Part shown: one piece after another, positions 1 through 64,000 of the stretch
Numbering within the stretch: the first letter of the stretch is position 1
Layout: every line of letters starts with the position of its first letter
Assembly (NCBI RefSeq): GCF_019083995.1
Contig: NZ_JAHRCU010000006.1
Coordinates: forward strand, 124,001-188,000
Origin: Roseococcus sp. SDR
GTDB taxonomy: Bacteria; Pseudomonadota; Alphaproteobacteria; Acetobacterales; Acetobacteraceae
Direction of reading: 5' to 3'
DNA: 64,000 nucleotides
The notes under the pieces: generated by a model
The model's input: the letters and a program-made list of their open reading frames with translations, nothing else
Databases searched by the model: none
What the model was told of the DNA's origin: nothing
Program-made: the position numbers and the translations under genes

Positions 1-1528
1 GGTTGTTCAGCTCCATCGCGCGGTTCAGATACCAGTCGAGCGTGAGGTTTGTGCCCTCGCGCGGGCTGACATTGAGCCGGACCCGGTGCACCGCGCGGTT
101 AGACTGAGTCAGCAGCTTGCCCATGGTGATGCCCTGGAGCCATTCGTCGAGGCCGCCGGAATAGAGCGTGTCGAAACGCTCGTAGCGCGTGGTGCCGGGA
201 TTGTCGCCGCTGAAGGCGGCGTAGCGGTAGGACAGGCTCGGTTGCCAGGGCAGGTCGCGCGCCAGGAACCCCACCTGCCCATAGCCACCCCAGGCCGACA
301 TCGGGAAATTCGTGTTGGACTGATGCGCCAGCGCGCCCTCGACCCAGAGTCCCGGCAGCACCGCCGGGTCCGCCCACCGGCCGCGCGCGGCGAGCGTCAC
401 CAGCCCCTCGCGCCCGCCAGGGGAGAGGCCGTTCGGCACCGCATAGCCGGTGTTGGATTGCGGCACGTAGATGATGTTTGCCGCCGCATGGCTGTGCGCG
501 TCGAAGTTCCAGCGCAGGCTGCCGCCCAGCATCTGCGTGCGGGAGAGGATGTCCTCCGTCCGGTTGGGCTCCAGCCAGAAGCCATGGAACACCCAGTTGC
601 CGGCGCGGGCCGTCACCAGCCCTGCGAGGTCGGCCGCGGTGCGGGGCGAGAGATAGACGCCGGGCAGCCAGCCCGCATTCAGCCGCTGCGTGAAACGCGC
701 GATGAGGAAGCCGTCCTCCAGCGTGAAGGGCTGCTTGCCGAAGGAGGCGTTCACGCGCAGGTCGTTCTCGGTGGGCGCGTAGATCACGCCGGCATAGGCG
801 CGGTTGAGTTCGTTGGTGGACCGGGTGTCATCGCGGAAGATGTCGCGCCCGGCGGTAATGGCGCCAAGGCCGCTGACGGCGCCGTAGAGGTAGAAGGAGC
901 TGTCCCGCAGCTGCGCCGCGCCGCCGATGCCGTATTCCGCATAAGCCTCGCCCCAGCCCGTCCGCGCGCCCGTGCCCGCGCCCAGGGGCGGGTTCAGCAC
1001 GAGCGGGCTGCCGCGCGTGAAGACCGCCGGCCGGCCGAACCAGGGGCTGCCATCGCTGAAGGCGCCCAGGCCGCCATTGGCGATGAAGGTGACGAGGCTG
1101 CGCTCATCCCGCCAGATGGTCGGGAAGGCGCGGATGCCTTGCGCGGCGAGGATGCCGGACGGCCCGGCCGCACCGGGGGCGAGGCGCAGGACGATGGTCA
1201 GGCTGCGTCCGCCGCCTTCGACGCGATAGGTGGCGCCGCCCTGGCCCGGCAGCGCGCGCACCCGGCCCAGCGCCGCCTCGGCCAGGATCGCCTCGAACCC
1301 GGCGCCGGGTGCCAAGCCGAAGGCGCGGCGCGCGGCGGCCTCGGTCGCGGCCGCCACGGGCGCACCATCGGCACCTTCGACCCGCACGGCCGCGATGGTC
1401 GAGCCCTCCGCCAGCGCCGGCAGGTCCGCCGTGCCGGGGCCGCCCAGGCCCGTGGCATTGCCCCCCATCTGCGCCCGCGCGGGCGTGGCCAGTGCCAGCA
1501 GCGCGAGGAGGAGAAGCGCCCGCCTCAA
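1..1528 (-). CDS. Alginate-export-family outer-membrane porin, C-terminus outside window
   Basis: The reverse frame is open from 1528 to the window edge (about 509 codons), so the C-terminus is missing. A TTG start at 1528 overlaps the stop of the upstream SDR gene and gives a signal peptide of about 20 residues (RRALLLLALLALATPARA then Q); no ATG fits as well. The body has beta-barrel character, and segments such as RYAAFSGDNPGTTRYERF resemble the Alginate_exp porin family (PF13372). That family name covers many substrates, so alginate export is not implied. It is the third gene of an operon with two short-chain dehydrogenases and probably admits or exports the same compound across the outer membrane. 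The family call rests on pattern recognition. Confidence 0.7.
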   Translation of the reverse strand, partial: MRRALLLLALLALATPARAQMGGNATGLGGPGTADLPALAEGSTIAAVRVEGADGAPVAAATEAAARRAFGLAPGAGFEAILAEAALGRVRALPGQGGATYRVEGGGRSLTIVLRLAPGAAGPSGILAAQGIRAFPTIWRDERSLVTFIANGGLGAFSDGSPWFGRPAVFTRGSPLVLNPPLGAGTGARTGWGEAYAEYGIGGAAQLRDSSFYLYGAVSGLGAITAGRDIFRDDTRSTNELNRAYAGVIYAPTENDLRVNASFGKQPFTLEDGFLIARFTQRLNAGWLPGVYLSPRTAADLAGLVTARAGNWVFHGFWLEPNRTEDILSRTQMLGGSLRWNFDAHSHAAANIIYVPQSNTGYAVPNGLSPGGREGLVTLAARGRWADPAVLPGLWVEGALAHQSNTNFPMSAWGGYGQVGFLARDLPWQPSLSYRYAAFSGDNPGTTRYERFDTLYSGGLDEWLQGITMGKLLTQSNRAVHRVRLNVSPREGTNLTLDWYLNRAMELNN

Positions 1529-2319
1529 TGCCCGAAGAGGCGCACCACGCTGCCGCCGCCATGCACGTTGATGGTCTGCCCGCTGATCCAGCCGCCGGCG
1601 GGCGAGGCGAGCCAGAGCATGGCGTTCGCCACATCCTCGGGCGTGCCCGGGCGGCCGGTCAGCGTGTCGGGGTGCATCATGCGCTCCTGCGTCGCGGCAT
1701 CGATGCCGGCCGAGGCATAGCCCGCGGTGATGACGGTGCCGATCAACACGGAATTCACGCGCACCTTCTTGGCCAGCGCATGCGCCAGGCTCACCATCAT
1801 CTGGTTCAGCGCCGCCTTGGCCGTGGCATAGGCCAGGATGTCATAGGCCGGCACGGCGGAGGAGAAGCTGCCGGAATTGATCACCGCCGGGTTCTTCGCC
1901 TGCAACAAATGCGGCACGCAGGCGGCTGTCATCCGATAGGCGCTGATGGTGTTCAGCTTGTAGCTGTCCAGCATCTGCGCCTCGGTCACCGCCAGCGGGT
2001 CGGGGTTCACGCCACCCCAGCCGACGTTGTTGACCAGCGTGGAGAGGCCGCCGAAGGCCGCCACAGTGGCGGCAACCAGGGCCTGGATCTCGGCCTCCCG
2101 CGTCACGTCGCAGGCCATGCCGCGCACGTCCCGGCCGGTCTCCGCGGCGATGTTGGCGGCGGTAGCGGCGGCCTTCGCGCCGTCGAGGTCGGCGATCATC
2201 ACGCGCGCACCCGCGCCAGCGAAGGCGCGGGCGATGCCGGCACCGATGTTCTGCGCGCCCCCGGTGACGATGGCGGCGTGGCCGTCCATGCGGAAGGCGG
2301 CAAGCGAATCATAGGCCAT
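1525..2319 (-). CDS. Short-chain dehydrogenase/reductase (SDR)
   Basis: A 264-residue classical SDR that oxidises or reduces a hydroxyl/keto group with NAD(P). It shows the cofactor motif TGGAQNIGAGIA (residues 19-30), NNVG at 97-100 in place of NNAG, and catalytic Tyr164/Lys168 in YATAK. The ATG at 2319 is preceded by AGGAGA; the frame is open further upstream but lacks a better start. It lies 17 bp after the HdhA-like gene and overlaps the start of the porin gene, so the three are probably one transcript. The substrate cannot be read from the sequence; the neighbouring HdhA homologue suggests a cyclic alcohol or steroid-like compound. Confidence 0.85.
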   Translation of the reverse strand: MAYDSLAAFRMDGHAAIVTGGAQNIGAGIARAFAGAGARVMIADLDGAKAAATAANIAAETGRDVRGMACDVTREAEIQALVAATVAAFGGLSTLVNNVGWGGVNPDPLAVTEAQMLDSYKLNTISAYRMTAACVPHLLQAKNPAVINSGSFSSAVPAYDILAYATAKAALNQMMVSLAHALAKKVRVNSVLIGTVITAGYASAGIDAATQERMMHPDTLTGRPGTPEDVANAMLWLASPAGGWISGQTINVHGGGSVVRLFGH

Positions 2320-2336
2320 GATGGGTGTCTCCTCTT

Positions 2337-3098
2337 TCAGTCCAGTTCCTGCACGCCACCGCCGCTGACGGTGAGCACCTGGCCGCTGACCCAGGTGGCA
2401 AGCGGAGAGCAAAGGAAGAGCGCCGCGTTTGCGATGTCCTCCGCCGCACCCAGGCGGCCGAGCGGCGTGTGCTTCAGCATCGCGGCCTCGATCTCGGGCG
2501 TCAGCACGCTGGCCAGCGCCTGCGTCTTGATGGCGCCCGGGGCGATGGCATTCACGCGGATGCCCATGGGGCCGAGGTCGAAGGCGATGTTGCGCGTGAG
2601 GTGGTTCGCAGCCGCCTTGGAGGAGGCGTAGGAGGCCATGCGCTTGTTGGTGTTCTCACCCGCCATGGAGGAGATGTTCACGATGGCGCCGCCGCCGACG
2701 GCCTGCATGTGCGGCGCGGCCAGCTGGCAGAGGCGGAAGACCGAGTAGACATTGAGGCGATAGGCCCATTCGAAATCGGCCATGGGCATGTCGAAGGGCT
2801 TGGGCCCGCCGCCGCCGGCATTGTTCACCAGGATGTCGAGCCGCCCGAAGCGCGTGACAGCCGCCTGCACCAGGGCCGATAGCGCCGCCTCTTCCGTCAC
2901 GTCGCAGGCCAGGCCCAGGGCTTCGCCGCCCGCGTTGCGGATGCCGGCCGCCGTCGCCTCTGCGGTCGCCGCGTCACGGTCGCTGACGATGACGCGCGCT
3001 CCCGCGCGCGCCAGCGTCTCAGCTGAGGCGCGGCCGATGCCAGCTCCCGCCCCGGTGACAATGGCGACTTGGCCGGCCAAGCTGATCTCGACGGTCAT
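2337..3098 (-). CDS. hdhA: 7-alpha-hydroxysteroid dehydrogenase-like SDR
   Basis: A 253-residue SDR that closely resembles E. coli HdhA as I recall it, including the segment VNNAGGGGPKPFDMPMADF (residues 91-109) and the C-terminal WVSGQ...GGGVQEL. The Rossmann motif TGAGAGIG is at 15-22, Ser143/Ser144 lie at the catalytic serine position, and Tyr157/Lys161 sit in YASSK. The ATG at 3098 has GGGAGA upstream. HdhA-type enzymes oxidise the 7-alpha-hydroxyl of bile acids, but in an environmental alphaproteobacterium the real substrate may be another alicyclic alcohol. It is the first gene of the operon and lies downstream of the palindrome at 3164-3180, which probably controls it. Confidence 0.8.
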   Translation of the reverse strand: MTVEISLAGQVAIVTGAGAGIGRASAETLARAGARVIVSDRDAATAEATAAGIRNAGGEALGLACDVTEEAALSALVQAAVTRFGRLDILVNNAGGGGPKPFDMPMADFEWAYRLNVYSVFRLCQLAAPHMQAVGGGAIVNISSMAGENTNKRMASYASSKAAANHLTRNIAFDLGPMGIRVNAIAPGAIKTQALASVLTPEIEAAMLKHTPLGRLGAAEDIANAALFLCSPLATWVSGQVLTVSGGGVQELD

Positions 3099-3163
3099 TT
3101 TCTTGTCTCTCCCCGTGACAGCGACCGGCTTGCCGCCTGGATGACAGGGCCGCAAGAATGAGG

Positions 3164-3180
3164 GTGCCCATTTTGGGCAC
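3164..3180. promoter_or_regulatory. Perfect 17-bp palindrome, candidate operator
   Basis: GTGCCCA-TTT-TGGGCAC, two perfect 7-bp arms around 3 bp, lies 66 bp before the hdhA-like start and upstream of the divergent regulator. Its size and symmetry suit a dimeric winged-helix repressor, and the regulator encoded next door is the natural candidate. Binding is inferred. Confidence 0.5.
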
Positions 3181-3311
3181 ATCCGAGGGAAGCCCGCAAG
3201 ACGCGACGTACCGCCCCTGCCCGAGAGGCTCCCCCGTCACCGGAGGAAGAGTTCCGGCGCGCCTATGCCGAGCGTTTCGCCGAATACCACCTCGCCTGGT
3301 CGGTCTTCTTC

Positions 3312-3743
3312 GTGGGGCACATGGCCGATCTGCGGGCCCATTTCAGTGACCTTGAGGATGCGCTGCTGCTGGCGGCTTTTGGCCTCGGCCCGCTGGCGGA
3401 GAAGCTGCGGGGGGCGCGCAGCTCAGGCGATGCCGGGGCGCTGACATACAATGGCCGCCCCACAGGCCCAGGCTGGACAAATGCGCAGCGATTGGCCGAG
3501 GTCACCGGGATCCCACGCGAGACGGTGCGCCGGAAGTTGGAGGGATTTCGCCGCCGCGGGTGGGTTGAGCAGGACGAGGACCGTTCCTGGCGGATTGCCG
3601 TCCTGCCCGACGGAAGAGCGCCCTTGGCCGCGGACATGAAGGCTGCGAACGCCCAGTTCGTCGCACGGCTGGCGCGGTTGATGGCGGAGTTCCAGCGCAT
3701 CGAGGCTGCAGCCTTAGGAGAAGCCGGAGCGCCAGGGCGATAA
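3312..3743 (+). CDS. Winged-helix DNA-binding regulator, start uncertain
   Basis: A protein of about 143 residues with a helix-turn-helix near residues 55-80 (NAQRLAEVTGIPRETVRRKL) followed by a wing-like EQDEDRSWRI. The GTG at 3312 is used because no ATG, GTG or TTG exists in frame between there and the stop at 3159. The upstream codons from about 3243 nevertheless read like protein (EEFRRAYAERFAEYHLAW), so the true N-terminus may be longer, reached by a rare start or lost through a frameshift. An ATG at 3158 in another frame would need a single frameshift to join it. It is divergent from the hdhA operon and probably regulates it through the palindrome at 3164-3180. Confidence 0.65.
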   Translation: MGHMADLRAHFSDLEDALLLAAFGLGPLAEKLRGARSSGDAGALTYNGRPTGPGWTNAQRLAEVTGIPRETVRRKLEGFRRRGWVEQDEDRSWRIAVLPDGRAPLAADMKAANAQFVARLARLMAEFQRIEAAALGEAGAPGR

Positions 3744-3886
3744 ACGAACGGGTTTGGCGCGGCTCTCGTACCTTCTTCTTCGAAGTGCCATCCAAGCCCG
3801 ACTTCAATAGCGGGGGCATCGGATGTTCCTGGGGCCTGATCCGGCGAGGCACCAGTCGGGTCGATCGGGTCGTGGCCGCGCCCTAA
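3743..3886 (+). pseudogene. Possible fragment of an unidentified protein
   Basis: Directly after the regulator stop, another frame reads about 47 residues of protein-like sequence (segments WRGSRTFFFEVPSKPDF and GCSWGLIRRGTSR) ending in TAA. There is no start codon or ribosome binding site. It could be the tail of a gene broken by deletion, or a chance frame. I do not recognise the family. The rest of the gap up to 4019 shows nothing definite. Confidence 0.2.
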
Positions 3887-4019
3887 GCGACCAACAGCAA
3901 ATCAAGCTGTCTGCGCGTCCCCGCATCTCGAAATCCGTCTCCAGGCCATAGGCTTAGGGACCCTTTGTGATCCGGATCTCCCGAGAATACGGCGGGAGCA
4001 TCCCACCCTGCTGCCGCGT

Positions 4020-4709
4020 TCACCCGTCTGCCTCCAACAGGCGGTAGCCCACCCCCGGCTCCGTTCGCAGGAGCCTCGCGGCTGGGCCAAGCTTTGCACG
4101 AAGCTGTCCCACATAGACCCGCAGGTACTGACTGTCCTCGACATGCGCTGGCCCCCAGATCTCGCCCAGCAGGCGGCGCTGGGTGACGACACGGCCAAGA
4201 TTGCGCGCAAGCGCGGCGAGCAACTCCCATTCCCGAGGCGTGAGGGCCATTTCCTGCCCCAAGACACGTGCGCGCCGTCGTTCCAGATCCACCTCCAACG
4301 GGCCGGCCGTGACCAGCGGTACCGGCGCCTCCACCAGCAAGGCCCGTCGCGTCGCCGCCCGGAGCCGGGCCAGCAGTTCGGCCAGGCCGAAGGGTTTCTC
4401 GACATAGTCATCGGCACCGGCATCCAGGGCCGCCACCTTCTCCGCCTCGCGGTCGCGCGCGCTCACCACGATGACCGGCACCTGGCTGAAGGCGCGCAAT
4501 CGCGCCAGCGCCTCCTTGCCGTCCATGTCGGGCAGGCCGAGGTCGAGCAGCACACAGGCCGGGCCGCGCGCGGCGGCCAGACGCAGCCCTTCGCGGGCCG
4601 TCTCGGCCCGCAGCGGTGCATAGCCCGCCGCTTCCAGCGCCGGGCCGAGGAAGCGATGGATCTGCGGTTCGTCATCCACCACCAGGACGGAAAGGGGGGC
4701 CACCGTCAT
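4020..4709 (-). CDS. kdpE: Response regulator of K+ limitation
   Basis: A 229-residue OmpR-type regulator, the cytoplasmic partner of KdpD that activates kdpFABC transcription under low K+ or osmotic stress. The receiver domain has acidic residues near 11-13 (VDDE), phospho-acceptor Asp56 in LLDLGLP and a conserved Lys in EKPF. The C-terminal winged helix carries LTPREWELLAALARN and SQYLRVYVGQLRAKL, typical of KdpE. The start overlaps the kdpD stop by 4 bp, so the two are translationally coupled. It is the last gene of the kdp cluster. Confidence 0.95.
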   Translation of the reverse strand: MTVAPLSVLVVDDEPQIHRFLGPALEAAGYAPLRAETAREGLRLAAARGPACVLLDLGLPDMDGKEALARLRAFSQVPVIVVSARDREAEKVAALDAGADDYVEKPFGLAELLARLRAATRRALLVEAPVPLVTAGPLEVDLERRRARVLGQEMALTPREWELLAALARNLGRVVTQRRLLGEIWGPAHVEDSQYLRVYVGQLRAKLGPAARLLRTEPGVGYRLLEADG

Positions 4710-7393
4710 GCGGGGAAGCGCAGCGTGATGCGCGTGCCGCGTCCGGCGGCGATGGGGCTCTCGGCCGTGATGCGCCCCCCCATCGCCGCCACCAGCCCGC
4801 GGCAGATGGAGAGTCCGAGACCGGAGCCGGCCGCGATGCTGTCCGCGCGGGCGGCGCGAAAGAAGGGGTCAAAGATGCGCGGCAGATCCTCGGGCGGGAT
4901 CCCAGGGCCGTCATCCTCCACGCGCAACATCACCTCCGCTCCCTCGCGCACCGCTGAAAGGCGCACCCCGCCCGTCGGCGCCGAATACTTCAACGCATTG
5001 TCCAGCACGTTCTCCAGCACCCGGTCCAGCAGCGCCGGATCAAGCCGTGGGTGCGGCAGACCCGCGCGCAGGTCACGCTGAATCTCCCGCTCGGGATACG
5101 TCAGCGCGGCACGCTCGGCCGCCGCTTGCATCGCCTCGGCCAGATCCACCGGCTCGCGGCGAGGCGTCACCTGGCCGGTCTCCAGTCGCACAATGTCGAG
5201 GATGGCGGACATCCAGCGCGCGAGGCGCGTGGCTTCTTCCTCGATGCTGGAGAGGAGATCGGCGCGGGTGGCCTCGTTCAAGGCAGGGCCCGCGCTGCGC
5301 AGCGTCTCGGCGGCCCCGCGGATGGTGGTGAGCGGCGTCCGCAAATCATGCCCCAGGCTGGTCAGCAGCGCGGTGCGCAGCGCCTCCGTCTGGCCGCGCG
5401 CACGGGCATTCGCGGCAATGTCGGCGAGGCGCGCGCGCTCCAGCGCCACGGCGGCCTGGTCCAGCAGGGCTTCGAGGGCGCGGTCGGCCTCGGGGTCCGG
5501 CACTTCGGCTCCGGGGCGCAGGCCGAGCAGGCCGAGTGTGACGACTTCACCCTCGCGCAGGGCCGTCAGTGGCAGGAAGCGCCAGGCGCTGGTCGGCAGG
5601 GTCGCGGTTCCGCGCCCGGCGGGGCGGCCACGGGCCAGGGCCCAGCGCGCGGCGGCCATGGCGCCGTCATCGGGCGCCGCATCGGCCGGGTACGCGGCGC
5701 GCGGCACGGGCTCGGCCGGCAGGGCTGCCTCGCGCGCGAATTGCCCGGGCAGGCTCGCTTCCAACGCCTCGTCCAGCGGCAGCAGCAGGCAGGCGGGGCC
5801 GCCGGCGATGCGCGCCGCTTCCTCCACAACCGCCATTTGCAGCTCCGGCATCGAGGCTTGGGCGTTCAGCCGGCGCGAGAGCGCGGTCAGGCGCCGCAAG
5901 GCGGCCAGGCGCAGCGCGGCCGAACGCACATTCCGGCCAAGCCGGCCAGTGGTTCCGGCCAGCAGGGCGGCCACCGCGCCGAACACCACCGCGCCCAGCA
6001 CATCCTGGGCGGAGGCGATGGTCAGCGTGTAGCGCGGCGGCAGAAAAAGAAAGTTCCAGGCGAGAAAGGCCAACACCGCGCCGGCTCCCGCTTGGAGCGG
6101 CCCCACCGTGGCGGCGATGGCGACGATGGCGGCGAGATAGACCATGCCGAAGGCGGCGTCTGGGACCATGCCATCCAGCAGGGCGCAGGCCAGCGTCGCG
6201 CCGCCCACCAGCAGCGGCACCACAAGCCAGGCGGTCCAGCCCGGCCAGGCGCGGGGCGGCGCTGGGGCGCGCGCGGCGGCCGGGCTCGGCACCACATGCA
6301 GCGTGAATTCCGGCGCCTGGCGGGCGAGCGAGGCAATCAGCCGGCGCCCCAGCATGCGCCGCCACCAGACCGGCGCGCCGCGGCCGAGGATGATGTGGGT
6401 GGCACGACGCGCGCGCGCATGGGCGATGATGGCGGCGGGCAGGTCGGTCGCCGTCGTCACCTCGGTCTCGGCGCCCAGCTGCTGCGCGAGGGCGATGCCG
6501 GGGCCGGGATCTTCGGCCTGGCCCGGCTGCTCCACATGCAGGGCCAGCAGGGGCGCGTGCAGCGCATCGGCCAAGCGTCGGGCCTGGTGCAGCACCGGTT
6601 CGGCCGCGGCGCCGCCGGGAATGAGCGCGAGCACGCGATCCCCCACCGGCCAGGGGCCAGCCACCGCGTTGCGCCGCATCCAGGAGGTGACGTCGGCATC
6701 CACGCGGTCGGCCGTGCGGCGGAGCGCCAGTTCGCGCAACGCCGCCAGGGCGCCCTCCTTGAAGAAGCCGCGCAGCGCGCGCTCCGCCTGTTCGGGACGA
6801 TAGATCTTGCCGGCACGCATGCGTTCGAGGAGCTCGGCGGGCGGGATGTCCACCAGCTCCACGGCATCGGCGCCCTTCAGCACAGCATCGGGCACCGTCT
6901 CGGCCACGCGCACCCCGGTGACGCGCGCCACGGCCTCGGCACTGCTCTCCAGGTGCTGAACGTTCATCGTGGTCCAGACCTCGATGCCGCCGTCGCGCAG
7001 CTCCTCCACATCCTGCCATCTCTTGGCGTGGCGGCTGCCGGGCGCGTTGCTGTGCGCGAGCTCGTCCAGCAGCAGGATGGCGGGGCGGCGTGCGAGAGCG
7101 GCGTCGAGGTCAAATTCGTGCAGGACCCGGCCGCGATAGGCGATGGCCTTGAGCGGCTGGCGGGGCAGGGGGGCGATGGCGGCCTCGGTCTCGGCGCGGC
7201 CATGGGTTTCGACCAGACCGATCACCACGTCGCGCCCCGCGGCCAGAAGGCGGCGGCCCTCGATGAGCATCTCCATGGTCTTGCCGACGCCGGGGGCGGC
7301 GCCGAGGAAGACCTTGAGCCGGCCGCGCCCCTCCCGCGCGGCGAGTTCCGCGAGGGCGTCGGGGTCAGGGCGTGCGGGCTCAGCCTGGCTCAT
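4706..7393 (-). CDS. kdpD: Sensor histidine kinase for K+/turgor
   Basis: 895 residues with full KdpD architecture: an N-terminal KdpD domain with Walker-type GAAPGVGKT (31-39), a universal-stress-like domain near 240-360, four clustered membrane segments near 375-475, a GAF-like region, the HisKA box with His682 in SLGHDLRTPLTTIRG, and HATPase motifs (NALKYSA, DDGPGIPPED, GSGLGLSI). It phosphorylates KdpE. The ATG at 7393 directly follows an in-frame GTG at 7396 that could also serve. Unlike the E. coli kdpABCDE arrangement, three small membrane-protein genes separate it from kdpC, but all genes run in one direction. Confidence 0.95.
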   Translation of the reverse strand: MSQAEPARPDPDALAELAAREGRGRLKVFLGAAPGVGKTMEMLIEGRRLLAAGRDVVIGLVETHGRAETEAAIAPLPRQPLKAIAYRGRVLHEFDLDAALARRPAILLLDELAHSNAPGSRHAKRWQDVEELRDGGIEVWTTMNVQHLESSAEAVARVTGVRVAETVPDAVLKGADAVELVDIPPAELLERMRAGKIYRPEQAERALRGFFKEGALAALRELALRRTADRVDADVTSWMRRNAVAGPWPVGDRVLALIPGGAAAEPVLHQARRLADALHAPLLALHVEQPGQAEDPGPGIALAQQLGAETEVTTATDLPAAIIAHARARRATHIILGRGAPVWWRRMLGRRLIASLARQAPEFTLHVVPSPAAARAPAPPRAWPGWTAWLVVPLLVGGATLACALLDGMVPDAAFGMVYLAAIVAIAATVGPLQAGAGAVLAFLAWNFLFLPPRYTLTIASAQDVLGAVVFGAVAALLAGTTGRLGRNVRSAALRLAALRRLTALSRRLNAQASMPELQMAVVEEAARIAGGPACLLLPLDEALEASLPGQFAREAALPAEPVPRAAYPADAAPDDGAMAAARWALARGRPAGRGTATLPTSAWRFLPLTALREGEVVTLGLLGLRPGAEVPDPEADRALEALLDQAAVALERARLADIAANARARGQTEALRTALLTSLGHDLRTPLTTIRGAAETLRSAGPALNEATRADLLSSIEEEATRLARWMSAILDIVRLETGQVTPRREPVDLAEAMQAAAERAALTYPEREIQRDLRAGLPHPRLDPALLDRVLENVLDNALKYSAPTGGVRLSAVREGAEVMLRVEDDGPGIPPEDLPRIFDPFFRAARADSIAAGSGLGLSICRGLVAAMGGRITAESPIAAGRGTRITLRFPA

Positions 7394-7426
7394 CACGGGC
7401 GAGGGTAGTCCAGGGCAGGCCGCACG

Positions 7427-7636
7427 TCAGCGACGGCGCCAGCGCCAGGCGCAGGCCGCGCCCGCCGCGAGGATGGCGACGCCCCCCGCGAGGCCGACGG
7501 CCAGAGCCTGCCCAGCCGAGAGCGCGGCGAGGCCATGCATGGTCCAGACCAGGCCGCACCATGCCATCAGCAGGATCAGGACCAGCGCCCAGACCTCGCG
7601 CGCGGACTGCGGGCTCAGGCCGGTGCGCTTGGTCAT
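7427..7636 (-). CDS. Small two-helix membrane protein in kdp cluster
   Basis: 69 residues with two hydrophobic segments (about 15-33 and 42-64) and a basic C-terminal tail WRWRRR. Its ATG overlaps the stop of the preceding small gene in an ATGA junction, and kdpD starts about 30 bp later, which supports co-translation. I do not recognise the family. The context suggests a part in K+ transport or in membrane sensing with KdpD; that is inference. Confidence 0.6.
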   Translation of the reverse strand: MTKRTGLSPQSAREVWALVLILLMAWCGLVWTMHGLAALSAGQALAVGLAGGVAILAAGAACAWRWRRR

Positions 7637-7863
7637 CGCAGGAGCAGCCCGTGCGGCGGCAGGCTGCGTGGCCGGGCCAGCCAGCGCAGAAGGGGCGGCG
7701 GGGAGAGCGGCCGGTTGGGCAGGCCGCAGCGCGAGAGATCGGCCCCGGGCGCCTCGCGCCGCCGCAGGTCGCGCAGCACGCGCGCCAGGCCCCAGAGCCA
7801 GAGCAGCGCGAGCGCCGGCGCGAGGGCAATGAGAAGGTGTTGAAACCGGATCGGGTCTTCCAT
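7633..7863 (-). CDS. Small single-helix membrane protein in kdp cluster
   Basis: 76 residues: a short N-terminal segment (MEDPIRFQ), one strong hydrophobic helix at about 9-29, then a basic and proline-rich tail. The ATG at 7863 has AAGGA upstream; an earlier in-frame ATG at 7917 is possible. Its stop overlaps the next small gene (ATGA). It follows the outer-membrane protein gene after 165 bp that hold no gene. The family is unknown. Confidence 0.5.
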   Translation of the reverse strand: MEDPIRFQHLLIALAPALALLWLWGLARVLRDLRRREAPGADLSRCGLPNRPLSPPPLLRWLARPRSLPPHGLLLR

Positions 7864-8028
7864 GGGTCCTTGCAGGCCCAGGGCCTGCGTCTCGGGGAGG
7901 AGCGGGATATGCGCCAAGCCCGCGCAAGCGCGCGATCGGCAAGGCCCCGCTCTGGCGTAAGGGGGGCGTCAAGGCGGCCCCCTCCGGCGCCAGGGGCGGA
8001 TGCCGCCGCCGGAGGGCATCGGCCATGG

Positions 8029-8793
8029 TCAGAACTTGAACGAGAGGGCGGCCAGGGCACGCGCCCCGCAGATGTCCTGGCCACGGCCATTGATGGGCGC
8101 GCAATCCTGGCGGCTGATGGACGTCTGATAGTAGCCGATGCTGGCGGTCACCGTTCCGATGCCGGCGATCGCGAAGTCCCGGGCCAGGGTCAGTGCCCAC
8201 CAGGTGTAGTCTGGCGCACCGAAGCGTATGTTCCGCTCGACCCACTGGTGGCCGACCCGCGCGCCAGCCGTCAGGTCGAGAAGGCCCGTGCGCCAATCCG
8301 CCCCGGCCTCAAGATAGATGCCTGTCCCGGAAGAGCCGAAGAAGTTGGGGGACGCAGCACCAGTCGCCATGAGCGTCACTGAGCCGATCTCCCGCGTCAC
8401 CTTCAGCGCGCCCTCAGCGTAGTTCAGCCCAAATTGGCCGGGTGCGGGGGCGTAGCCGGGGTAGGTGTACCAGATGCCGTAGAGATCGAGGTTGAACCCG
8501 GCCACCGCGAACCGATACCCGCCGAAGATGTCGATCTCCTGCCGCGCATTGGTCCCAGCGAAGCTGACATTCGAGAGGAAGGCGCCGACATAGAGGCCAC
8601 TCTCATGGGACAGCTCCAGATTGGAGATCTGAGAGGCGGGGCGTGATCGCGTCTGGCTGATGCCGCGAAACAGGTAGTCCGTCGCGACCGTTCCGGTGCC
8701 GGTCAGGGAGAGCCCTGTCTCACCGAGACGGAGCTGAGCCTGCGCCGGGACGGCCGCCAGCAGGGCGATGCCGAAGGTGAGCTGGCGCAACAT
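8029..8793 (-). CDS. TorF/Gcw_chp-type outer-membrane beta-barrel protein
   Basis: 254 residues starting with a signal peptide (MLRQLTFGIALLAAVPAQAQ). The mature part has the hallmarks of the Gcw_chp/TorF putative porin family (TIGR02001): TVATDYLFRGISQT near the N-terminus, alternating beta-strand patterns and a terminal aromatic SFKF for barrel assembly. The ATG at 8793 has GAAGG upstream; a GTG at 8808 overlapping the kdpC stop is an alternative that would couple it to kdpC. Its place between kdpC and kdpD suggests an outer-membrane route for K+ or osmolytes induced together with the pump. Confidence 0.8.
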   Translation of the reverse strand: MLRQLTFGIALLAAVPAQAQLRLGETGLSLTGTGTVATDYLFRGISQTRSRPASQISNLELSHESGLYVGAFLSNVSFAGTNARQEIDIFGGYRFAVAGFNLDLYGIWYTYPGYAPAPGQFGLNYAEGALKVTREIGSVTLMATGAASPNFFGSSGTGIYLEAGADWRTGLLDLTAGARVGHQWVERNIRFGAPDYTWWALTLARDFAIAGIGTVTASIGYYQTSISRQDCAPINGRGQDICGARALAALSFKF

Positions 8794-8804
8794 GGAAAAT
8801 GCCT

Positions 8805-9344
8805 TCACCGCACAGCCTCCAGCGCCAGGTTGAGGCGCAGGACGTTCACGCGCGGCTCGCCCAGGAGGCCGAGCTCACGGCCCTCGATGGACCGCTCCAG
8901 GATCGCAAAGATCCGCTCCGCAGGCAGGTTCCGCGCCGCGGCGACACGCGGGATCTGCTCCCGCGCATTCTCGACGCTGATATGGGGGTCAAGGCCGGAG
9001 CCGCTGGCCGTCACCGCATCGGCGGGCACGTCGCGGGCGCCGACGAGGCGCGTGGTGATCGCCTCCAGCAGCGCGGCACTGGTCGGGCCAAGCTGCGAGG
9101 CAGCGGAGGAACTCGCATCGTAGGGCGCGGCGCTAGTGGCGGAGGGGCGGCCCTGGAACCAGCGGTCGCCCTGGAAGTCCTGGCCCACCAGCGCGGAGCC
9201 GATGACCTGACCCTCGCGCCGTATCAGGCTGCCACCGGCCTGCTCGGGCAGGACCAGCCCGGCCAGCGCGGTGACGCCGACGGGCACGGCCATGCCCAGC
9301 AGCAAGGTACCGCCGAGCAGGAGGGAGAGAAGCGGGCGCAACAT
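8805..9344 (-). CDS. kdpC: K+-transporting ATPase subunit C
   Basis: 179 residues with one N-terminal membrane anchor (LLLGGTLLLGMAVPVGVTALAGLV) and a periplasmic domain. Family motifs include QGRPSATSAAPYDASSSAASQLGPTS (given here as two parts: QGRPSATSAAPYDASSS and AASQLGPTS), ASGSGLDPHIS and NVLRLNLAL. KdpC stabilises the KdpFABC complex and raises K+ affinity. It starts 3 bp after the kdpB stop. Confidence 0.96.
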   Translation of the reverse strand: MLRPLLSLLLGGTLLLGMAVPVGVTALAGLVLPEQAGGSLIRREGQVIGSALVGQDFQGDRWFQGRPSATSAAPYDASSSAASQLGPTSAALLEAITTRLVGARDVPADAVTASGSGLDPHISVENAREQIPRVAAARNLPAERIFAILERSIEGRELGLLGEPRVNVLRLNLALEAVR

Positions 9345-9347
9345 GGC

Positions 9348-11372
9348 TCAGGCCACTCCGATGAGGGTGAGAAGGACGTCGATGATCTTGATGCCCAGGA
9401 AGGGCGCGATGAGGCCGCCCAGCCCGTAGACCAGCAGGTTCCGCCGCAGCAGCGCGGCCGCGCCGATGGGCGCATAGCCCACGCCGCGCAGCGCCAGCGG
9501 CACCAGCGCCACGATGATGAGCGCGTTGAAGATCACCGCCGAGAGGATGGCGCTTTGCGGGCTGGTGAGGCCCATCACGTTCAGTGCGCCAAGGCCCGGA
9601 TAGGTCGCGACGAAGATCGCGGGCAGGATGGCGAAGTACTTCGCCACGTCATTGGCGATGGAGAAGGTGGTGAGCGCGCCGCGCGTGATGAGCAACTGCT
9701 TGCCGATCTCCACCACCTCGATGAGCTTGGTGGGGTCGCTGTCCAGATCCACCATGTTGCCGGCCTCGCGCGCGGCCTGGGTGCCGGTCTGCATGGCCAG
9801 CCCCACATCGGCCTGGGCCAGGGCCGGCGCGTCATTCGTGCCGTCGCCCGCCATGGCGACGAGGCGGCCCTCCGCCTGCTGCGCGCGGATATAGTCGAGC
9901 TTCTGCTGGGGCTTTGCCTCGGCCAGGAAGTCGTCCACGCCGGCCTCCACCGCGATGGCTGCGGCGGTGAGGCGGTTGTCGCCCGTCACCATCACGGTGC
10001 GGATGCCCATGCGGCGCAGCTCGGCGAAGCGCTCGCGCATGCCGGGTTTCACGATGTCCTTCAGCTCGATCGCGCCGAGGATGCGGCCATCCTTCGCCAC
10101 GGCCAGCGGCGTGGCGCCAGTGCGCGCGATGCGGTCCATGCCGGCTGCCAACTCGGGCGGGATGGCGACGTTGAGCGCCGCGGCCAGGCTGTCCACGGCG
10201 CCCTTGCGATAGGCGCCGCCATCCAGGTCCATCCCCGAAATGCGCGTCTGCGCGGTAAAGGGGACGGCGCGGGCACCCTCGGGCATGCTGGCCGTGATGC
10301 CGAAATGCTCGCGCGCGAAGGCGAGGATGCTGCGCCCCTCGGGCGTCTCGTCGGCCAGGCTCGCCAGCACGGCGGCCTCGGCGAGTTCGGCCTCTGTCAC
10401 GCCCGGGGCGGGCAGGAAGGCGGCAGCCTGGCGGTTGCCAAAGGTGATGGTGCCGGTCTTGTCCAGCAGCAGCACATCCACATCGCCCGCCGCCTCCACC
10501 GCGCGGCCCGAGGTGGCGAGCACGTTGAAGCGCACCAGGCGGTCCATCCCCGCGATGCCGATGGCGGAGAGCAGCCCGCCGATGGTGGTCGGGATCAGCG
10601 TGACCAGAAGGGCCGCCAGCACGACCACGGACGGCGCGGCGCCGCTGTAGCTGGCGAAGCCCACCAGCGTGACCACGGCGATCAGGAAGATGAGCGTCAT
10701 CCCGGCCAGCAGGATGTCGAGCGCGATCTCGTTCGGCGTCTTCTGGCGCGCAGCGCCTTCCACCATCGCGATCATGCGGTCGAGGAAGGTGCCGCCCGGC
10801 TCGGCCGTGATGCGGACCAGGATGCGGTCGCTCACCACCAGCGTGCCGCCGGTGACGGCACTGCGGTCGCCGCCGGCCTCGCGGATGACGGGCGCGCTCT
10901 CGCCCGTCACGGCGCTCTCGTTCACGCTGGCGATGCCCTGGATGATCTCGCCATCCGAGGGGATGATCTCACCCGCCTCCACCAGTACATGGTCGCCGCG
11001 CTTCAGCTCGGCCGCCGCGCGGGGGAGGGTGAGGGTGGGGTCCTCCGGCATCGGGACGTAGCGGGCCATGGTCTCGCCGCGCGCGGCGCGCAGCGAGGCG
11101 GCGCGGGCCTTGCCGCGGCCCTCCGCCACCGCCTCGGCGAAGGTGGCGAACAGCACGGTGAGCCAGAGCCAGGCCGCCACCGCCGCCTGGAAGGCGAAGG
11201 GCTGGCCCAGCACGGCATCGCGCAGGGCCAGCAGCGTGACGAGGATGGAGACCACCTCCGTCACGAAGATGACCGGGTTGCGCACCAGATGGCGCGGGTT
11301 GAGCTTCAGCACGGCGTCGAGCGCCGCGCGGCGGAGGATGGCGCCGTCGAACAACGCGATCTGGCTTTGCAT
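9348..11372 (-). CDS. kdpB: K+-transporting P-type ATPase catalytic subunit
   Basis: 674 residues, the usual KdpB length. The phosphorylation site is Asp304 in [12 protein letters not shown], the actuator loop TGES is at 156-159, and the nucleotide and hinge motifs MVTGDN and [10 protein letters not shown] are present. It hydrolyses ATP to drive K+ import through KdpA in the inner membrane. The serine of TGES corresponds to the E. coli residue whose phosphorylation switches the pump off at high K+. It begins 11 bp after kdpA. Confidence 0.98.
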
Positions 11373-11383
11373 CAGGATGGCTT

Positions 11384-13081
11384 TCAGAAGCTCTGCCCGG
11401 CGAGCATCGCGACATGCTCCGCGATGGGGCCGAGGGCGAGGGCGGGCAGGTATTGCAACCCGCCCAGGATGAGGATGACGCCGGCCAGCAGCCCGGCGAA
11501 GAGCGGGCCATGCGTGGGCAGGGTGCCCGCACCTTCCGGCGCGCGCGGCTTGGCGGCCAGGCTCCCGGCGATGGCAAGCACCGGGATGACGAAGCCGAAG
11601 CGCCCGGCCAGCATGGCGAAGCCCAGCGTGGTGTTGAGCCAGGGCGTATCCGCCGTCAGCCCGCCAAAGGCCGAGCCATTATTCCCCGCGGCCGAGGTGA
11701 AGGCGTAGAGCATCTCCGTCAGGCCATGCGGCCCGGCATCCTGGAGCGAGGCGGTGCCCACCTCCAGCACCAGCGAGAGGCCGGCGAGGCCGAGGATCGC
11801 GGCGGGCAGCACCAGCACGGCGAGCATGGCGAGCTTCACCTCGCGCGCCTGCACCTTCTTGCCGAGATATTCCGGCGTGCGCCCCACCATCAGCCCGGCC
11901 ACGAAGACCGCCAGCAGGGCGAAGACCAGCATGCCGTAAAGGCCGGAACCAACGCCGCCGGGCAGCACCTCGCCCAGCTGGATGAGGAAGAGGGGGACAA
12001 GGCCGCCGAGCGGCGTGAAGCTGTCCAGCATCGCATTCACCGCGCCGCAGCTCGCCCCCGTGGTGGTGGCGGTGAAGAGGGCGGCGAGAGCGAGGCCGAA
12101 GCGGACGTCCTTGCCCTCCATGTTGCCCTGCGTGGGGGAGACGCCGGCTGCGATATGCAGAGGGTTGCCCGCCGCCTCGGCCGCGTAGATGGCGAGCGTC
12201 GCGGCCAGCACGAAGCCGAGCATGACGGCGAGCAGCGCGCGTCCTTGCTGCGCATCGCCCACCATGCGGCCGAAGGCGAGGCAGAGGCCGAAGGGGATCA
12301 CCACCTGCAGGATGATCTGCAGGCTGGTGGCGAGGGCGCTCGGCCCCTCGAAGGGGTGCAGCGAGTTCACGCCGAAGAAGCCGCCGCCATTGGTGCCGAG
12401 ATGCTTGATCGCGAGCTGGAAGCCCACGGGGCCGAGCGGGATCACCTGCTCCCCGCCCTCGAGCGTCGTGGCGGTGACGCTCGCTTCCAGCGTCTGTGGC
12501 ACGCCCATGGCGATGAAGGCGAAGGCGGCCAGGACAGCGCCGGGCAGCAGCAGGAAGAGGGTGACGCGGGTCAGGTCCGCCCAGAAGTTTCCCAGCTGCG
12601 TCACACCACCGGCGGCGAAGGCACGGATAACGGCGAAGGCCAGCGCGATGCCGGTCGCCGCCGAAAGGAAGTTCTGGACCGTTAGGCCCGCCATCTGGCT
12701 GAGATGCGACATGGCCACCTCACCCGAATAAGCCTGCCAGTTGGTGTTGGTCACGAAGGAAAGGGCCGTGTTGAAGGCAAGGTAAGGCGGAATCCCGTCG
12801 AAGCTCTGCGGGTTCAGCGGCAGCACGTCCTGCAGCCGCAGCAGCGCGTAGAGCAGGACGAAGCCGGCAGCGTTGAAGGCCAGCATCGCCAGGAGATAGC
12901 TCTGCCAAGCCTGGCCGCGCGCGGCGTCCACGCCGGCGACCCGCAAGACTGCCGTATCCAGCCGGGCGAGCGGCCCAAGTCGCCCTTGGGCCATGGCGGC
13001 AAGCCAAGCCCCGATGGGAACGGCCAGCACCAACGCGCAGCCCAGCACGAGGGCGATCTGCGCCCATCCGATCATGGTCAT
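11384..13081 (-). CDS. kdpA: K+-transporting ATPase channel-like subunit A
   Basis: 565 residues, about ten membrane helices. The four pore-loop signatures characteristic of KdpA are visible: [39 protein letters not shown] and [13 protein letters not shown]. It selects K+ and passes it to KdpB. The ATG at 13081 lies 1 bp after the kdpF stop, and a second ATG two codons later is possible. Confidence 0.98.
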
Positions 13082-13082
13082 G

Positions 13083-13172
13083 TCAGAGGCTTTCGGGCCG
13101 CAGTAGGGCCCAGAGAAGGTAGCCGAGAAGGCACAGGGCGACGGCGCCGCCCAGCCAGAGTTCCAGCGCCAT
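13083..13172 (-). CDS. kdpF: K+-transporting ATPase small subunit F
   Basis: 29 residues, a single membrane helix: it starts [20 protein letters not shown] and ends in RPESL, the typical KdpF ending. KdpF stabilises the KdpABC complex in the lipid bilayer. It sits immediately before kdpA (1 bp gap) and 2 bp after another micro-ORF. It is easily missed because of its size. Confidence 0.9.
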
Positions 13173-13174
13173 GG

Positions 13175-13258
13175 TCAGACGCGCCCGCAGGCCCGGACAT
13201 AGAGCGCCAGCGCGCCAAAGCCGGCCAAGCCGGCGAGGAGGAGAAGGAAGTCAAGCAT
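13175..13258 (-). CDS. 27-residue membrane micro-protein preceding kdpF
   Basis: A micro-ORF of 27 residues beginning MLDFLLLLAGLAGFGALALY and ending VRACGRV. One hydrophobic helix is followed by a Y-x-x-x-C-x-R motif. From memory, similar peptides with a terminal Y...CxRL often precede kdpF in other bacteria, but this needs a search. AGGGGA lies 5 bases before the ATG. The stop is 2 bp before kdpF. It is probably the true first gene of the operon. Confidence 0.65.
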   Translation of the reverse strand: MLDFLLLLAGLAGFGALALYVRACGRV

Positions 13259-13263
13259 GGAAA

Positions 13264-13280
13264 TCCCCTGGAAGAGGGGA
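13264..13280 (-). promoter_or_regulatory. Hairpin covering the ribosome binding site of the first kdp ORF
   Basis: On the reverse strand, arms TCCCCT and AGGGGA flank CTTCC. The 3' arm is the Shine-Dalgarno sequence of the micro-ORF at 13258. If it folds, it would limit translation of the operon start. No convincing KdpE box or -35/-10 pair was recognised between here and 13548. Confidence 0.3.
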
Positions 13281-13525
13281 AGACCATGGCGTCGGGCGCG
13301 GTGAGGAAACGATGCGGAAGCCGGGGGCTGCGCATCAAGGAATCGTAAAGGGACTAGCCGGATGCGGGCATCTGCCGGCGTGGCCTCGGTATGGCAAGAG
13401 AAGCCTCGATGCCATGGGAGACAAACGCGGACAGAGAGGTAACGGCGTCAGCGGCTACATATTCCCACGCCCAGGCGAATGGAGATTAGGCCGCTGTCGT
13501 GGACAAGAGCATTCAGGGCAAGGTC

Positions 13526-13549
13526 ACGACCAACTAGGGCGCTGGTCGT
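13526..13549. terminator. Inverted repeat at integrase stop
   Basis: Arms ACGACCA and TGGTCGT (7 bp each, 10-bp loop) lie exactly at the integrase stop codon. This fits a transcription end for the reverse-strand integrase, but there is no T-run, so Rho-independent termination is uncertain. Confidence 0.35.
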
Positions 13550-14895
13550 CAGCCTTTGGCCGTCCGAAGAGGGACCACCACCGCCTGGCCGGCAGACGCG
13601 GTACAGAAGCGTGCCCAAGCCTCCATCATAGGCCGCCGTTCGGCCAAAAGATCCTCACGGGCATAGGCCGCACGCACCTTGTTCGCGTCTTGGTGGGCCA
13701 GGGCCATCTCGCTCAGGTGGTCCGCCCATCCCTGTACAAGCGCCCATTGCTTGAAGGCGGCGCGGAAGCCATGCGGCACCACCGCGTTGCCCGCCTTATC
13801 ACGCCACGCCGGCGGGTCGCTCTTCCCGTTCATGCGCTTGATGACCGCCGCCAACGTCATGTCTGACAGCGCCTTACCCTCCCGGGAGCCGGGGAACACC
13901 AGGGCCTCGGGCGTGGCGGTCTGGCGCAAAGGTTCGACCTCCTTCAGGACCGCCAAAGCAGCTGCCGTCAGCGGGACCCGATGCGGCTTGCGCGCCTTCA
14001 TGCGATCCGCAGGCACCTCCCAAACCTCATCGGCCAGATTCATCTCGGCCCAGCGCGCACCGCGGACCTCACCCGAGCGGGCCGCCGTCAGGATGCAGAA
14101 CTCCAGTGACAGCGCGGCCACGCCCTCTCGGGCGCGTAATGCCTTCAGGAAGGCGGGGACCTCGGCCATGTCGAGGGCCGGTTGGTGCTGGACCGTGGCC
14201 ACGCGGGATGGCGCGGGCAGGATCTCCTTCAGGTTGCCGCGCCATACCGCTGGGTTCTGGTCGCGTGGGCGTAACCCCATCGCCGCAGCGACCGTCAGAA
14301 CCCGCTCAATACGGCCGCGAAGGCGCTGGGCCGTCTCGGTCTTGCTCTCCCATATGGGCGTCAGCACGCGAAGCACGTCAGCTACCGTGACGTCGGCCAC
14401 CGGCATGTCTCCTATCAGAGGGAAGGCGTAGCTCTCCAGGCTCTGGCGCCACTGGTACTGGTGCTTCGCGTTCGTCCGCTCCCGCTCGACCTTGGTGAGA
14501 ACGATCTCGGCGACGTCGCGGAAGGTGCGCCCCTTCTGCTTGGCCTCCTTCACCTCGGCCTCCACCGCCGCGATTGCCTCGGCGCGGCGCGCATCGCGTT
14601 CATGGATGGGGTCACGGCCTTCCCGCACCGCAAGAGCCAGCCGGGCCACCTCTCGTCGCGCGTTCGCCAGCGTCAGCCCTCGCCGGTCATCCGTCAGTGC
14701 GACCGAGCCCAACCCCATCTCCCGCGCTTTGCCGGCAAAGGAGAAGCGAAAGAGCCATGACTTGGCCCCTTCAGGGGTGATCTGGAGATAGAGCCCATCA
14801 CCGTCGGGGACGCGCTCCGGGCGCTTCTTGCCGCCCTCGGTCACGCGGCCGGAATGCCGGGCAGCGCGCAACTCGGGAACCGTCAAACGGGGCAT
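13549..14895 (-). CDS. int: P4-type tyrosine recombinase (integrase)
   Basis: 448 residues. The N-terminal DUF4102-like arm-binding domain (GDGLYLQITPEGAKSWLFRF, about 32-51) is followed by a core-binding domain and a catalytic domain. Catalytic residues are Arg273 (TAARSGE), a basic KARKPHR segment near 300-306, His375-x-x-Arg378 (HGFR), His401 (ALAHQ) and Tyr411 (AAYAR). All are intact, so it may be active. Such integrases insert genomic islands at tRNA or tmRNA ends. No other island gene is visible, so it is either the last piece of an eroded element or a solitary one. Tandem repeats, an AT-rich palindrome and an att-like site lie upstream. Confidence 0.9.
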   Translation of the reverse strand: MPRLTVPELRAARHSGRVTEGGKKRPERVPDGDGLYLQITPEGAKSWLFRFSFAGKAREMGLGSVALTDDRRGLTLANARREVARLALAVREGRDPIHERDARRAEAIAAVEAEVKEAKQKGRTFRDVAEIVLTKVERERTNAKHQYQWRQSLESYAFPLIGDMPVADVTVADVLRVLTPIWESKTETAQRLRGRIERVLTVAAAMGLRPRDQNPAVWRGNLKEILPAPSRVATVQHQPALDMAEVPAFLKALRAREGVAALSLEFCILTAARSGEVRGARWAEMNLADEVWEVPADRMKARKPHRVPLTAAALAVLKEVEPLRQTATPEALVFPGSREGKALSDMTLAAVIKRMNGKSDPPAWRDKAGNAVVPHGFRAAFKQWALVQGWADHLSEMALAHQDANKVRAAYAREDLLAERRPMMEAWARFCTASAGQAVVVPLRTAKG

Positions 14896-14930
14896 AGGGG
14901 GAAGCCTCCACCGAACTGCCGCCGTTATAC

Positions 14931-14954
14931 GCTACCCCCAAGGCTACCCCCAAG
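14931..14954. repeat. Perfect 12-bp tandem repeat upstream of integrase
   Basis: GCTACCCCCAAG occurs twice head-to-tail, starting 36 bp before the integrase ATG. Two further direct repeats of TGAACC follow at about 14960-14976. Repeats of this kind near an integrase are often arm-type binding sites for Int or a recombination directionality factor; here that is inference. Confidence 0.6.
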
Positions 14955-15002
14955 TCCTATTGAACCGGCCTGAACCACCATGAAGCGACCTGACATTTTT
15001 TT

Positions 15003-15026
15003 ATCATAAAAGCAGTAGTTTATGAT
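15003..15026. promoter_or_regulatory. AT-rich palindrome upstream of integrase
   Basis: ATCATAAA and TTTATGAT form perfect 8-bp arms around 8 bp, preceded by a run of T. It stands out in GC-rich surroundings and is probably part of the recombination or int-control region. As a terminator its T-run is on the wrong side for the + strand. Confidence 0.4.
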
Positions 15027-15066
15027 GTATCCCTGGATCGATGTGAACCGCCATGGAAGGGCAATT

Positions 15067-15087
15067 AGATTCCCCTCAGCTCCACCA
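15067..15087 (+). other. Candidate integration (att) site resembling a tRNA/tmRNA 3' end
   Basis: The segment GATTCCCCTCAGCTCCACCA (from 15068) reads like the 3' side of a T-arm, acceptor stem and CCA of a tRNA or tmRNA, but no complete RNA gene can be folded around it. That is the expected scar of a P4-type integrase site. No second copy was found on the other side of the integrase within the window. Confidence 0.35.
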
Positions 15088-15112
15088 CTCCCCCGAGAAG
15101 CCCCCCACCCAT

Positions 15113-16906
15113 TCAGTGATTGTGCCGGCTCTCGCCCCTGGTCTCCAGGATGTTGAGATACAGCGTCGCCGCCTCCAGGCAGGCGCCATTGCCGAGCTGG
15201 CCCACCGAATTGCGGTAGATCTCCTCCCACGGCGTCTTGTTCACCAGCGCGGGCGGCGTCCAGGCGGCGCGGCGCGCGGCCAGCTCCGCCTCCGGGATCA
15301 GCACATCCACGCGCCGCGTCTTGAGATCAATGCGGATCGGGTCGCCATGGCGCAGCAGCGCCAGCCCCCCGCCCACCGCCGCCTCGGGCGAGACGTTCAG
15401 GATGGAGGGTGAGCCGGAGGTGCCGCTCTGCCGCCCATCGCCCATGGTGGGCAGCGCCCGGATCCCGGCTTTGATCAGCGCCGCCGGCGGCTGCATGTTC
15501 ACCACCTCGGCCGAGCCCGGATAACCCACCGGCCCGCAATTGCGGATCACCAGCACGGTCTTCTCGTCAATGCCCAGCGCCGGGTCCTCGATGCGCGCGT
15601 GGTAGTCCTCCGGCCCCTCGAAGACCGCGACCTTGCCTTCGAACACGTCGGGGTCGTCCGAGAAGAAGCGCCGGCGGAATTCGGCATCGATGACGCTGAC
15701 CTTGATGACGGCGTTGTCGAAGATGTTGCCCGTCAGCACCAGGTAGCCCGCCTGCTCCTTCATCGGCTTGCCATAGGCGCGGATCACCTCGCGATCCGGT
15801 GAGAGCGGGATCGCTGCCAGGTTCTCCGCCACCGTCTTGCCGGTGGCCGTCATCACATCGCCATGCAGCCGCCCGGCCTCCAGCAATTCGCGCATCACCG
15901 CCGGCACGCCGCCCGCGCGGTGAAACGCCTCGCCCAGGAAGCGCCCGGCCGGCTGGCAATCCACCAGCAGCGGGATGTCGGCACCCACGCGCTGCCAATC
16001 CTCCAGGCTGTGCTCCACGCCCATGTGCCGCGCGATGGCGATCATGTGCGGCGGGCAGTTGGAGCTGGCGCCGATGGCGCTCGCCACCGCCACCGCATTC
16101 TCGAAGGCCTTCTGCGTCATGATCTTCGCGGGCGTCAGCTCCTCGCGCACCATCTCCACGATGCGCCGGCCGGACCAATAGGCCATCTGCGCGCGCTCGC
16201 GATGCGGGCCGGGAATGGCGGCGCAGCCGGTCAGGCTCATGCCCACGGCCTCCACCAGCGAATTCATCGAGAGCGCCGTGCCCATGGTGGAGCAATGCCC
16301 CCAGGAGGTGCTGCTGGCCGCCACCATCTCCATGAACTGGCGATAGTCGATCTCGCCCGCCGCCAGCATGCGCCGCGCCTCCCAGACCACCGTGCCGGAA
16401 CCCACGAGCCTGCCCTTGTGCCAGCCATCCAGCATCGGCCCGCCGGAGAAGGCGAGTGCGGGGATGTTCATCGTGGCGGCCGCCATCAGCCCCGCACCCG
16501 GCGTCTTGTCGCAGCCGATGGTGAGCACCACGCCATCCAGCGGATAGCCGTGCAGCACTTCGACCAGGGAGAGGTATTGCAGGTTGCGGTCCAGCGCCGC
16601 CGTCGGCCGCTTCAGCGTCTCCTGGATGGGATGGACCGGGAATTCCAGCGGCACGCCGCCGGCATCGCGGATGCCTTCCTTGATGCGCTGGGCGAGGATG
16701 GTGTGGTGGCGGTTGCAGGGCGCGATGTCGCTGCCCGTCTGGCTGATGCCGATGATGGGCCGGCCCGATTGCAGCTCATCGAAGGTCATGCCGAAATTCA
16801 GCTGCCGCTCGGAGTAGAGCGCCGTCATGCCCGGATCGCCGGGGTCATCGAACCAGCGCTGGCTGCGCAGCCTGAAGGGCTTCTTCGTCTGGTCGTGATC
16901 GTCCAT
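15113..16906 (-). CDS. IlvD/Edd-family sugar-acid dehydratase
   Basis: 597 residues. It has the cysteine pattern of [2Fe-2S] dehydratases: Cys64 in DIAPCNRHH, Cys132 in GCDKTPG and Cys205 in WGHCSTMGT. The [13 protein letters not shown]...RHH signature and the overall sequence fit the pentonate/hexonate branch (L-arabinonate, D-xylonate or galactonate dehydratase) rather than the branched-chain amino acid enzyme IlvD. It removes water from an aldonic acid to give a 2-keto-3-deoxy acid. The ATG at 16906 is chosen because the family begins near MDDHDQ...RSQRWFDD. It stands alone next to the integrase scar; no sugar-acid transporter is adjacent. Confidence 0.85.
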
Positions 16907-16963
16907 GGGGCGGGTCCTCGCGCGTTTCGCGCGAGGGGACACGGCGCGGAGCGCGCCTGTCAA

Positions 16964-18779
<1,816 letters not shown>

Positions 18780-18841
18780 GCCGCCCCACGCAACCTGACA
18801 CGGCGCTGTCTCGCGCCCTTTCCCTTGGGAGAAGCCTGACC

Positions 18842-20197
<1,356 letters not shown>

Positions 20198-20214
20198 GCT
20201 CTCGCCACCCGAGC

Positions 20215-20253
20215 CCGATCGCCCTTGGTGGCCACACCAAGGGCGTGAATCGG
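20215..20253. repeat. Hairpin repeat with GAT-C / GTGA-ATC internal loop
   Basis: CCGAT-C, then a 10-bp stem GCCCTTGGTG/CACCAAGGGC closed by GCCA, then GTGA-ATCGG. The outer arms CCGAT and ATCGG also pair, leaving C opposite GTGA. A second copy is at 30008-30043, and a related form with outer arms ATGAT/ATCAT occurs at 45606 and 61511. It lies just after amtB. Confidence 0.6.
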
Positions 20254-20283
20254 CCTCGCAGCTGATGGTTCGGGGGAATCGAA

Positions 20284-20314
20284 GGGCGCCGGGGGGAAAC
20301 CTCCGGCGCCTTTT
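20284..20314 (+). terminator. Rho-independent terminator of glnK-amtB
   Basis: Arms GGCGCCGG and CCGGCGCC, extended by further pairing inside, are followed by TTTTT. It lies 87 bp after the amtB stop. Confidence 0.85.
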
Positions 20315-20389
20315 TCATGGCGGATTTTTCAGCCGGAGCGCCGCAGGAACCGCTTGACCCGGCGACGGCCCGTTTCCTTATGTGAGGGC

Positions 20390-20674
20390 ATGCGGGACAT
20401 CACATCGCTGCCGCGAGGCGACGAGGATACCTTGTGGGCCGTGGTCGCCACCGTCGGCCGCGCCAACCGCGTGGCCGAGATCTTCCGCAGCCGCGCGGCG
20501 GCGCTGGAGGACCGCGCCTGGCGCGCCCAGCAGGTGCGGGCCTATGCCGATTTCCTGGAACGCTCGAAGCAACCGCTGCCGCATTACTCGGTGACGCCGA
20601 TCCGCCGCTCGGACCTGCCGCGGAAATGGACGCCGCTGCCGGCGCTGGGCTTCCTGCGCGGACAGTTCATCTGA
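20390..20674 (+). CDS. Small hypothetical protein
   Basis: 94 residues, soluble and rich in Arg and Ala (MRDITSLPRGDEDTLWAVVA at the start, ending LGFLRGQFI). GAGGG lies just before the ATG at 20390. No motif was recognised. The middle part (EIFRSRAAALEDRAWRAQQV) looks alpha-helical. It stands alone between the amtB terminator and a hairpin cluster. Confidence 0.55.
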   Translation: MRDITSLPRGDEDTLWAVVATVGRANRVAEIFRSRAAALEDRAWRAQQVRAYADFLERSKQPLPHYSVTPIRRSDLPRKWTPLPALGFLRGQFI

Positions 20675-20766
20675 AACGCGCCGCGTTCAGGCGGGATCGC
20701 CGAGCCGCGCGCTCAACAGAAAAAGAGCGTGCAGCGCGGGCGCGGCACGCTCCGAGAGGGAAAAGG

Positions 20767-20821
20767 CCAGGGCGCTGCCCTGGACCCGCCGGGGCCCCAG
20801 GGGGGAAACCCTTGGCCCCGG
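20767..20821. repeat. Pair of GC-rich hairpins
   Basis: CCAGGGC-GCT-GCCCTGG (20767-20783), then CCGGGGCC...GGCCCCGG (20789-20821) with partial inner pairing. This composite looks like the REP-type intergenic elements common in Acetobacteraceae. It lies between convergent genes and may act as a bidirectional terminator. Confidence 0.55.
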
Positions 20822-20832
20822 ACCCCTTCTCC

Positions 20833-20855
20833 GACTGAGGCCTGCGGCCTCAGTC
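20833..20855 (-). terminator. Perfect hairpin at the phaA stop codon
   Basis: GACTGAGGCC and GGCCTCAGTC form perfect 10-bp arms around TGC, overlapping the last codons and stop of the reverse-strand thiolase gene. It probably ends or stabilises that transcript; there is no T-run. Confidence 0.45.
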
Positions 20856-22022
20856 GCGCTGCAGGCACATGGCGACACCCATGCCGCCGCCGATGCACAG
20901 CGTGACCAGGCCCTTCTTCGCGTCCCGGCGCTGCATCTCATAGAGCAGCGTGGTCAGCACGCGGGCACCCGAGGCGCCGATGGGGTGGCCCAGCGCGATG
21001 GCACCGCCATTCACGTTCACCTTGGCCGTATCCCAGCCGAGATCCTTGTTGACCGCGCAGGCCTGCGCCGCGAAGGCCTCATTCGCCTCGATCAGGTCGA
21101 GGTCATTCACCGTCCAGCCGGCCTTGGCCAGCGCCTTGCGGCTCGCCGGGATCGGCCCCGTGCCCATGATGGAGGGGTCCACGCCCGCCGTCGCCCAGCT
21201 CACGATGCGCGCCAGCGGCGTGATGCCCCGGCGCCGCGCCTCCTCGGCCGACATCACGACCACCGCGGCCGCGCCATCATTGATGCCCGAGGCATTGCCG
21301 GCCGTGACCGTGCCTTCCTTGTTGAAGGCCGGGCGCAGCTTGGCCAGCACCTCGGTCGTGGTCTCCGGCTTCGGATACTCGTCCTGGCTGACCACCACAT
21401 CGCCCTTGCGGGTCTTCACCGTGACGGGCGCGATCTCATCCTTGAAGCGGCCGGCGGCCATCGCCTCGCCCGCCTTGCGCTGGCTGGCGGCGGCGAATTC
21501 GTCCTGCTCCTGGCGCGTCAGCTGGTATTTCTGCGCCACATTCTCCGCCGTGTTGCCCATGTGGTAGCCGTGGAAGGCGTCCATCAGCCCATCGCGCAGC
21601 ATGGTGTCCACCAGCTCCAGGCTGCCCATCTTCTGGCCAGCGCGCATCTGCGCGCAATGCGGCGCCTGGGTCATGCTCTCCTGCCCGCCGGCGACGACGA
21701 TGGAGGCATCGCCCGTCGCGATCTGCTGCGCCGCCAGCGCCACCGCCCGCAGGCCCGAGCCGCAGAGCTGGTTGATGCCGAAGGCGGTGCGCTCGACCGG
21801 GATGCCGGCGTTCACCGCCGCCTGGCGGGCCGGGTTCTGGCCCGCACCGGCCGAGAGGATCTGGCCCAGGATGACCTCATCCACATCGCTGGCGGCGACG
21901 CCGGCGCGGGAGAGCGCGGCCTCGATCGCGACCTTGCCGAGGTCATGCGCGGCGAGGCTCGCGAAGGCCCCGTTGAAGCTGCCCACCGGCGTGCGCGCGG
22001 CGGAGGCGATGACGATATCCAT
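20850..22022 (-). CDS. phaA: Acetyl-CoA C-acetyltransferase
   Basis: 390 residues of the biosynthetic thiolase family. Nucleophile Cys87 lies in [10 protein letters not shown], and the C-terminal signatures [19 protein letters not shown] and LCIGGGMG supply the catalytic His and second Cys. It joins two acetyl-CoA into acetoacetyl-CoA, feeding polyhydroxybutyrate or ketone-body metabolism. The ATG at 22022 gives the typical [14 protein letters not shown] start. No phaB or phaC is adjacent, so the name atoB would fit as well. Confidence 0.92.
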
Positions 22023-22112
22023 GGCGAATGCCCTCCAGGCAGTTGATTGGCGCCAGTCTCGCGCTTCGTTACCGCCCGCGCAACCGCCCAAAGCGGCCCA
22101 GGGCCGCGGGCT

Positions 22113-23459
22113 TCAGGCCGCCGCGCTGCCGAGTTGCCGCAAGGCCGCGTCGAATTCGCGCTCGAAGGCGGCAAGCGCCGCGTCCAGACCCGCCATCTGG
22201 GGTGCGGCGGCGGCGGCTTCCAGGGCCTGCAGCACCGGGACCAGCGCCAAGAGCCCGAAATTGGCCGCGAGGCCCCGGATCGCATGCGCCTGGCGCCGCG
22301 CCGCCGCCCCATCGCCCAGCCGCACCGCCTCGCGCAGTTGCGGGGCCAGGGCCAGCATCTCCTCGCGGCAGAGCTGCCGCGCCTCGTCCAGCCCCTGGGG
22401 CGGCGCATCGGGCAGGGCTTCCAGCAGCCGGCTGCCATCGGCCATGGTGGTGGACCGCGCGCGCGGGCGGTTGCCCGGGCCGCGCCGGCCATTGTCCTTG
22501 CCTGGCGCGCGGATATCGAGATGCCGCGTGAGCATGCCCGATGGCAGGTCCCGCCGCAGCGTCTCGGGCGGCAGCAGCGCCTCGAAGGCCTGGTTCCAGG
22601 CCGAGAGCTTCCCCTCCGGGTCGAGCAGCGCCACCGGCACCGGCCAGGCCTCGATCAGCGCCTGCTCGCGCCGCTCGGCCGCCAGTCGCTCATTCTGCGA
22701 GAGGCGCATCCGCGCCTCATTCACGCTCAATTGCGCCGCATGCCGCGCCAGGCTGCCGCGCAGCGCGGCCAGCTTCAGCTCCACCCGGTCCGTCCGCTGC
22801 AGATGCCGGCGGAAGATGAAGCCGAGCGTCCCGAGCCCGAAGAAGGGGATCAGCAGCACCGCCAGTGACATCCTGGCCGGGATCGCGCTGGCATCCACCC
22901 GGAGCGCGCCCTCCCGCACCCAGAGGCTGGCATGCACGTCACCCGGCGTTCCCGCGGCGGCCAGTTCGGTGCCGAGGCCCGTCACCAGCCGCAGCGCCGT
23001 GCCCGGCGGCGGCGCCAGCAGCGCCTCCAGCGTGGCCACGGGAATGCGCAGCATGGGCGTGGGCGCGCCCGGCTGGGCCGGAACCAGAAAGGCCAGCACC
23101 TCGGGCGGGGTCGCCCCACCCCGCGCCAAGGGCCAGAAACGGAGTTGCCCGGCCTCGGCGCCCGGGAGCGCCGCCGTCACATCCGGCGGCAGGACCGCGA
23201 TCGTGACCCCCGGCCCGGCCCGGCCCTCGCGCTGGGACTGCACCAGCCGCGCCTCGGCCCCCTGGAGTTCGTCCTTCACCACGAGCGCGGCGCGCGCCGC
23301 GGCTTGGGTGGCGCGGGCCAGCGCCGCCTGCCGCAGCCCATGCGTGCCGTCCTCGACCAGCAGCCAGCTCGCGACCAGCAGCGTCGTCACCAGCAGCATG
23401 AAGGCGATGGAGGAGCGGTGCAGCAAGGAATGGATCAGCGCGCGGCCGGACAGGGCCAT
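22113..23459 (-). CDS. Membrane sensor with PAS-like and HPt domains, no kinase domain
   Basis: 448 residues. Two membrane helices (about 17-34 and 215-235) bracket a periplasmic domain of about 180 residues. A coiled coil follows (about 238-285), then a PAS-like segment (WPVPVALLDPEGKLSAWNQAF). The C-terminal 110 residues form an Hpt-like helical bundle with His392 in AHAIRGLAANFG, matching H-x-I-[KR]-G. No HisKA or HATPase motif exists anywhere. It therefore looks like a phosphotransfer protein that must receive phosphate from a separate kinase. No partner is nearby. The domain call rests on motif recognition. Confidence 0.7.
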   Translation of the reverse strand: MALSGRALIHSLLHRSSIAFMLLVTTLLVASWLLVEDGTHGLRQAALARATQAAARAALVVKDELQGAEARLVQSQREGRAGPGVTIAVLPPDVTAALPGAEAGQLRFWPLARGGATPPEVLAFLVPAQPGAPTPMLRIPVATLEALLAPPPGTALRLVTGLGTELAAAGTPGDVHASLWVREGALRVDASAIPARMSLAVLLIPFFGLGTLGFIFRRHLQRTDRVELKLAALRGSLARHAAQLSVNEARMRLSQNERLAAERREQALIEAWPVPVALLDPEGKLSAWNQAFEALLPPETLRRDLPSGMLTRHLDIRAPGKDNGRRGPGNRPRARSTTMADGSRLLEALPDAPPQGLDEARQLCREEMLALAPQLREAVRLGDGAAARRQAHAIRGLAANFGLLALVPVLQALEAAAAAPQMAGLDAALAAFEREFDAALRQLGSAAA

Positions 23460-23664
23460 GGCCGGGAAACCCCCAGGGTGTTTGTTCCAATAAACAGACA
23501 GTGTCTCCGTGCCGCAAGCGGCACGTTCCGGGCGGCCGGCCCTCGCGGGCTTGTCCCGGCGGGGCGGCGGTGCGATGTTGCGCGCCGCACTGCAACATCA
23601 AGGGCGACCGCCAGCCGGCCGGCACCCGCCGGGCGCCGCCAAGGCGGCACGAGGGATTGAGGAT

Positions 23665-24879
23665 ATGGCAAAGATCAAGGTGAAGACCCCCGTCGTCGAG
23701 ATGGACGGGGATGAGATGACGCGCATCATCTGGGGGTTCATCAAGGACCGCCTGATCCTGCCGTACCTCGATATCGACCTGAAGTATTACGACCTCGGCA
23801 TCGAGTATCGCGACCAGACCGATGACCAGGTGACGGTGGACGCCGCCAACGCGACCAAGCAGTACGGCGTCGGCGTGAAGTGCGCGACCATCACCCCCGA
23901 TGAGGCGCGCGTCGCCGAGTTCGGCCTGAAGAAGATGTGGCGCAGCCCGAACGGCACCATCCGCAACATCCTGGATGGCACGATCTTCCGCGAGCCGATC
24001 ATCTGCTCCAACGTGCCGCGCCTGGTGCCGCACTGGAACAAGCCCATCGTCGTCGGCCGCCACGCCTATGGCGACATCTACCGCGCCGTCGAGATGAAGG
24101 TGCCGGGCAAGGGCAAGGTCACCATGACCTTCACGCCCGAGGGCGGCCAGCCGCAGGAGATCGGCGACTTCGCCATCGGCGACGCCGGCGGTGTGGCGAT
24201 GATGCAGCACAACCTCAACACCTCGATCGAGGGCTTCGCCCGCGCCTCCTTCAACTACGGCCTGGCGCGCAACTTCTCGGTCTACCTCAGCCACAAGAAC
24301 ACGATCCTCAAGGCCTATGACGGCTCCTTCAAGGACATCTTCAAGCGCATCTTCGACGCCGAGTTCGCCGATCGCTTCAAGGCCGCCGGCCTGACCTATG
24401 AGGACCGCCTGATCGACGACATGGTGGCCTCCGCGCTCAAGTGGGAAGGCGGCTATGTCTGGGCCTGCAAGAACTACGATGGCGACGTGCAGTCGGACAT
24501 CGTGGCGCAGGGCTTCGGCTCGCTCGGCCTGATGACCTCCGTGCTGCTCTCGCCCGATGGCAACACGGTGGAGTCCGAGGCCGCGCACGGCACGGTGACG
24601 CGCCACTACCGCGAGCACCAGAAGGGCCGCGAGACGAGCACGAACCCCATCGCCTCCATCTTCGCCTGGACGCGCGGCCTCGCCTATCGCGGCAAGTTCG
24701 ACGGCACGCCGGATGTGGTGGACTTCGCCAACGCGCTCGAGGCCGTGTGCATCGAGACGGTGGAGAGCGGCTACATGACTAAGGACCTCGCGATCCTCAT
24801 CAGCAAGGACCAGCCCTGGCTCAACACCCAGGCCTTCCTCGCCAAGCTCGATGAGAACCTGAAGAAGAAGATGGGCTAA
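23665..24879 (+). CDS. icd: NADP-dependent isocitrate dehydrogenase (class II)
   Basis: 404 residues of the homodimeric, eukaryote-like type. Signatures are [17 protein letters not shown] at the start, the substrate region [19 protein letters not shown], and the metal/NADP region [23 protein letters not shown] with [16 protein letters not shown]. It converts isocitrate to 2-oxoglutarate in the TCA cycle. The ATG at 23665 has GAGG upstream; the longer upstream frame is not coding. Three tandem hairpins follow the stop at once. Confidence 0.96.
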
Positions 24880-24880
24880 T

Positions 24881-25006
24881 TCCCCACGAAGCCGCTTCGC
24901 GTCTTCGCGGGGGCCCCGTCTTCATCCCCATGAACCCGCTTCGCGTGTTCACGGGGGCCCCGTCTTCATCCCCGTGAACCCGCTTCGCGTGTTCACGGGG
25001 GCCCCG
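24881..25006. repeat. Three 44-bp tandem repeats, each a long hairpin
   Basis: Units start at 24881, 24925 and 24969 with a 44-bp period; the last lacks its tail. In unit 3 the arms are CCCCGTGAAC and GTTCACGGGG around a CGCTTCGCG core. Unit 1 carries GAAG/CTTC where units 2 and 3 carry GAAC/GTTC, and C-G where they have T-A, so paired bases change together. The repeats directly follow icd and probably serve as terminator or mRNA stabiliser. Confidence 0.8.
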
Positions 25007-25038
25007 GGATTGGTTTGATCCTTCGGGGCTCGGCTCCT

Positions 25039-25063
25039 CCTTCCGCGGCAAAGCCGCGGAAGG
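25039..25063. repeat. Perfect 11-bp-arm hairpin
   Basis: CCTTCCGCGGC-AAA-GCCGCGGAAGG. It lies between the tandem hairpins and the next gene and shares their GC-rich, loop-AAA style. There is no T-run. It may be a terminator or a REP-type element. Confidence 0.5.
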
Positions 25064-25157
25064 GCTCCGGGGGGCGGAAATGCTTCCGCTCGCCGGCTTT
25101 GCTCTTCGCGTGGGGCGCGTTTTCGCCCAGGCTGTGCGCCTTGAGAGGATGCACGCC

Positions 25158-25763
25158 ATGCATGTGGACTATTACGGCTCCCTGAACTCCCCCTGGACCT
25201 ATCTGGGCTCGGCCCGGATCGAGGCGCTCTGCGCGAAGCATGGAGCCTCGCTGAAATTCTGGCCGGTGGATTTCGGGCTGATCTTTCCGGCCTCGGGCGG
25301 GTTGCCGCTGCCCAAGCGCTCACCGCAACGCCAGGCCTATCGCATGATGGAACTGCGCCGCTGGCGCGAGGCGACGGGCCTGCCGCTGACGCTGGAGCCC
25401 AAGCACTTCCCCTTCCCCGAGGCCATGCTGGCGCAAGCCGTGATCGCGCTGCGCGAGACGCCATCTCCCCTTGGGGGCGACGCACCCGCCATCCGCCTCG
25501 CGCATCGCATCATGAAGGCGCTCTGGGCGGAGGATCGCGATCCGGTGGCGGATTTCGCGACGCTGGCCGCCGAATGCGGCCAGGATGGCGCGGCCCTGCT
25601 GGCGCTGGCCGCCGATCCGAAATGGGCCGCGATGCGGCAGGCGGACAGCCAGGCCGCGCTGGATCGCGGCGTCTTCGGGGCACCCTCCTTCGTCATCGAG
25701 GGCGAGATCTTCTGGGGGCAGGACCGGCTGGATTTCGTCGAGAGGAAGCTCGCCCCCCAATGA
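25158..25763 (+). CDS. DsbA-fold 2-hydroxychromene-2-carboxylate isomerase-like protein
   Basis: 201 residues of the thioredoxin-fold kappa-GST family. The N-terminus HVDYYGSLNSPWTYLGSARI is the glutathione-binding, cysteine-free active site region, and GVFGAPSFVIEGEIFWGQDRLDFV is the characteristic C-terminal signature. Family members isomerise 2-hydroxychromene-2-carboxylate in naphthalene breakdown, but most homologues have unknown substrates. The ATG at 25158 is preferred over 25149 because GAGAGG lies 9 bases upstream of it. The DUF599 gene starts 10 bp after its stop. Confidence 0.85.
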   Translation: MHVDYYGSLNSPWTYLGSARIEALCAKHGASLKFWPVDFGLIFPASGGLPLPKRSPQRQAYRMMELRRWREATGLPLTLEPKHFPFPEAMLAQAVIALRETPSPLGGDAPAIRLAHRIMKALWAEDRDPVADFATLAAECGQDGAALLALAADPKWAAMRQADSQAALDRGVFGAPSFVIEGEIFWGQDRLDFVERKLAPQ

Positions 25764-25773
25764 TGATACACGG

Positions 25774-26454
25774 ATGATCGGCGGCCTGCTCTCCACGCTG
25801 GATGTCGCGGCTCTCGTGGTCTTCTTCGCCTGCTGGGCGGGCTATACCGCCGTGGTGGACCGCGTGCCCCGCATCCAGCGCCGCTCCGTCATCGCCGCGA
25901 TGGACGAGCATCGCCGGCGCTGGATGATCGCGCTGCTGAACCGCGAGAACCGCATCAGCGACACGGCGATCATCGGCAATCTGATGCAGAGCACGGGCTT
26001 CCTCGCCAATACCTCCATCTTCATCCTGGCGGGCCTGGTGGCCCTGCTCGGCTCGCCCGATCTCGGCCGGCGCGTGCTGGCGGCCTTGCCCTTCGCCGAG
26101 GCGCCCTCCAGCGACATCGCCTGGGAGATGCGGATCGCGCTCTTGGTGCTGATCTTCGTGCGCGCCTTCTTCGAACTGACCTGGGCGCTGCGCCAGTTCA
26201 ACTACTGCTCCATCGTCATCGGCGGCATCGGCCTCGGCCCCGATTTCACGCCCCAGGCCGAGATGGCGGCGAAGGTGGCGAACCGCGCCGCGCGCCACTT
26301 CAACACCGGGCTGCGCGCCTATTATTTCGGCCTCGCGGCACTCGCCTGGATCATCCATCCCATCGCGCTGATCATCGCCTCGCTGCTCGTGCTGCGCGAG
26401 TTGCACCGGCGCGAATTCCGCTCCGTGGTGCGGGATGCCCTGGCCGATGGATAG
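25774..26454 (+). CDS. DUF599-family membrane protein
   Basis: 226 residues with about four hydrophobic helices (near 8-25, 75-95, 125-145, 190-212). The arrangement and the segments RRRWM and ELTWALRQFNYCSIVIGG match DUF599, an uncharacterised membrane family common in Proteobacteria. Its stop overlaps the start of phoD, so the two are co-translated; the preceding isomerase gene is 10 bp away. Function unknown. Confidence 0.75.
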   Translation: MIGGLLSTLDVAALVVFFACWAGYTAVVDRVPRIQRRSVIAAMDEHRRRWMIALLNRENRISDTAIIGNLMQSTGFLANTSIFILAGLVALLGSPDLGRRVLAALPFAEAPSSDIAWEMRIALLVLIFVRAFFELTWALRQFNYCSIVIGGIGLGPDFTPQAEMAAKVANRAARHFNTGLRAYYFGLAALAWIIHPIALIIASLLVLRELHRREFRSVVRDALADG

Positions 26455-28000
26455 CGCCACGCGCCACATGCTGACCCTCGCGCGGCGCGGCCTGCTGCGC
26501 GGGGCCACGGGCCTCGCCGCGCTGGCCGTGGCGCAGCCGCCGCGCGCCCGCGCCCAGGCGCCGGGCAATCCCTTCACGCTGGGCCTGGCCTCCGGCGACC
26601 CCTGGCCGGACAGCGTCGTCCTCTGGACGCGCCTGGCCCCCGCGCCGCTCGAGCCCGGCGGCGGCATGGCCCCCGTGCCGGTCACGCTGCGCTGGGAACT
26701 CGGCGCCGACGAGCAGATGCGCCGCATCCTGCGATCCGGCGAGGTGGTGGCCCGGCCCGAGGACGCGCATTCCGTCCATCTCGTGCTCGAAGGCCTGGAA
26801 CCCGCGCGCAGCTATTTCTACCGCTTCCGCTTCGGCCAATTCGAAACCCCCATCGGCCGCACCCGCACCGCGCCCGCGCCCGGCGCGGATGCCGAGATCC
26901 GCTTCCTCAATGCCGGCTGCCAGAACTACGAGCATGGGCACTTCACCGCCTGGCGCCACGCGGCGGCGGAGGATTCCCTCGACTTCGTCTTCCACTATGG
27001 CGACTACATCTATGAATATGCCGGACGCCAGCCGGGCGCGCGCGGCTGGGGCCCGATCGTCCGCACGCATCACGGCGGCGAGACGCTGACGCTGGACGAC
27101 TACCGCTCGCGCTACGCGCAATACCGCAGCGATGCCGACCTGGCCGCGGCCCATGCCGCGCATCCCTTCATCGTCAGCTATGACGACCACGAGGTGGAGA
27201 ACAATTGGGTCGGCCTGATCAGCCAGCGCGACGGCGGCGCGCGCTTCCCGGTGGCGACGCCGCACGAGGTCTTCGCGCTGCGCGCCGCCGCCGCCTTCCA
27301 GGCCTGGTATGAGCACATGCCGGTGCGGCCCGCCGCGAAGCCGCGTGGCACCGAGATCACCGCCTACCGTCGCCTGCGCTTCGGCCGGCGGCTCGACCTG
27401 CACGTGCTCGACACGCGCCGCTTCCGCGACGACCAGCCCTGCGGCGATGGTGTCGTCACCCCTTGCGACGCGGTGAACCGGCCCGACGCCCAGGTGCTGG
27501 GCGCCGCGCAGGAGGCCTGGCTGCGCGACGGCGTGGCGAACAGCCCCGCCACCTGGCAGGTGCTGGCGCAGCAGATCTTCCTCGCCCCGCGCCTCTTCCC
27601 ACGCGGCACGCGCAGCATGGACAGCTGGGATGGCTACCCCGCCGCCCGCCAGCGGCTGCTGGACATCTTCGCCAACCGCCAGGGCGGCATCGCGCTGACC
27701 GGCGACGTGCATCGCGCCTGGGCCAATGATGTGGGCCCGCTGGTGGAATTCGTCGGCACCTCCATCACCAGCGAGGGCGATGGCAGCGACATCCAGGCGA
27801 CCGCGCCCGAGATCATGGCCGCCAACCCGCACCTCAAGTTCAACAGCAACCGCCGCGGCTACACGCTGCACATCGCGGGGCGGGATCAGATGCACGCCCT
27901 CTACCGCGCCGTGCCCTTCGTGCAGCAGCCGGGCGCGCCGCTCACCACCGTGGGCCAGTTCATCGCCCCGTTGCGCGGCGGCGGGGTGGAGCGCGCCTGA
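26447..28000 (+). CDS. phoD: PhoD-like exported alkaline phosphatase
   Basis: About 517 residues. A Tat signal (LARRGLLRGATGLAALAVAQ) precedes an N-terminal PhoD beta domain and a metallophosphatase domain with GDYIYEY and SYDDHEVENNW, the metal-binding motifs of PhoD. GDVHRAWANDVG supplies a further conserved His. It releases phosphate from phosphodiesters and monoesters in the periplasm, using Ca and Fe in known members. The ATG at 26447 overlaps the DUF599 stop; an ATG at 26435 is possible. No Pho box was seen. Confidence 0.9.
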   Translation: MDSATRHMLTLARRGLLRGATGLAALAVAQPPRARAQAPGNPFTLGLASGDPWPDSVVLWTRLAPAPLEPGGGMAPVPVTLRWELGADEQMRRILRSGEVVARPEDAHSVHLVLEGLEPARSYFYRFRFGQFETPIGRTRTAPAPGADAEIRFLNAGCQNYEHGHFTAWRHAAAEDSLDFVFHYGDYIYEYAGRQPGARGWGPIVRTHHGGETLTLDDYRSRYAQYRSDADLAAAHAAHPFIVSYDDHEVENNWVGLISQRDGGARFPVATPHEVFALRAAAAFQAWYEHMPVRPAAKPRGTEITAYRRLRFGRRLDLHVLDTRRFRDDQPCGDGVVTPCDAVNRPDAQVLGAAQEAWLRDGVANSPATWQVLAQQIFLAPRLFPRGTRSMDSWDGYPAARQRLLDIFANRQGGIALTGDVHRAWANDVGPLVEFVGTSITSEGDGSDIQATAPEIMAANPHLKFNSNRRGYTLHIAGRDQMHALYRAVPFVQQPGAPLTTVGQFIAPLRGGGVERA

Positions 28001-28041
28001 AGCTTGTTCTAGCTTCGCCGCAAGCAACGGAGGGGCGCTTC

Positions 28042-28917
28042 ATGGCACGCATCGGTTTCGTCGGTCTCGGCAATATGGGCCTGCCCATGGCGCGCAACCT
28101 GGCCAAGGCCGGCCATGAGGTGCGCGGCTACGACCTCAGCGCCGCCGCGATGGACGCCGCCGCCGAGGGCGGCATCCAGCGCGCGCAATCCGCGCCCGAT
28201 GCCGCGCGCGGCGCCGACATCGTCATCACCATGCTGCCGGCCGGCGCCCATGTCCGCGCCGCCTGGGCCGAGATGGCGCCGGTGGCCGAGCCGCATGCCG
28301 TGCTCATTGATTGCTCCACCATCGATGTCGAGACGGCGCGCGAGGTCGCTGCCGGCAAGCCCATGCTCGACGCCCCCGTCTCCGGCGGCACCATGGGCGC
28401 GGAGGCGGGCACGCTCACCTTCATGGTGGGCGGCGATGCGGCGAGCTTCGCCAAGGCCAGGCCCATCCTGGAGAAGATGGGCCGCACCATCGTCCATTGC
28501 GGCGAGGCGGGCGCGGGCCAGGCCGCCAAGCTCTGCAACAACATGCTGCTGGCGATCTCCATGATCGGCACCAGCGAGGCCTTCACCCTGGCGGAAAAAC
28601 TCGGCCTCAGCCATGCGGCGCTGTTCGAGGTGGCGAGCAAATCCTCCGGCCAGTGCTGGTCGCTCACCACCTATTGCCCGGTGCCGGGGCCCGTGCCCGG
28701 CAGCCCCGCGAACCGCGACTACAAGCCCGGCTTCGCCACCGCGCTGATGCTGAAGGATCTCGGCCTCTCGCAGCAGGCGGCGGAGGCGGCGGGCGCGGCC
28801 ACGCCACTGGGTGCGGCGGCGCTGGCCCTTTACGAGCGTTTCGCGGCGGAGGGCGGTGCGGGGGCGGACTTCTCCGGCATCATCAACATGCTGCGCGGCA
28901 CGCCGCGCGGGGCGTGA
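28042..28917 (+). CDS. mmsB: 3-hydroxyisobutyrate dehydrogenase family
   Basis: 291 residues of the beta-hydroxyacid dehydrogenase family. It has the N-terminal GFVGLGNMGLPMARNLAKAGH NAD motif, the substrate motif DAPVSGGTMGAEAGTLTFMV, and the catalytic Lys in GQAAKLCNNMLL. It oxidises 3-hydroxyisobutyrate to methylmalonate semialdehyde in valine breakdown; tartronate semialdehyde reductase is the nearest alternative. GGAGGGG lies upstream of the ATG. It is a single-gene unit, with no mmsA nearby. Confidence 0.85.
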   Translation: MARIGFVGLGNMGLPMARNLAKAGHEVRGYDLSAAAMDAAAEGGIQRAQSAPDAARGADIVITMLPAGAHVRAAWAEMAPVAEPHAVLIDCSTIDVETAREVAAGKPMLDAPVSGGTMGAEAGTLTFMVGGDAASFAKARPILEKMGRTIVHCGEAGAGQAAKLCNNMLLAISMIGTSEAFTLAEKLGLSHAALFEVASKSSGQCWSLTTYCPVPGPVPGSPANRDYKPGFATALMLKDLGLSQQAAEAAGAATPLGAAALALYERFAAEGGAGADFSGIINMLRGTPRGA

Positions 28918-28984
28918 TTCCGGAAACCCTGGCGCATCGCGACCCGCGCATCACATAATCGGACACGCCCCGCAGGAGAGAGCC

Positions 28985-30001
28985 ATGCGCACCCGCTACC
29001 GCATCCAACGCCGCGCCTTGCTGGGCGGCGGCGCCGCCTTCGCCCTGGCCGCCGTGCCCGGCGCGCGCGTCGCCGTGCCGCAGAGCCTGGACCGCGTCTC
29101 CTTCCACACCAACTGGCGCGCCCAGGCCGAGCATGGCGGCTATTACCAGGCCGTCGCCGCCGGCCTCTATCGCCGCGCGGGCCTCGAGGTGGATCTCCGC
29201 CAGGGCGGCCCGAACCTCGATCCGGTGCGCCTGCTGGTCGCCGGCCGCGTGGACATGATCATGTCCAACGGCTTCCAGGCGCTGACCTATGTGCGCGAGA
29301 ACGTGCCCGCGCTCACCATCGCCGCCATGATGCAGAAGGACCCGCAGGTCCTGATGACGCATGAGGGCAACGGCATCAACAGCTTCGAGGATATGCGCGG
29401 CCGGCCCATCCTGGTGGGCTCGGGCGGGCGCGTGACCTATTGGCCCTTCCTCAAGGCGCGCTTCGGCTTCACCGATGACCAGGTGCGCCCCTACACCTTC
29501 AACATCCAGCCCTGGCTGGTGGACCGCATGGCCATCCAGCAGGGGTTTCTCTCCTCCGAGCCGCTCTCGGCCATCCAGGCCGGCGCGCGCCCCAAGGTCT
29601 TCCTCATCGCCGATGCGGGCTATGAGAATTACCAGACGACCGTGGACATCATGCGCCCCATGATGGAGCAGCGGAGCGACGTGGTGCAGCGCTTCATCAA
29701 CGCGAGCATCGAGGGCTGGACGCAATACATGCGCGGCCAGGACATCGCCGCGGCCAACCGCCTCATCATCCGCGACAATCCCGAGATGAACGAGGAGCGC
29801 ATCGCCTACGCCATCCGCGTGATGAACGAGCAGGGCATCGTCATCTCGGGCGACGCCAACACCCTGGGCGTGGGCGCCATGACCGATGCGCGGTGGGAGC
29901 GCTTCTACAACACGATGCGCGATGCCGGGATCTATCCCGCCGGGCTCGACTTCCGGCGCGGCTATGACCTGCGCTTCGTGAACAAGCGGGTGGGGCTCTG
30001 A
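28985..30001 (+). CDS. NMT1/THI5-like ABC transporter substrate-binding protein
   Basis: 338 residues. A twin-arginine-like signal (RRALLGGGAAFALAAVPGARV) is followed by an NMT1-type domain with FHTNWRAQAEHGGYYQAVAAGLY and DVRQGG-like ligand segments. Such proteins bind hydroxymethylpyrimidines, sulfonates or taurine in the periplasm. AGGAGA precedes the ATG. It is followed by its own ATPase and permease, forming a complete importer. No TPP riboswitch fits in the 67 bp upstream, which argues against simple thiamine control. Confidence 0.85.
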   Translation: MRTRYRIQRRALLGGGAAFALAAVPGARVAVPQSLDRVSFHTNWRAQAEHGGYYQAVAAGLYRRAGLEVDLRQGGPNLDPVRLLVAGRVDMIMSNGFQALTYVRENVPALTIAAMMQKDPQVLMTHEGNGINSFEDMRGRPILVGSGGRVTYWPFLKARFGFTDDQVRPYTFNIQPWLVDRMAIQQGFLSSEPLSAIQAGARPKVFLIADAGYENYQTTVDIMRPMMEQRSDVVQRFINASIEGWTQYMRGQDIAAANRLIIRDNPEMNEERIAYAIRVMNEQGIVISGDANTLGVGAMTDARWERFYNTMRDAGIYPAGLDFRRGYDLRFVNKRVGL

Positions 30002-30007
30002 CCCCGT

Positions 30008-30043
30008 CCGATCGGCCTCGCGGAGCGAGGGCGTGAATCGGCC
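30008..30043. repeat. Hairpin repeat overlapping an ABC ATPase start
   Basis: CCGAT-C, a short stem CCTCG/CGAGG, then GTGA-ATCGG: the same architecture as the element at 20215-20253. The GTGA at 30033 doubles as the presumed GTG start of the next gene. Confidence 0.5.
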
Positions 30044-30794
30044 GGGCAGCGTATCTCTGCTGAGACTGGACGCCGTCGGGAAGCAGTTCCCCGGCGGCGT
30101 CACGGCCGTCGAAGGCGTCTCCCTCGATATCGCCGAGGGCGATTTTCTGGCCCTGCTCGGCCCCTCCGGCTGCGGCAAATCCACCCTGCTGCGGATGATC
30201 GCGGGCCTGATCGAACCGAGCGAAGGCCGCCTCGCCTGGGGCGCCGACATGGCGGGCCGGATCGGCTTCGTCTTCCAGGAGCCCACGCTGATGCCCTGGG
30301 CCACGGCGCTGCGCAACGTGGCCCTGCCGCTGGAACTGGCCGGCACGCCCCGCGCGGAGGCCGAGCGCCGCGCCCGCGAAGCCCTGGCCCGCGTGGACCT
30401 GACCGGCTTCGAGAGCGCCTGGCCCCGCACCCTCTCGGGGGGCATGAAGATGCGCGTCTCCATCGCGCGCGCCCTCGTCACCCGCCCGCGCCTGCTGCTG
30501 ATGGACGAGCCCTTCGCGGCGCTGGACGAAATCACCCGCCACCGCCTGAACGAGGATCTGCTGCGCCTTTGGCGCGATGAGCGCTTCACGACCGTCTTCG
30601 TCACCCACTCCACCTTCGAGAGCGTCTTCCTGGCCGAGCGCATCCTGGTCATGTCGCCCCGCCCCGGCCGCATCGCGGCCGAGCTGCATGTGCCAGCCGA
30701 GGACCGCGCCACGCCGGAATTCCGGACCTCTTCGTCCTATGCCGCGCACTGCCGCGCCGTCTCCCACGCGCTCTCGGCCGCGATGGCCGCATGA
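30033..30794 (+). CDS. ABC transporter ATP-binding protein (SsuB/TauB type)
   Basis: 253 residues with Walker A GPSGCGKS (43-50), Q-loop FVFQEPTLMPW, signature LSGGMKMRVSIARAL and Walker B LLLMDEPFAALD. It belongs to the nitrate/sulfonate/taurine importer branch and powers the permease that overlaps its stop by 4 bp. The GTG at 30033 lies inside a hairpin repeat. No better start exists before the conserved LLRLDAVGKQF, so the first residues are uncertain. Confidence 0.92.
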   Translation: MNRPGSVSLLRLDAVGKQFPGGVTAVEGVSLDIAEGDFLALLGPSGCGKSTLLRMIAGLIEPSEGRLAWGADMAGRIGFVFQEPTLMPWATALRNVALPLELAGTPRAEAERRAREALARVDLTGFESAWPRTLSGGMKMRVSIARALVTRPRLLLMDEPFAALDEITRHRLNEDLLRLWRDERFTTVFVTHSTFESVFLAERILVMSPRPGRIAAELHVPAEDRATPEFRTSSSYAAHCRAVSHALSAAMAA

Positions 30795-31561
30795 ACCGCG
30801 CGCTGCGCATCCTGGCACCGACGATCGTCGGCCTGCTCTTCCTGGGCGGCTGGGAATGGCTCGTGCAGGCCCGCGATATCCCGCCCTATATCCTGCCGGG
30901 CCCCGTGCTGATCGGGCAGACGCTGGTGCGGGACTGGGCTTCGCTGCTGCCCTCGCTGGTCATCACGGCGCAGATCACCTTCGCCGCGCTCTTCGTCGCC
31001 GCCACGCTGGGCCTCGCCCTCGCCATCCTCTTCGCGCAGTCGCGCGTGGTGGAGATGTCGCTCTATCCCTATGCGGTGATTTTGCAGGTCACGCCCATCG
31101 TCGCCATCGCGCCGCTCATCATCATCTGGGCCGACAATCTCTGGCTCGCGCTGCTGATCTGCGCCTGGATCGTCGCCTTCTTCCCGATCCTGGCCAACAC
31201 CACCACCGGGCTGAACAGCGTGGACCCGAACCTGCGCGACCTGTTCCGCCTCTACCGCGCCAGCCGCTGGCAGGTGCTGGTCCGGCTGCAATTGCCGACG
31301 GCGCTGCCCTATTTCCTGGCCGGGCTGCGCATTTCGGGCGGGCTGTCGCTGATCGGTGCCATCGTCGCCGAGTTCGTGGCCGGCACGGGCGGCTCCTCCT
31401 CGGGCCTCGCCTCGCGCATCCTCGAGACGGGCTACCAGCTCCAGATCCCGCGCATGTTCGCGGCGCTGGTGCTGGTCTCGGCCTTCGGCATCCTGATCTT
31501 CCTCTGCCTCACCCTCGTCTCGCACCTGCTGCTGCGCCGCTGGCACGAGGAGGCGAAGTAG
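30791..31561 (+). CDS. ABC transporter permease (SsuC/TauC type)
   Basis: 256 residues with about six membrane helices and the EAA-like loop near DLFRLYRASRWQVLVRLQLP. It forms the inner-membrane channel of the importer encoded with the binding protein at 28985 and the ATPase at 30033. The 4-bp overlap with the ATPase shows coupling. Confidence 0.92.
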   Translation: MNRALRILAPTIVGLLFLGGWEWLVQARDIPPYILPGPVLIGQTLVRDWASLLPSLVITAQITFAALFVAATLGLALAILFAQSRVVEMSLYPYAVILQVTPIVAIAPLIIIWADNLWLALLICAWIVAFFPILANTTTGLNSVDPNLRDLFRLYRASRWQVLVRLQLPTALPYFLAGLRISGGLSLIGAIVAEFVAGTGGSSSGLASRILETGYQLQIPRMFAALVLVSAFGILIFLCLTLVSHLLLRRWHEEAK

Positions 31562-31653
31562 GCCCCCTCCCCCTTGGGGCCGGGAGGGCGAAGGACGCGC
31601 GGCGCCGTCCATCACGCTCCCGGCCATCCCGGGGGGGATCTGGTTTCCGCCGC

Positions 31654-32448
31654 TTACCGCAGCCGCGCGGGAAGCTGCGCCGGGAGCTGGATGGCCTGGA
31701 CCTCCCAGCGCAGGCGCATCGGGTCGGTGAGCGCCAGGGTCAGCGTGGCCGAGCGGTCGGGCACGTTGACCGAGGTGAGCGTCACCTCCCACAGCCCGGC
31801 CTCGACCAGCCGCACCCGGCTGAGCATATCCCGCGCCGGCTGGCTGCCCCCGGCGGCGAGCCGCTCGTTCAGCAGCACGGCGAGGCCGGCGGGCGAGGCC
31901 AGGCGCTCGGCCATGTCCTGCGCCATGCCGGTGATGAAGTCCGGCATGGGTGCCGTGGAGTTGCGCTGCGTCTCGGCGGCGAGCGCCGCGTTGAGCGCGG
32001 GGCGCAGCGTGTTCCAGTCGATGTAGTGGGCCAGCGCCGCCGCATCGCCGCGCTGGATCGCGGCAGCCACCTGCACGGCGGAAGCGACGGGCGAGCCCGC
32101 ATAGACCGCGACCAGCGTACAGGCCATGACGGCCAGGACGCGCTTGAAGCGCCCAAGGCCCCGCTTGGGTTGCACCTGGCGGCGGGCGGCCTGGGCGGCA
32201 CGCAGGCGCTCGGCCTCGGTGCTCCAGCGTTCGACCGAATCTTCCAGGAAGGAGCGCCGGATGGCGCCGGTGCGGCTCTGCCGGGCCTGGATGAGGCCAC
32301 GCAAACGGCCCACCGGGTCCCGCCGCGGGGCGGTTTGGGTGGCCCCCGCCACCATCCCCGCCGGGTTGGACATTTCGGAACGAGCGGCCTGGCGAGCGTC
32401 AAACTCCGCCCAGACCTCGTCCCACGTATTGCTACACGTGGTACTCAT
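31654..32448 (-). CDS. DUF2939-family membrane protein
   Basis: 264 residues. A basic, Gln/Arg-rich cytoplasmic part (1-100) is followed by one helix (RFKRVLAVMACTLVAVYAG) and an outside domain containing VAAAIQRGDAAALAHYIDW, the DUF2939 signature. GGGGGA lies before the ATG at 32448. Members are uncharacterised and probably envelope-located. The long charged N-terminal cytoplasmic extension is unusual compared with the short form of the family known to me. Confidence 0.75.
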   Translation of the reverse strand: MSTTCSNTWDEVWAEFDARQAARSEMSNPAGMVAGATQTAPRRDPVGRLRGLIQARQSRTGAIRRSFLEDSVERWSTEAERLRAAQAARRQVQPKRGLGRFKRVLAVMACTLVAVYAGSPVASAVQVAAAIQRGDAAALAHYIDWNTLRPALNAALAAETQRNSTAPMPDFITGMAQDMAERLASPAGLAVLLNERLAAGGSQPARDMLSRVRLVEAGLWEVTLTSVNVPDRSATLTLALTDPMRLRWEVQAIQLPAQLPARLR

Positions 32449-32515
32449 CTTAATCCCCCATATTCCCCAGGCCGAGAATGGCTGATGCTCAAATCAGAGC
32501 AAAGTCTCCATTTTG

Positions 32516-32543
32516 AGAATATGTCGGGAAAAGCGTATATTCT
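32516..32543. promoter_or_regulatory. AT-rich inverted repeat upstream of the DUF2939 gene
   Basis: AGAATAT and ATATTCT, 7-bp arms separated by 14 bp, in the only AT-rich stretch nearby, about 70-95 bp before the DUF2939 start. It could be an operator or part of a promoter; no clear -35/-10 pair is seen. Confidence 0.3.
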
Positions 32544-32564
32544 TGGTTAACGCCGTTCCTAAAC

Positions 32565-33155
32565 TTAGACTAGAGAGACAATCCAGGACTCGAGCGCGGC
32601 GAAGGCCTGGCCCAGCGCCGCCTGCATCGCCGCGGCCCGTTGCGCCGCGCCCGCCTCCAACGCGACCGGAGACCGGCCTTCCACAACGGTTTGTCCAAGG
32701 GCGCGGGCGTCACCCAGCCCACCCGCCTGCGCCAGAAGCAGCGCCGCCAAGCTCGCTCGGGCGCCATCAGGCCCCACCTGGAGCGCCACCAACTCTGTCT
32801 CTAAAACAAGAAAAGTCGCCAAACGTGAACCGGGCGCCGTCACCGCGGTGAAGCGGCCCGAGGCGAGCAGCCATTGCCGCAGCGCCAGCTCCGCCAATTC
32901 GGCCGGGGGTGCCAGCCATTCCTCATAGGGCGCCACCTCGACCTGCCCCGCGCCACGCAGCCGCTGCAGCCCGCGCTGCTCCATCCCCGGGGCGGCCCGC
33001 ATGCTCCGCACCAGCAGGGCCTGGCGCAGCCGCGCGCCCGGCGGCCCCTCCCGCCGAGGAGACAGGGCAAAGCGTTGGGATTCGATGAAGGGCCGGTCCG
33101 GCAGGACCGAGCAGCCGGCCAGCAATGGCAGGCCAAGGAGGATGCGGCGGTTCAT
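32565..33155 (-). CDS. PqiC/ABC-auxiliary lipoprotein of the Mla-type system
   Basis: 196 residues. A lipobox (LPLLAGC, Cys near 15) makes it a lipoprotein, and the body matches the ABC_trans_aux/DUF330 family (FIESQRFAL, VEVAPYEEWLAPPAELAELA). In PqiABC and MCE systems such a lipoprotein sits in the outer membrane and helps lipid transfer between membranes. The start overlaps the MlaD stop by 4 bp, so it is the last gene of the operon. Confidence 0.85.
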   Translation of the reverse strand: MNRRILLGLPLLAGCSVLPDRPFIESQRFALSPRREGPPGARLRQALLVRSMRAAPGMEQRGLQRLRGAGQVEVAPYEEWLAPPAELAELALRQWLLASGRFTAVTAPGSRLATFLVLETELVALQVGPDGARASLAALLLAQAGGLGDARALGQTVVEGRSPVALEAGAAQRAAAMQAALGQAFAALESWIVSLV

Positions 33156-34174
33156 CGTGTGGCTCCGGGCGGGGCCGGGGGCGGCGCGCCCCACAAGGCC
33201 TGGGAGGGCGAGCGCCGCAGCGCCTCGGTCGTCTCGCGCAGATTGGCGGTGGCGGCGCGCAGATCCCGCAGCAGGGGCGCCAGCTCGGCCTGGACATCGG
33301 TGGTGGCGTTGCGCGCCGCCCGCAGGCTGGAATCGAGCTGCCCGATCGTCCCCGGAAGCCGCGCCGTCGCCCGCCGCAGATCCTGCGCGGCGGCGCCCAT
33401 GGCGGTGAGCGTCTCCCGCACCTCGGCCCCATCGGCCAGGCCCTTGATGGCGCCGGCCGTGGCGCGCAGCTCAGACACCGCGCCCGGCACATCGGCCTGG
33501 CTCGCGATGGCGCGCAGCTCCTGCATCAGCGTCGCCGCCTCGCGCAGCGCCACCGCCACCTCGCCCGTATCGGTCTGCCGCCGGAGATCGAGGAAGAGGT
33601 CGTTGATGTTCGCCACCACCGCCGCGAAGTCGATGCCCTGGATCTGCCGCAGCACCATCTCGGCCGCGCTGGTCACCTGCGCCACCGTCGAGGGCACGGC
33701 CGGAATCCAGGCAAAGCGGGGCGTCCAGGGCAGCGTCGGCACCGGATAGCGATCGGCATCCAGGAAATCCAGCTCGATATAGGCGACGCCGGTGATGCCC
33801 TGGCTCGCCAGCCGCGCGCGCAGCCCCGCCGCCACCGCGTCATCGGTGGAGGGCACGTCGCCCACCCGCGTCAGGCTGACCGCGAAGCGCACCACCACGA
33901 GCTGGAAGGCCGCGGCGAAGGCCTCGCCTTCCGGCCGGCGATACTCGGCCGAAGCAAGGCCGATCTCGGTCACCCGCCCCACCGAGACGCCGCGATACCG
34001 CACGGGCGAGCCGACCTCGAGCCCCTGCACGCTCTCCCGGATATAGGTCTCGAACATCACGTCGCTGCGGCTCAGCCGGTTCTGCGTCAGGAACAGCACC
34101 ACCCCCACCAGGAGTGCCAGCCCCACCACCACCAGCAGCCCGACCGAGAGCTGGATCCTGCGCATGCTCGCCAT
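33152..34174 (-). CDS. mlaD: MlaD-family MCE lipid-binding protein
   Basis: 340 residues. One N-terminal membrane helix (LSVGLLVVVGLALLVGVVLF) precedes an MCE domain (ETYIRESVQGLEVGSPVRYRG split here: YIRESVQGL, VGSPVRYRGVSVGRV). A long helical tail follows with repeated heptad-like segments (about 160-320), ending in a Pro-rich stretch. MCE proteins form a periplasmic hexamer that shuttles phospholipids. The ATG directly follows the mlaF stop. The extended tail is more like PqiB or actinobacterial MCE proteins than the 183-residue E. coli MlaD. Confidence 0.88.
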   Translation of the reverse strand: MASMRRIQLSVGLLVVVGLALLVGVVLFLTQNRLSRSDVMFETYIRESVQGLEVGSPVRYRGVSVGRVTEIGLASAEYRRPEGEAFAAAFQLVVVRFAVSLTRVGDVPSTDDAVAAGLRARLASQGITGVAYIELDFLDADRYPVPTLPWTPRFAWIPAVPSTVAQVTSAAEMVLRQIQGIDFAAVVANINDLFLDLRRQTDTGEVAVALREAATLMQELRAIASQADVPGAVSELRATAGAIKGLADGAEVRETLTAMGAAAQDLRRATARLPGTIGQLDSSLRAARNATTDVQAELAPLLRDLRAATANLRETTEALRRSPSQALWGAPPPAPPGATR

Positions 34175-34954
34175 CTACATCACCTCCCGCCGGAAGAAGG
34201 CGCGCACCGTGGGGTGCTCGCTTTCGTCCCGCAGCCGCTTCGGGTCGCCCTCGGCGATCATCCCCTGCGCCTCCTTGTCCAGCATGATGCAGCGGTCCCC
34301 GATGGCCAGGATGGATTGCAGCTCATGCGTCACCACCACGAAGGTCGTCCCCGTCTCCCGCGCGAGTGACAGGATCAGCGCATCAAGCCCCGCCGAGGTG
34401 ATGGGATCGAGCCCCGCGCTCGGCTCATCCAGGAACAGGATCTCGGGGTCCAGCGCCATGGCGCGCGCGATGCCGGCGCGCTTGAGCATGCCGCCCGAGA
34501 TTTCCGCGGGCAACCGGTCCTGCGCATCGCCCAGGCCCACCAGGCCGAGCTTGGCGCTGGCCACCAGCGCGCGCGCCGCCTGGGGCAGCTTGGTGTGCGC
34601 CTCGATCGGCAGCATCACATTCTCGGCCAGCGTCAGCGAGCCGAGCAGAGCGCCCGATTGCCACATGACGCCGATGCGGCGCAGCAGCGCGCGCCGCGCC
34701 TCGCCCTCCAGCCCCGTCCAGTCGCCCTCCAGCACGCGGATCTTGCCCTTGGAGGGCGGCATCAGCCCGATCAGCAGCTTGAGGAGGGTGGACTTGCCGC
34801 AACCGGAGCCGCCGAGGATGACGAAGACCTCGCCGCGGCGGACCTCGAAGGTCACATCCTTGAAGATGGTGCGCGCGCCGAAGCGCATGGCCACACCCTC
34901 GGCCGTCAGCACCGCCGGCGCGCCCTGGGATGGAGTCGGGGGGGTTTCCACCAT
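34175..34954 (-). CDS. mlaF: MCE-system ABC transporter ATP-binding protein
   Basis: 259 residues with Walker A GGSGCGKSTLL, signature ISGGMLKRAGIARAM (the M-x-K-R form typical of MlaF) and Walker B ILFLDEPSAGLD. It energises lipid transport through MlaE. The start overlaps the mlaE stop by one base (TGATG). Confidence 0.95.
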   Translation of the reverse strand: MVETPPTPSQGAPAVLTAEGVAMRFGARTIFKDVTFEVRRGEVFVILGGSGCGKSTLLKLLIGLMPPSKGKIRVLEGDWTGLEGEARRALLRRIGVMWQSGALLGSLTLAENVMLPIEAHTKLPQAARALVASAKLGLVGLGDAQDRLPAEISGGMLKRAGIARAMALDPEILFLDEPSAGLDPITSAGLDALILSLARETGTTFVVVTHELQSILAIGDRCIMLDKEAQGMIAEGDPKRLRDESEHPTVRAFFRREVM

Positions 34955-36060
34955 CACCAGCCCAGCCGGAAGAAGAGGATGGCGAAGAGGCCGTCCAGCA
35001 CCACCAGCGCCACGATGCCGCCCACCACGGCGGCGGTCGCCGCATCGCCCACCGCGCGCGGCCCACGCCCGGCGGACAAGCCCGCCTGGCAGCCGATATA
35101 GCCGATGGCCAGCCCGAAGATCGCGGCCTTGCCCAGGCCGCCGGCCAGATCCTCCAGCGAGAGCCATTGCTCGAGCTGGTTGAGCACGGCGACCGGCGGG
35201 AAGCCCAGCGTCGCCATCACGATCATCATGCCGAGGATGCCGGTGACGTTCATCACCATCGCCAGCGCCGGCATGACCAGGGTGGAGGCGAGAATCCGCG
35301 GCACCACCAGCCAGGCCACGGGGTCGAGCCCCATGATCTTCAGCGCGTCCACCTCCTCGTTCACCCGCATGGTGCCGAGTTCCGCCGCATAGGCCGAGCC
35401 GGTGCGCCCGGCGAGGATGATCGAGGCGAGCAAGGGCCCCAGCTCGCGCGTCAGCGAGATGCCGACCAGCTGCGGGATGAAGATCTCCGCGCCGAATTGC
35501 CGCATGGGAACGGAGGATTGGAAAGCCAGGATCACGCCGATCAGCGTGCCGAGCAGGATGCAGAGGGGGAAGGCGCGCGTGCCCGCCTCGTCCAGGTGGC
35601 GCATCACCTCGGCCCAGCGCAGCCGCCAGGGGCGCGGGATGAGGCGAAGGGATGCCAGCACCGTCTCGCCCAGGAAGGCCATGCGCGCTGCCACGGCGCG
35701 AAGCCGGTCCAGCGTGGCGGCGCCAATCATGGTCAGCGGGCGGAAGGGCCGGGGCGCGGGCGCCGGCGGCTCGGGCGGGATGGCCTTGCGGAAACGCTCC
35801 AGGGCGCCGCGCGGCGCGGCCTCCGTCGGCTCGCGCCACTCGGCCGCGCCGGCCTGGCGCGCCAGCGAGACGAGCAGCGCGGCGCCGCCGGAATCGAGCT
35901 GCGTCACGCCGGCCGCGTCCAGCGTCAGGGGATCGCCCGGCCGCGCCGCGCGATGCGCCGCCTCCCAGCCGGCCGTGGCGGCGGCGGTGTCCAGCGTGCC
36001 GCGGAAGCGCAGGACGAGACGGCCGGCCTCGGTCTCGGCCTGGAAGGGGGCGCTTGGCAT
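34954..36060 (-). CDS. mlaE: STAS-MlaE fusion permease
   Basis: 368 residues. The first 95 or so form a STAS-like domain (LVLRFRGTLDTAAATAGWEA, LDAAGVTQLDSGGAALLVSL), equivalent to MlaB. From about 125 the MlaE permease follows, with the conserved GTRAFPLCILLGTLIGVILAFQ (given as GTRAFPLCILLG and GVILAFQSSVPMRQFG) and the RELGPLLASIILAGRTGSAY loop. It forms the membrane channel of the lipid transporter. The ATG at 36060 is chosen because upstream codons do not look like protein. First gene of mlaEFD-lipoprotein. Confidence 0.9.
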   Translation of the reverse strand: MPSAPFQAETEAGRLVLRFRGTLDTAAATAGWEAAHRAARPGDPLTLDAAGVTQLDSGGAALLVSLARQAGAAEWREPTEAAPRGALERFRKAIPPEPPAPAPRPFRPLTMIGAATLDRLRAVAARMAFLGETVLASLRLIPRPWRLRWAEVMRHLDEAGTRAFPLCILLGTLIGVILAFQSSVPMRQFGAEIFIPQLVGISLTRELGPLLASIILAGRTGSAYAAELGTMRVNEEVDALKIMGLDPVAWLVVPRILASTLVMPALAMVMNVTGILGMMIVMATLGFPPVAVLNQLEQWLSLEDLAGGLGKAAIFGLAIGYIGCQAGLSAGRGPRAVGDAATAAVVGGIVALVVLDGLFAILFFRLGW

Positions 36061-36115
36061 CTGGCCGGGACCATGCACGCCCCGCGTGCAGGCGTTCAAG
36101 AGGTTTCCCGGGATG

Positions 36116-36892
36116 TCAGGCCTGCAAGGCGTGCAGCAGCACCGCCGTGGCTGCCGCAACATTGAGACTCTCGACGAGGCCCGAGCCCGGCAGCGTCACG
36201 CGCTCGGCGCAGCAGGCCAGGATCTCGGGCGAGAGCCCCGTCTCCTCCGCGCCCATGACCAGCGCGATGGGCTTGTTGCGCGCGATCCGCGCCGGTGGCA
36301 GCCCGCCCGAGGCGACGGCGCCCACCACATGCCACTGGCCCGAGAAACGCCGCAGCGTGCTGCCCAGGTCCTCCGCGCGGAACACGGCCAGGTGCTCCAG
36401 CGCGCCCTCGGAGGTGCGGAAGGCGGCGTCCGAGAGATCCGCCTGGCGCTGGTCGCCCGAGAGCAGCAGCGCCTTGGCGTGGAAGAAGGCGGCCGCGCGC
36501 GCGATGGCGCCGAGATTGTGCGGATTGCCGATACCGTCCAGCACCAGCAGCACGGGGGCGGCGAAGAGCACGGGCGGCGGCGGGTTCGGGATGGGCAGCG
36601 CGCGGCGCGGATCGGCGATGGCGACGATGCCGCCATGGTGCTCGGTGCCCGCGATCTTCGCCAGCTCATCCTCCAGCACCTCGCGATAGGCCTTTCGGTG
36701 CCGCGCCAGATAGCGGCAGAGGGGCCCCGCGACCGGCCGGCGCTCGGCCAGGTAATGCAGCCGCTGCACCGCCTCCGGCCGGCGGAGAAAGAGGGCGCGC
36801 ACCGCATTCACCCCGCAGATGCGCTGCGGCTCCGGCCGGCGGGGCGGCGGCGGATAGGCGGAGGGGCCGTAGCCGCCACGGAACTCAGACAT
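36116..36892 (-). CDS. rlmB: SpoU/TrmH-family RNA 2'-O-methyltransferase
   Basis: 258 residues. An L30e-like substrate domain (RICGVNAVRALFLRRPEAVQ) precedes the SPOUT knot with the three family motifs: NPHNLGAIARAAAFF, ALVMGAEETGLSPEI and LPGSGLVESLNVAAA. It methylates a ribose 2'-OH in rRNA or tRNA with SAM; RlmB (23S G2251) is the best guess. It overlaps the end of the upstream dehydrogenase gene by 8 bp. The first 20 residues are Pro/Arg-rich and probably disordered. Confidence 0.85.
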   Translation of the reverse strand: MSEFRGGYGPSAYPPPPRRPEPQRICGVNAVRALFLRRPEAVQRLHYLAERRPVAGPLCRYLARHRKAYREVLEDELAKIAGTEHHGGIVAIADPRRALPIPNPPPPVLFAAPVLLVLDGIGNPHNLGAIARAAAFFHAKALLLSGDQRQADLSDAAFRTSEGALEHLAVFRAEDLGSTLRRFSGQWHVVGAVASGGLPPARIARNKPIALVMGAEETGLSPEILACCAERVTLPGSGLVESLNVAAATAVLLHALQA

Positions 36893-37886
36893 CGGCCATG
36901 GCCTTGAGCTGCGCCAACAGCGCTTCCGGCACGGCGATGCCAGCGTCCTCGGCGCGGGCGGTGAGCCCGTCTCGCCGCGCGCCGGGCAGGCGGACGCCCT
37001 CATCGCCCAGCATGGCCGTGACCAGGGCTTCCATCCGGTCCAGGAAAGCGTCGCTTCCCGCCAGCGCGCCGGGGTCCACCGCCAGGATCGCGTGGCCCAG
37101 GCGCGGCGGGTTGGGCGAGGGGGCGAAGAAGCTGTCCGCCTCGAAGCCGAAGGCCGCCCCGCCCAGCGCCACGCAGAGCACCTCCACCACCAATGCCAGC
37201 GCCGCGCCCTTGGCGCCGCCCATGGCCAGCATCGCGCCATCCAGCGCTGCCTTGGCGTCGGTGGTCGGGCGGCCTTGGGAATCCAGCGCCCAGCCCTCCG
37301 GGATCGGCCGACCCTCCTTGGCGGCGACCATGATCTTGCCGCGCGCGACCTCGGAGAGGGCGAGGTCCACCACCATCGGCGCCGCATCCCGGCGCGGGAA
37401 GGCGGCGGCGACCGGGTTGGTGCCCAGCAGCGGGCGCCTGCCCCCCGGCACCGGCATGGCATAGGGCGAATTGGTGAAGGCCAGCGCCACCAGCCCGCGC
37501 CGCGCGAGGCGCCGCACGGGCAAAGCCATGGCGCCCGCATGATGGCTGTTGGTGATGGCGATGAAGGAAACACCATGCGCCGCCGCGCGCCGCGCCGCCT
37601 CTTCCTCGGCCAGGCGCAGCGCGGGATAGGCAAGCCCGTTGCCCGCATCCACCAGGGCCGCCCCACCCCGCTCTCGCGTCACGCGCGCGAGGGCCGCGCC
37701 ATCCGCCCGCCCCTCGCGCAGGAAGCCCGCATACATCGCAACGCGGGAGAGGCCGTGGCCGCCCTGCCCCTCCGCCTCGGCGGCCACGAGGGCCTCGGCG
37801 GTCAACGCCGCCATCTCCGGATTGGCTCCGGCGGCGGTCAGGGCGGCGGCGGCAAGGGCGCGGGCTTCGGCGAGGCTGATGGTCAT
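36885..37886 (-). CDS. Malate/L-lactate dehydrogenase (Ldh2 family)
   Basis: 333 residues of the NAD(P)-dependent type II malate/lactate/ureidoglycolate dehydrogenase family. Signatures are GQGGHGLSRVAMYAGFLREG near the N-terminus, ITNSHHAGAMALPVRRLARRG with the catalytic His, and GTNPVAAAFPR for cofactor binding. It oxidises a 2-hydroxy acid to a 2-keto acid; the substrate is undetermined. The ATG at 37886 gives a normal family length. It overlaps the methyltransferase gene and is 35 bp from the P450 gene. Confidence 0.85.
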   Translation of the reverse strand: MTISLAEARALAAAALTAAGANPEMAALTAEALVAAEAEGQGGHGLSRVAMYAGFLREGRADGAALARVTRERGGAALVDAGNGLAYPALRLAEEEAARRAAAHGVSFIAITNSHHAGAMALPVRRLARRGLVALAFTNSPYAMPVPGGRRPLLGTNPVAAAFPRRDAAPMVVDLALSEVARGKIMVAAKEGRPIPEGWALDSQGRPTTDAKAALDGAMLAMGGAKGAALALVVEVLCVALGGAAFGFEADSFFAPSPNPPRLGHAILAVDPGALAGSDAFLDRMEALVTAMLGDEGVRLPGARRDGLTARAEDAGIAVPEALLAQLKAMADV

Positions 37887-37921
37887 GCCCCGGTTGAAGC
37901 GCGGATCAGCCCCCAGGGCAA

Positions 37922-39172
37922 TCAGAGGGGACAATCGGCCCGCCGCTCCAGACGCATGGGCAAGCGCTCGGCCAGCGAGAGTGTCAGCCCTGCGCGCGGC
38001 ACCACGGGTGGCCCGGGCAGCGGGCGCAGCCGAACGCGCCGCGCGAGATGCGCGAGCACCCGCATGGCGGCCTGCATGGTGAAGGCCTCGCCCACGCAAT
38101 GCCGGGCACCGAGGCCGAAGGGAAGGTAGGTGAAGGGCCTGGGCGGCGGCGCGTCGGGCAGGAAGCGCGCCGGACGGAACTCATCCGGCGCCTCCCAATG
38201 GTCGGCGTGGCGGTGCACCAGCCAGGGCGACACGAAGGCGATGCTGCCCTTGGGCACGGGCAGCACGCCCACCTGCGTCGCCCGCCCCGCCACGCGCGCG
38301 ATCAGCGGCAGTGGCGGATAGAGCCGCAGTGCCTCCTGCAGCACGGCGCGCAGCCAGGGGCCGTCCTCGTTGCCGGAATCGAGTTCCGCGTGCAGCGCCG
38401 CCTCCACCTCCGGTGCCTGGCCCAGCAGGAAACACGCGGCCGCGAGCAGGCCGGAGAGCGCCTCATGACCGATGGCGAAGAGCGAGATCGCCTCATCCCG
38501 CGCGCCCGCCTCCGGCAGCGCGGCGGCGAGCCCCTGCCCGCTTTTCCGCGCCTGCGCCAGCAGCGGCTCGACCAGGGCGCGGATGCGCTTCGCATCGCCG
38601 CCGAGGCGCAGCCGCACCAGCGGCTCCGGCAGGGCCAGGAGGGTGACGAGCCCGGCCCCGCTGATCTTGCCGCGATAGGCACGGGCGAGGCGAATCATCT
38701 CGCGCGGGTCATCCGCCGCGCTGCCGAAGATCAGGCGCAGCAGCAGGCTGGCCGAGATCCGCTCCATCTCGGCGATCACGTCGAGCGTCGCGCCCGCGGG
38801 CCAGGCGGCCCAGTCATCCGGCGTGCTCTCCAGCGCGCCCGCCATGGCGCGCTCCACCCCCGCGCGCCGGCCCGCCCAGGCCCTGCCCTCTGCCACGAAG
38901 AGCCCCTCGCCCAGCAGCGGCACGAGCAGCTTGGAGAGCTGTGCGGGCTTGGCCGCGAAGACCTCCGCCTGCGTCACCAGCACCGCCTCGATGGCGGCCG
39001 GGCGGTTGAAGACGATCAGCTTCTGGCCCAGCGCCTCCAGCAGCGTGCCGGAATTGCGGAACATCTCCTCGCCCCAGACCTCCAGCAGGCTGCGGCTGGC
39101 CTTGGCGAGAAGCTCGGTGGCCGGGATGTCGCCGCGGTGGCGCGGCGGGACGGGCGGCGTCGTGCCGCTCAT
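37922..39172 (-). CDS. Cytochrome P450, atypical I-helix
   Basis: 416 residues. Haem ligand Cys359 lies in FGLGARHCVGEAF, the K-helix ExxR is in LQEALRLYPPLPLIAR, and the PERF-like motif is FRPARF. The I-helix reads LFAIGHEALSG, where most P450s have AGHET(T/S); the oxygen-activating threonine is replaced by alanine. No redox partner gene is adjacent. It forms an ATGA overlap with the YdfG-like SDR, so the two are co-translated and may act on the same compound. Substrate unknown. Confidence 0.88.
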   Translation of the reverse strand: MSGTTPPVPPRHRGDIPATELLAKASRSLLEVWGEEMFRNSGTLLEALGQKLIVFNRPAAIEAVLVTQAEVFAAKPAQLSKLLVPLLGEGLFVAEGRAWAGRRAGVERAMAGALESTPDDWAAWPAGATLDVIAEMERISASLLLRLIFGSAADDPREMIRLARAYRGKISGAGLVTLLALPEPLVRLRLGGDAKRIRALVEPLLAQARKSGQGLAAALPEAGARDEAISLFAIGHEALSGLLAAACFLLGQAPEVEAALHAELDSGNEDGPWLRAVLQEALRLYPPLPLIARVAGRATQVGVLPVPKGSIAFVSPWLVHRHADHWEAPDEFRPARFLPDAPPPRPFTYLPFGLGARHCVGEAFTMQAAMRVLAHLARRVRLRPLPGPPVVPRAGLTLSLAERLPMRLERRADCPL

Positions 39173-39918
39173 TCCTTGTGGACGCGCAGCGGGCCGAAGG
39201 CCTGGCCCACCGGCATCATCTGCAGCGTGTTGATGTTCACGCGGGCCGGCAGCGTCGCGCACCAGTGCACGGCCTCCGCCACATCCTCGGGCGTCAGCGG
39301 CTCGGCCCCGGCATAGACGCCGGCCGCCTTCGCATCGTCGCCATGAAAGCGGACATTGCTGAACTCCGTGCCGCCGACGAGGCCCGGCTCGATGTCGGTC
39401 ACCCGCACCTTGGTGCCCCAGAGATCAGCCCGCAGGTTCAGGCTGAAATGGCGGACGAAGGCCTTGCTCGCGCCATAGACATTGCCGCCGGGGTAGGGAA
39501 ATTCGCCCGCCGTCGAGCCCAGGTTGATGATGTGCCCGCGGTTGCGCGCCACCATCCCCGGCAGCACCGCGCGCGTCACATACATCAGGCCCTTGATGTT
39601 GGTGTCCACCATCGCGTCCCAGTCATCGAGGTCCGCCTCCTGCGCGCCGGCAAGGCCGAGGGCGAGGCCCGCATTGTTCACGCAAACGTCAATCTCGGCC
39701 CAGTCGGCCGGCAGGCCCGCGATGGCGGCAGCCACCGCGGCGCGGTCCCGCACGTCGAGCACGAGCGGCAGGAGGCGATCGGCGCCCAGTTCCGCGCGCA
39801 GCGTCTCCAGCCGTTCCGCCCGGCGCCCGGCCGCGATGATGCGCGCGCCCGTGCCGGCGAAGCGCTGGGCGATGACGCGGCCGAAGCCGGCGGTGGCGCC
39901 GGTGACGAGGATGATCAT
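39169..39918 (-). CDS. YdfG-family NADP-dependent SDR
   Basis: 249 residues, matching the length of E. coli YdfG (3-hydroxy acid/L-allo-threonine dehydrogenase). It has TGATAGFGRVIAQRF for cofactor, NNAGLALGL, GSTAGEFPYPGGNVYGASKAF with the catalytic Ser, Tyr and Lys, and DIEPGLVGGTEFSNVRFHGD (DIEPGLVGGTEFSNVRF). It oxidises 3-hydroxy acids or serine-like compounds with NADP. The ATG at 39918 starts MIILVTGA. It heads a two-gene unit with the P450. Confidence 0.88.
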   Translation of the reverse strand: MIILVTGATAGFGRVIAQRFAGTGARIIAAGRRAERLETLRAELGADRLLPLVLDVRDRAAVAAAIAGLPADWAEIDVCVNNAGLALGLAGAQEADLDDWDAMVDTNIKGLMYVTRAVLPGMVARNRGHIINLGSTAGEFPYPGGNVYGASKAFVRHFSLNLRADLWGTKVRVTDIEPGLVGGTEFSNVRFHGDDAKAAGVYAGAEPLTPEDVAEAVHWCATLPARVNINTLQMMPVGQAFGPLRVHKE

Positions 39919-40011
39919 GCGAGGGCTCCGTTCAGTTTGGCGCAAGCCTTGGTTCAGGCGGGATCAAGGCAGGCCCCTGTAATGCCCCGCCCCGCCGGGA
40001 CTTGAAACCTT

Positions 40012-40042
40012 CCGACAGATGAACCAAATGTCATCTTGTCGG
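40012..40042. promoter_or_regulatory. Imperfect inverted repeat in the ydfG-like/efflux divergent region
   Basis: CCGACAGATGA and TCATCTTGTCGG pair with a single-base bulge around 8 bp. It lies about 135 bp upstream of the efflux operon start and 94 bp upstream of the SDR start. It could be an operator for a metal-responsive regulator, but no such regulator gene is nearby. Confidence 0.3.
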
Positions 40043-40177
40043 CCGGCGCTGGAGATCGCAGGCATGCGGCACGCCCCACCAGTCCAAGGGGCCTGTTGAG
40101 CCGACTTCCGGAATCGCTCCGGGACCCTGAGCGCTGAGCCGTGCGCTCTCCAGAGGACCTGTATTTGGAGAGTCGTG

Positions 40178-41314
40178 ATGCCCGTCCGCATCGCGCGCCG
40201 CTTGTGCGCGCCCATGCTTCTGCTTGCCGCCCTGCAACCGCCAGTGGCGCGCCCCGCCCTCGCGCAACCCGGCACGCCCGATATCCAGATCCGCCTGGAT
40301 GACCGTCAGTTCCGCGCCGGCGGCTTCGAAATCGGCCGCGTCGAGCCCGAGACCGGCCCCTCCGAAATCCTCCTCCCCGGCCAGGTGGTGGTGCCGCCGA
40401 CGCAGCTCCGTGTCATCGCCGCCCCGGCGGCGGGCCTGATCGAAAGCCTCTTCGTCGCCCCGGATGAGCGGGTGCGCGCCGGCCAGGCCGTGGCCCGGCT
40501 GCGCAGCACCGAGCTGGTGGAGGCGCAGCGCCTCTTCCTCGAGGCCGCGACCGGCGCCGAACTCGCCCAGGAAAAGCTCCGCCGCGACGAAGAGCTGTAT
40601 CGCGAGCGCGTGATCGCCGAGCGCCGCCTGATCGTCACCCGCGCCGAGGCGACGGCGGCCGCCGCCGCGCTGGATGAGCGCACGCAGCTGCTCAACCTCC
40701 TCGGTCTCAGCGATCCGGAGGTGGCGGAGCTGCGCCGCACCCGCCGCATCCAGCAGGGGCTGACGGTGACGAGCCCGGTCTCGGGCGTCGTCCTCGGCCG
40801 CGCCGCGACGCCGGGCGAGCGCGTCGCCCAGGCCGCGCCGCTGATGACCATCGGCGACCTCAGCACCCTCTGGATCAACATCCAGGTCCCACTCTCCCGC
40901 GCGCCCGCGCTGGAAGCCAATGCCCGCGTGCTCGTTCCGGCCCAGGGCGCGGAAGGCTTCGTGCTGCGCATCGGCCGTACCGCCGATGCCGCGACGCAGA
41001 GCGTGACCGCGGTGGCCGAGATGCATCGCGGCGCCGATGCGCTGCGCCCCGGCCAGGCGGTGACCGTGGCGCTGCAGCTGCGCGGCAACGGCATGCCGCA
41101 ATACCGCGTGCCCGCCGGCAGCGTGGTGCGCCACCGTGAGCGCAGCTGGGTCTTCATCCGCACCCCCACCGGCTTCACCGCGCGCCCCGTGACCGTGCTG
41201 AACGAGACGGCGCAATTCACCTCGATCCGCGGCGGGCTCGCGCCCACGGACCAGATCGCCACGCGCGGCCTGCTGGCGCTGCTCGCCGAGCTCTCCGAAG
41301 CGGATGGGGGCTGA
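40178..41314 (+). CDS. CzcB/CusB-type periplasmic membrane-fusion protein
   Basis: 378 residues. A signal peptide (LCAPMLLLAALQPPVARPALA) is followed by a lipoyl/barrel-sandwich domain (VAAPAAGLIESLFVAPDERVRAGQ given as AAPAAGLIESLFVAPDERV), a helical hairpin (about 110-160), and beta-barrel and membrane-proximal domains. It links the RND pump to the outer-membrane factor. GGAGAG is 6 bases before ATG 40178. No Met-rich or His-rich metal-binding stretch is seen, so the metal cannot be named. The pump gene starts 3 bp after its stop. Confidence 0.88.
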   Translation: MPVRIARRLCAPMLLLAALQPPVARPALAQPGTPDIQIRLDDRQFRAGGFEIGRVEPETGPSEILLPGQVVVPPTQLRVIAAPAAGLIESLFVAPDERVRAGQAVARLRSTELVEAQRLFLEAATGAELAQEKLRRDEELYRERVIAERRLIVTRAEATAAAAALDERTQLLNLLGLSDPEVAELRRTRRIQQGLTVTSPVSGVVLGRAATPGERVAQAAPLMTIGDLSTLWINIQVPLSRAPALEANARVLVPAQGAEGFVLRIGRTADAATQSVTAVAEMHRGADALRPGQAVTVALQLRGNGMPQYRVPAGSVVRHRERSWVFIRTPTGFTARPVTVLNETAQFTSIRGGLAPTDQIATRGLLALLAELSEADGG

Positions 41315-41317
41315 ACC

Positions 41318-44300
41318 ATGCTCGGAAAGCTTGTTGATACGGCGCTGCGCCAGCGGCTGCTGGTGCTCATCGCCGCCCTCGGTCTCGCCGTCTGGGGCTT
41401 CCAATCCTACCGGGCCCTGCCGATCGACGCCTTCCCCGACGTGGCGCCGACGCAGGTGCTCGTCTCCATGCGCGCGCCGGGCCTCACGCCGGAGGAGCTG
41501 GAGCGCCGCGTGACCGCCCCGGTCGAGCTCGCGATGCGCGGCATCCCGAACCTCGTCTTCATGCGTTCGGTCACGCGCTTCTCGGTCACGCTGATGACCT
41601 TCGAATTCTCCGCCGGGACCGACATCTACTGGGCCCGCGCCCAGGTGAACGAACGGCTGAACGAGCTGGAGGACCAGCTGCCCGACGGCGTCTCGGGCGG
41701 CCTCGCCCCCATCATCACGCCGCTCGCCGAGATGCTGATGTTCACGCTGGAGGGCGAAAACCTCTCCCCCACCGAGGCGCGCACCCTGATGGACTGGGTG
41801 GTGCGCCCGCAGCTGCGCGCCGTGCCCGGCGTGGCCGATGTGAACGTGCTGGGCGGCTTCGTGCGCACCTATGAGGTCGTCCCCGACCCCGCCGCCATGG
41901 CCGCGCGCGGCATCTCCACCGGCATGCTGGAGGAGGCGCTGGAGCGCAACAACCGCAATGACGGCGCGGGCCGCATCCGCGACGGCGAGGAGGCGCTGCT
42001 GGTCCGCGCCGAGGGCCGCATCCAGTCGCTGGAAGACGTGCGCGCCATCGTGCTCGCCGCCCGCCCCACCGGCGTGGTGCGCGTGGGCGATGTGGCCGAT
42101 GTGCGCTTCGGCGCGCTGCCGCGCAACGGCGTGGTGACGCGCGACGGCGAGGGCGAGGCGGTCTGGGGCATCGTGCTCGGCCTGCGCGGCGCCAATGCGC
42201 GCTCGGTGGTGGAAGGGGCGCGCGCGCGCTTCCCCGCCATCCAGAACGCCCTGCCGGATGGCGTGAACCTCGTCGTCTTCTATGACCGCGCCGACCTGAT
42301 CGGGAAGGCGGTCTGGACCGTGCAGAAGGTGCTGCTGGAGGCGATCGCGCTCGTCGTCGTGCTGCTGATCCTCTTCCTCGGCAACTGGCGGGCGGCGCTG
42401 GTGGTCTCGCTCAGCCTGCCGCTCGCCGTGCTCGTCACCTTCGGGCTGATGAATTACTTCGGCCTCTCGGCCAACATCATGTCGCTCGGCGGCCTCGCCA
42501 TCGCCATCGGCCTGCTGGTGGATTGCGCCGTGGTGGTGGTGGAGAACGCGGCGCATCGCTTCGGCATGGAGAAGATGGCCAAGCTCACCCTCGCCCAGCG
42601 CATCCGCTTCACGGCGGAAGCGACGCGCGAGGTGATGGTGCCCCTCGTCTCGGGCGTCATCATCATCATCGCGGTCTTCGTCCCCCTGCTCTCGCTGCAG
42701 GGGCTGGAAGGCCGGCTCTTCGGGCCGGTCGCGCTCACCATCGCCTTCGCGCTCGTCGCCGCGCTGGCGCTGGCGCTGGCGGTGGTGCCGGTGATGTGCG
42801 CCTTCCTGCTGAAGGGCGGCCACCATAAGGAGCCCTGGCTGGTCCGCAAGCTGCACGCCGCCTATGACCCCTTCCTCGAATGGGCCATGGCGCGCCCCTT
42901 CCGGGTCGCGGCCACCGCCGGCATCGGGCTCGTCCTCGCCGGCCTCGCCTTCACGCGGATCGGCAGCATCTTCATCCCCGTCATGGATGAAGGGACACCG
43001 GTGGTGACGGTGCGCAAGCACCCCACCATCGGCGTCGAGGAAGCCGCCGAGACCGACCAGCGCATCGCGCGCGAGATCATCGCCCGCGTGCCCGAGGTGC
43101 GCGGCATCATGTCCCGCGCCGGCGCCGACGAACTCGGCATCGACCCGGTCGGCCTGAACGAGACGGACATGTTCTTCACCCTCGCCCCGCCGGAGGAATG
43201 GCGGGATGAGGCGAAGCGTGGCGGCACGCCCTGGATCCTCGACCAGGTGCGCCAGGTGCTGGAGGGCTTCCCCGGCACCAGCTTCTCCTTCAGCCAGCCC
43301 ATCGACATGCGCGTGCAGGAGATGATCATCGGCGCGCGCGGCGACGTGGTGATCAAGGTCGTCGGCCCCGACATCCCGGAGCTGAACCGCATCGCGCGCG
43401 AGGTCGCGGCCGCCGTCAACGGTGTCACCGGCAGCGCCGATGTCTTCGCGCTGCGCAACGAGGGCATGAAGTACCTGACGGTCCGCGTGGATCGCCTCGC
43501 CGCCGGCCGCCTCGGCCTGAACGCGAGCGATGTGCAGGAGGCGCTGCGCGTCTGGGTGGATGGCCGCAATGTCGGCCAGGTGCTGGAGGGCGACCGCCGC
43601 ATCCCGCTGCTGCTGCGCGGCGAGGAGGGGCTGCGCCGCTCCGCCGCCGACCTCGCCCGCGTGCAGATCGCACTCCCGGGCGGCGGCACGGTGCTGCTGA
43701 GCCAGGTGGCGGAAATCCGCGAGGAGGAGGGTGCCGTGCAGGTGATCCGCGAACAGGCCGAACGCTTCGCGACGGTGCTGAGCAATGTCCGCGGCCGCGA
43801 CATCGGCGGCTTCGTGGCCGAGGCGCAGGCGCGCGTGGCCGAACGCGTCCAGCTGCCCCAGGGCTACCGCCTCATCTGGGGCGGGCAGTTCGAGAACCAG
43901 CAGCGCGCCCAGGCGCGGCTCGCCATCGTCGTGCCCATCGCGCTCGGCGCCATCTTCCTGCTGCTCTACCTGACCTTCGGCAGCGTGCGGCAGGCCACGC
44001 TGGTCTTCTGCAACGTGCCCTTCGCACTGATCGGCGGCGTGATCGCGCTCTGGGCCTCCGGCGAGTTCATCTCGGTGCCCGCCTCGGTCGGCTTCCTCAC
44101 GCTCATCGGCATCGCGGTGCTGAACGGCGTGGTGCTGATCAGCTACATCAACCGCCTGATCGCGGAGGAAGGCCTCAGCCTCGAACAGGCGGTGCGCGAG
44201 GGGGCGAAGCGCCGCATGACGCCGGTGGTGCTGACGGCGATGATCGCGGCCCTCGCCCTCGTGCCCTTCCTGTTCGCCACCGGCCCGGGCAGCGAGATTC

Positions 44301-45604
44301 AGCGGCCGCTCGCCATCGTCGTCATCGGCGGGCTGGTGACGGCGACGAGCCTGACGCTGATCCTGCTGCCCATCCTCTATGAGCGCTTCGCCCTGCCGCG
44401 GGTGAAGGCGCCGGCGGCGGCGGTGGCGGCGGTGCTGGCCGCGGTGATCCTGCCCATGGGTGCCGCGCAGGCCCAGGGGAATGGGAACGGCCAGCTCGCG
44501 CGGCATCTGGAGGCGGCGCTCGCGCTGGATGCCGGCTTCCGCGGCCTGGAGGCGCAGCGCGGCGCGGCGGCCGCTCGCGGCGCCACCGCGCGTTCGCCCA
44601 TCGCGGGCTCCCCGGCCCTGGGCGGCTCCTTCCGCTCCGGCACGCAGGGGCCGGGCCAGGTGCGCGAGACGGATCTGGAGATCGCGGCCCCCATGTGGCT
44701 GCCGGGCCAGCGCAGCGCGCTGCAGGGCACGGTGGATGGCGCGGTGACCGAGGTGGATGGCCGCATCGCCCTGCGCCGCCTCGAAGTCGCCGGGCTGCTG
44801 CGCGAGGCCTGGTGGGACGCGGCCGAGGCGCGCCGCTCCGCCCAGCTCGCGCGCGAGCGCCTGAACACGGCGCGCGAGATCGCCCGCGACGTGGCCCGCC
44901 GCGCCGATCTGGGCGACATCCCGCCCACCGAGGCGCTGCTGGCGCGCAACGAAACGCTGAGCGCGGAACTTGCCCTCGCCCAGGCCGATGCGGCGGCGGC
45001 GCAGGCCGTCCAGGCCTATCGCACGCTGACCGGCGGGCTGGAGCCGAACCTGCCGGTGGAGACGCCGCGCCAGGCCGCCCGCCACCCGGCGGTGGTTTCG
45101 GCGGAGGCGTCGCTGGCTCATGCGGAAGCACGCCAGCGCCTCGTCGCCGCCACGCCGATGGACAACCCGGAACTCGGCTTCTTCGGCCGGCAGGAGGGCG
45201 GCACGGGAATGAGCGACACGACAAGCCTTGGCCTGCGCGTGCGCATCCCGCTCGCCACGGAGGCCCGCAACGCGCCCCGCCGCGCGGAGGCCGAGAGCGA
45301 CATCACCCGCGCGACGGCCGAACTGACCCAGGCGCGGCGCCTGGTGCAGGCCGCCACCGCCCGCGCCCAGGCCGAGCTGCGCACGAGCGAGGAGGCGCTG
45401 CGCATCGCCCGCCAGCGCCTGGCCCTGGCACGCGAGCAGGAGGCGATCGCGCTGCGCGCCTTCCGCGCGGGCGAGACCGGCACCTTCGACCTGTTCCGCG
45501 TCCGCCAGCTCCGGCTGGAGGCGGCGAATGATGAGGGCGCGGCCAGCATCGCCGCCAGCCGCGCGCGCTCCCGCCTGAACCAGGCGGCGGGGGTGGTGCC
45601 GTAG
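41318..45604 (+). CDS. CzcA/CusA RND pump fused to a TolC-like outer-membrane factor
   Basis: 1428 codons in one frame. Residues 1 to about 1025 are a heavy-metal RND transporter with twelve helices. TM4 reads AIAIGLLVDCAVVVVENA, with Ala, Asp and Glu at the proton-relay positions as in CusA-type pumps rather than CzcA. Residues about 1029-1053 look like a signal peptide (VKAPAAAVAAVLAAVILPM, then AAQAQ), and 1054-1428 form a TolC-family protein (TAREIARDVARRADLGDIPP and the equivalent C-terminal repeat ...GETGTFDLFRVRQ). Normally the outer-membrane factor is a separate gene. An in-frame GTG at 44402 would start a normal 400-residue precursor, but it has no clear ribosome site. Cu/Ag efflux is the best guess. 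Confidence 0.9.
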   Translation: MLGKLVDTALRQRLLVLIAALGLAVWGFQSYRALPIDAFPDVAPTQVLVSMRAPGLTPEELERRVTAPVELAMRGIPNLVFMRSVTRFSVTLMTFEFSAGTDIYWARAQVNERLNELEDQLPDGVSGGLAPIITPLAEMLMFTLEGENLSPTEARTLMDWVVRPQLRAVPGVADVNVLGGFVRTYEVVPDPAAMAARGISTGMLEEALERNNRNDGAGRIRDGEEALLVRAEGRIQSLEDVRAIVLAARPTGVVRVGDVADVRFGALPRNGVVTRDGEGEAVWGIVLGLRGANARSVVEGARARFPAIQNALPDGVNLVVFYDRADLIGKAVWTVQKVLLEAIALVVVLLILFLGNWRAALVVSLSLPLAVLVTFGLMNYFGLSANIMSLGGLAIAIGLLVDCAVVVVENAAHRFGMEKMAKLTLAQRIRFTAEATREVMVPLVSGVIIIIAVFVPLLSLQGLEGRLFGPVALTIAFALVAALALALAVVPVMCAFLLKGGHHKEPWLVRKLHAAYDPFLEWAMARPFRVAATAGIGLVLAGLAFTRIGSIFIPVMDEGTPVVTVRKHPTIGVEEAAETDQRIAREIIARVPEVRGIMSRAGADELGIDPVGLNETDMFFTLAPPEEWRDEAKRGGTPWILDQVRQVLEGFPGTSFSFSQPIDMRVQEMIIGARGDVVIKVVGPDIPELNRIAREVAAAVNGVTGSADVFALRNEGMKYLTVRVDRLAAGRLGLNASDVQEALRVWVDGRNVGQVLEGDRRIPLLLRGEEGLRRSAADLARVQIALPGGGTVLLSQVAEIREEEGAVQVIREQAERFATVLSNVRGRDIGGFVAEAQARVAERVQLPQGYRLIWGGQFENQQRAQARLAIVVPIALGAIFLLLYLTFGSVRQATLVFCNVPFALIGGVIALWASGEFISVPASVGFLTLIGIAVLNGVVLISYINRLIAEEGLSLEQAVREGAKRRMTPVVLTAMIAALALVPFLFATGPGSEIQRPLAIVVIGGLVTATSLTLILLPILYERFALPRVKAPAAAVAAVLAAVILPMGAAQAQGNGNGQLARHLEAALALDAGFRGLEAQRGAAAARGATARSPIAGSPALGGSFRSGTQGPGQVRETDLEIAAPMWLPGQRSALQGTVDGAVTEVDGRIALRRLEVAGLLREAWWDAAEARRSAQLARERLNTAREIARDVARRADLGDIPPTEALLARNETLSAELALAQADAAAAQAVQAYRTLTGGLEPNLPVETPRQAARHPAVVSAEASLAHAEARQRLVAATPMDNPELGFFGRQEGGTGMSDTTSLGLRVRIPLATEARNAPRRAEAESDITRATAELTQARRLVQAATARAQAELRTSEEALRIARQRLALAREQEAIALRAFRAGETGTFDLFRVRQLRLEAANDEGAASIAASRARSRLNQAAGVVP

Positions 45605-45605
45605 C

Positions 45606-45656
45606 GGGAGCATGATCCGCGGAGGCGGCTTCGCCGAAGCGGTGAATCATCCTCCC
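45606..45656. repeat. Hairpin repeat, ATGAT-C...GTGA-ATCAT type
   Basis: GCATGATCCGC at the left and GAAGCGGTGAATCATCC at the right, with a GGCGGCTTCGCC stem-loop in between. The outer arms ATGAT/ATCAT pair and leave C opposite GTGA. A close copy is at 61511-61560, and a left-half copy follows at 45661-45680. Confidence 0.65.
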
Positions 45657-45667
45657 AGGAGGGGAGC

Positions 45668-45721
45668 ATGATCTGCGAGGATTGTGGTCAACCCCGGTTG
45701 ACCACAATCTGCGCGGCATGA
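45668..45721 (+). CDS. Possible 17-residue leader peptide
   Basis: AGGAGGGG lies 4 bases before an ATG that encodes MICEDCGQPRLTTICAA and stops in an ATGA overlap with the next gene. It contains a C-x-x-C pair. The downstream gene has no ribosome site of its own, so translation through this leader could deliver ribosomes to it. However, part of the sequence derives from the repeat copy at 45661, so it may be accidental. Confidence 0.35.
   Translation: MICEDCGQPRLTTICAA
45681..45708. promoter_or_regulatory. Perfect 28-bp palindrome
   Basis: Arms ATTGTGGTCAACC and GGTTGACCACAAT (13 bp each) around CC, ending 9 bp before the next ATG. It can act as an operator for a dimeric regulator or as an mRNA hairpin that hides the start codon. 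No adjacent regulator gene is present. Confidence 0.6.
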
Positions 45722-46479
45722 CCGAGATCAACCCGCGCGATACGCTCGGCCACCGCTGCCTCATGGGCGTGGTGGCCCCGGCCACCAACACCGCCGTCCA
45801 GGCCGAAATGGATGACCTCCGCCTGGAAGGCGTGATCAACGCCCATGCCCGCATCGCCAACCCGGAGCAGCGCGTGGCGGCCGATGCCGATACGCTGGCC
45901 GTGCGCGCCGCCATGGTGGGCGGGCTGATGGGCGCGGTGGAGACGCTGGTGCCCTGCCGGCCGGACCACGTCATCCTCGGCGTCATGGTCGAGAATTTCG
46001 TGGGCGGGGGCGCCGCCGGCGAAGCCCTGGTGCGCGAGGTGGGCGAGCGCCTGCATTGTGGCGTCACCGACTACACCTCCGCCATCCGCATCGCGCTCGA
46101 TGCGCTGTTCGGCCGAAAGGTGCGCATCGGCCTGCTCACGCCCTTCCTGCCGGTGGGCGACGCCGCCGCGCGCCGCATCTTCGAGGAGGCTGGGCATGAG
46201 GTGGTGCGCCTGATCGGCCTGCGCGCGCCGAGCCCCGCTTCGATCGGCCGCGTGCCGCTGGACCGCATGCGCGCCGCCGTCGCTGACCTGAACGTCGCGG
46301 AGGTGGACGCCATCATCCAGGTCGGCACCGGCCTGCCCTTCGCCGGCGTGGCGCGGGCGGCAGAGCGTGAACTGGGCAAGCCGGTGCTGGCCAGCAACCC
46401 GGTCAGCTATTGGCGCGCGCTCAGGGCCTGCGGCATCGCGGACGCCATGCCGCAGCATGGGCGCCTCTTCACCCTCTGA
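45718..46479 (+). CDS. Asp/Glu racemase superfamily protein (maleate isomerase-like)
   Basis: 253 residues resembling maleate isomerases and arylmalonate decarboxylase-like proteins: GVVAPATNTAVQAEM near the start, and KPVLASNPVSYWRALRACGI near the end. In active relatives a Cys stands in each half; here the equivalent places read ILGVMVEN (about 87-94) and QVGTGLP (201-207), with no cysteine. The four Cys present (14, 80, 114, 238) are elsewhere. It may catalyse a different reaction or use other residues. The start ATG at 45718 overlaps a possible leader stop. It stands alone downstream of a palindrome. Confidence 0.75.
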   Translation: MTEINPRDTLGHRCLMGVVAPATNTAVQAEMDDLRLEGVINAHARIANPEQRVAADADTLAVRAAMVGGLMGAVETLVPCRPDHVILGVMVENFVGGGAAGEALVREVGERLHCGVTDYTSAIRIALDALFGRKVRIGLLTPFLPVGDAAARRIFEEAGHEVVRLIGLRAPSPASIGRVPLDRMRAAVADLNVAEVDAIIQVGTGLPFAGVARAAERELGKPVLASNPVSYWRALRACGIADAMPQHGRLFTL

Positions 46480-46501
46480 CGCGAAGCCGCCCGGCCCAAC
46501 G

Positions 46502-46533
46502 AAAAACCCCCCCGACCTTGCGGCCGAAGGGGG
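46502..46533 (-). terminator. Rho-independent terminator of the binding-protein gene
   Basis: On the reverse strand a C5...G7 stem with inner CCTT/AAGG pairing is followed by TTTTT. It lies about 70 bp after the stop of the reverse gene ending at 46603, and also between convergent genes. Confidence 0.65.
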
Positions 46534-46602
46534 CTCAGTCCCGGCTTTCGCCGCGAGTGATCCGGCCCTGTGTCGGGGCCGGACCTTATCTCGTCACCCT
46601 GG

Positions 46603-47631
46603 TCATCGCATCGGCAGGGGGTACATCAGCCCGCCATTGGTCCAGAGGTTGTTCGGGCCTCGCGGCAATGCCACGGGCGTATTCTCTCCCATCGTGCGCT
46701 CATACAGCTCGCCGTAATTGCCGATGGCGCGCACCACATTGTAGGCCCAGAGCGGATCCAACTTCAATGCCTGGCCCAGCTCCGGCGTCACGCCCAGCAG
46801 GCGGCGCGTGTTGGGGTTGGTGCTGGTGCGGCGCATCTGCTCGGCATTGGCCTGGGTCACGCCCTGTTCCTCGGCTTCCAGCAGCGCGGTGGTGTACCAG
46901 CGCACCAGCTCGAACCAGTCATCATCGCCGCGGCGGACATAGGCACCGTAGGGCTCCTTGCTGAAACGCTCGGGCAGAACGGTCCATTCGCGCGGGTTCT
47001 GCATGGTGGAGCGCACGGCGGCGAGTTGCGAGGCGTCGGAGCCGAAGCTGTCGCAGCGGCCAGCCTGCAGCGCCGCGGCCGCCTGGTCGGTGCGCTCGAA
47101 GACCACGGGGCGGAAGGGCACGTTGATGCTGCGGAAGTAATCCGCCGTCACCTGCTCATTCGTCGTGCCCTGGATGAGGCAGATGGTGGCGCCGTTCATC
47201 TCGCGCACCTGGCGGACGCCCAGGCTGTTGCGCACCAGGAAGCCGTGGCCATCGTAGAAATAGGTGGTCACGTGGCGCAGGCCGAGCGTCGTGTCGCGCA
47301 GCATGGTCTGCGTCGAGGTGCGGAACAGCACGTCGATCTCGCCCGAGCCCAGCGCCGTGAAGCGCGTGGAGGAGGAGAGCGGGACGAAGCGCACCTTGGA
47401 CGCGTCATTGAAGATGGCGACGGCCAGGCCGCGGCAGAGATCCACATCCAGCCCCTGCCAGGTGCCGCGGCTGTCGGGCAACGCGAAGCCAGCCACACCC
47501 GTATGGATGCCGCAGATCAGCGTGCCGCGCGCGCGGATCTGATCCAGCGTCGGGCCGGCCTGGGCTGCCGTTCCCACGAACATCGCACATGCCGCGACCA
47601 GCGCGGCTCGGATGGTCCGATCCCACTTCAT
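46603..47631 (-). CDS. AapJ-like amino-acid ABC substrate-binding protein (copy 1)
   Basis: 342 residues with a signal peptide (MKWDRTIRAALVAACAMFVG...AQA). It belongs to the general L-amino-acid binding family: LDQIRARGTLICGIHTGVAG, DSRGTWQGLDVDLCRGLAVA, and the C-terminal WAYNVVRAIGNYGELYERTMG. It captures polar amino acids in the periplasm. No aapQMP permease or ATPase genes are in the window, and a paralogue lies immediately upstream. GAGGCAGG precedes the start. It is terminated at 46502-46533. Confidence 0.88.
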   Translation of the reverse strand: MKWDRTIRAALVAACAMFVGTAAQAGPTLDQIRARGTLICGIHTGVAGFALPDSRGTWQGLDVDLCRGLAVAIFNDASKVRFVPLSSSTRFTALGSGEIDVLFRTSTQTMLRDTTLGLRHVTTYFYDGHGFLVRNSLGVRQVREMNGATICLIQGTTNEQVTADYFRSINVPFRPVVFERTDQAAAALQAGRCDSFGSDASQLAAVRSTMQNPREWTVLPERFSKEPYGAYVRRGDDDWFELVRWYTTALLEAEEQGVTQANAEQMRRTSTNPNTRRLLGVTPELGQALKLDPLWAYNVVRAIGNYGELYERTMGENTPVALPRGPNNLWTNGGLMYPLPMR

Positions 47632-47736
47632 GCTTTGCCTGCCTCAACCTTGCTTTTCTGAGCAGGATGGTCGGGCGGGACCGCGCCCCGAGTCAACCGA
47701 TCTGTTGTCGGCGTGACCGCATTGTAATTCCCTTTT

Positions 47737-48777
47737 TCAGCGAAAGGGCGGCGCGTCATGCAACCCGCCGCGCGTCCAGAGTTCGTTGCTGCCGCGCGGC
47801 ATGGCGAGCGGCGTATGGGGGCCCAGGTGGCGGGCATAGAGCTCGCCGTAATTGCCGATGGCCTTGATGGCGTTCAGCGCCCAGGCAGGGTCCACGCGCA
47901 GCGCCTGGCCCACCTCGGGCACGGCGCCCAACAGGCGGCGGATATTCGCATCCTGCGTGATACGGCGCATTTCATCCGCATTGGCGGCGGTGATGCCCGC
48001 CTCCTCCGCCTCGAAGAGGGCGAAGGTGAACCAGCGCACCAGTTCGAACCAGCTTTCGTCGCCGCGCCGGATGACGGCGGTGTAGGGCTCCTTCGAGAAG
48101 AGTTGCGGCAGGATGACCCAGGCATTGGGGTCCGGCAGGGAGGAGCGCATGGCGGCGAGGCCCGAGGCATCGAAGCCGAAGGCGTCGCAGCGCCCGGCGG
48201 CGAGTGCCGCGCGCACCTGTTCGTTCTGCTCGAAGAGCACGGGGCGGAAGGTCAGGTTCTGGCTGCGGAAATACTCGGCCGTAATCTGCTCATTCGTCGT
48301 GCCAGGCTGCAGGCAGATGGTGGCACCGGCGAGGCCCCGCACCTCGCTCACATTCGCGTCGCGCCGGACCATGAAGCCGTGCCCGTCATAGAAATAGGGC
48401 TGCACGAAGCGCAGGCCGAGCGTCGTGTCGCGCAGCACGGTCTGCGTGCTGGTGAGGAAGAGCAGGTCCACCTCGCCCGCGCCGAGCGCGGTGAAGCGCG
48501 TGGCGAAGGAGAGCGGCACGAAGCGCAGCTTGGTCGCATCGCCGAAGATGGCCGCCGCCAGCCCACGGCAGAGATCGGCCACCAAGCCGCGATACTCGCC
48601 CCGGCTGTCCACCGTGGTGAAGCCGGGCGTATTGGCGTTCACGCCGCAGGCCAGCGTGCCGCGGGCACGCACCTGCTCCAAGGTATGGGCGGTGGGCGGC
48701 GCCGTCTGGGCCGCGGCGGCGAGCGGGAGCCCGAGCATGGCCCAGAGGGCCAGCAGGGGCGGGGCGATGCGGCGCAT
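47737..48777 (-). CDS. AapJ-like amino-acid ABC substrate-binding protein (copy 2)
   Basis: 346 residues, signal peptide MRRIAPPLLALWAMLGLPLA. It is clearly paralogous to the protein encoded at 46603-47631 along its whole length (shared blocks DSRGxxxGLxxDLCRGLA, STQTxLRDTTLGLR, FYDGHGF, RCDxFGxDAS, AIGNYGELY). The two arose by tandem duplication and have diverged. Binding preference may differ. It has no transporter partner nearby. Confidence 0.88.
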   Translation of the reverse strand: MRRIAPPLLALWAMLGLPLAAAAQTAPPTAHTLEQVRARGTLACGVNANTPGFTTVDSRGEYRGLVADLCRGLAAAIFGDATKLRFVPLSFATRFTALGAGEVDLLFLTSTQTVLRDTTLGLRFVQPYFYDGHGFMVRRDANVSEVRGLAGATICLQPGTTNEQITAEYFRSQNLTFRPVLFEQNEQVRAALAAGRCDAFGFDASGLAAMRSSLPDPNAWVILPQLFSKEPYTAVIRRGDESWFELVRWFTFALFEAEEAGITAANADEMRRITQDANIRRLLGAVPEVGQALRVDPAWALNAIKAIGNYGELYARHLGPHTPLAMPRGSNELWTRGGLHDAPPFR

Positions 48778-48844
48778 GGATCTTCCTCCAACCTTTTGGG
48801 GAAAGGCTGCGCCCGCCCACCATTGCGGTCAAGGAACATTCCGT

Positions 48845-49657
48845 TCAGCGAAATTCCGGATAGCCCAGCGCGGCCGCCTCCGCTTCGTGGCGGATCTGCT
48901 CCGGGTAGTCGGCCACCTCCGGCGGCAGGATCTCCGCCATCATCAGCCCCGCCCGCGCCTCTGCCCAGCGCGCATCGCGCCCGACGCGCAGCAGCGCCGC
49001 CTTCAGCGCGGCCACGATCGGCTCCGGCGTGGTGATGGCGGTCACGAAGGGGATGGCGGGCGTGCTGGGCGTGGGCGCCAGGATGCGCGTTGTCTCCCGC
49101 ACCCAGGGCCGGTGCCGCGCCATGAACGCATAGGTCACATTGTCCACGCAGGTCGCATCCGCCTCGCCCTTGGCCACGCGCTCCACATTGGCGGGGTGGC
49201 TGTGCGTCTCGCGGATGGAGGCGAAGAAAGGGGCGCGGGCACCGATGCGCGCGAGCGCGAGGCGCGGCAGGTTCATCCCCGAATTGGAATGCGGGCTGTT
49301 GAAGACGAAATCCGCCCCCTTGAGGTCCGCCAGCCTCTGGTAGGGCGCATCGGCGCGCACGATGAAGACCGCCGCATGCCGCCCCGGCGCGCAATGCTCC
49401 ACCGCATAGGTCGGCACGCCGAGCAGCCGCGCCTGCCCCCGGAAGATGGTCTGCAACGGATAGCCGCAGACCTGGGTGAAGAGGTTTTCGGCCTCGATCG
49501 CGCCGGGCACGGGCGGGCGGTCGAAGCTCAGCTCCGCCGGCAGATGGGTCATGCCTTCCGCCCCCAGTTCGGCCCGCAGCGCGGCCCAGAAGGCGGTGTT
49601 CTCGGCCCGCATCTCGGGCAGGTTGTACATGGGCAGGCTGGCGCGCCAGGTCGGCAT
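48845..49657 (-). CDS. PhnD-like phosphonate/phosphate-type binding protein without signal peptide
   Basis: 270 residues of the PhnD-like periplasmic-binding fold: LFTQVCGYPLQTIFRGQARL, RLADLKGADFVFNSPHSNSG, and EADATCVDNVTYAFMARHRP. The N-terminus MPTWRASLPMYNLPEMRAEN has no signal peptide, and no upstream extension supplies one. It may act in the cytoplasm as an enzyme-like or sensory protein, or the start is mis-set. No phn genes adjoin it. It is divergent from glcD. Confidence 0.8.
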   Translation of the reverse strand: MPTWRASLPMYNLPEMRAENTAFWAALRAELGAEGMTHLPAELSFDRPPVPGAIEAENLFTQVCGYPLQTIFRGQARLLGVPTYAVEHCAPGRHAAVFIVRADAPYQRLADLKGADFVFNSPHSNSGMNLPRLALARIGARAPFFASIRETHSHPANVERVAKGEADATCVDNVTYAFMARHRPWVRETTRILAPTPSTPAIPFVTAITTPEPIVAALKAALLRVGRDARWAEARAGLMMAEILPPEVADYPEQIRHEAEAAALGYPEFR

Positions 49658-49763
49658 GCGGGGCTCCGGGCGAGAGGGCTGGAAAGCATGCGGGCCGGAC
49701 CGCTTGCGGGAAAGCCCCCCCGACGACATGTTGCAGGCCGGATTCACCCGCGGACCGCGCCCC

Positions 49764-51203
49764 ATGATCAGCCTTCCTGCCCCCAAGCCCGAGATCCTCG
49801 CGCGGCGCGAGACGATCCTGGCCGACCTCCGCCGCCTGCTCCCCGCCGATGCGGTGATCGGCGAGGAGATCCGCATGAAGCCCTATGAGACGGATGGGCT
49901 CGCCGCCTATCGCCAGATGCCGCTCGCCGTGACCCTGCCGCGCACGACGGAGGAGGTGGCGCAGGTGCTGCGCTATTGCCACGCGAACGGCATCCGCGTG
50001 GTGCCGCGCGGCGCGGGCACATCGCTCGCCGGCGGCGCGCTGCCGCTGGCGGACGCCGTGGTGGTGGGGCTGATGCGGATGAACCGCATCAAGGAGATCA
50101 ACCTGGACGACCGCTACGCGGTGGTCGAAGCCGGCGTGACCAATATCGGCATCACCAAGGCGGTGGAGGGCGATGGCTTCTTCTACGCGCCCGACCCCTC
50201 GAGCCAGCTCGCCTGCATGATCGGCGGCAATGTGATGATGAACAGCGGCGGCGCGCATTGCCTGAAATACGGCGTGACCGCGAACAACCTGCTGGGCGTC
50301 ACCTTCGTCACCATCGAGGGCGAGGTGCTGGAGATCGGCGGCAACCACCTGGATGCGGCCGGCTATGACTGGCTCGGCCTCATCACCGGCAGCGAGGGGC
50401 AGCTCGGCATGGTCACCGACGTGACCGTGCGCATCCTGCGCGGCCCGGAGGGCGCCCGCGCCATGCTGGCCGCCTTCGATTCCGTCGAGGTCGCCGGCGC
50501 CGCGGTGGATGCCATCATCGGCTCGGGCATCATCCCGGTCGCGCTCGAATTCATGGACAAGCCCTGCATCCATGCCTGCGAGGCCTTCGCCCATGCCGGC
50601 TATCCGCTGGATGCCGAGGCCATGCTCATCATCGAGGTCGAGGGCAGCAATGCCGAGCAGGACATGCTGTTGGGCAAGATCCGCGACATCTGCGCCCGCT
50701 TCAACCCGATCAGCATGAAGCTCGCCGAAAGCGCCGAGCAGTCGCTCGCCATCTGGAAGGGCCGCAAGGGCGCCTTCGGGGCGGTGGGCCGCATCAGCCC
50801 CGATTATCTCTGCATGGACGGCACCATCCCGACGGGCGAGCTGCCGCACGTGCTCAAGCGCATCGGCGAGATGAGCACGCAATACGGGCTGGGCGTCGCC
50901 AACGTCTTCCACGCGGGCGACGGCAACCTGCACCCGCTCATCATGTTCGACGCGAATGACCCGGTGAGCTTCCGCAAGGCCGAGGAATTCGGCGCCGACA
51001 TCCTCAAGCTCTGCGTCGAGGTGGGCGGCTGCCTGACCGGCGAGCATGGCGTGGGCGTGGAAAAGCGCGACCTGATGACCGCGCAATTCACGACGCGCGA
51101 GCTGGACCTGCAGCGCGCCATCAAGACCGCCTTCGACGCCGACTGGCTGCTGAACACGGCCAAGGTCTTCCCTCTGGCCGACAACCCGAAGCTCGCGGCA
51201 TGA
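49764..51203 (+). CDS. glcD: Glycolate oxidase FAD-linked subunit
   Basis: 479 residues of the FAD-linked oxidase (VAO/PCMH) family. The FAD motif is VVPRGAGTSLAGGALPLADAV (as VVPRGAGTSLAGGALP), and SQLACMIGGNVMMNSGGAH and the C-terminal VFHAGDGNLHP and GGCLTGEHGVGVEKR are conserved. It oxidises glycolate (or D-lactate) to the keto acid. ATG 49764 gives MISLPAPKPEIL. The stop overlaps glcE by 4 bp. Confidence 0.94.
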   Translation: MISLPAPKPEILARRETILADLRRLLPADAVIGEEIRMKPYETDGLAAYRQMPLAVTLPRTTEEVAQVLRYCHANGIRVVPRGAGTSLAGGALPLADAVVVGLMRMNRIKEINLDDRYAVVEAGVTNIGITKAVEGDGFFYAPDPSSQLACMIGGNVMMNSGGAHCLKYGVTANNLLGVTFVTIEGEVLEIGGNHLDAAGYDWLGLITGSEGQLGMVTDVTVRILRGPEGARAMLAAFDSVEVAGAAVDAIIGSGIIPVALEFMDKPCIHACEAFAHAGYPLDAEAMLIIEVEGSNAEQDMLLGKIRDICARFNPISMKLAESAEQSLAIWKGRKGAFGAVGRISPDYLCMDGTIPTGELPHVLKRIGEMSTQYGLGVANVFHAGDGNLHPLIMFDANDPVSFRKAEEFGADILKLCVEVGGCLTGEHGVGVEKRDLMTAQFTTRELDLQRAIKTAFDADWLLNTAKVFPLADNPKLAA

Positions 51204-52387
51204 GCCTCCTGCTGCCCGAAACGGAAGAAGCGCTGGCCGCCGAGATCGCCCGCGCCCATGCGGCGCGCGAGCCGCTCGGCATCGAAGGCCGCGGCACCAA
51301 GCGCGCCATGCTGCGGCCGGTGCAGGCCGCGCGCACCCTCTCCACCCGCAACCTCACCGGCATCACGCTCTACCGCCCGACGGAGCTGATGATCCGCGCC
51401 CGCGCCGGCACGCCCATCCCCGAGATCGAGGCCGCGCTCGCCGAGAACAACCAGCAGATCATCGCGGAGCCGCCTGACCTCTCCGCCATGTTCGGCGCGA
51501 GCGAGGCCGCGACCTTGGGCGGCGTCGTCTCCACCAATCTCTCGGGGCCGCGCCGCATCATGTGGGGCGCGATGCGCGACCATGTGCTGGGCATCCGCGC
51601 CGTGACCGGCGAGGGCGAGGTCTTCCGCTCCGGCGGGCGCGTGCTGAAGAACGTGACCGGCCTCGATCTCTGCAAGCTGCTCACCGGCGCGCATGGCACG
51701 CTGGGCGTGCTGACCGAGGTGACGCTGAAGGTCCTGCCCCGCGCCGAGGCCACCGGCACGCTCGCCATCCGCGTGCCGGACGCGGCGCGCGGCGTGGCGG
51801 CGCTGAGTGCGGCGCTCGGCTCGCCCTATGGCGTGAGCGGCGCGGCCCTGCTGATGGACGGCCACGCGCCCATGGGCCTCACCGGGACCGTCGCCCTGGC
51901 CCGCATCGAGGATTTCCGCGAGAGCGTGACCTACCGCATGGGCAAGCTGCGCGAGGAGTTGGCCGAACTGGGCGAGGCCACGCTGCTCGACACCGCGGCC
52001 TCCCACAGCCTCTGGCGCGCGGTGCGCGATGCCGAACCGCTGGGGGCCACGCCCGATGAGGCGATCTGGCGCATCTCCGTCGCCCCCTCCGCCGCGCCGC
52101 GCGCCGTCATCGCGCTGCGTGCCGCCTTCGACGCCAAGCTGCTTCTCGATTGGGGCGGCGGGCTGATCTGGGTGGCGGGCCCCGCCACTGAACACGCGCA
52201 TGGCGCGGTGATGCAGGCCGCGGCCGGCGGGCGCGGCAGCTTCACCCTGTTCCGTGCCCCCGCTTCCCTGGCCGCCACCGTGCCCGTCCTGCCGGAGGAG
52301 CCGCCGCCGCTCGCCGCGATCGCGCGGCGCGTGAAGGCGACGCTGGACCCGCATGGGCTGCTCAATCCGGGCCGAATGCGCGCCTGA
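51200..52387 (+). CDS. glcE: Glycolate oxidase subunit GlcE
   Basis: 395 residues, the second FAD-binding subunit. Motifs include GIEGRGTKRAMLRP for FAD, TLGGVVSTNLSGPRRIMWGA, GRVLKNVTGLDLCKLLTGAHG and the C-terminal LDPHGLLNPGRM. It works with GlcD and an iron-sulfur subunit GlcF. GlcF is not encoded next: after 63 bp a small membrane protein follows. Confidence 0.93.
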   Translation: MSLLLPETEEALAAEIARAHAAREPLGIEGRGTKRAMLRPVQAARTLSTRNLTGITLYRPTELMIRARAGTPIPEIEAALAENNQQIIAEPPDLSAMFGASEAATLGGVVSTNLSGPRRIMWGAMRDHVLGIRAVTGEGEVFRSGGRVLKNVTGLDLCKLLTGAHGTLGVLTEVTLKVLPRAEATGTLAIRVPDAARGVAALSAALGSPYGVSGAALLMDGHAPMGLTGTVALARIEDFRESVTYRMGKLREELAELGEATLLDTAASHSLWRAVRDAEPLGATPDEAIWRISVAPSAAPRAVIALRAAFDAKLLLDWGGGLIWVAGPATEHAHGAVMQAAAGGRGSFTLFRAPASLAATVPVLPEEPPPLAAIARRVKATLDPHGLLNPGRMRA

Positions 52388-52450
52388 CGCTCTTGCCAAG
52401 AGCGTCCCGGTGTGGTGACGGACATCCGACCTCACCACTCGGAGATAAGC

Positions 52451-52852
52451 GTGACGATCTGGATCCCCGTCGGCCTCCTGGGCGCCTCCCTCGTCCTGGC
52501 CGAGACGCGCAAGCTCACCGGCCGGCAGGGCGGCTGGATGGGCATCGCCCTGCCGCTGGTCTTCGCCGGCTCCGCCCTCTGGCTGCTCGGCCATCTTTTC
52601 CTGACGGTGGACATGCTGGCCGCGGCCGAGAGCGCGCGCGACGGGCTGATCGCCTTCAATGCCGAGCATGCCAGCCTGATCACCGTGATCCTGGCGGTGC
52701 TGGGCTTCGGCCTCGGCTTCTCCGGCGGGGGTCGGGCGGCGGGTCAGATCGCGCTGGCGGATCCCGATGGGCCCATGCCCAACATCTTCCTGCCCGTGCT
52801 GACCGCGCTGGTCGGCTTCGCGCTGGTGATGACGGCCTATTTCCGGATCTGA
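52451..52852 (+). CDS. Small membrane protein downstream of glcDE
   Basis: 133 residues with four hydrophobic helices (about 2-14, 29-48, 73-90, 107-130), starting at GTG 52451 with GGAG six bases upstream; an earlier GTG at 52412 is less likely. It reads TIWIPVGLLGASLVLAETRK at the N-terminus. Family not recognised. Being directly after glcE it might serve membrane attachment or electron transfer of the glycolate oxidase, which lacks GlcF here; that is speculation. Confidence 0.6.
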   Translation: MTIWIPVGLLGASLVLAETRKLTGRQGGWMGIALPLVFAGSALWLLGHLFLTVDMLAAAESARDGLIAFNAEHASLITVILAVLGFGLGFSGGGRAAGQIALADPDGPMPNIFLPVLTALVGFALVMTAYFRI

Positions 52853-52858
52853 GCCGCG

Positions 52859-53791
52859 TCAGGGTGCGGCGAGAAACTCTCGCAGCACCCGCGCCACCTC
52901 GGCGGGGGTTTCCTCCATCGGCACATGGCCGATGCCGGGCAGCACCACCAGCCGGGCATCGGGCAGCGCGCGCAGATAATCCTGCGCGTTCGTCACCGGC
53001 ACCATCGCATCCCGGTCCCCCCAGAGCAGCAGAACCGGCACCGGGATGCGCGCCAGCAGCGGCTCAGGCGGCCGCAGCACATGCTGGCCCATCCGGTCCA
53101 GGATCGCCTGGCGCACGCCTGGCGCCAGCATCATGTCGCGGTAGCGCTCGAAGAGCGCCTCCGTCATCACAGCCGGGTCGCCATAGGCCGGCCGCAGCGA
53201 GCCGCGCAGCATCCCCTCGGGCAAGGTATAGGGCAGCACGCGCATCAGCGCCGACACGCGCGGCGGCTGGTCATAGGCGATGCCGGGGCTGGCGAAGCCA
53301 TCCGGCGCCATCAGCACCAGCCGCGTGACGCGGTCAGGATGCGCGGCCGCGAAGCTCCAGGCGATGCGCCCGCCCATGGAGGAGCCCACCAGCGCCGCCC
53401 GCTCCAGCCCCAGCCGCGCCATCAAGGCCAGGATCACCGCATGGCTGCGCGCATCGCTGTAATCGCCCGTCGCATCCGGCCCGGTCAGGCCGAAGCCGGG
53501 CAGGTCGAGCCGGATCACGCGGAAGTCGCGCTCCAGCCCACCCGCCACCTCCTCCCAGGTGTGCAGCGAGGAACCGAAGCCGTGCAGGAAGAGCACCGAT
53601 GGCGCCGCGCGCGGCCCGGTGTCGCGGATATGCAGCCGGACGCCGTTCAGCTCCAGGAATTGGGAGGGAGCCGCGGCGTAGCGCGCCTCGAGCTCGGCAC
53701 GCGGCTTGTCCGGCGTGTAGAGCCACCAGACGGCGAAGATGAGCAGCAGCGGCAGCGCCGCAAGCACATAGACCATCACGCGGCGGAACAT
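52859..53791 (-). CDS. Membrane-anchored alpha/beta hydrolase
   Basis: 310 residues. An N-terminal anchor (VMVYVLAALPLLLIFAVWWL) is followed by an alpha/beta hydrolase: oxyanion motif FLHGFGSSLHTW, nucleophile Ser138 in GSSMGG, acid in LWGDRDAMVP and His in GIGHVPMEE. Possibly an esterase or C-C bond hydrolase facing the periplasm. It starts 7 bp after the SnoaL-like gene, as the last gene of a three-gene reverse operon. Confidence 0.88.
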   Translation of the reverse strand: MFRRVMVYVLAALPLLLIFAVWWLYTPDKPRAELEARYAAAPSQFLELNGVRLHIRDTGPRAAPSVLFLHGFGSSLHTWEEVAGGLERDFRVIRLDLPGFGLTGPDATGDYSDARSHAVILALMARLGLERAALVGSSMGGRIAWSFAAAHPDRVTRLVLMAPDGFASPGIAYDQPPRVSALMRVLPYTLPEGMLRGSLRPAYGDPAVMTEALFERYRDMMLAPGVRQAILDRMGQHVLRPPEPLLARIPVPVLLLWGDRDAMVPVTNAQDYLRALPDARLVVLPGIGHVPMEETPAEVARVLREFLAAP

Positions 53792-53798
53792 GGGGCGC

Positions 53799-54197
53799 TC
53801 AGCCGCCCACCTGCCGCAGCCAGTCCTGCAGGTTGTAGTAGTTCGTCACCCGCGCAATGCGCCCGCCCTGGATCTCGAAGAAGGCGCCCACAGGCAGGAC
53901 GTAACCCTGCCCCCGCGCCGGCGGCAGCCCCTCATCCGCCACGAGGTAGGTGCCATGGATCACGAATTCGGCCGCCCCGCGCGTGCCGTCGGGGCTGACC
54001 ATCACGACAAGGTCTTCCACCCGCTCGCGATAGCAGCGCTCCATGCGCGCGAGGAAGGCGGCGAAGGCCGCGCGGCCCACTTCCCGCCCGCCCTGGTTCA
54101 CGTCATGCGCCACATCCTCGGTGAGGCAGGCCAGCATGCCCTCCCAGTCACCGGCATTGAAGGCGGCGTAGTAGCGCCGCAGCAGATCGGCGCTCAC
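53799..54197 (-). CDS. SnoaL/ketosteroid isomerase-like protein
   Basis: 132 residues of the NTF2-like fold: LLRRYYAAFNAGDWEGMLAC, LTEDVAHDVNQGG, and GAFFEIQGGRIARVTNYYN are typical of SnoaL/ketosteroid isomerase-related proteins. GTG start at 54197 overlaps the racemase stop (GTGA). Reaction unknown; it may isomerise or hydrate the product of the neighbouring racemase. Confidence 0.8.
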   Translation of the reverse strand: MSADLLRRYYAAFNAGDWEGMLACLTEDVAHDVNQGGREVGRAAFAAFLARMERCYRERVEDLVVMVSPDGTRGAAEFVIHGTYLVADEGLPPARGQGYVLPVGAFFEIQGGRIARVTNYYNLQDWLRQVGG

Positions 54198-54865
54198 GCG
54201 GACAGCAGCGCCGGCATGCGCGCACCCACCACGGCGAGCATCGCGGCGGCCGCCCCCGCTTGGCAGGGCTCCACCACCGGCAGGCCGCTCGCTTCCATGG
54301 TCACGCCGACATGGCCCGCCATGCCGGCGCAGCCCAGCACGATCACCTCCGCGCCCTGGTCCGCCAGCTGCCGCGCCGCCTGGGCGATGCGCGCCTGCGG
54401 CGCCACAGGGTCGGTCAGCACATGCATGGGCAGGTTCAGCGGAATCCAGCCGGCCATGTTGCCCTCCACGCCCATGGATTGCAGGGCGCGGCGCTGGCGC
54501 GGCAGCGACTTTTCCGTGAAGCCGATGATGCCGAAGCGCTCCGCCCGCGTCAGCGCCGCCGCCACCGCCGAGCGGAACATGCCCACCACCGGCTTGTCCG
54601 TGACGCCCCGCGCCGCCTCCAGCCCCGGATCGCTGACGCAACCGATGACATAGGCCTCGGCCGGCTCCGCCTCGATCCGGCAACACAGCGGCTCGGCCAC
54701 GCCGAACCAGTCCCGCCAGGTGACGATGGCGGGCGGCCCCTCGTCCAGCTGCGTCACCTCGATCCGCGGCAGGCCCGGCCCGGCGAAGGGCGCCACCGCC
54801 TCGCGGATGCCCGCCGTGCAGGCCTGGCTGGAGTTGGGATTGATGATCAGGATTCTGCCATGCAT
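54194..54865 (-). CDS. Asp/Glu/hydantoin racemase family protein
   Basis: 223 residues. Both catalytic cysteines of the two-base racemase mechanism are present: Cys76 in VIGCVSDPGLEA and Cys179 in VLGCAGMAG. The N-terminus RILIINPNSSQACTAGI is typical of hydantoin racemases. It probably racemises a hydantoin or amino-acid-like substrate; no hydantoinase gene is near. The ATG at 54865 gives MHGRILIINPN. First gene of the operon. Confidence 0.87.
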   Translation of the reverse strand: MHGRILIINPNSSQACTAGIREAVAPFAGPGLPRIEVTQLDEGPPAIVTWRDWFGVAEPLCCRIEAEPAEAYVIGCVSDPGLEAARGVTDKPVVGMFRSAVAAALTRAERFGIIGFTEKSLPRQRRALQSMGVEGNMAGWIPLNLPMHVLTDPVAPQARIAQAARQLADQGAEVIVLGCAGMAGHVGVTMEASGLPVVEPCQAGAAAAMLAVVGARMPALLSA

Positions 54866-54934
54866 GCGACCAGCATGGCAGGAACCGGTTTTTCTTGCCA
54901 CACTGCCCGCGAACCTTCATTTGTGCGGTGCACC

Positions 54935-55360
54935 ATGCCCGAAGCAGCCCCCCCCACCCTCTGGCAACCGGACCGCCCGGCCCCCGAAGCGGCCGCGGCC
55001 CTGCCGCCGCTGCGCGTCTCGCTCTGGCGCGGCGCCCGGAACCGCTGCCCGGTCTGCGGCGAGGGGCATGTCTTCCAGGGCTATCTGCGTGTCGCCAAGG
55101 AGTGCGAGGTCTGCCACGCGCCGCTCGGCAAGCTGCGCGCCGATGACGCGCCGCCCTATTTCACCATCTTTCTGGTCGGCCACCTCCTGATCCCGCCCGT
55201 GCTCTGGATCGAGAAGGCCTATGCGCCGGAGATGTGGATCCAGATGGCCGTCTGGATTCCGACCTTCGCCATCGCCACCACCCTGCTGCTGCGCCCCGTG
55301 AAGGGCGCCACCGTGGGCCTGATGAGCCGCTTCGGCTTCGGCAACGACACCACCGGCTGA
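54935..55360 (+). CDS. DUF983-family membrane protein
   Basis: 141 residues. Two C-x-x-C pairs (CPVCG and CEVCH) form a likely zinc ribbon before two membrane helices (about 80-98 and 104-125). The pattern NRCPVCGEGHVF...C..C matches DUF983, an uncharacterised family often found near cytochrome oxidase or phosphatase genes in alphaproteobacteria. The UPF0262 gene starts 6 bp after its stop, so they are co-transcribed. Confidence 0.85.
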   Translation: MPEAAPPTLWQPDRPAPEAAAALPPLRVSLWRGARNRCPVCGEGHVFQGYLRVAKECEVCHAPLGKLRADDAPPYFTIFLVGHLLIPPVLWIEKAYAPEMWIQMAVWIPTFAIATTLLLRPVKGATVGLMSRFGFGNDTTG

Positions 55361-55366
55361 CCCCCT

Positions 55367-55837
55367 GTGCCTGACCGCCACCTGATCCGCATCGAGTTGC
55401 CCGAGGCGCCGCCCCCGCCCTCCGCCTATGCCGAGGCGGACCGGCGCCAGGCCATCGAGGATCTGCTGCGCGGCAACCGCTTCGACCCCGAGGGCCTGGG
55501 CCCCGGCCCCTTCGCGCTCCATCTGATGGTGCGCGAAGGCCGCCTCATCCTCGACATCCGCGACAAGGACGACGCGCCTTTGCGCGCCATCATCCTCGTC
55601 CTCGGCCCCTTCCGCCGCCTCATCAAGGACTATCTGATGCTGGTGGAAAACCACGAGGAAGCGGTGACCACCGGTGCCATGGATGCCCGCGTCCAGGCGA
55701 TCGACATGGGCCGGCGCGGACTGCACAACGAGGCGGCGGAGCTGCTGACCACGCGGCTGGAAGGCCGCATCGCGGTGGATTTCGAGACGGCGCGCAGGCT
55801 GTTCACACTGATCGCGGCCTTGCATCAGCGAGTTTGA
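55367..55837 (+). CDS. UPF0262 family protein
   Basis: 156 residues, GTG start. The core RGNRFDPEGLGPGPFALHLM and HNEAAELLTTRLEGRIAVDF fit UPF0262, a conserved soluble family of unknown role restricted mainly to alphaproteobacteria. It shares a transcript with the DUF983 gene and ends in two hairpins. Confidence 0.85.
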   Translation: MPDRHLIRIELPEAPPPPSAYAEADRRQAIEDLLRGNRFDPEGLGPGPFALHLMVREGRLILDIRDKDDAPLRAIILVLGPFRRLIKDYLMLVENHEEAVTTGAMDARVQAIDMGRRGLHNEAAELLTTRLEGRIAVDFETARRLFTLIAALHQRV

Positions 55838-55879
55838 GGGGCTTTGCCCCTCACCCCAGCAGGAACCTCAGGTTCCTGC
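55836..55879 (+). terminator. Two consecutive hairpins after the UPF0262 gene
   Basis: GAGGGGC-TTT-GCCCCTC (55836-55852) overlaps the stop codon, and GCAGGAACC-TCA-GGTTCCTGC (55859-55879) follows. Both are perfect. There is no T-run; they resemble the other REP-type hairpins in the window and probably mark the transcript end. Confidence 0.5.
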
Positions 55880-55903
55880 ACCTCCGGACCGTAGAGACCA
55901 AGC

Positions 55904-56983
55904 ATGAAAATCAACGGAATCGCCTATCGCAGCGTCTGGCTCGATGACGACCAATGGTCGGTCCGCATCTTCGACCAGACCAAGCTGCCCTGGATCGTCG
56001 AACAGATCCGCCTCACCACCTGGCAGGAGGCGGCGCACGCCATCCGCTCCATGCAGGTGCGCGGCGCGCCCCTCATCGGCGCCGTCGCCGCCTATGGCGT
56101 CGCACTCGCCATGCGCACGGACCCCGCGAATCTCGACCCGGTGCTGGAGGCGTTGAACGAAACCCGCCCCACCGCCATCAACCTCCGCTGGGCGCTCGAC
56201 CGGCAGCGCGCGAAACTGCACAACCTCCCCGCCGAGCAGCGCGCCGCCGTCGCCTATGCCGAGGCCGCGCACATCGCCGATGACGATGCCGAGACCTGCC
56301 GCCGCATCGGCGAGAACGGCCTGCCTTTGCTGCAGGAGATCGCGGCGAAAAAGGGCCGCGTGAATGTGCTCACCCATTGCAATGCCGGCTGGCTCGCCAC
56401 CGTGGATTGGGGCACGGCGCTGGCCCCCATCTACATGGCGCATGATGCGGGGCTCGACGTGCATGTCTGGGTGGATGAGACCCGCCCGCGCAACCAGGGC
56501 GCGGCGCTGACCGCCTTCGAGCTCGGCGCGCATGGCGTGAAGCACACGGTGATCGCCGACAATGCCGGCGGCCACTACATGCAGCATGGCGAGGTGGACA
56601 TCGTCATCGTCGGCACCGACCGCGTGACGCGCACGGGCGATGTGGCGAACAAGATCGGCACCTATCTCAAGGCGCTCGCCGCGCATGACAATGGCGTGCC
56701 CTTCTGGGTGGCGCTGCCGCATTCGACGCTCGACATGCGCGTGCGCGACGGTGTTTCCGAAATCCCGATCGAGGAGCGCAGCGGCGCCGAGGTCACCGAC
56801 ATGACCGGCCGCACCGCGGATGGCCGCATCGAGACGGTGCGCGTCGTCGCCGGCGGCAGCGCGGCGGCGAACCCCGCCTTCGACGTGACGCCCGCGCGCC
56901 TCGTCACCGGCCTGATCACCGAGCGCGGCCGCTGCGCGGCGAACGAGGCCGCGCTGCTGGCGATGTACCCCGAGAAGGCGTGA
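55904..56983 (+). CDS. mtnA: S-methyl-5-thioribose-1-phosphate isomerase
   Basis: 359 residues, full length. Catalytic Cys159 lies in LTHCNAGWLAT and Asp239 in VGTDRVTRTGDVANKIGTY. It isomerises methylthioribose-1-phosphate to methylthioribulose-1-phosphate in methionine salvage. Other mtn genes are not adjacent. No SAM riboswitch was seen in the 66 bp upstream. Confidence 0.96.
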   Translation: MKINGIAYRSVWLDDDQWSVRIFDQTKLPWIVEQIRLTTWQEAAHAIRSMQVRGAPLIGAVAAYGVALAMRTDPANLDPVLEALNETRPTAINLRWALDRQRAKLHNLPAEQRAAVAYAEAAHIADDDAETCRRIGENGLPLLQEIAAKKGRVNVLTHCNAGWLATVDWGTALAPIYMAHDAGLDVHVWVDETRPRNQGAALTAFELGAHGVKHTVIADNAGGHYMQHGEVDIVIVGTDRVTRTGDVANKIGTYLKALAAHDNGVPFWVALPHSTLDMRVRDGVSEIPIEERSGAEVTDMTGRTADGRIETVRVVAGGSAAANPAFDVTPARLVTGLITERGRCAANEAALLAMYPEKA

Positions 56984-56995
56984 ACCGCCCTCGGC

Positions 56996-58741
56996 TCAAG
57001 CCCCGAACTTGGCCACGCCCGAGACCCAGGTCTGGCTGACCTTGATGTCCATGATCGTGTTCGGGTCCACGCTGTAGGGGTTGCGCTCGAGGATGGTGAG
57101 GTCCGCCTCCTTGCCGCGCTCCAGCGTGCCCAGGCGATGCGCCTGGCCGATCTGCCCCGCGGCGTGGATGGTGACGGCCTTCAGCGCATCATCCAGCGAG
57201 ATCGCCTGCTCGGGGCCCACGATGCTGCCATCCACGCTGCATTTGCGCGTGACCGCCGTCTGGATCAGTTGCAGCCCGCCGATATTGGAGCAGGGTGCAT
57301 CCGTGTGCAGGGTGAAGGGCATGCCGGCGCGGACGAAATCCCCGGCGCTGTCGGCGCGCGCCGCGCGCTCGGGGCCGAAGAGCGTGTCGCGATAGGCGGC
57401 GCCGTAGAAATAGATGTGGTTCATCAGGAAGCTCGGCTGCACGCCGAGGCGCTTCATGCGTTCGATCTGATCGGGCCGCGTGATGGTGCAATGCTCGATG
57501 CGGTTCACGCCGGTGGCCGGGTTGGCGCCATAGGCGGCCTCGATGGCGTCGAGCGCCAGGTCGATGGTCGCATCGCCGTTGCAATGCACCAGCACGGGCC
57601 AGCCATTGGCCTTCACCTCCGCCACCATGCGATGCATGTCGGCCGCGTTGAAGTTCGGGTAGCCCTTGCTCGTCCCGCCCAGGTAAGGCTGCGTCTGGTC
57701 CGCCGATTTCGTCTGGTTCGAGCCGTCGCCCACGATCTTGATGCCGTAGATCGTCAGCGGCGAATTCGGGATCTGCGTCGCCTGCGCGCCGTAGCCGTAC
57801 TGCTTATAGGCATCGCCCAGCGCCATCGCCTCGAACATCAGGCTGGTGCTGGCGCGGCACATCGCCTCGGACGCGATGCGCGCATAGCCCTGCAGCATGG
57901 CGGCATCGCCGATGACGCCCGCCTCGTGCACGGTGGTGTTGCCGGCCGCCGCATTGGTGCGGAACCAGTTGAGCGCCGCCTGCGCGACGAAGGCCGGCGT
58001 GATGGGCGGCATGGCGACGGCGAATTTCCGGAGCGCCGATTCCTCGAAGATGGTGCCGTCCAGCTTGCCATCGGGGCCCCGGCCGAAGCGCCCGCCACCA
58101 GGCAGCGGGCCGATATCGTCGGGGATGTTGGCGGCGCGGAAGGCGGCGCTGTTGGCCGCCGCGTCATGCATGTTGATGTAGTAGACGAGGATGGGATGCT
58201 GCGTGGAGACGGTGTCCAGCTCCGCCATCGAGAAGTCGCCGCCCTGGAGCAGATTGTCGAAATTGCACCAGAGCAGCCATTGCCCGGGCTGAGTGCGCGC
58301 CGCCTTGGCCCGCATCGCCGCCATCACCTCGGCCCGCGTGCGATAGGTCTTGTAGCCGAGATCGTCGAAGACGGCGGTGATCAGCCCGCCGGTCAGGCTG
58401 TGCTGGTGGGGATCGATGAAGCCCGGCAGCAAGGTGCGGCCGGCGAGGTCCACGATGCGCGTGTTGGGCCCGCGCAGCGCCATCACATCGGCGTCGCTGC
58501 CGGCCAGCATCACCTTGCCCCGGGCGATGGCCAGCGCCTGCGCGGGCGCCAGGCGCCCCGGCGCCGGCAGCACCGCGCCGCCGCGGAAGATGGTCTCGGC
58601 CTGGCCGCTCTGGGCGCGGGCGGGGCTGCCCGCCACGGCGGTGGCGGCGGTGACGGCCGAGGCGGCGAGCAGGCCGCGCCGCGTCGGGCCCCGGCCCAGC
58701 GTGAACTTGCCGAAGATATTGGCGACGCATCCGTTGCACAT
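56996..58741 (-). CDS. Exported YtcJ-like amidohydrolase
   Basis: 581 residues. A Tat-type signal (TRRGLLAASAVTAATAVAG) is preceded by a short Cys-containing stretch MCNGCVANIFGKF. The metal-dependent hydrolase domain has FIDPHQHS (HxH), VLVHCNGDATID and FTLHTDAPCS, placing it in amidohydrolase family 3. It probably hydrolyses an amide or imine outside the cytoplasm; substrate unknown. It is convergent with mtnA. Confidence 0.87.
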   Translation of the reverse strand: MCNGCVANIFGKFTLGRGPTRRGLLAASAVTAATAVAGSPARAQSGQAETIFRGGAVLPAPGRLAPAQALAIARGKVMLAGSDADVMALRGPNTRIVDLAGRTLLPGFIDPHQHSLTGGLITAVFDDLGYKTYRTRAEVMAAMRAKAARTQPGQWLLWCNFDNLLQGGDFSMAELDTVSTQHPILVYYINMHDAAANSAAFRAANIPDDIGPLPGGGRFGRGPDGKLDGTIFEESALRKFAVAMPPITPAFVAQAALNWFRTNAAAGNTTVHEAGVIGDAAMLQGYARIASEAMCRASTSLMFEAMALGDAYKQYGYGAQATQIPNSPLTIYGIKIVGDGSNQTKSADQTQPYLGGTSKGYPNFNAADMHRMVAEVKANGWPVLVHCNGDATIDLALDAIEAAYGANPATGVNRIEHCTITRPDQIERMKRLGVQPSFLMNHIYFYGAAYRDTLFGPERAARADSAGDFVRAGMPFTLHTDAPCSNIGGLQLIQTAVTRKCSVDGSIVGPEQAISLDDALKAVTIHAAGQIGQAHRLGTLERGKEADLTILERNPYSVDPNTIMDIKVSQTWVSGVAKFGA

Positions 58742-58876
58742 GGCTTTCCCCTCCGCCGGTTCTCCGGCCAGGAAAGCCTATGCCCTCGCAGGCTCGAAGC
58801 AAGCAGAATGAACGCTGGGCTGCGCTGCCGTTTCACCGCGCGCGCCTTGCGCGATCGCAATGACAGGGGCCGCGTC

Positions 58877-59080
58877 TCAGCCCATGTGACGGGTTGCGTC
58901 GCGCCCGCGCTCCAGCCCGTAAAGGCCAAGCACCAGGCAAAGCCCGCCCAGCGCGGCCGCCAGCGCCGCAAAGCCCGGCGCGACCCGCCCCGGCGCCAGC
59001 CCATCGGTGAGCAGCACGGCAACGACGGCCAGGATGAGGACGAGGCCGAAAAGGACGAAGCTGAACCCGACGCGCTGCAT
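58877..59080 (-). CDS. Small two-helix membrane protein
   Basis: 67 residues with two hydrophobic helices (about 5-24 and 32-55) and the end RGRDATRHMG. The ATG at 59080 gives MQRVGFSFVLFGLVLILAVV; a longer frame upstream is unlikely. Family not recognised. It is divergent from the amino-acid importer genes. Confidence 0.55.
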   Translation of the reverse strand: MQRVGFSFVLFGLVLILAVVAVLLTDGLAPGRVAPGFAALAAALGGLCLVLGLYGLERGRDATRHMG

Positions 59081-59238
59081 GGCGATGATCTCCTGAGCGC
59101 GGTTGTGCCGGGCCGGTCGGGCGGCAAAAGGGACGAAGCGAGGCAATTTCGGGGCAGGCTTGCATGCGCCTTGGGCACGTTGCGTCGCACCCGAAACAGG
59201 TGGAAGCTTCGCGCCGTCCGGAATTCATGAGGTCCATC

Positions 59239-60090
59239 ATGCGTCGCCTTCTCCTCGCCGCGGCCGTTGCTGCCGCTGCCCTGCCGGGCCTGGCCCTCGC
59301 GCAGGCCCCCGCCGCCCAGCCGCCGCTGCGCTGCGCCGTGGACGGCACCTTCGCGCCGCACGCCTTCCCCTCGCTGCAGGGTGGCGTTCAGGGCTTCCAG
59401 ATCGACCTCTTCCGCGAGGTGGCGCGCCGCATGGGGCGTGAGATCGTGATCGACAGCGCCTCCTTCTCCGGCCTCATCCCCGCGATGAATGCCGGCCGGT
59501 ATGATTTCCTCTGCGCGCCCACGACCGTGACGCCGGAGCGCGCGCAGAGCCTGCTCTTCACCGAGGGCTATCTCTGGACCGAGCTGCAATTCGGCATCCG
59601 CCGCGGCACGCCGCCGATCCGTTCCGAGGAGGATCTGCGCGGCAAGACCATCAGCGTGAACAAGGGCACGCCCTATGAGCAATGGGTGACGCGCAATGCC
59701 GAGCGCCTGAACCTGACGCTGCTGGCTTTCGACACCCAGCCCGATGCGGTGCAGGCCGTCATCCAGGGCCGCGCCTATGCGAACCTCTCGGGCAACACGG
59801 TGGTGCGCTTCTCGGCCTCTCGCACGCCGCAATACGTTGCCGACTTCGTGCTGCCCGGCACGCGCCTGCATTGGGGCACACCCTTCCGCCAGGACAGCGG
59901 CGCGCTGCGCAACCAGGTGGAGGATGTGATCGTCTGCATGAAGCGCGACGGGACCATCGCACGCCTCAGCGAGCGCTGGTTCGGCAATGCACCCGGCCCG
60001 GATCAGGCCGAGCGCGTGGAATTCCCGGGCTATGGCGTGCCCGGCCTGCCCGGCTATGACGCGACGCCGCAGAACCCGACTTGCGGTTGA
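59239..60090 (+). CDS. Polar amino-acid ABC substrate-binding protein
   Basis: 283 residues. The signal peptide MRRLLLAAAVAAAALPGLAL then AQA precedes a SBP_bac_3 domain: LRCAVDGTFAPHAFPSLQGG, GFQIDLFREVARRMGREIV, RYDFLCAPTTVTPERAQSLL. GAGG is 6-7 bases before ATG 59239; ATG 59227 is less likely. It probably binds an amino acid or opine and hands it to the two permeases that follow. Confidence 0.88.
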   Translation: MRRLLLAAAVAAAALPGLALAQAPAAQPPLRCAVDGTFAPHAFPSLQGGVQGFQIDLFREVARRMGREIVIDSASFSGLIPAMNAGRYDFLCAPTTVTPERAQSLLFTEGYLWTELQFGIRRGTPPIRSEEDLRGKTISVNKGTPYEQWVTRNAERLNLTLLAFDTQPDAVQAVIQGRAYANLSGNTVVRFSASRTPQYVADFVLPGTRLHWGTPFRQDSGALRNQVEDVIVCMKRDGTIARLSERWFGNAPGPDQAERVEFPGYGVPGLPGYDATPQNPTCG

Positions 60091-60152
60091 TATCCAGTAT
60101 GCCCGCGACGCGGAGGGTTGGTGTGGCGGCTGCGCGTCGCGGGCCTGAATAA

Positions 60153-60833
60153 ATGAGCGGCTGGGACAAGTTCGCCGACAGCTTCCTCAACGCCCGCGTC
60201 GCCGCCGAATACACGCCCAAGATCATCGAGGGGCTCTGGCTGACGCTGGCGCTGGCGGGCTGCATCATCGTGACCGGCGTGGTCGTCGGCCTGCTGCTGG
60301 CGGTGATCCGCGCCATGGGCCTCAGGCCGGTGAACTGGCTCATCATCTTCGCGGTGGACCTGTTCCGCGCGCTGCCGCCGCTCGTCATCATCGTGCTGCT
60401 CTATTTCGGGCTGCCGGCGGCGGGCGTCTCCATGTCGGGCTTCGTGGCCGCCTGGCTCGCGCTCTCGCTCGTGCTCATGGCCTTCGCGGAGGAGATCTTC
60501 TGGGCCGGCATCACCGCCATCCCGCAAGGCCAATGGGAAGCCTCGCGCAGCCTGGGCTTGGGCTTCCTCGTCACCTTCGCGCTGGTCATCCTGCCGCAGG
60601 CGGTGCGCATGGTGATCCCGCCTTTGGTCAACCGCACCATCGCCATCACCAAGGGCACGGCGCTGGCCTCCGTGGTCGCGGTGCCGGAGATCCTGGGCGC
60701 GGCGCAGGCCGGCGTCTCCTTCTCCTTCAACCCGACGCCGCTCACGCTGGGCGCCGTCGCCTATCTCATCCTCTTCCTGCCCGTCGTCATCGCCGGCCGC
60801 TGGGTCGAGCAGCGCTACAAGCGGGCGCGGTAG
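60153..60833 (+). CDS. Polar amino-acid ABC permease 1 (HisQ/M type)
   Basis: 226 residues, five or so helices, with the EAA loop EIFWAGITAIPQGQWEASRS followed by LGLGFLVTFALVILPQAVR. It forms half of the inner-membrane channel. It starts 62 bp after the binding-protein gene and ends 4 bp before the second permease. Confidence 0.92.
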   Translation: MSGWDKFADSFLNARVAAEYTPKIIEGLWLTLALAGCIIVTGVVVGLLLAVIRAMGLRPVNWLIIFAVDLFRALPPLVIIVLLYFGLPAAGVSMSGFVAAWLALSLVLMAFAEEIFWAGITAIPQGQWEASRSLGLGFLVTFALVILPQAVRMVIPPLVNRTIAITKGTALASVVAVPEILGAAQAGVSFSFNPTPLTLGAVAYLILFLPVVIAGRWVEQRYKRAR

Positions 60834-60837
60834 CGCC

Positions 60838-61512
60838 ATGCAGGATTTCATAGACGCCTTCTTCAACATCCAGATCCTCATGGAGGCCTGGCCCATCCTG
60901 TTGCAGGGCCTGGGCCAGACGCTGCTGCTCTCCGTGGTGGTGGTGCCGCTCGGGCTGCTGGGGGGCATGATCCTGGCGCTGCTCTCCACCGCCAAAAGCC
61001 GCTGGGTGCGCTGGCCGCTCATGGCCTGGGTGGATGTGTTCCGCGCCCTGCCGCCGCTCGTGCTGCTGGTCTTCGTCTATGCCGGCCTGCCCTTCGCGGG
61101 GCTGGAGGTCAGCGCCTTCACGGCGGTGGCCATCGGCTTCTTCCTCAACACCGGCGCCTATTATGGCGAGATCCTGCGCGCGGGCATCGCCAGCGTCCCG
61201 GCCGGCCAGGCGGAGGCTGCGCGCTCGCTCGGCCTCGGCCGCTGGCAGACCATGCGCCTCGTCGTGCTGCCGCAGGCGGTGCGCAATGTGCTGCCGGATC
61301 TGATCTCCAACACGCTGGAGGTGGTGAAGCTCACCTCCATCGCCGCCGTGGTGGCGATGCCGGAGCTGCTCTTCCAGGCGCGCCAGGCGCAGAGCGTGAC
61401 CTTCAACGCGACGCCGATCATGGCCGCCGCGGTCGCCTATTTCATCCTGCTCTGGCCGGTGGTGCGGCTGCTGTCCAAGCTCGAGAACAAGCAGCTCGCG
61501 CGGCGCGCCTAG
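60838..61512 (+). CDS. Polar amino-acid ABC permease 2 (HisQ/M type)
   Basis: 224 residues with EAA loop GEILRAGIASVPAGQAEAAR and LGRWQTMRLVVLPQAVRNVLP. It pairs with the preceding permease. No ATPase gene follows: a hairpin repeat and a dehydrogenase gene come next, so the energising subunit must be encoded elsewhere. Confidence 0.92.
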   Translation: MQDFIDAFFNIQILMEAWPILLQGLGQTLLLSVVVVPLGLLGGMILALLSTAKSRWVRWPLMAWVDVFRALPPLVLLVFVYAGLPFAGLEVSAFTAVAIGFFLNTGAYYGEILRAGIASVPAGQAEAARSLGLGRWQTMRLVVLPQAVRNVLPDLISNTLEVVKLTSIAAVVAMPELLFQARQAQSVTFNATPIMAAAVAYFILLWPVVRLLSKLENKQLARRA

Positions 61513-61560
61513 GGCATGATCCGCTGAGGTGGAACACCGAAGCGGTGAATCATCCCCTCA
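61511..61560. repeat. Hairpin repeat, ATGAT-C...GTGA-ATCAT type (copy 2)
   Basis: GCATGATCCGC and CGAAGCGGTGAATCATCC match the element at 45606-45656, while the inner part differs. It overlaps the stop codon of the second permease. Conserved outer arms with changed interior suggest a mobile or structurally selected element. Confidence 0.65.
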
Positions 61561-61653
61561 GCGACAGGGCTTGCCAGCCACGGTGTTTCGTCCTTCCCTT
61601 GCCGGGCAACGCTCGCAACAGGGCGCCCGCAAAGGGAGCAGGGAGAGAAACTC

Positions 61654-62880
61654 ATGACAATCCGACGCAATCTGCTAGGCATGGCCGCGCTGCTCATGGC
61701 GGGCCCCGCCTTCGCCCAGGCGCCCGCCGCCACGCCGGCCCCCGTGCCCGGCTGGGCCGTCGGCCGGCCCGAGGGCTCGACGCTCGCGCCCCACGCGCCG
61801 CGCCTGACGGTCACGCCGCTCGACCAGGTGCCGGTCTCCTCCATCCGCCTGCCGCAGGGCTTCCAGGCCGAGGTCTTTGCCCATGGCATCCCGGGCGTGC
61901 GCGCCATCGCGGAAGCACCGGGCGGCACGCTCTTCGCCGGCACCCGCGCCATCGGCCGCGTCTATGCCATCACGCGCAACCCGGACGGCACGACGCGCAC
62001 GCGCATCTTCGCCCAGGGTCTGCCGCAGCCCAACGGCCTCGTGATGATCGGCAACAGCCTCTACATCTTCGCCGTCAACCGCGTGCTGCGCTACGACAAT
62101 GTCGAGGCGAACCTCGACAGCCCGCCGGCGCCGGTGGACCTGACGGCCGCCTTCGCCCTGCCGACCGAGCAGGAGCATGGCGGCAATCACCACTGGAAAT
62201 ACGCCTCGCTCGGCCCCGATGGCCGGATCTACACAAATGTCGGCGTGAACTGCAACGTGTGCGACACGGACCGCGACAAGTTCGCCCTCCTCGTCTCCTT
62301 CCGCCCCGATGGCAGCGACCGCCGCATCGAGGCGCGCGGCGTGCGCAACTCCGTGGGCTTCGCCCATCATCCGACGACGCGTGAGCTCTGGGCCACCAAT
62401 CACGGCCGCGACTGGGTGGGTGACGACAACCCGCAGGACTCCCTGCTGCGCGTGCGCCGCGTGGGTGAGGATTTCGGCTTCCCCTATTGCCTCGGCACCT
62501 GGGCGGACCCGCAATACAACCGCGGCCGCGCCTGCAGCGAGTTCTCGCAGCCGGCCGCCCTGCTCGGGCCGCACACCGCGGTCCTCGGCATGCGCTTCTA
62601 CACGGGCACCATGTTCCCCGAGCAGTATCGCAACCAGATCTTCATCGCGCGCCGCGGTTCCTGGAACCGTTCGCGCCTCAGCGGCTATGACGTCGTGGTC
62701 GCGCATCTGGACGGCCAGGGCAACGTGACCCGCGTGGAGGAGTTCCTGACCGGCTTCCGTGACGACGCCAACCAGCGCTTCGCCGACCGCCCGGCCGAGG
62801 TGCATGTGCTGCGCGATGGCTCGCTGCTGGTCTCGGGCGAGCAGATGGGCGCGATCTACCGGATCACCTATCGCCGATGA
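61654..62880 (+). CDS. Sorbosone-dehydrogenase-type PQQ sugar dehydrogenase
   Basis: 408 residues. A signal peptide (LLGMAALLMAGPAFAQ) leads into a six-bladed propeller with IRLPQGFQAEVFAHGIPGVR, EHGGNHHWKYASLGPDGRIY and LWATNHGRDWVGDDNPQD, typical of the soluble PQQ/L-sorbosone dehydrogenase family. It oxidises sugars or aldehydes in the periplasm with PQQ. Its stop overlaps the cytochrome c gene by 4 bp, so electrons most likely pass to that cytochrome. Confidence 0.88.
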   Translation: MTIRRNLLGMAALLMAGPAFAQAPAATPAPVPGWAVGRPEGSTLAPHAPRLTVTPLDQVPVSSIRLPQGFQAEVFAHGIPGVRAIAEAPGGTLFAGTRAIGRVYAITRNPDGTTRTRIFAQGLPQPNGLVMIGNSLYIFAVNRVLRYDNVEANLDSPPAPVDLTAAFALPTEQEHGGNHHWKYASLGPDGRIYTNVGVNCNVCDTDRDKFALLVSFRPDGSDRRIEARGVRNSVGFAHHPTTRELWATNHGRDWVGDDNPQDSLLRVRRVGEDFGFPYCLGTWADPQYNRGRACSEFSQPAALLGPHTAVLGMRFYTGTMFPEQYRNQIFIARRGSWNRSRLSGYDVVVAHLDGQGNVTRVEEFLTGFRDDANQRFADRPAEVHVLRDGSLLVSGEQMGAIYRITYRR

Positions 62881-63476
62881 GCCTTCGACGGACCTTCGCG
62901 GCGGCCCTGTTGGCCGCCGCGACCACTCTTTCGACCATGGGCGTGGCACCCGCGCAGGATGCACAGCGCGGCGCGGCACTCGCCGAGCCCTGCGCGCAAT
63001 GCCACGGGGCCAATGGCCGCAGCCAGATGCCCGACATCCCGTCGCTGGCCGGCCAGCCGGCCGATTTCATCACCATCCAGATGATCCTCATGCGGGAAGG
63101 CCTGCGCCAGGTTCCGGCCATGACGCAATTCGCCGTCGGCAAGTCGGACCAGGACATCCAGGACATCGCCGCCTGGTTCGCCACGCTGCCGCCGGGCCCG
63201 CCGGATGACCGGCGCCCGCTGGACCGCGCGCTGTTCGCCGCCGGCCAGGCGCTGAGCGGCCCGCGCCATTGCGCCACCTGCCATGTCTCCGACTATGGCG
63301 GCCGCGCGCAGATCCCGCGCGTCGCAGCCCAGCGCGAGGACTACCTGCTGCACGCGCTCACGCAATATCGCGACGGCCTGCGCGCCGGGCCGGACACGCA
63401 GATGAACGGCGCGGTGCAGGGGCTGTCGGACGCCGACCTGGTCGCGCTGGCGCATTACCTGTCGCACAAGGACTGA
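62877..63476 (+). CDS. Dihaem cytochrome c (c4-like)
   Basis: 199 residues. A signal peptide ends near PAQ-26. Two haem motifs are present: Cys39-x-x-Cys42-His43 (EPCAQCHGANG) and Cys132-x-x-Cys135-His136 (RHCATCHVSDYG), with possible axial Met residues after each. It is a periplasmic electron carrier, translationally coupled to the PQQ dehydrogenase and presumably its acceptor. Confidence 0.92.
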   Translation: MSLRRTFAAALLAAATTLSTMGVAPAQDAQRGAALAEPCAQCHGANGRSQMPDIPSLAGQPADFITIQMILMREGLRQVPAMTQFAVGKSDQDIQDIAAWFATLPPGPPDDRRPLDRALFAAGQALSGPRHCATCHVSDYGGRAQIPRVAAQREDYLLHALTQYRDGLRAGPDTQMNGAVQGLSDADLVALAHYLSHKD

Positions 63477-63479
63477 GGG

Positions 63480-64000
63480 CTACAGGCCCAGCCGCGCCCA
63501 GGCCGCGCGTTCCTCCATCACCTGGATGAGCGCGGCGCCGGCGCCTGGCAGCAGGCTCATCGGGAAGCGGCGCTTCGCGCGGCCCACGGGGATGATCCGC
63601 ACCTTCTCGCCGAAGCGGCGCCGCGCCTCTTCCTCCGGCGTGGCCAACCCATCGCAGAGGCCGAGTTCCAGCGCGCGGCGGCCGATCCAATAACGGCCGT
63701 TGAACAATTCCTCCTCGCTCGCCTTCAGCCGTGCGCCACGCCGCGCGCGCACCCAGTCCTTGAACTCCACATGCAGCTCGGCCAGCAGCCCATCCAGCCG
63801 TGCCAATTCCTCCGCGCTTTGCGGGCGGAAAGGGTCGTTGCTCGACTTGTCGGTGCCCGCGGTGCGCACGCGCCGCTCGATGCCCAGGCGCTGGATCGCC
63901 TCGGGAAAGCCGAAGCCCGAGGAGATCACGCCGATGGAGCCCAGGATGGAGGCGGGGTCCGCGAAGATGTCATCGGCCGCGCAGGCGATCCAATAGCCGC
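63480..64000 (-). CDS. S49-family signal-peptide peptidase, N-terminus outside window
   Basis: The last 173 or so codons are visible. The edge reads YWIACAADDIFADPASILGS then IGVISSGFGF, the region right after the catalytic Ser of SppA/SohB-type proteases; the serine itself lies beyond the window. The C-terminal part (LKASEEELFNGRYWIGRRAL, LGLCDGLATPEEEA) is the usual S49 tail. It cleaves peptides in or at the membrane. It is convergent with the cytochrome gene, 3 bp apart. Confidence 0.88.
   Translation of the reverse strand, partial: GYWIACAADDIFADPASILGSIGVISSGFGFPEAIQRLGIERRVRTAGTDKSSNDPFRPQSAEELARLDGLLAELHVEFKDWVRARRGARLKASEEELFNGRYWIGRRALELGLCDGLATPEEEARRRFGEKVRIIPVGRAKRRFPMSLLPGAGAALIQVMEERAAWARLGL

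Follow-up and report, generated by a model that had tools for sequence, protein, structure and literature searches.

Within the window (the whole 64,000-nucleotide stretch of DNA that was analysed), a single open reading frame on the plus strand, 41318..45604, runs for 1428 codons from an ATG with zero internal stops. As the earlier note had recognised, it encodes in one frame a CusA/CzcA-type RND pump and a full outer-membrane factor (OMF): Pfam locates ACR_tran at residues 6-1022 (E 1.1e-278) and the best stretch of OEP at residues 1252-1425 (E 5.1e-20), and NCBIfam TIGR00914 (CusA/CzcA) matches over its full length, across residues 1-1026, with 992 bits against a cut-off of 701, which places the pump among the CusA/CzcA (HME) RND pumps. 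The gene for a periplasmic adaptor, scoring 99.8 bits with TIGR01730 (cut-off 94.9) and 1.7e-32 with HlyD_D23, ends 3 nt before the ATG of the pump. The features of the locus are:

40175..41314, plus strand: periplasmic adaptor, a CusB/CzcB-type membrane fusion protein of 379 aa (TIGR01730, HlyD_D23)
41318..44401, plus strand: HME-type RND pump, residues 1-1028 of the fused frame (TIGR00914; ZneA and CusA matches)
44402..44405, plus strand: GTGA, an in-frame GTG with a TGA in the +1 frame (duplex energy +1.7)
44417..44452, plus strand: hydrophobic run AAVAAVLAAVIL, residues 1034-1045, a predicted thirteenth helix (mean hydropathy 2.96)
44465..44476, plus strand: signal peptidase I motif A-Q-A-Q, residues 1050-1053, with the predicted cut before the last residue (44473/44474)
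44474..45604, plus strand: predicted mature TolC/CusC-like OMF, stop codon included (OEP, predicted model, Foldseek)

G+C at third codon positions is 0.947 for the pump, 0.946 across the joint and 0.927 for the OMF part. The minus strand holds a 1860-aa frame overlying the fused gene, which we read as a shadow cast by biased codon usage.

The nearest solved relatives of the pump are ZneA (2e-183) and CusA (1.5e-172). Where CusA is taken to have its methionine triad, the window pump has Thr, Glu and Glu, and a Met adjoins the third, as aligned by eye on the printed CusA alignment. Because of these residues the sequence does not indicate Cu/Ag binding of the CusA type; the substrate of the exporter is presumably a metal. 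The predicted model of the OMF part (pLDDT mostly >90) has four strands and long helices, and this fold and the OEP domain both point to a TolC-type factor with a beta-barrel and an alpha-barrel. Foldseek matched the model to TolC, SilC and CusC with E-values of 1e-12 to 1e-15 at 13-20% identity; a sequence profile of the OMF found no relative among solved structures at E 0.01. The joint itself (model residues 168-194) has pLDDT <50, and the model is uninformative on the thirteenth helix.

Tripartite exporters are textbook three-gene machines. The locus resembles the HME-RND exporters CzcCBA, CusCFBA and ZneCAB in its TIGR00914 pump, its adaptor encoded directly upstream and the TolC/CusC-like fold of its OMF, but differs in that its OMF follows the pump and shares the pump's frame. 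Among 77 named loci, 28 have the OMF upstream of the pump, and these are titled mostly as beta- or gammaproteobacteria.

The survey of fused and split forms in Acetobacteraceae that the earlier note had proposed gave 13 fused and 33 split loci among 46 orthologs. To be scored as fused, a locus had to carry pump and OMF in a single frame with a single stop. Length of the open frame by itself was rejected as a sign of fusion: owing to high G+C, several split loci exceed 1300 aa in the frame of the OMF (G175, 1381 aa; G024, 1352; G200, 1438; G290, 1502; G393, 1554). The same kind of fused frame thus recurs in 12 genomes beyond the window, including the isolates Rhodovarius lipocyclicus and R. crocodyli, a one-contig assembly (G210) and a two-contig assembly (G204); in G216 and G222 contig ends cut the pump, and the joint is covered. 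Split loci, both in Acetobacteraceae (Belnapia, Roseicella, Siccirubricoccus, Rubritepida flocculans) and in Methylocystis, encode pumps and OMFs of the same subfamilies, the OMF coming directly after the pump; in contrast to the window, a stop codon closes the pump ahead of the OMF. Nearly half of the 33 split pumps (16) end in GCGGAGTGA, and in 26 the ATG of the OMF lies close to the pump stop, 5 nt past it in 14 cases.

An initial survey had matched 58 of 200 genomes at E 0.001, of which 16 with E <1e-60 were kept (a weak second match in G200, at 37%, was left out). At E 1e-60 the class-wide search for relatives retrieved one of 289 genomes, the window's own. In a TIGR00914 survey of 150 genomes across the phylum, no frame of at least 1380 aa occurred among the matches listed (longest 1332), all of which score above the window pump, whose subfamily lies outside this coverage. 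The similar fusions that the earlier note mentioned for Bacteroidetes were not confirmed in a very small sample, six Bacteroidota plasmid records from two species: none of the three matches, which lie on two of these records, is fused. Two of them, of 1033 and 1034 aa, exceed the CusA/CzcA cut-off, and the third, of 1058 aa, falls short of it. The fusion was found here only in some Acetobacteraceae.

At the window's junction, the DNA agrees with the earlier view that an old signal peptide is kept, with an in-frame GTG at 44402 and the AQAQ motif. The net charge is +3 ahead of the run, and the junction has the features of a signal peptidase I substrate: a basic n-region, a hydrophobic core, predicted to be the former signal-peptide core, and small residues at -3 and -1. 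We infer cleavage within A-Q-A-Q, before the final Q. In all 13 fused junctions a hydrophobic run is retained and A-x-(A/G)-Q comes just after it, with six different residues at the variable -2 position. In composition shuffles the motif arises with a chance of 0.03-0.48 per sequence; the largest values per lineage, multiplied over five lineages, give 7.6e-4. A motif-blind codon test found no significant extra constraint on the motif (p 0.17-0.19). An earlier codon-constraint test (p 0.003), in which two of nine split sister pairs had no anchor, was withdrawn as circular, the alignment having used the motif itself. The signal peptide may also persist simply because the fusions are young.

How might such a gene give a working exporter? 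The fused frame recurs, it retains the run and A-x-A-Q, and it has lost the old start signals. We consider it likely, from sequence features, that one precursor is cut into a 13-helix pump and a free OMF that enter ordinary tripartite assembly. In this precursor, the old signal peptide and the OMF would follow the twelfth helix of an HME-RND pump. The loop RFALPRVK, which is short and basic, would remain cytoplasmic, and the former signal-peptide core would insert as a thirteenth helix whose C-end faces the periplasm. Signal peptidase I would then cleave after A-Q-A (44471-44473), releasing a normal OMF to the outer membrane and leaving the pump with one extra helix. Pump and OMF would presumably join the adaptor encoded upstream to form an ordinary tripartite metal exporter. 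The fusion itself probably arose from a split pair by loss of the pump tail and its stop codon and of the ribosome-binding site and ATG of the OMF.

There is a precedent for this layout. In FbcH an inner-membrane protein runs into an exported one via an internal signal peptide that is cut by signal peptidase; it is the Bradyrhizobium cytochrome b/c1 polyprotein, reportedly described by Thony-Meyer et al. in 1991. Two of 30 cytochrome c1 loci in our data have cytochromes b and c1 in one frame with this layout, and the window likewise has a membrane protein, a signal peptide and an exported protein in one frame; two mature proteins probably come from one fused precursor. The proteins are, however, unrelated to those of FbcH, the freed OMF would be destined for the outer membrane, and here cleavage is predicted.

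The earlier note had rightly put the choice as one between a thirteenth helix and cleavage. Were the fusion to stay uncut, the run would be a permanent thirteenth helix tethering the OMF to the pump, as the single open frame in 13 fused loci of several lineages would allow. We regard this as quite improbable, given that every one of these junctions carries A-x-(A/G)-Q and that only 6-22 residues (14 in the window) separate the run from the first OMF helix. In TolC-type complexes that helix lies far from the inner membrane, and, given the dimensions of the tripartite complex, an uncut OMF on such a tether would fall short of its position. The sequence thus favours cleavage, because an uncut OMF would sit beside the inner membrane. 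An artefact is the least credible explanation of all, and we reject it. The earlier note had envisaged a sequencing error near 44402, and a single indel would indeed bring in the +1-frame TGA at 44403 and give a split gene; yet twelve other assemblies, among them the one-contig and two-contig ones, have in-frame joints, and G210 has no TGA at the equivalent place, its first +1-frame stop coming 24 nt later than in its clade-mates. The earlier note had also counted a stop codon at the joint in a relative against the fusion. Such a stop is present in the split near relative G214, 11 codons beyond the same Arg, but the fusion stands, since none of the other six assemblies in the window's fused clade has it.

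Alternatively, the frames may be joined with the OMF made mainly from its own internal start, the fusion being mostly incidental. This we judge unlikely, though a little less so than an uncut fusion. The GTG at the joint is kept in all seven sequences of the window's clade (GTGA, possibly a relic of the old stop, in six), and strongly pairing GTGs occur ahead of the hydrophobic run in G217 (-8.6) and G220 (-9.5) and at its start in G207 (-8.0); in these three the OMF may be started separately. GTG codons also lie within the window's run (pairing -5.0, -6.3 and -6.3) and may serve as starts, but initiation there would shorten the signal peptide and remove its basic end. At or ahead of the run the window offers a single start codon, GTG 44402, which has a duplex energy of +1.7 and no ribosome-binding site. 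Likewise, a start codon at or ahead of the run with a Shine-Dalgarno duplex energy <=-5 is missing from 10 of the 13 fused loci; 22 of the 26 split loci with an ATG beside the pump stop reach this level. Since no stop separates pump from OMF, a ribosome continuing past the pump makes the fusion.

Did the fusion happen once or several times? A single clade of fused loci is rejected (AU p 1.5e-5), and the fused and split states require four changes on the pump tree, four on the joint tree and three on the OMF tree. Adding G251, in a 42-row tree, gave five changes by a quick method; this tree omits seven of the 46 loci (two whose pump differs, three that are short and two near-copies), and takes as outgroup three rows drawn from Methylocystis and from a Hyphomicrobiales assembly. 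The trees are best read as four or five fusions out of a split pump-then-OMF order. One ancient fusion followed by several fissions is a separate question from mechanism; by our count, one gain and four losses are only one step dearer than four gains on the joint tree, and the OMF-only tree places G072/G220 with G221/G222. We nevertheless hold a single origin to be unlikely, because the pump ending and nearby OMF ATG common to split loci in and outside the mixed clade would be hard to regain after fusion. The linkers of fused loci also vary in length and sequence among lineages, and the G251 lineage falls among split loci.

We found no natural RND-OMF fusion in the literature, as judged by titles and the start of abstracts; the portions consulted of PMC8277102 and PMC4827864 mention none, and those of PMC10434189, PMC2864759, PMC7726332 and PMC5837995 hold nothing bearing on it. 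Our suggestion that fusion was repeatedly selected, through a single precursor, a fixed 1:1 ratio, cleavage that couples OMF release to pump insertion and a functional thirteenth helix, is tentative, and we lean against it. RND pumps and OMFs are both trimers and 1:1 is their normal ratio, so the conflict with trimer assembly that the earlier note saw was mistaken. Repeated fusion of pump and exit duct, the export signal being retained within the chain, would be a natural experiment on how the numbers of pump and duct are set; if the precursor is cut, these loci would join FbcH as a further bacterial example of a membrane polyprotein that signal peptidase matures. With both fused and split relatives at hand, some of them isolates, the proposal is directly testable. 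We suggest that the annotation of such genes give two mature products; the homologues on a Methylocystis rosea plasmid are annotated as two genes.

The window's CusA/CzcA-type RND pump and TolC-like outer-membrane factor (OMF) share one reading frame, and the gene order is adaptor, pump, OMF:

40175-41314, adaptor gene, its stop 3 nt 5' of the pump ATG
41318-45604, plus strand, pump-OMF fused frame, open over 1428 codons

This frame scores 992 bits against TIGR00914 (CusA/CzcA; cut-off 701), with an ACR_tran match at residues 6-1022 and an OEP match at 1252-1425; ZneA and CusA are the closest solved pumps by sequence. Four other TIGR00914 matches above cut-off in the same genome lie in frames of 1048-1053 amino acids and are unfused. 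In a structure predicted for residues 861-1428 from 60 aligned rows (mean pLDDT 89.3), which is unreliable at the joint, the OMF has four strands and long helices. Foldseek matched the OMF to TolC, SilC and CusC and the pump end to ZneA and CusA, and the OMF sequence profile had no match among solved structures at E 0.01. A 1860-aa antisense ORF (40031-45613, minus strand) spans the entire adaptor-pump-OMF region and is probably a mere shadow of extreme codon bias.

The in-frame fusion claimed in the earlier note is real and recurrent. We found the OMF at E <=1e-40 in 15 of 21 genomes of the window's genus, in 6 of 60 genomes of a set centred on Rhodovarius lipocyclicus CCUG 44693 (G072), and at E 1e-60 in 39 of 397 genomes of the family. 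Joints were read at 46 loci in 44 genomes: 33 are split by a stop codon, as in Rubritepida flocculans DSM 14296, and 13 are fused. The fused loci belong to the window's genus (the window itself, G000, with genomes G204, G212, G213, G207, G216 and G210), to genus g72 (R. lipocyclicus, R. crocodyli CCP-6 (G220), G221, G222 and G217) and to genus g16 (G251); contig ends interrupt the pump in G216 and G222. Since there are 13 such loci, including those of a one-contig (G210) and a two-contig (G204) assembly, a sequencing or assembly error at the joint is excluded for practical purposes.

Judged from its sequence, the fusion is most likely a polyprotein, from which cleavage by signal peptidase I would yield the parts of a conventional tripartite metal exporter. 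The last pump helix is followed by a short linker, positively charged in 12 of 13 fused loci (-1 in G217), a hydrophobic run resembling a former signal-peptide core (12-residue mean hydropathy 2.27-2.96) and the predicted cleavage motif A-x-(A/G)-Q. Position -3 is always Ala, -1 is Ala in 12 joints and Gly in one, +1 is always Gln, and -2 takes six different residues; the motif residues were imposed by the search pattern, and the result is that the motif directly follows the run in all 13 joints. Composition shuffles put its chance occurrence at 0.03-0.48 per sequence, and multiplying the largest value per lineage over five lineages gives 7.6e-4. A motif-blind comparison of five sister pairs, poorly aligned owing to indels, detected no significant extra codon constraint on the motif (p 0.17-0.19). 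The hydrophobic run and the conserved LxxH of the first OMF helix stand 6-22 residues apart (the window has 14), a tether of about 20-80 angstrom at some 3.5 angstrom per residue. In assembled pumps, the inner membrane lies farther than this from the corresponding part of TolC; an OMF functional in the outer membrane must therefore be released by cutting. The concern over stoichiometry in the earlier note proves unfounded, because RND pumps and OMFs are both trimers.

Could the OMF instead be translated separately? In the window, GTG 44402 is the sole start codon at or before the run, with a pairing energy of +1.7; GTG codons within it have energies of -5.0 to -6.3, and starts there would yield a signal peptide without a basic end. 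At or before the run, 10 of 13 fused loci have no start at <= -5. Strong pairing in G207 (-8.0), G217 (-8.6) and G220 (-9.5) makes a second product possible there. At locus L076 of R. crocodyli, GGAGGAG-CAC-GTGA within the fused frame at the joint resembles an intact ribosome-binding site and GTG start, so that a separate OMF may be made there besides the fusion.

A precedent is the cytochrome b/c1 of Bradyrhizobium, made as a single chain, FbcH, and cut at an internal signal peptide. We found cytochrome c1 in 92 of 115 genomes of the class; by simple motifs, cytochromes b and c1 share one frame in 2 of 30 fetched loci (L201 and L229), although the 1500-base flanks may hide others. Both have the FbcH arrangement with an internal signal peptide, and resemble the pump-OMF joints in their succession of helix, linker, hydrophobic run and small residues.

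The 77 loci taken from named genomes comprise 10 fused loci, whose genomes are all among those counted above, 37 with the OMF in a separate frame downstream of the pump, 28 with the OMF 5' of the pump, and two without a pump. Direct fusion is possible only from the downstream order, seen in Acetobacteraceae, Methylocystis and one Hyphomicrobiales assembly, the sole odd case being L169 (gap 2119 nt). The pump C-terminus is GCGGAGTGA in 16 of 33 split loci, and GGAG immediately precedes the pump stop in 20. An OMF-frame ATG lies at -1 to +11 nt from that stop in 26 (at 5 nt in 14 of those), with a Shine-Dalgarno duplex energy of <= -5 in 22 of the 26. The pump tail of split loci thus seems to double as carrier of the OMF ribosome-binding site. 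Tail, stop, ribosome-binding site and OMF ATG are all gone from fused loci. A single fused clade is rejected (AU p 1.5e-5; 12 rows against 30). The pump, joint and OMF trees, built before G251 was found, require 4, 4 and 3 fused/split changes, and a 42-row tree by a quick method requires 5. One fusion followed by fissions is a less likely account of these changes than four or five separate fusions, because the split ending is common to loci inside and outside the mixed clade.

Two second loci in Roseicella (L086 and L087, in G112 and G024) carry the same OMF subfamily (55% identity) 3' of a very different RND pump (43% identity), a sign that exchange of pump and OMF genes has probably taken place. 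In Roseomonas acroporae (L085, G059), the OMF match starts more than 600 nt past the pump stop, separated from it by a long proline-rich stretch in the OMF frame. Elsewhere in the window, two adjacent minus-strand genes (46603-47631 and 47737-48777) encode proteins similar to each other by eye, the former matching a family-3 solute-binding domain.
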